In this document: in pieces, positions 1 through 15,600 of the stretch | Position numbering within the stretch: position 1 is the stretch's first letter | Layout: every line of letters begins with the position of its first letter | Source: a bacterium | Lineage (GTDB): Bacteria > ARS69 | Reading direction: 5' to 3' | Length of the DNA stretch: 15,600 nt | NCBI GenBank assembly: GCA_025774805.1 | Contig: JALGZR010000090.1 | Location: 1 to 15,600 of the forward strand | Made by a program: the position numbers and the translations under genes | Notes under the pieces: generated by a model | Databases searched by the model: none | Told to the model about the DNA's origin: nothing | Seen by the model: only the letters and a program-made list of their open reading frames with translations

Positions 1-2
1 TC

Positions 3-1157
3 GAGATTCCCGCCTACCTCATGCCCGGCCAGGCGATCGGCTCCATTGCCGTGTCCCTCGGGTACGGTCGGACACACGCCGGTCGCGTGGCCGAGCGCGA
101 CAGCGACGGGAAGGGGGGCGGCTTCGACGTCTATCCCCTGAGAACCACGGATGCGATGGACGTCCTCCCCTACGTGGAGCTCGCCCGGGGGCGGGGGCGT
201 CACGAGCTCGCCGTCACTCAGGACCATCACGCGATCCACAACGCGGCCCAAGGGCGGGGCCAGGACCAACGCCTCTCGGCGATCTACCGGGAAGGAGACC
301 TGGAGGAGTACCGCGAGCATCCCGACTTCGCCGAGCGCCGCTCGCACCATCCGCCTCTCGTCTCGCTCTGGCGGGAGCGGGACTGGAAGGAGGCGCGACA
401 CCGCTGGGCGATGACGATCGACCTCGCGGCGTGCACCGGATGCAGCGCGTGCGTCGTCGCCTGCCAGGCCGAGAACAACAGCCCCGTCGTGGGCAAGGCC
501 GAGGTGATCCTCGGGCGCGAGATGCAATGGATGCGGATCGATCGTTACTTCCGCGGAGATCTCGAGAGGCCGCGGGTCGGCCATCAGCCCATCACGTGCC
601 ATCACTGCGAGAACGCGCCCTGCGAGCAGGTCTGCCCGGTCGCGGCGACCGTCCACAGCGAGGAAGGCCTCAACGACATGGTCTACAACCGCTGCGTGGG
701 GACGCGGTACTGCTTGAACAACTGTCCCTACAAGGTCCGGCGGTTCAACTACTTCAACAACCAGACCGGGCTTCCCCGGCTGCTCGAGATGAAGTTCAAC
801 CCCGACGTCACGGTGCGGGCGCGCGGGGTCATGGAGAAGTGCACGTACTGCGTCCAGCGGATCAAGGCGGCGACGATCCCCGCAAAGAACGAGGGGCGGC
901 CGATCGAGGACGGGACGATCGTTCCCGCCTGCGCCCAGACGTGCCCGGCGGACGCGATCGTTTTCGGTGATCTCGACGACCCGAACAGCCGGGTGAGCCG
1001 GCTGCAGGAGCACCCGCGCGCCTATTCGCTCCTGGCCGAGCTGAACGTGAAGCCCCGGACGCGCTTCCTCGCGAAGCTCCGGAACCCCCACCCCGGCTCG
1101 TCCGGCGACTCGGGAACGGGGCACGGGACCGGGGGAGGCGAACACCACCATGGATGA
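3..1157 (+). CDS. actB: ActB, C-terminal part: molybdopterin-domain remnant plus iron-sulfur domain of alternative complex III (5' truncated by window)
   Basis: ActB is the peripheral iron-sulfur subunit of ACIII and carries electrons from quinol oxidation towards the heme subunits. The frame is open from position 3 with no start in the window, so this is a partial gene; family members are about 1000 residues and about 384 are visible. The first 50 residues resemble the end of the cofactor-free molybdopterin-oxidoreductase-like domain (PGQAIGSIAVSLGYGR, FDVYPLR). Four cysteine groups follow: CTGCSACVVAC (nt 432-464), CHHCENAPCEQVC (597-635), CVGTRYCLNNC (693-725), and a split CTYC (840-851) with CAQTC (930-944). 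These total 15 cysteines, as expected for three 4Fe-4S clusters and one 3Fe-4S cluster, the known ACIII arrangement. The C-terminus is a Gly/Ser/His tail ending GEHHHG. actC follows after 30 bp. Identity is very secure; the missing N-terminus is due only to the window edge. Confidence 0.96.
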   Translation, partial: EIPAYLMPGQAIGSIAVSLGYGRTHAGRVAERDSDGKGGGFDVYPLRTTDAMDVLPYVELARGRGRHELAVTQDHHAIHNAAQGRGQDQRLSAIYREGDLEEYREHPDFAERRSHHPPLVSLWRERDWKEARHRWAMTIDLAACTGCSACVVACQAENNSPVVGKAEVILGREMQWMRIDRYFRGDLERPRVGHQPITCHHCENAPCEQVCPVAATVHSEEGLNDMVYNRCVGTRYCLNNCPYKVRRFNYFNNQTGLPRLLEMKFNPDVTVRARGVMEKCTYCVQRIKAATIPAKNEGRPIEDGTIVPACAQTCPADAIVFGDLDDPNSRVSRLQEHPRAYSLLAELNVKPRTRFLAKLRNPHPGSSGDSGTGHGTGGGEHHHG

Positions 1158-1187
1158 CGCGAGCGGGCGTCGCGGCGGGAACGGACG

Positions 1188-2654
1188 ATGACGACGGCGA
1201 CCCTACCGAACGCCCTCGACAACACCGCGGATGATCCGACGCGGCCCGCTCCCCTGATTCTGGGGGACAACGACTTCGCGTCGGTGACCGACAAGGTCTG
1301 CCGGGCCACGGAGCTGGACCGGACGCCGAGGGCCTGGTGGGTTCTCTTCGGGGTCGCCGGCGCGTTCGCGCTGCTCCTCTTCGCGATGATCGGCTATCTG
1401 TTCCACACCGGAATCGGGATCTGGGGCGTGAACAACCCCGTCGGGTGGGGCTTCGCGATCGTGAACTTCGTCTTCTGGGTCGGCATCGGTCACGCGGGAA
1501 CGCTCATCTCGGCGATTCTCTACCTCTTCCGGCAGAGCTGGCGAACGGGCATCAACCGGTTCGCCGAGGCGATGACGATCTTCGCGGTCATCTGCGCTCT
1601 CGTCTTCCCGGGAATCCACGTCGGGCGGGTCTGGTTCGCGTTCTGGCTCTTCCCGATCCCCGACCAGCAGCTCTGGATGTGGCCCAATTTCCGCAGTCCC
1701 CTCCTTTGGGACGTGTTCGCCGTCGGCACCTACTTCGTCGTTTCGCTGACGTTCTGGTACATGGGGTTGATTCCCGACATCGCCTCCCTGCGCGACCGAG
1801 CGAAGACGCGCGCGCGCGAGATCGTGTACGGGATCTTCGCTCTCGGCTGGCGGGCCTCGAACCGCCACTGGTCGCGCTATGAGCGCGCGTATCTCATTCT
1901 GGCCGCGCTGGCGACCCCCCTCGTGCTCTCCGTGCACTCCGTGGTGTCGTTCGACTTCGCGGTCTCCCAGCTGCCGGGGTGGCACACCTCGATCTTCCCG
2001 CCCTACTTCGTGGCCGGGGCCATCTTCTCCGGCTTCGCGATGGTGGTCTTCCTCGCGGCGATCGCCCGCCGGATCTACCGGCTCGAGGAGATCATTACGC
2101 TGCGGCACCTGGAGAACATGTGCAAGATCATCCTCGCGACCGGATCGATGGTGGGCTACGCGTACGCGGTGGAGTTCTTCATCGCCTGGTACGGCGCGAA
2201 TCCATACGAGGGCTTCGCCTTCCTGAACCGTGCGTTCGGTCCCTACTGGTGGGCCTACTGGATCATGGTCACCTGCAACGTGATCTCGCCCCAGCTCTTC
2301 TGGTTCAAGCGCATCCGGACGTCGGTTCCCGCGATTATGGTCATCGCCTTCGTCGTGAACGTCGGGATGTGGTTCGAGCGCTTCGTGATCACCGTGACGT
2401 CCCTGTCCGCCGACTTCCTCCCCTCGAGCTGGGACATGTACTGGCCCACCTGGGTCGACGTCGCGACGCTTCTCGGCAGCTTCGGGCTGTTCTTCTCCCT
2501 CTTCCTTCTCTTCATTCGCTGGCTGCCGATGGTGGCGATCGCCGAGGTCAAGGTCATCATGCACAACGCCCGGTCGCACGGCGAGACGCGCCGGCACGAA
2601 GGAGGCGCCGACGCGGCCGCGCCGCATCCGGCTCCCGAGGGGGTGAGGCCATGA
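1188..2654 (+). CDS. actC: ActC, NrfD/PsrC-like quinol-oxidising membrane subunit of alternative complex III
   Basis: This integral membrane subunit of ACIII carries the proposed quinol site. The 488-residue length and hydrophobic profile fit about ten transmembrane helices of the NrfD/PsrC family. Recognisable family stretches are [20 protein letters not shown] (about residues 99-118), [19 protein letters not shown] (140-158) and [14 protein letters not shown] (170-183). H144 and D175 lie in the two segments where structural work on this family places the conserved His and Asp near the quinol site; the exact equivalence is my inference. The N-terminus (to about residue 45) and the last 30 residues are charged and cytoplasmic-looking. 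The ATG at 1188 has only a weak GGGAACGG-like ribosome site, but no better start fits. The stop overlaps the actD start as ATGA, suggesting translational coupling. Confidence 0.96.
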
Positions 2655-3217
2655 GCGGACGGGCGGAAGGAGGAGCACCGATTCCGGCGAAGCGGCTGGC
2701 CGGGTACCTGATCGAGTTCGAGACCCCCGAGCAGATCCTGCGGGCGGCCTCCCGGGTCCGGGAGAAGGGCTACCGGCGGTGGGACACGCACACGCCGTTC
2801 CCGGTGCACGGAATGGACGTCGCGATGGGGCTCCGGAGCACCGTGCTTCCCTGGCTCGTGATGGGAGCGGGCGCCGCCGGATGTCTGACCGGGCTCGGGC
2901 TGCAGTGGTGGGCCAACGCCCACAACTACCCGATCCTGATCAGCGGCAAGCCTTTCTGGAGCATACCCGCGAATATCCCGGTGGCCTTCGAGCTCACCAT
3001 CCTGTTCGCCGCGATCACGGCGTTCGCCGCGATGATCGTCTTCAACGGGCTCCCCCGCTATCACCATCCCGTGTTCTCCAGTGACCGCTTTCGCCGGGTG
3101 ACGTCGGATCGCTTCTTCATCAGCATCGAGTCGCAGGACCCCCTGTTCGACGAGGAGCGGACCGGGGAGTTCGCGAGGTCCCTGGGAGGGACCTGCGTCG
3201 AGAGGCTGGAGGTCTGA
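2651..3217 (+). CDS. actD: ActD, DUF3341 two-helix membrane subunit of alternative complex III
   Basis: ActD is a small ACIII subunit that packs against ActC and ActE in known structures; it has no redox centre. The 188-residue protein starts at ATG 2651, which overlaps the actC stop (ATGA). An in-frame open reading extends far upstream but is only a shadow of actC, so the overlapping ATG is the sensible start. A soluble N-terminal domain opens with [20 protein letters not shown] (about 17-36). It is followed by [13 protein letters not shown] (44-56), typical of DUF3341, then two hydrophobic helices at about 64-87 and 109-131, and a cytoplasmic C-terminal tail. The [18 protein letters not shown] segment joining the helices is also typical. 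No cysteines or heme motifs occur. The stop is followed 4 bp later by actE. Confidence 0.94.
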
Positions 3218-3221
3218 GACG

Positions 3222-3872
3222 ATGCCGAGGTGGATCGCCCCCGTGGTCCTGACGTTCGTGGTGATCGCGCTGATCCCGGCCGCGCTCATCACCCGCGCCC
3301 GGTACACGCGCTCGTCCACGCCGCGGATCAACCTCGTCCCCGACATGGACTATCAGCTGAAGTACCTCCCCCAGACCGCGAACGCGCTCTTCGCCGACGG
3401 GCGGGCCATGCGTCCCGCGCCCGAGGGGACCGTCGCGCGCGGTCGCCTCGCGGAGGACGAACGATTCCATCGCGGCCGAAGCGGGGAGGACTGGGTCGGG
3501 GAGATCCCCGTTCCCGTGACCGGGGCCGTTCTCCGGCGGGGCCGGGAGCGGTACGGGATCTTCTGCTCCGTCTGCCACGGCCTCTCGGGCTACGGCGACG
3601 GCATGGTCCACGCGCGGGCCCTGGAGCTCGCCGAGAAGGGGCTGGCCAACTGGGTGCCCCCCACGTCCCTTCACGACGATCTCGTGCGGGATCGGCCGGA
3701 CGGACACCTGTTCAACACGATCACCTACGGGATCCGCAACATGCCGGCGTACGGCCCCCAGATCCCCCCCGAGGATCGGTGGGCGATCGTCGCGTACCTG
3801 CGGGCGCTCCAGCGCAGCCAGAAGGCGACCCTGGACGACGTGCCCGCCGAGAAACGGTCCGCGCTCCGATGA
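3222..3872 (+). CDS. actE: ActE, membrane-anchored monoheme cytochrome c subunit of alternative complex III
   Basis: ActE supplies a periplasmic c-type heme in ACIII and is a likely exit point for electrons towards the oxidase. The 216-residue protein begins with a hydrophobic segment (about residues 6-23) that lacks a lipobox cysteine, so it is probably a single-helix anchor rather than a lipoprotein signal. The heme site is FCSVCHG, with the CxxCH at residues 115-119. The distal ligand is probably the Met in IRNMPAYGPQIP, followed by the usual C-terminal helix DRWAIVAYLRALQRSQ. A conserved upstream segment, MDYQLKYLPQTANALFADGR (42-61), is characteristic of ActE proteins, which supports this over a generic cytochrome c. 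A GGAGG at 3208-3212 precedes the ATG. The gene sits between actD and actF, the standard order. Confidence 0.94.
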   Translation: MPRWIAPVVLTFVVIALIPAALITRARYTRSSTPRINLVPDMDYQLKYLPQTANALFADGRAMRPAPEGTVARGRLAEDERFHRGRSGEDWVGEIPVPVTGAVLRRGRERYGIFCSVCHGLSGYGDGMVHARALELAEKGLANWVPPTSLHDDLVRDRPDGHLFNTITYGIRNMPAYGPQIPPEDRWAIVAYLRALQRSQKATLDDVPAEKRSALR

Positions 3873-3889
3873 GCCGCGCCGGTGAGACG

Positions 3890-3895
3890 AGGAGG
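3890..3895 (+). promoter_or_regulatory. Ribosome binding site deciding the GTG start of actF
   Basis: AGGAGG lies five bases before GTG 3901. No in-frame ATG in the first part of the gene competes, and the protein from this GTG begins with a polar tail before the first helix, as expected. Confidence 0.75.
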
Positions 3896-3900
3896 CGAAC

Positions 3901-5115
3901 GTGACCGCCCACGACCACCAGGTGAGCCTGCCGGTCCACGAGGTCCGGCTGGGCGGAGCCGCGGGGAGGCTGACCGGGATCGCCGGCGCCATCGGCGTCC
4001 TCGGGCTCCTCGCGAGCGCGCTGCTCGGTTTCGCACGGGCGGACTCCGAGCGCTTCTACCTCTCCTATCTCGTGAGCTTCTCTTACTTCCTCAGCCTCAC
4101 GCTGGGCGCGCTGTTCTTCGTCCTCCTGCAGCACCTTACCCAGTCGGGGTGGAGCGTCTCGGTACGGCGGATCGCGGAGGGGTTCGCGGCCAACGCGTCG
4201 ATGCTGGCCGTTCTCTTCGTGCCTCTCCTCTTCGGGCTCGGATCCCTGTACGAGTGGACGCAACCCGAGCACGTCGCCGGCGATCATCTGTTGCAGGCGA
4301 AATCCGGGTACCTCAACCCCGTCTTCTTCTTCGTCCGTCTCGTGGTCTACTTCGGCGCGTGGATCCTGATGTCCCGGTTCTTCTTCCGGCAGTCGGTCCT
4401 CCAGGACCGGACGGGAGACCCGGAGATCACGACACGGATGCGGAAGCGGTCGGCGCCGGCGGTCTTCGTGTTCGCCCTGACCCTGACCTTCTGCGCGTTC
4501 GACCTCCTCATGTCGCTCGAGCCGCACTGGTTCAGCACGATCTTCGGCGTCTACTTCTTCTCCGGCAGCGTGCTCGGCTTCTTCGCGGTCCTCCCCGTGT
4601 CGGCGTTCTTCCTGCAGCGATCCGGCCGACTCCGCGGGCTCGTCACGACCGAGCACTTCCACGACCTGGGCAAGCTCGTCTTCGCGTTTGCCGTGTTCTG
4701 GGCCTACATCGCGTTCTCCCAGTACATGCTCTACTGGTACGCGAACATTCCGGAGGAGACCGAGTGGTTCCTCCGCCGCCAGACGGGGGAGTGGACGGCG
4801 GTGAGCTGGCTGCTGCTGGTCGGGCACTTCATCGTGCCCTTCCTGGCTCTCATCTCCCGCGTGCCGAAGCGGCGGCGCGGGGTGCTGGTGACGGTCGCGA
4901 TCTGGATCCTGTTCATGCACTGGGTCGATCTCTACTACGTCGTGATGCCCCACGCGAGCGAGGGAAGGGTGCCGCTCGGTCTCTTGGACCTCACGACGTT
5001 CCTGGGGATCGGCGGAATCTGGGTGGCGGCGTTCGCCCACCGCCTGCGAGACCGCGCGCTGGTTCCGACGAAGGATCCCCGGCTCGCGGACTCGCTGACG
5101 TTCGAGAACTTCTGA
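3901..5115 (+). CDS. actF: ActF, second NrfD-like membrane subunit of alternative complex III
   Basis: ActF is the paralogue of ActC in ACIII, a roughly ten-helix membrane protein proposed to take part in proton translocation. The 404-residue product starts at a GTG supported by a good AGGAGG. Family landmarks are AKSGYLNPVFFFVR (about 133-146), WILMSRFFFRQSVLQD (154-169), TFCAFDLLMSLEPHWFSTI (196-214), HDLGKLVFAFAVFWAYIAF (254-272) and SQYMLYWYANIPEETEWF (273-290). LFMHWVDLYYVVMP follows near the C-terminus. These match the ActF group rather than ActC. There is no cofactor motif, as expected. The stop codon lies inside the ribosome binding site of the next small gene, so translation is probably coupled. 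It closes the ACIII part of the operon. Confidence 0.95.
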   Translation: MTAHDHQVSLPVHEVRLGGAAGRLTGIAGAIGVLGLLASALLGFARADSERFYLSYLVSFSYFLSLTLGALFFVLLQHLTQSGWSVSVRRIAEGFAANASMLAVLFVPLLFGLGSLYEWTQPEHVAGDHLLQAKSGYLNPVFFFVRLVVYFGAWILMSRFFFRQSVLQDRTGDPEITTRMRKRSAPAVFVFALTLTFCAFDLLMSLEPHWFSTIFGVYFFSGSVLGFFAVLPVSAFFLQRSGRLRGLVTTEHFHDLGKLVFAFAVFWAYIAFSQYMLYWYANIPEETEWFLRRQTGEWTAVSWLLLVGHFIVPFLALISRVPKRRRGVLVTVAIWILFMHWVDLYYVVMPHASEGRVPLGLLDLTTFLGIGGIWVAAFAHRLRDRALVPTKDPRLADSLTFENF

Positions 5116-5120
5116 GGTGA
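5114..5120 (+). promoter_or_regulatory. Ribosome binding site overlapping the actF stop, selecting ATG 5126
   Basis: GAGGTGA is a strong Shine-Dalgarno match. It overlaps the actF TGA (5113-5115) and leaves five bases before ATG 5126. This argues against the in-frame GTG at 5117, which lies inside the site itself. Confidence 0.7.
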
Positions 5121-5125
5121 AGGGT

Positions 5126-5443
5126 ATGCAGACGGACAACGACGATCCTCGCTCGTGGCCCACGGTGGTGGTCGGCGGTATCGGCGTCCTCCTCTTCGTG
5201 GTGATTCTCCTGGGCCTCGAGGCCCTGTACGGCTCCGCCCGGGAGGAGGAGGAGCTCCGAAAGGTCGTGGATCGCGTTTCGCCGCGGCTGGAGCTCCTGC
5301 GGGAGCGGCAGCGTCTTCAGATGAGCGAGTACCGGTGGGTCGACCGGGATTCCGGAACGGTGGCGATTCCGATCGAGCGGGCGATGGAGCTGATCGCGAG
5401 AGAGAGCGGCTCTTCCGCCGGTGCTCCGGCCGGATCACGGTGA
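5126..5443 (+). CDS. Small single-helix membrane protein of the ACIII/caa3 cluster, function unknown
   Basis: This 105-residue protein has no enzymatic motif that I recognise. It has a short polar N-terminus, one transmembrane helix at about residues 12-31 (TVVVGGIGVLLFVVILLGLE), then a charged amphipathic stretch (about 38-66, rich in E, R and L) likely to face the periplasm. It ends with the segment YRWVDRDSGTVAIPIERAME (69-88) and a Ser/Gly/Ala tail. From memory, small proteins with a similar Y-x-W-x-D...G-x-x-x-IPI-x-x-AM segment recur beside ACIII and caa3 genes in several phyla, so an accessory or assembly subunit is plausible; that role is inference. ATG 5126 is preferred over GTG 5117 because of the ribosome site. 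The sco gene follows after 8 bp. Confidence 0.8.
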   Translation: MQTDNDDPRSWPTVVVGGIGVLLFVVILLGLEALYGSAREEEELRKVVDRVSPRLELLRERQRLQMSEYRWVDRDSGTVAIPIERAMELIARESGSSAGAPAGSR

Positions 5444-5451
5444 GGATGGGG

Positions 5452-6315
5452 ATGCGTACGATGGCCCGAAGGAGTCCGCCCGTCGACGGTCGCGCCCTCG
5501 CGACGTCCCTCGCGCTGCTGGTGCTCGTTCCGATCTCGGGCCGCGCCCAGCTCACCGAGGAGCAGCCCGCGGCGCTGGAGGGGGTCGGAATCACGGAGCG
5601 CCTGGATTCCCCGCTTCCCCTGGACGCCGTGTTCCGGGACGAGGACGGGGCCGAGGTCGCGCTCGGTGAGTTCTTCGACGAGGAGAGACCGGTGATCCTG
5701 AGCCTCGTCTACTTCGACTGCCCGATGCTCTGCATCCTGCTGCTCGACGGCATCGTGGCCACGATCTCCGAGCTCGACTGGACCCCGGGCGTGGAGTACG
5801 AGATGGTGACGGTGAGCTTCGACGCTCGAGACACCCCCGATGCGGCGAAGGCGGAGCGGGACCACTACGTGCAGAGGCTGGGGATGCCCGAGGCGGCGGC
5901 CGGGTGGCACTTTCTCACCGGCACGGAGGAGAGCATCGAGCGGCTCACGGAGGCGGTCGGTTTCCGCTACCGCTACGACCCGGAGCGCAACGAGTTCATG
6001 CACACGGCGGCCCTCTACGTGACCACCGATCAGGGGCGCCTCTCCCGCTACCTGTACGGCGTCGCCTTCGAGCCGGAGACGCTGCGGCTCGCCCTCGTGG
6101 AGGCCTCGGCGGGTCGGATCGGATCGCCCGTCGACCAGTTCCTCCTGTTCTGCTACGCCTACGATCACACGGAGGGCCGGTACGGCCCCGCGGCCGTCAA
6201 GATCATGCGTCTGGGGGGTGCCGCCGCGGTCGTCGCCCTCGTTGTCCTGTTCGCGTGGCTCGGGAGACGGGGCGCGCGTCGCAAGCAGGGCCTCTCGATG
6301 GGAGCGCGCTCGTGA
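5452..6315 (+). CDS. sco1: SCO1/SenC/PrrC-family copper chaperone for the CuA centre, with C-terminal membrane helix
   Basis: SCO proteins are thioredoxin-fold periplasmic chaperones that deliver copper to, or reduce, the CuA site of CoxB. The product (287 residues from ATG 5452; ATG 5461 is an alternative) has a signal-peptide-like N-terminus (about 15-32, ending SGRAQ). The copper motif is YFDCPMLC with Cys90 and Cys94, and the third ligand is probably His184 in EFMHTAALYV. VTVSFDARDTP and a C-terminal PVDQFLLFCYAYD...GRYG segment follow. A helix at about 254-270 and a basic tail give a second membrane anchor, a form I associate with SCO proteins in ACIII/caa3 clusters; ordinary SCO proteins end after the thioredoxin fold. 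A further cysteine, C234, lies just before this anchor. The stop overlaps the coxB GTG, placing the chaperone directly before its client. Confidence 0.92.
   Translation: MRTMARRSPPVDGRALATSLALLVLVPISGRAQLTEEQPAALEGVGITERLDSPLPLDAVFRDEDGAEVALGEFFDEERPVILSLVYFDCPMLCILLLDGIVATISELDWTPGVEYEMVTVSFDARDTPDAAKAERDHYVQRLGMPEAAAGWHFLTGTEESIERLTEAVGFRYRYDPERNEFMHTAALYVTTDQGRLSRYLYGVAFEPETLRLALVEASAGRIGSPVDQFLLFCYAYDHTEGRYGPAAVKIMRLGGAAAVVALVVLFAWLGRRGARRKQGLSMGARS
6301..6304 (+). promoter_or_regulatory. Ribosome binding site for the GTG start of coxB
   Basis: GGAG lies seven bases before GTG 6312, inside the last codons of the SCO gene. The GTGA overlap with the SCO stop plus this site decides the coxB start over the long open frame upstream. 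Confidence 0.6.
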
Positions 6316-7304
6316 ACCCGCTTCACCAGGGAGCCCCGTACCGGGCGGCGGCCCTCCTCCTGCGGGGAGACTCCGAGTCCTTCTGGCTGCCCGAGGCGAA
6401 GTCCACGGTCGCCGGGCAGGTGGACACGCTCTTCTACTGGATTCTCGGGATCTCCGTCTTCTTCTTCCTCCTCATCGTTGGGCTGGTGGTGTTCTTCCTG
6501 GTGAAGTACCGCCGCCGCGGCGAGGAGATCGCGGTGCAGCCGAGCGCCCACCACAGCACCGCTCTCGAGTTGGCCTGGAGCGGGATCCCCCTGGTCATCG
6601 TTCTGGCGATCTTCGTGGGAGGGTTCAAGGGCTTCCTGAACCTCCGCACGGCGCCCGACGACGCCTACGAGGTCCAGGTCACCGCCCAGCGCTGGAACTG
6701 GAGCTTCACCTACCCGAACGGGCACGTCGATCCGGAGCTCCACGTGCCCGCGGGGGTTCCGATCCGGCTCGTCATGTCCTCGCTCGACGTGATTCACAGC
6801 TTCTACGTTCCCGACTACCGCGTGAAGCAGGACCTGGTCCCGGGCCGGTACACGACGGCGTGGTTCGAGGCGAAAGAGCCGGGGGAGAGCCGGATCTACT
6901 GCGCCGAGTACTGCGGGACGAGCCACTCGGAGATGCTCTCCCGGGTGGTCGTCCACGCGCCGGCGGAGTTCGAGAGGTGGCTGCAGGAGGCGGCCGATTG
7001 GATGGTCGGGTTGAGCCCGGCGGACGCGGGGGCGGAGCTCTACCGGAGGAAGGGCTGCGTCCAGTGCCATTCGGTGGACGGGAGCGCGGGAATCGGACCG
7101 ACGTTGAAGAGCTCCTTCGGTAGTCCGCGGAAGTTCACCGACGGAAGCGACGGGAGGGTGGACGAGAACTACATTCGCCAGTCCCTGCTCCAGCCGGCGG
7201 CGGCGGTCGTGGTCGGCTTCGATCCGGTGATGCCCACGTTCCAGGGGCGTCTCGACGACGAGGAGATCGCCGCCCTCATCGCGTACATCAAGAGTCTGAA
7301 CTGA
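6312..7304 (+). CDS. coxB: Cytochrome c oxidase subunit II (CuA) with fused cytochrome c domain, caa3 type
   Basis: Subunit II accepts electrons at the binuclear CuA centre and passes them to heme a in CoxA. The 330-residue protein has two N-terminal helices (about 41-64 and 89-108). A cupredoxin domain follows with [10 protein letters not shown] (126-135) and H162 in IHSFYVPD. The CuA loop [12 protein letters not shown] gives ligands C197, E199 (backbone), C201, H205 and M208. After about residue 235 a cytochrome c domain follows with CVQCH (249-253) and probable axial Met307 in DPVMPTFQG. This makes it a caa3 oxidase, whose attached heme receives electrons from ACIII or other cytochromes. 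No lipobox or clear signal peptide is visible before the first helix. The start is GTG 6312, overlapping the sco stop; the much longer upstream open frame is a shadow. Confidence 0.96.
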
Positions 7305-7330
7305 GGACCAGAGGAGGCCGGGAGGAACTC

Positions 7331-9004
7331 ATGACGACGGCAGACCTGGCCGATAGGCCCGAACTGCACCGGGAGAGCTCCGAAGGTGAGAACTACCTGA
7401 CCGCCTCTCGGGGAATCCGCTCCTGGCTGCTCAGCCTCGATCACAAGCGGATCGGGGTGATGTATCTCGTGGCCACTCTCGCGGCCTTCCTGATCGGCGG
7501 CATCTTCGCCCTGATCCTCCGGACGGAGCACCTGACCGGGAAGGCCACGATCATGGACGCCGACTCCTACAACCAGGCGTTCACCCTGCACGGCGCGGTG
7601 ATGGTGTTCCTCTTCGTGATCCCCGCGATTCCCGCCGCGTTCGGCAACTTCGTCCTCCCCATCATGCTCGGCGCGAAGGACGTAGCGTTTCCCCGGCTGA
7701 ACCTGACGAGCTTCTATTTCTGGGTCGTGGGCGCGCTTCTCCTGGTCTCCGCCATCGCGCTCAAGGCCCCGGACACGGGCTGGACCTTCTACACGCCCTA
7801 CTCAACGGACACCTCCGCCAGCGTGATCCCCGCGTTTCTCGGCGTGTTCGTGCTCGGTTTCAGCTCGATTCTCACCGGAGTCAACTTCATCGTCACGATC
7901 CACAAGCTCCGTCCGCCGGGCATGGGATGGTTCCGGATGCCCCTGTTCCTCTGGGGCCTCTACGCCACCGCCGTCATCCAGGTCCTCGCCACCCCGGTCC
8001 TGGCGGTCACGCTCCTTCTCCTGATCGCGGAGAGGACGATGGGCCTGGGGATCTTCGATCCGGCGCTCGGGGGGGATCCGGTGCTCTTCCAGCACTTCTT
8101 CTGGTTCTACTCCCACCCCGCCGTCTACATCATGATCCTCCCCGCCATGGGGATCGTGAGCGAGCTGGTCACCACCTACAGTCACAAGCACATCTTCAGC
8201 TACCGGTTCATCGCGTACAGCTCGATCGCCATCGCGATCTTCGGGTTTTTGGTCTGGGGACATCACATGTTCACGAGCGGGCAGTCCGAGCTTCTGAGCA
8301 TGATCTTCTCCGCGATCACGTTCAGCGTGGCGATCCCGTCGGCGGTCAAGGTGTTCAACTGGATCACCACGATGTACAAGGGCTCCGTCGACCTGAAGAC
8401 CCCCATGTGGTACGCGCTGATCTTCATCTGGGTGTTCACGATCGGCGGTCTCACCGGTGTCTTCCTCGGAGCGCTCTCCACCGACGTGCACCTTCACGAC
8501 ACCTACTTCGTCGTGGCCCATTTCCACTACACGATGTTCGGGGGGACGGTGATGGGCTTGCTCGGCGGCCTCCATCACTGGTGGCCCAAGATGTTCGGCC
8601 GCATGTACGACGAGCGGTGGGCCCGCGTCGCGACCCTCATGGTGTTCGTGGGCTTCAACCTGACGTTCTTCACCCAGTTCCTCATGGGATCCCGGGGAAT
8701 GCCGCGTCGGTACTTCATGTACCCCGAGGAGTTCACCGGACTGCACGTGGCCTCCACCGTGGGCTCGTACCTGACGGCGGCGGGCTTCTTCCTGACGGCG
8801 GCCTACCTGATCCACTCCCTCTTCCGCGGAGCGAAGGCGGTCTCCAATCCCTGGGGCGGGGCCACCCTCGAGTGGGTCTGCTCCTCGCCGCCCCCGCCGC
8901 ACAACTTCGACACTCCCCCGACCGTGGGGGATCCCTACGACTTCGATCGCGTGACCTGGGATCCGGACGCCCGCGTCTGGAGGAACGAGGCGGTCCGCCC
9001 ATGA
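7331..9004 (+). CDS. coxA: Cytochrome c oxidase subunit I, A2-type heme-copper oxidase
   Basis: This catalytic subunit reduces O2 to water at heme a3-CuB and pumps protons. At 557 residues it has the normal length and about 12 helices. Ligands are H87 (heme a, TLHGAVMVF), H262 with cross-linked Y266, H311 and H312 (CuB), H397 (heme a3) and H399 (heme a, in [11 protein letters not shown]). K340 in [10 protein letters not shown] is the K-channel lysine, and D117 in [11 protein letters not shown] matches the D-channel entrance. The helix VI motif is YSHPAVY (260-266): the A1-type glutamate is absent and Tyr-Ser precedes the His, which defines the A2 subfamily typical of caa3 enzymes. A polar Pro-rich C-terminal tail follows [17 protein letters not shown] lies five bases before ATG 7331. 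The stop overlaps an ATG at 9001. Confidence 0.97.
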
Positions 9005-9057
9005 ACCGCGTACGACATCTCACCGCGGACTCCGCACCGATCGAGGAGAATCGATGA
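9001..9057 (+). CDS. Possible 18-codon ORF linking coxA and coxC
   Basis: The 49-bp gap between coxA and coxC is bridged by an ORF encoding [18 protein letters not shown]. Its ATG (9001) overlaps the coxA stop as ATGA, and its own stop (9055-9057) overlaps the coxC ATG (9054) as ATGA. It has no ribosome site of its own beyond coupling to coxA, while its last codons contain the GAGGAGA that serves coxC. It could be a coupling cistron that carries ribosomes from coxA to coxC, or it may be chance. No family is recognisable. Confidence 0.3.
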
Positions 9058-9968
9058 GCGCGGAAGCGACGGCCTCCTCCGTGGGCGCGACGGACCACCT
9101 GCGGCACCACTTCGACAGCCCGCGCCAGCAGTTCGAGTCGGGCAAGCTCGGCATGTGGCTGTTCCTCGCGACCGAGCTGCTGATGTTCGGGGGTCTGTTC
9201 TGCGCCTACGCGGTCTACCGGGCGAGCCACCCCGAGGTCTTCGTGTACGCCCACCGCTACCTCGACGCGAACCTGGGCGGCATCAACACCCTGATCCTCA
9301 TCTGCTCCAGCCTCACGATGGCGTGGGCGGTGCGGGCGGCGCAGCTCGGGCAGCGCGATCTGCAGATCCTCATGCTGACGCTGACGATCGCGGGCGGCAT
9401 CGGGTTCATGGGTATCAAGGCGGTGGAGTACGAGCACAAGTGGAAGCACGGCCTGATGTGGGGGACGCGTTACGACCCGACGCTCCACGAGCACGCGGGG
9501 GCCGGGCACGCGGAGACCGCGACGGGCGCCCCGGCGGCGGGTGATCACGTCGGGGTGCCGGCGACCGGTGCGGCGGGCTCCGGAGAGGAACACGCTCCTC
9601 CGGCGGCGCCGAAGCGGGCCCCCCTGCCGCGCACCTGGGACGCCCCGACGGCCGACAGGTCCTTCATCGGCCCCGCGGCGATGCCGCCTCCCGGTCTGGC
9701 CCCTCCTCCGGCGGCACGGTCGCTGCACGCCCCGCCGGAGTCCCCCGCGAACGTCCACCTCTTCTTCGGGATCTACTTCGCGATGACCGGGCTGCACGCG
9801 GTCCACGTCCTGGTCGGAATCTTTCTCATCTACTGGCTTCTGCTCGGAGCGCTCCGGGGGAAGTACGGCCCTTCCTACTTCGTCCCCGTGGACAACGTGG
9901 GGCTCTACTGGCACGTCGTCGACATGATCTGGATCTTCCTCTTCCCCCTTCTCTACCTGATCCACTAG
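9054..9968 (+). CDS. coxC: Cytochrome c oxidase subunit III with long low-complexity loop
   Basis: Subunit III stabilises the oxidase core and proton uptake; it has no redox centre. Five helices of the subunit are recognisable: about 33-54, 76-96 and 103-124, then after a long loop about 235-262 and 283-302. Landmarks are KLGMWLFLATELLMFGGLF (31-49), VEYEHKWKHG (124-133), FFGIYFAMTGLHAVHVLVG (237-255) and NVGLYWHVVDMIWIFLFPLL (281-300). Between the third and fourth, about residues 141-232, lies a roughly 90-residue Ala/Pro/Gly/His-rich segment, which raises the length to 304 residues against about 200 for typical five-helix forms. AGGAGA four bases before ATG 9054 supports the start. The loop is in frame and bounded by normal family sequence, so it is not a frameshift. 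Its role is unknown. Confidence 0.93.
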   Translation: MSAEATASSVGATDHLRHHFDSPRQQFESGKLGMWLFLATELLMFGGLFCAYAVYRASHPEVFVYAHRYLDANLGGINTLILICSSLTMAWAVRAAQLGQRDLQILMLTLTIAGGIGFMGIKAVEYEHKWKHGLMWGTRYDPTLHEHAGAGHAETATGAPAAGDHVGVPATGAAGSGEEHAPPAAPKRAPLPRTWDAPTADRSFIGPAAMPPPGLAPPPAARSLHAPPESPANVHLFFGIYFAMTGLHAVHVLVGIFLIYWLLLGALRGKYGPSYFVPVDNVGLYWHVVDMIWIFLFPLLYLIH

Positions 9969-9977
9969 GAGGCGCTG

Positions 9978-11024
9978 ATGGCAGGGCGGCATCTCTCCTC
10001 CGCGGGATCGGGAAGCGGAGCCCCCGGCGGGGAGCACGTCCACGCGGTCCCCCTGCCGGTTCTCATCGGGGTGTGGGGAATTCTCGTGATTCTCACGGTG
10101 ATGACCGTCGGGGCCGCGAAGATCGATCTGGGCGGGGCGAACATCGTCGTCGCGCTCCTGATCGCGGTGGTGAAGTCCTCCTTCGTGGCCCTGTACTTCA
10201 TGCACCTGCGCTACGACCGGCCGTTCCACTCCGTCATTCTCGTGTGCGCACTGTCGTTCGTGATGCTGTTCATCAGCTTCACGCTCATCGACACGCGCGA
10301 GTATCGCCCCGAGATGATCGCGGACTACGCTCCGGCGATCGCCGAGGCGCGGGCGACCGCGGCGGGCACGCCGGGCGCCGAGGCCGGCGCCGGGGGAGCC
10401 GTGGCCGGGACCCCGGCGACCGGGGAAGATGTCGCGGCCGCCCCGGCGGCGAGCGCCGACCCGGAGCGGGGGAAGGAGCTCTACGAGAGGACCTGTACGG
10501 CGTGTCACGGTCCGCAGGCGGAGGGGATCCGATCGCTCAACTCCCCCGCCCTGCACCTCCAGGAGGACTGGTACATCGTCGCCCAGCTCGAGAAGTTCCG
10601 GAGCGGTCTCCGGGGCGCGGACGTGAAGGACATTGCCGGCAGGCAGATGGCGGCGATGGCCAAGGCACTCCCGGACGATCAGTCCATGTACGACCTGGCC
10701 GCCTACATCACCGGGCTCGACGGCCCGCCCCCGACTCCCGAGGTCGAGGGCGACCCGGTCCGGGGCGAGGAGCACTACCGGAAGATCTGTGTCGCCTGCC
10801 ACGGGCCCGATGGACGGGGGATGCCGACTCTCAAGTCGCCGGCGCTCGTCGGTCAGAACGACTGGTACGTGGTGGCGCAGCTCAAAAAGTACCGGGCGGG
10901 CCTGCGGGGAACCGACCCGAAGGACATCACCGGAATGCAGATGCAGCCGATGGCGATGACCCTCCCGGATGAATCGGCGATCCGGGACGTGGCCGCCTAC
11001 ATCGCCGGCTTGCCCATCGAGTAG
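9978..11024 (+). CDS. coxD: Cytochrome c oxidase subunit IV (CoxD-like) fused to two tandem cytochrome c4-like domains
   Basis: The first about 115 residues form a prokaryotic small subunit IV with three hydrophobic segments (about 24-45, 55-74 and 84-104). They contain the family motif VVKSSFVALYFMHLRYD (64-80). An Ala/Gly/Pro-rich linker (about 117-160) then leads to two class I cytochrome c domains. The heme sites are CTACH (173-177) and CVACH (271-275). Each has the c4-like pattern DWY-x-VAQL-x-K-x-R-x-GLRG-x-D-x-KDI and a Met-rich segment (GRQMAAM; GMQMQPM) likely to hold the axial Met. The domains match at about 45 of 76 positions in my hand alignment. The fused hemes would sit on the periplasmic side next to CoxB. 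AGGAGG overlaps the coxC TAG, five bases before ATG 9978. This is the last gene of the plus-strand operon. The usual family form is about 110 residues without hemes. Confidence 0.93.
   Translation: MAGRHLSSAGSGSGAPGGEHVHAVPLPVLIGVWGILVILTVMTVGAAKIDLGGANIVVALLIAVVKSSFVALYFMHLRYDRPFHSVILVCALSFVMLFISFTLIDTREYRPEMIADYAPAIAEARATAAGTPGAEAGAGGAVAGTPATGEDVAAAPAASADPERGKELYERTCTACHGPQAEGIRSLNSPALHLQEDWYIVAQLEKFRSGLRGADVKDIAGRQMAAMAKALPDDQSMYDLAAYITGLDGPPPTPEVEGDPVRGEEHYRKICVACHGPDGRGMPTLKSPALVGQNDWYVVAQLKKYRAGLRGTDPKDITGMQMQPMAMTLPDESAIRDVAAYIAGLPIE
10491..10718 (+). repeat. First copy of a tandem heme-domain duplication within the coxD fusion gene
   Basis: Codons 172-247 encode the first cytochrome c domain (CTACH to YITGL). 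The second copy at 10785-11012 aligns without gaps, with about 45 of 76 residues identical by hand count and a period of 98 codons. Confidence 0.85.
10785..11012 (+). repeat. Second copy of the tandem heme-domain duplication
   Basis: Codons 270-345 encode the second domain (CVACH to YIAGL). Shared blocks include WY-x-VAQL, GLRG, KDI and AAYI. The copies have diverged at DNA level, so this is an established duplication and not a slippage artefact. Confidence 0.85.
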
Positions 11025-11078
11025 TGCCGCGCGACTTCTCGCCTCCGGGGCCCGCCCGGGGGGAGCTGCCCGGCCCCG
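11025..11078. other. 54-bp convergent intergenic gap, no clear terminator
   Basis: The ends of coxD (plus) and ccsA (minus) face each other here. The gap is very GC-rich and can fold into short hairpins, for example CCGGG (11056-11060) with CCCGG (11069-11073). A 7-bp inverted repeat (11082-11088 with 11096-11102) lies just inside the ccsA end. No T-tract follows on either strand, so an intrinsic terminator cannot be called; factor-dependent termination or bidirectional hairpin arrest is possible. Confidence 0.4.
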
Positions 11079-12986
11079 CTACCCGGCCGCCTGCCGGCCG
11101 GGGAACGGCGTCCCGGGGGCCTTCGGCTCCTTCGCCTCCCGATGGCGGGCGAAGGGGTAGACCGCCGACACGAACAGCAGCTCCAGCCCGCAGAAGATCG
11201 CCAGGTTGATCGCGATGTGGCTCGTGTAGCCGTAGGTGTGGAGACCGACGTTCAGGAGATTGACGCCGAACCAGGCCAGAGCAACGATGAGATTGTTGAG
11301 CACGAGCCCGGCGGCGAAGGCGGTGGGCCGGAAGAGCTCCGCGGACCGCCCGTGCAACAGCATGAGCTGCCACAGGACGATGAGCAGCGCACCGTTCTCC
11401 TTCGGATCCCATCCCCAGAACCTCCCCCACGACTGATCCGCCCAGATCCCCCCGAGAATGGTTCCGAAGAGCGTGAAGAAGAGAGCGACGAGCGTGAGGC
11501 CCATCATGTTCCGGTGGATCTCGGCGAGACGCGCTCTCTCGCGGGATCGGAACGCCTGCCAGACCAGATAGACGTGACCGGCCAGACCGGCCACGATCGA
11601 GCAGCCGTACCCGATCGTGATCGTCACCACGTGCGTGGCGAGCCAGAAGTTCGAGTTCAGGACGGCCACGAGCATGCCCAGCGTGTCGCCGTCGGCCGCG
11701 TAGCCGAACCCGAGGAAGTGGAGGACGGCTCCCACGACAGACGCGACGAAGACGCCCATCCCGTCTCGGCGGCCCCACTCGACGATGACCCCCATGAGCA
11801 CCGCGACGAAGCCCACGAAGACGATGGACTCGTACAGTGTGGACACGGGAGGACGACCCATGATCACCATGCGGATCCAGAGCCCCGCGGTGTGGAACGC
11901 CAGTCCGCCGACGAGGGAGATCAGGGCGAGGCGACGGAGGAGCCGGCCCTTCCCCATCCAGCTCACGGCGAGTAACAGGAAGGCCAGGATGTAGAAGGCC
12001 ACGCTCTTGTAGAAGAGGTCGACCCGGTTGTACCAGGACTCCAGTTGCAGGTTCGAGGTCGAGGGCATCGTCGCGGGGTCGGCCTCCAGGACCTTCACCA
12101 TCCTCTCGACGGCGACGGACTCCCCTACCGCGTCCCCCGAGATCCGGGCGGCCAGGAGGGACTCCCAGAGGTCGAGAACCTCTTCTTCCCGGGCGGAGAG
12201 CTCACTCTTCCCCATGAGGAACCACGGTGCCGACCACTCCTCCCCCTCCTCGGCGGGGACGATGCGCATCGCCGTCGCGAAGTGGTCCTGACGGCGGTCG
12301 TTCAGCTGATGGACGAGGGCGTCGAGGGCCCGGTCCGTGTCCGACCACTGCGCCTGGGGACGCTCGGACAGCGGGGCCAGGAGCTGCGTCAGCTCCCGCC
12401 CCTGCCGGGTGATGCGGTAGTAGCTCACGGGCTCCCCCGGATTCACCGTGAGAGTCGACGCGATCTCGGGATCGTCCACCCGGAAGTCGGGAAGGAGACA
12501 GGAGAGCGACCGGGAGAGCTGCCGGTGACGGAGGGTCGCGAGGTAGAGCTCGACGAGCTGTGTCTCCACCAGGGAACGATCCGTGTCTTCCCGCTCGTAG
12601 AGCTCCCGGAGCCAGTCCTCCTTTTTTCCGAGGGCGATGGCCAGCTCGTCGTGCGTGTAGCGACGTCGCTCCCGCTCCGGGAGATCGAGGGCCGCCACCA
12701 TCGCCGGATTCCGGAGGGTGAACACCGGCCGGTCCCCCGCCGCGACCGGATTCACGGTCAGCTCCAGCAGCCAGTCGATGGCCGAGAGATCCGGCAGGGA
12801 CCGCTTCCCGTGCGCGGCCAGAAGGTGCACGCGGGCGAACGTGTCGAGCGGTTTGATGCGCCCCTCGTGCTGGACGGGGAGATCGCCCACGGACGGCTCT
12901 TTCCCGTCCGTAGAGCCCGGCGTCCCGGCGAGGACCCCGGCGGCGAGGAGAAGGAGAACGCGGAGGCAGCGCGCGGTGTCGCTCAT
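11079..12986 (-). CDS. ccsA: CcsA/ResC-type cytochrome c synthase subunit with large N-terminal extracytoplasmic domain
   Basis: CcsA works with ResB (Ccs1) in System II to export heme and attach it to CxxCH apocytochromes. The 635-residue protein starts at ATG 12986, overlapping the resB stop as ATGA; a longer open frame upstream (to 13061) is a resB shadow. Residues about 8-24 form a signal-like segment. A roughly 300-residue soluble domain follows, with VQHEGRIKPLDTFAR (38-52) near its start, a motif I associate with the long CcsA form. The C-terminal half has about eight helices and the WWD heme-handling motif in SWGRFWGWDPKENGALL (519-535). Conserved-looking histidines are H365, H452 and H583. 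STLYESIVFVGF (382-393) is also typical. The protein ends in a short polar tail. It is the last gene of the minus operon and would mature the hemes of ActE, CoxB and CoxD. Confidence 0.94.
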   Translation of the reverse strand: MSDTARCLRVLLLLAAGVLAGTPGSTDGKEPSVGDLPVQHEGRIKPLDTFARVHLLAAHGKRSLPDLSAIDWLLELTVNPVAAGDRPVFTLRNPAMVAALDLPERERRRYTHDELAIALGKKEDWLRELYEREDTDRSLVETQLVELYLATLRHRQLSRSLSCLLPDFRVDDPEIASTLTVNPGEPVSYYRITRQGRELTQLLAPLSERPQAQWSDTDRALDALVHQLNDRRQDHFATAMRIVPAEEGEEWSAPWFLMGKSELSAREEEVLDLWESLLAARISGDAVGESVAVERMVKVLEADPATMPSTSNLQLESWYNRVDLFYKSVAFYILAFLLLAVSWMGKGRLLRRLALISLVGGLAFHTAGLWIRMVIMGRPPVSTLYESIVFVGFVAVLMGVIVEWGRRDGMGVFVASVVGAVLHFLGFGYAADGDTLGMLVAVLNSNFWLATHVVTITIGYGCSIVAGLAGHVYLVWQAFRSRERARLAEIHRNMMGLTLVALFFTLFGTILGGIWADQSWGRFWGWDPKENGALLIVLWQLMLLHGRSAELFRPTAFAAGLVLNNLIVALAWFGVNLLNVGLHTYGYTSHIAINLAIFCGLELLFVSAVYPFARHREAKEPKAPGTPFPGRQAAG

Positions 12987-14110
12987 GATCGCTTCACTCC
13001 CGGGCTCGTCCCGATCAACCCCGGCACCTTGAGCACCAGATGAACGAGTAGACCGATGCACATGATGAGGCTGGCGACGTAGGGAACGGTCCAGCCGACG
13101 TTCTTCACCGCGGCCAAAACCGTGGTCTGGCTCGAACCGTCCTCGATGAACGAGGACTGGAAGAAAGTGTAGCCGCGGTGGCGAAGGGGTTCGTTCATCT
13201 GGATGACCACCCGGCGCTTCGCCCCGTCCTCCACGAGATGGACGACCGACCGGTAGCTTCGGGCCATCCCGGTGCCGGGGTGGAGCTGCTTCTCGAAATC
13301 GATCAGCTCGAGGGCGAACGGAAGGTAGCGGCGCTCTCTCCGGAGGACGAAGGTCCGCTCTCCCGCCGAGGTGGAAAGCGTCGGAACCACCGCCTGGTGC
13401 TCGAAGAGGGCGTGGAGCCCGTCGGCGGCCTCTCCCGCGTCCGTGAGACGGAACACGATGCCCATGCGGTTGCGCTCGTCCTCGGGATCGGTGGGAAGGG
13501 GTTCGAGAGCGAACCTCTCGAGGAAGCCCCGAGACTCCGGGGGAGCGGGCCCCGTCCGTCGCACCGGCAGGCAGTTCTCGTAGGCGGCGACAATCTCGAT
13601 CTCACCGGGGCAGGACTCGTGTCGGAGCCTCGCCCCCTCGCGGAGCCTCCCGTCCCCGAAGGCGGTCACGAGATCGTACCCGTCGGGTTCGGTGTCGATG
13701 ATGGCCAGCTCGCGTTCGTGGTAATCGGAGACGAACGCCGCGCTCTCCCCCTCGGGAATGACGACGCTTCCCTCCGACGCGAACCGGGCGGTGACGAATC
13801 CCCCGACGAGGAGGACGAGCGCTCCGAAGTGCGTGACGGTGATCCCGAGTCGCCGCAGGCTCAGGTTGAAGTCGCGAATGAAGAGAGCGGTCAGGTTCAC
13901 GAAGATGAACAGCATCGTCACCCGACCGCCCGGAAGCGGGATTCCCCACACCGGGATCCACAGGGACGAGAAGTACTTTTTCTGGGCCGCGTAGAGACCC
14001 AGGTCCCGCTGCGCCAGCGTCCCCACCACGACGAGGGCCATGAGCCAGTAGCACCCGTAGACGAACAGGCTGCTGCGGGACAGGAAGCGGGCGATGCGAC
14101 TCAGCGGCAT
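12983..14110 (-). CDS. resB: ResB/Ccs1-family System II cytochrome c biogenesis protein
   Basis: ResB pairs with CcsA in System II heme attachment. The 375-residue protein has three N-terminal helices (about 17-33, 63-79 and 91-107). A periplasmic domain of about 230 residues follows, then a final helix (about 340-360). The strongest family signature is NEPLRHRGYTFFQSSF (306-321), followed by TTVLAAVKNVGW and PYVASLIMCIG. This is the short ResB form rather than the longer Bacillus type. ATG 14110 has GGAGA seven bases upstream on the minus strand. The gap to the upstream lipoprotein gene is 37 bp, and the 3' end overlaps ccsA by ATGA, so ResB and CcsA are probably made in equal amounts. Confidence 0.93.
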   Translation of the reverse strand: MPLSRIARFLSRSSLFVYGCYWLMALVVVGTLAQRDLGLYAAQKKYFSSLWIPVWGIPLPGGRVTMLFIFVNLTALFIRDFNLSLRRLGITVTHFGALVLLVGGFVTARFASEGSVVIPEGESAAFVSDYHERELAIIDTEPDGYDLVTAFGDGRLREGARLRHESCPGEIEIVAAYENCLPVRRTGPAPPESRGFLERFALEPLPTDPEDERNRMGIVFRLTDAGEAADGLHALFEHQAVVPTLSTSAGERTFVLRRERRYLPFALELIDFEKQLHPGTGMARSYRSVVHLVEDGAKRRVVIQMNEPLRHRGYTFFQSSFIEDGSSQTTVLAAVKNVGWTVPYVASLIMCIGLLVHLVLKVPGLIGTSPGVKRS

Positions 14111-14147
14111 CTCGTTCTCTCCGATCGGGCGCGGGGCCTGGGGGATC

Positions 14148-14720
14148 TCACGAAGGGCCCACGGAGGTGCAGAGTGCCAAGAAGTCGGGCTCCAGGGTTT
14201 CGAGGGCCCCGGAGGGGGCGGCGAGCTTCACGAACAGGGTCCGTCCGGCGTGGGGAAGGATGGCGACCAGGAATCCTCGATCGGGGGCGTCGGGATTCTC
14301 GAGGCGGAAGGTCCGGAACTCTCCGAGACGCCCGTTCCGCGCCCGGGAGTTCGCGAGGATTTGCGCCTCGCTCTCCGGAGGGAGGCCGAGCTGGTTTCGC
14401 CAGCGATTGACGTTGTTCACCAGACCGCCCCCGTTCCCGGCGAGGACGATGATGGAGCAGTCGCCGGAGCCTCCGCCCTCGACCGGGACGGAAAAGCTCG
14501 CCAGGCGCATCGAGGAGCCCGGGGAGGACTCCCAGTGTTCGGGCGTGGTCCACGCGTATTCTCCTCCGCCCCGCTCGCTCTCGCTCGCCGCCGGTTCCCC
14601 CGCCGGAGGAGTCGCCTCCTCCGGGACGCGGTACGTCCGGACCTGATCACGGTCGCCGCACGCGGCGAACGACAGGCACGAGGCGATCGACAGTCCGAGA
14701 GCGGCACGAGTCCACATCAT
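14148..14720 (-). CDS. Small predicted lipoprotein, unrecognised function, co-operonic with resB/ccsA
   Basis: This 190-residue protein has a lipoprotein signal: a hydrophobic stretch, then LSFAAC with the lipid cysteine at residue 21. Its next residue is Gly, not Asp, so outer-membrane sorting is plausible. A Pro/Ser/Glu-rich spacer follows to about residue 53. The domain starts with YAWTTPEHWE (55-64), then MRLASFSV (71-78), GDCSIIVLAGNGGGL (86-100) and VNNVNRWRNQLGL (101-113). The C-terminal half reads as beta strands (FRTFRL, FLVAILPH, TLFVKLAAP). C88 and C184 could form a disulfide. I do not recognise an assigned function; similar W-P...MR-x-A-x-F...N-x-NRWR-x-Q proteins seem to occur in Planctomycetota and related genomes, from memory. 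The start may be 14720, which overlaps the upstream stop, or 14717, which has better spacing to GGAG. Confidence 0.82.
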   Translation of the reverse strand: MMWTRAALGLSIASCLSFAACGDRDQVRTYRVPEEATPPAGEPAASESERGGGEYAWTTPEHWESSPGSSMRLASFSVPVEGGGSGDCSIIVLAGNGGGLVNNVNRWRNQLGLPPESEAQILANSRARNGRLGEFRTFRLENPDAPDRGFLVAILPHAGRTLFVKLAAPSGALETLEPDFLALCTSVGPS

Positions 14721-15253
14721 GACTCCGCCTTCCATTTGCTCAGGAGCTCCCTCGCCTGTCTCTTCCGATCCTCGTCGTCGGAGCGCGCGAGGAAGGCGTG
14801 CAGATCGGAACGAGCCTCGATGAAGCGGAGGAGCGCGGCATGGGCGAGGGCCCGATCGAAGTAGGGGGGTGCGTTCTCGGGTTCCGCGTCGATGCAGTAG
14901 TCGAAATCGGCGAGGGCCTGGTCGAAGTGGTCGAGTCGGAGGAGCACCTGGCCCCGGTGATGACGGGCCGGAGGGAAGCCGGGGCGAAGCTCGAGTGCCC
15001 GTTGGAGGTCGCTGAGCGCCTCGACGTACTCTCCGCGCTCGATCCTCTCGTGCGCTCTCTCCACGAGGCCGGCCGCGTCGGTCGGAGCGCTCTCCGACAG
15101 GGGGGCCGGCGCAGGTGCCGGCTCCTCCCCACCTCGGTGCGGACGGGGCCGATAGAGGTCGACAAAGAGCAGGACCGTTCCTGCCAGCAGGAGAATCCAG
15201 ACGCGATTCAGAAGCCCGTCCTCGTGTTCGGGTGCCCCGGCTCGCGCCGGCAC
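14717..15253 (-). CDS. Membrane-anchored TPR protein upstream of resB/ccsA
   Basis: From GTG 15253 the product is 178 residues. It has a short N-terminus, one transmembrane helix (about 17-33, NRVWILLLAGTVLLFVDLY), a Pro/Ala-rich linker (about 36-58), and three tetratricopeptide repeats (about 60-93, 94-127 and 128-156) with typical positions such as GEYVEALSDLQRALELRP and LDHFDQALADFDYCIDAEPE. It ends with the charged segment RKRQARELLSKWKAES. TPR anchors often hold apocytochromes or assembly partners, as CcmH/NrfG does in System I; a similar role here is inference from context. The frame is also open to GTG 15343 (208 residues), but that extension is Arg/Pro-rich and has no ribosome site, so I favour 15253, although it also lacks a strong site. 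A CTG near 15205 preceded by GAGG is a third option. Confidence 0.78.
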   Translation of the reverse strand: MPARAGAPEHEDGLLNRVWILLLAGTVLLFVDLYRPRPHRGGEEPAPAPAPLSESAPTDAAGLVERAHERIERGEYVEALSDLQRALELRPGFPPARHHRGQVLLRLDHFDQALADFDYCIDAEPENAPPYFDRALAHAALLRFIEARSDLHAFLARSDDEDRKRQARELLSKWKAES

Positions 15254-15354
15254 GCCATGGGAAGCCCGCGGTGCGCGTGCGGGACGCCTTGGGGTGAACG
15301 TCCGCGTCCTCCGGATAGCCCGGGGGCGCCGGGAATCCGGCACGGGTGAGCGTG

Positions 15355-15397
15355 GTGCCCGCCGACTCGCGCCGACTCGCGTCGTGCCCGCCGACTC
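15355..15397. repeat. Short direct repeats upstream of the minus-strand operon
   Basis: GTGCCCGCCGACTC occurs at 15355-15368 and again at 15384-15397 (period 29). GCCGACTCGC is doubled in tandem at 15361-15380. The patch lies between the putative promoter and the TPR gene, so it would fall in the 5' untranslated leader. It may be a binding site or simple GC-rich slippage. Confidence 0.6.
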
Positions 15398-15414
15398 CGC
15401 GCACCCGACGGAAC

Positions 15415-15443
15415 CTTATACCCTAACAACTGGCGGGAGAACT
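15415..15443 (-). promoter_or_regulatory. Candidate promoter for the minus-strand operon
   Basis: An AT-rich island (about 15412-15432) stands out in GC-rich DNA. Read on the minus strand it contains TATAAG (15420-15415), a fair -10 element. The hexamer 17 bases upstream, AGTTCT, is a poor -35. Its position, orientation and composition fit a promoter for the TPR-lipoprotein-resB-ccsA operon, with a leader of about 150 nt to GTG 15253. The -35 weakness keeps this tentative. Confidence 0.35.
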
Positions 15444-15600
15444 TCCACCGTTTTCGTCACCGGGCCCGACGCGGCGCCGGCGGACGCCGTGGAGGAGCGC
15501 GCGCGGGGGGCCGCAAGGGGCCGGGAGAGAGCGCGGGAGGCTAGCCTGCATATTTCCACCGGCCTCTGCTGCGGCAGCGGCTCACCGCGCCTGGTGAGAT
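15444..15600. other. Non-coding edge region with a small inverted repeat
   Basis: I see no gene with a credible start, ribosome site or protein pattern here. The tract from about 15473 to 15540 is extremely GC-rich. CTCACC (15581-15586) and GGTGAG (15593-15598) form a 6-bp inverted repeat with a 6-base loop right at the window end, preceded by the AT-richer CATATTT (15549-15555). This could be a hairpin, an operator or the edge of another element; the window stops too soon to tell. Confidence 0.35.

Follow-up and report, generated by a model that had tools for sequence, protein, structure and literature searches.

A caa3 oxidase subunit IV (CoxD) joined to a diheme cytochrome c4-like module in an ACIII-linked oxidase gene cluster

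The 15,600-nucleotide stretch of bacterial DNA analyzed here (the window) carries a gene cluster in the order actB (partial)-actC-actD-actE-actF, sco, coxB, coxA, coxC, and coxD-c4, the last gene encoding a caa3 oxidase subunit IV joined to a diheme cytochrome c4-like module. All of the cluster lies on the + strand. The first base of the window is also the first of its contig; actA therefore falls off the contig and is not visible, and actB is represented by its C-terminal part (21..1157), recognized by tblastn to syntenic loci. The actC-F stretch (1188..5115), identified by NrfD and Cytochrome_CBB3 Pfam matches and by synteny, comprises actC (1188-2654), actD (about 2654-3217), the monoheme actE (3222-3872), and actF (3901-5115). 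In the interval between actF and sco there is a 108-aa open reading frame (ORF; 5117-5443, + strand) with one hydrophobic stretch. The sco gene (5518..6315, start approximate), encoding a CuA assembly factor, was assigned by synteny and tblastn, and from its sequence we take its product to be of the SCO1/SenC type.

Three oxidase genes follow. Subunit II (coxB, 6294..7304, start codon approximate; TIGR02866, 185 bits; PF00034) has a CuA site and a C-terminal heme c domain, and subunit I (coxA, 7331..9004; TIGR02891, 674 bits) contains the motif YSHPAVY (YSHPxVY), by which we presume it to be A2-type. Subunit III (coxC, 9054..9968; PF00510 and alignment) contains an Ala/Pro-rich loop, about 90 aa long and free of heme. 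The CuA ligands and C-terminal heme c of CoxB, together with the YSHPxVY motif of CoxA, identify the enzyme as a caa3 oxidase, and the act genes upstream of the oxidase genes identify the cluster as an ACIII-oxidase cluster. Downstream, on the − strand, are a ccsA-like gene (11079-13061; PF01578, TIGR03144 below cut-off, and PF05140 for the ccsA/resB pair) and a resB-like gene (12983-14110; same profile set) of System II cytochrome c maturation, whose products could attach the hemes of the fusion protein.

The coxD-c4 fusion gene (9978..11024, + strand) encodes 348 aa in a single ORF with an ATG start, AGGAGG at 9967-9972 ahead of the ATG, and no stop inside. Its CoxD (COX4_pro/caa3_sub_IV) domain (10035..10298) matches TIGR02229 over residues 20-105 (67.1 bits against an NCBIfam cut-off of 37.25) and PF03626 (56.2 bits against a Pfam cut-off of 28.9), and hydropathy peaks at residues 26-44, 56-74, and 86-104 correspond to three predicted transmembrane helices. 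The curated cut-offs passed, the three helices, and the last place in coxBACD mark this part of the protein as CoxD. An Ala/Gly/Pro/Thr-rich linker of about 51 residues (10299..10451; 19 Ala in 53 residues) leads to two cytochrome c domains, each above the Pfam cut-off for Cytochrom_C (PF00034). Domain D1 (10452..10721) has its CxxCH at 10494-10508 (residue 173) and a putative axial Met224 at 10647-10649; domain D2 (10743..11021) has its CxxCH at 10788-10802 (residue 271) and a putative axial Met322 at 10941-10943. The ORF, the TIGR02229 match, and the Pfam matches confirm an earlier reading of the DNA made without database searches (the sequence-only reading), in which CoxD, a linker, and two CxxCH sites were placed in one protein. 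The ungapped likeness of D1 and D2 described in that reading (45 of 76 residues) also held on recomputation, 51 of 87 residues being identical with no gaps and the alignment score being 278 against a shuffle maximum of 46.

Both domains very likely bind His/Met heme c, since every compared domain keeps the CxxCH and a Met 47 residues past its His; this Met (M224 and M322 in the fusion) is invariant in 32 of 32 domains of the c4-like family. With one CxxCH domain on CoxB and two on CoxD, three covalent hemes c are encoded on the oxidase, the number that the sequence-only reading had given. A charged RYDR loop sits between helices 2 and 3, from which we infer an N-in/C-out topology of CoxD that would place the diheme module in the periplasm beside CuA, and the linker is expected to be periplasmic and flexible. 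AlphaFold models were of low confidence (pLDDT 54 for the full fusion protein and 55 for the diheme module), and a Foldseek search with the weak module model gave c4 proteins as top matches at a TM of only about 0.33, to which we attach low weight.

The phylum of the window is sampled by a single family of five genomes, the window's own being G000. A second fusion is encoded in another genus of this phylum (G003; L002/L031/L085 = BQJX01000018), with 57% identity, the same gene order and synteny, and a shorter linker. Over the diheme module the two fusions are about 58% identical, and both CxxCH motifs and Met ligands are retained. That another genus has this fusion in the matching position shows that it is not an assembly error, and GC3 remains at 0.80-0.96 all through the linker, with unbroken codon periodicity and thus no sign of a frameshift. 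An artefact of assembly or frameshift is thereby ruled out, and a stop or frameshift hidden in the linker, which the sequence-only reading had named as a way in which two genes might be mistaken for one, was looked for and not found. Two other genomes of the family encode CoxD without the fusion: G004, in the same ACIII-caa3 cluster, and G001, at the end of a contig. In the CoxA tree, G003 and G004 are joined (91/90) and G000 lies outside, which suggests that the fusion was lost in G004 or moved between lineages.

No further CoxD-cytochrome fusion was detected in 783 genomes of eight phyla, several of them represented by few genomes, nor did one emerge when 84,980 species genomes were scanned at close identity with two short peptide patterns. 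Viral contigs had no match to the fusion, and plasmids had only cytochromes resembling the heme module, none spanning 80% of the query. In about 48 further CoxD frames that were inspected, CxxCH was absent behind CoxD throughout, in agreement with the earlier statement that CoxD is normally heme-free. Long frames around CoxD in G095, G093, G087, G210, G062, G099, G188, G249, and others were considered as candidate fusions and rejected, there being no CxxCH after CoxD. COX1-COX4 fusions have been described (PMC4013037), and our literature search found no paper describing a CoxD-cytochrome c fusion. The sequence-only reading had allowed that the architecture might prove widespread or already described; confined to two genera in the genomes searched, it is a narrowly distributed new domain architecture made of known parts.

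The family of the heme module is cytochrome c4-like, and in other aa3 operons its members have a gene of their own directly upstream of coxBAC. In the phylum of G032, more than 20 of the 195 genomes encode a protein whose match is limited to the diheme module, the usual frame length being 225-300 aa. At the inspected loci having enough flank, at least eight in number, the free homolog is directly upstream of coxB-coxA-coxC, with a CoxB lacking heme c. The same free c4-like gene upstream of coxBAC, again with a heme-free CoxB, is found within the window's family in G002. A c4-like gene beside coxBAC with a heme-less CoxB is in the position expected of a CuA donor. G003, besides its fusion, holds a free diheme protein that is 53% identical to the module, has a hydrophobic signal-like N-terminus, and is encoded away from oxidase genes.

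In a single-domain tree, D1 and D2 from the two fusions and from the free protein of G003 form one clade (95/88), nested in the free proteins' second-domain type. The AU test rejected a duplication restricted to the fusions, with the four fusion domains as a clade (p-AU 0.003), as well as a duplication in the window alone (p-AU 0.024). Orthodox orthology of D1 and D2 with the corresponding domains of free c4s was not rejected (p-AU 0.17), although we regard D1-D1 orthology with the free c4s as less likely. The sequence-only reading had attributed the similarity of the domains to duplication within the fusion and not to capture of an old c4 protein; the two rejections, together with a free G003 protein having the same two domains, leave that view unsupported and point to capture. 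Either the module was captured from a free c4-like protein partnering an oxidase, or the two have an immediate common ancestor, and the internal re-duplication appears to be lineage-specific, common to the fused and free forms, and older than their split.

As in other caa3 subunit IV proteins (TIGR02229/PF03626), the three-helix domain of the window's CoxD is N-terminal and the gene takes the last place in coxBACD, but normal members (about 48 loci) stop soon after the third helix and have no heme, whereas the window's CoxD adds a diheme module. That module shares with diheme cytochrome c4 (for example PDB 6q2u, 1etp, and 8uf3) tandem class I CxxCH domains with a distal Met, and its best PDB sequence match is a cytochrome c4 (4.5e-13). 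Cytochromes c4 are free in the periplasm or lipid-anchored, whereas the window's module is covalently fused behind a membrane subunit, and it differs further in that D1 and D2 alike fall with the second-domain type of those free c4s that are linked to oxidases (95/88). An act cluster followed by oxidase genes is common to the ACIII-caa3 and ACIII-aa3 systems of R. marinus and F. johnsoniae and to the window, where the pair is predicted from the genes; in the former the attached heme domain is on subunit II or ActA, whereas the window has two more on CoxD. The actinobacterial bcc-aa3 supercomplex has a covalently attached diheme QcrC that bridges complexes III and IV, and C. glutamicum apparently has no other cytochrome c (PMC8361435, PMC9145763). 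The diheme of QcrC belongs to complex III, whereas that of the window is on the oxidase.

The most likely role, which we consider moderately probable judging from domain content and gene context, is that of a c4 donor cytochrome captured onto CoxD and tethered there to carry electrons from ACIII to CoxB/CuA. A c4-like diheme protein has been joined to the C-terminus of CoxD, expected to be periplasmic, in an ACIII-linked caa3 oxidase. The arm would be anchored by the three CoxD helices, the flexible linker would let the diheme module collect electrons from ActE/ActA of ACIII, and the module would hand them first to the CoxB heme c and next to CuA while keeping two electrons in reserve, so that a diffusing donor would be turned into a permanently tethered one. 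Cytochrome c4 Cyc1, encoded next to coxBACD in the rus operon of Acidithiobacillus, donates to the aa3 oxidase, but as a separate protein (PMC10654088), and the bc1-cbb3 supercomplex entries 8smr/8snh of the PDB include cytochrome c4 chains. Direct transfer from ACIII to caa3 occurs in R. marinus, from ActE to the heme c domain of subunit IIc, and in F. johnsoniae an extra mobile heme c domain of ActA transfers directly to the oxidase (PMC5928083, PMC8552683). A wire between ACIII and CuA had been suggested in the sequence-only reading, and the domains, the synteny, and the free homologs by coxBAC make such a wire plausible by inference. Counting against a tethered donor, CoxD is unfused in the same cluster of the related G004, and because CoxB already contains a heme c, the oxidase may be fed without help from the CoxD arm.

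The main rival to the tethered donor is an electron tap, in which the arm would pass electrons of the oxidase or ACIII to another periplasmic acceptor such as a cbb3 oxidase, a peroxidase, or a nitrogen-oxide reductase. There is precedent in the extra C-terminal heme of Neisseria CcoP, which feeds nitrite reductase (PMC8552683), an entry heme is already supplied by CoxB, and G000 has a cbb3-like cluster, for which no free cytochrome c of class I was detected as a supplier. However, no acceptor gene adjoins the fusion, and the free homologs of the module sit in the donor position, beside aa3 oxidases with heme-less CoxB; we judge a tap to be unlikely. It seems less probable again that the two hemes act mainly as an electron buffer, storing electrons for uninterrupted four-electron reduction of O2 with no gain in pathway: the oxidase does gain two extra hemes, and ActE in ACIII has been proposed as a dead-end electron sink (PMC8552683), but such storage is compatible with a tethered donor and hence not exclusive of it. 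The c4 module could also be a dispensable, near-neutral accident, with electrons passing from ActE to the CoxB heme and CuA as in R. marinus. Both G004 and G001 have unfused CoxD, and the CoxA tree, by joining G004 to G003, suggests loss or exchange; yet both CxxCH motifs, the Met ligands, and about 58% module identity have been kept between two genera, which indicates selection for heme binding and makes an accident the most improbable of these explanations.

Related to a tethered donor is the question of a soluble carrier. In G000, a draft genome that is 96% complete with 5% contamination, a scan with a single profile (PF00034) matched only the two domains of CoxD, ActE, CoxB, and, in the cbb3-like cluster, a protein of 202 aa; it detected no free cytochrome c of class I. 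Many more matches were obtained with the same scan in G003 and G004, and in G003 the fusion coexists with several free cytochromes. The G000 result makes it plausible, if weakly so, that the window's organism dispenses with a soluble carrier. ACIII-caa3 pairs lacking such a fusion already bypass soluble carriers (PMC5928083), and the fusion is therefore not needed for dispensing with the carrier and cannot be named as its cause. The suggestion in the sequence-only reading that the fusion could replace a soluble cytochrome c is compatible with the G000 scan but is weakened by the bypass that exists without a fusion and by the free cytochromes kept in G003. It is unlikely that the whole quinol-to-oxygen branch of the window's organism works with no diffusing cytochrome c and that the CoxD-c4 arm, as a movable link, supplies a second oxidase (cbb3) in addition to its own CuA. 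The cbb3-like cluster of G000 (contig C91, L161:4776-8135) consists of an 854-aa CcoN-CcoO-fusion-like frame, a one-heme CcoP-like frame, and then a CcoG-like frame.

The fusion would represent a fourth site of cytochrome c attachment to the III-IV respiratory assembly, after subunit II, ActA, and QcrC, and its relatives suggest where it came from, probably a free c4-like protein that works with a different aa3 oxidase. The occurrence of free, fused, and absent states in one small phylum provides a natural series in which to test the effect of a tethered donor on electron flow.

In the window's family, G004 (L105:461-1606, − strand) and G001 (L083:1074-2267, + strand) encode orphan CoxC proteins whose two halves are separated by a loop into which a monoheme cytochrome c domain has been inserted; in G001 a nosL-like gene is directly upstream. 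The heme-less Ala/Pro-rich loop of the window's CoxC (about 9470-9745 in 9054-9968) is in the same place as the heme domain of G004 and G001, and its flanks match those of the heme domain in both, for example RSFIGPAAMPPPGLA / RSVIPLAAAGPAGLA. The ACIII-caa3 cluster of G004 is without coxC between coxA and coxD (L081:9600-9740), its CoxC copies being elsewhere. G002 encodes a CoxC-like protein with an inserted heme c domain (L084:9298-10398), followed by a polytopic membrane protein, and no other oxidase subunit gene was seen in the 18 kb stretch around it. Long heme-less CoxC loops are also found in planctomycete loci.
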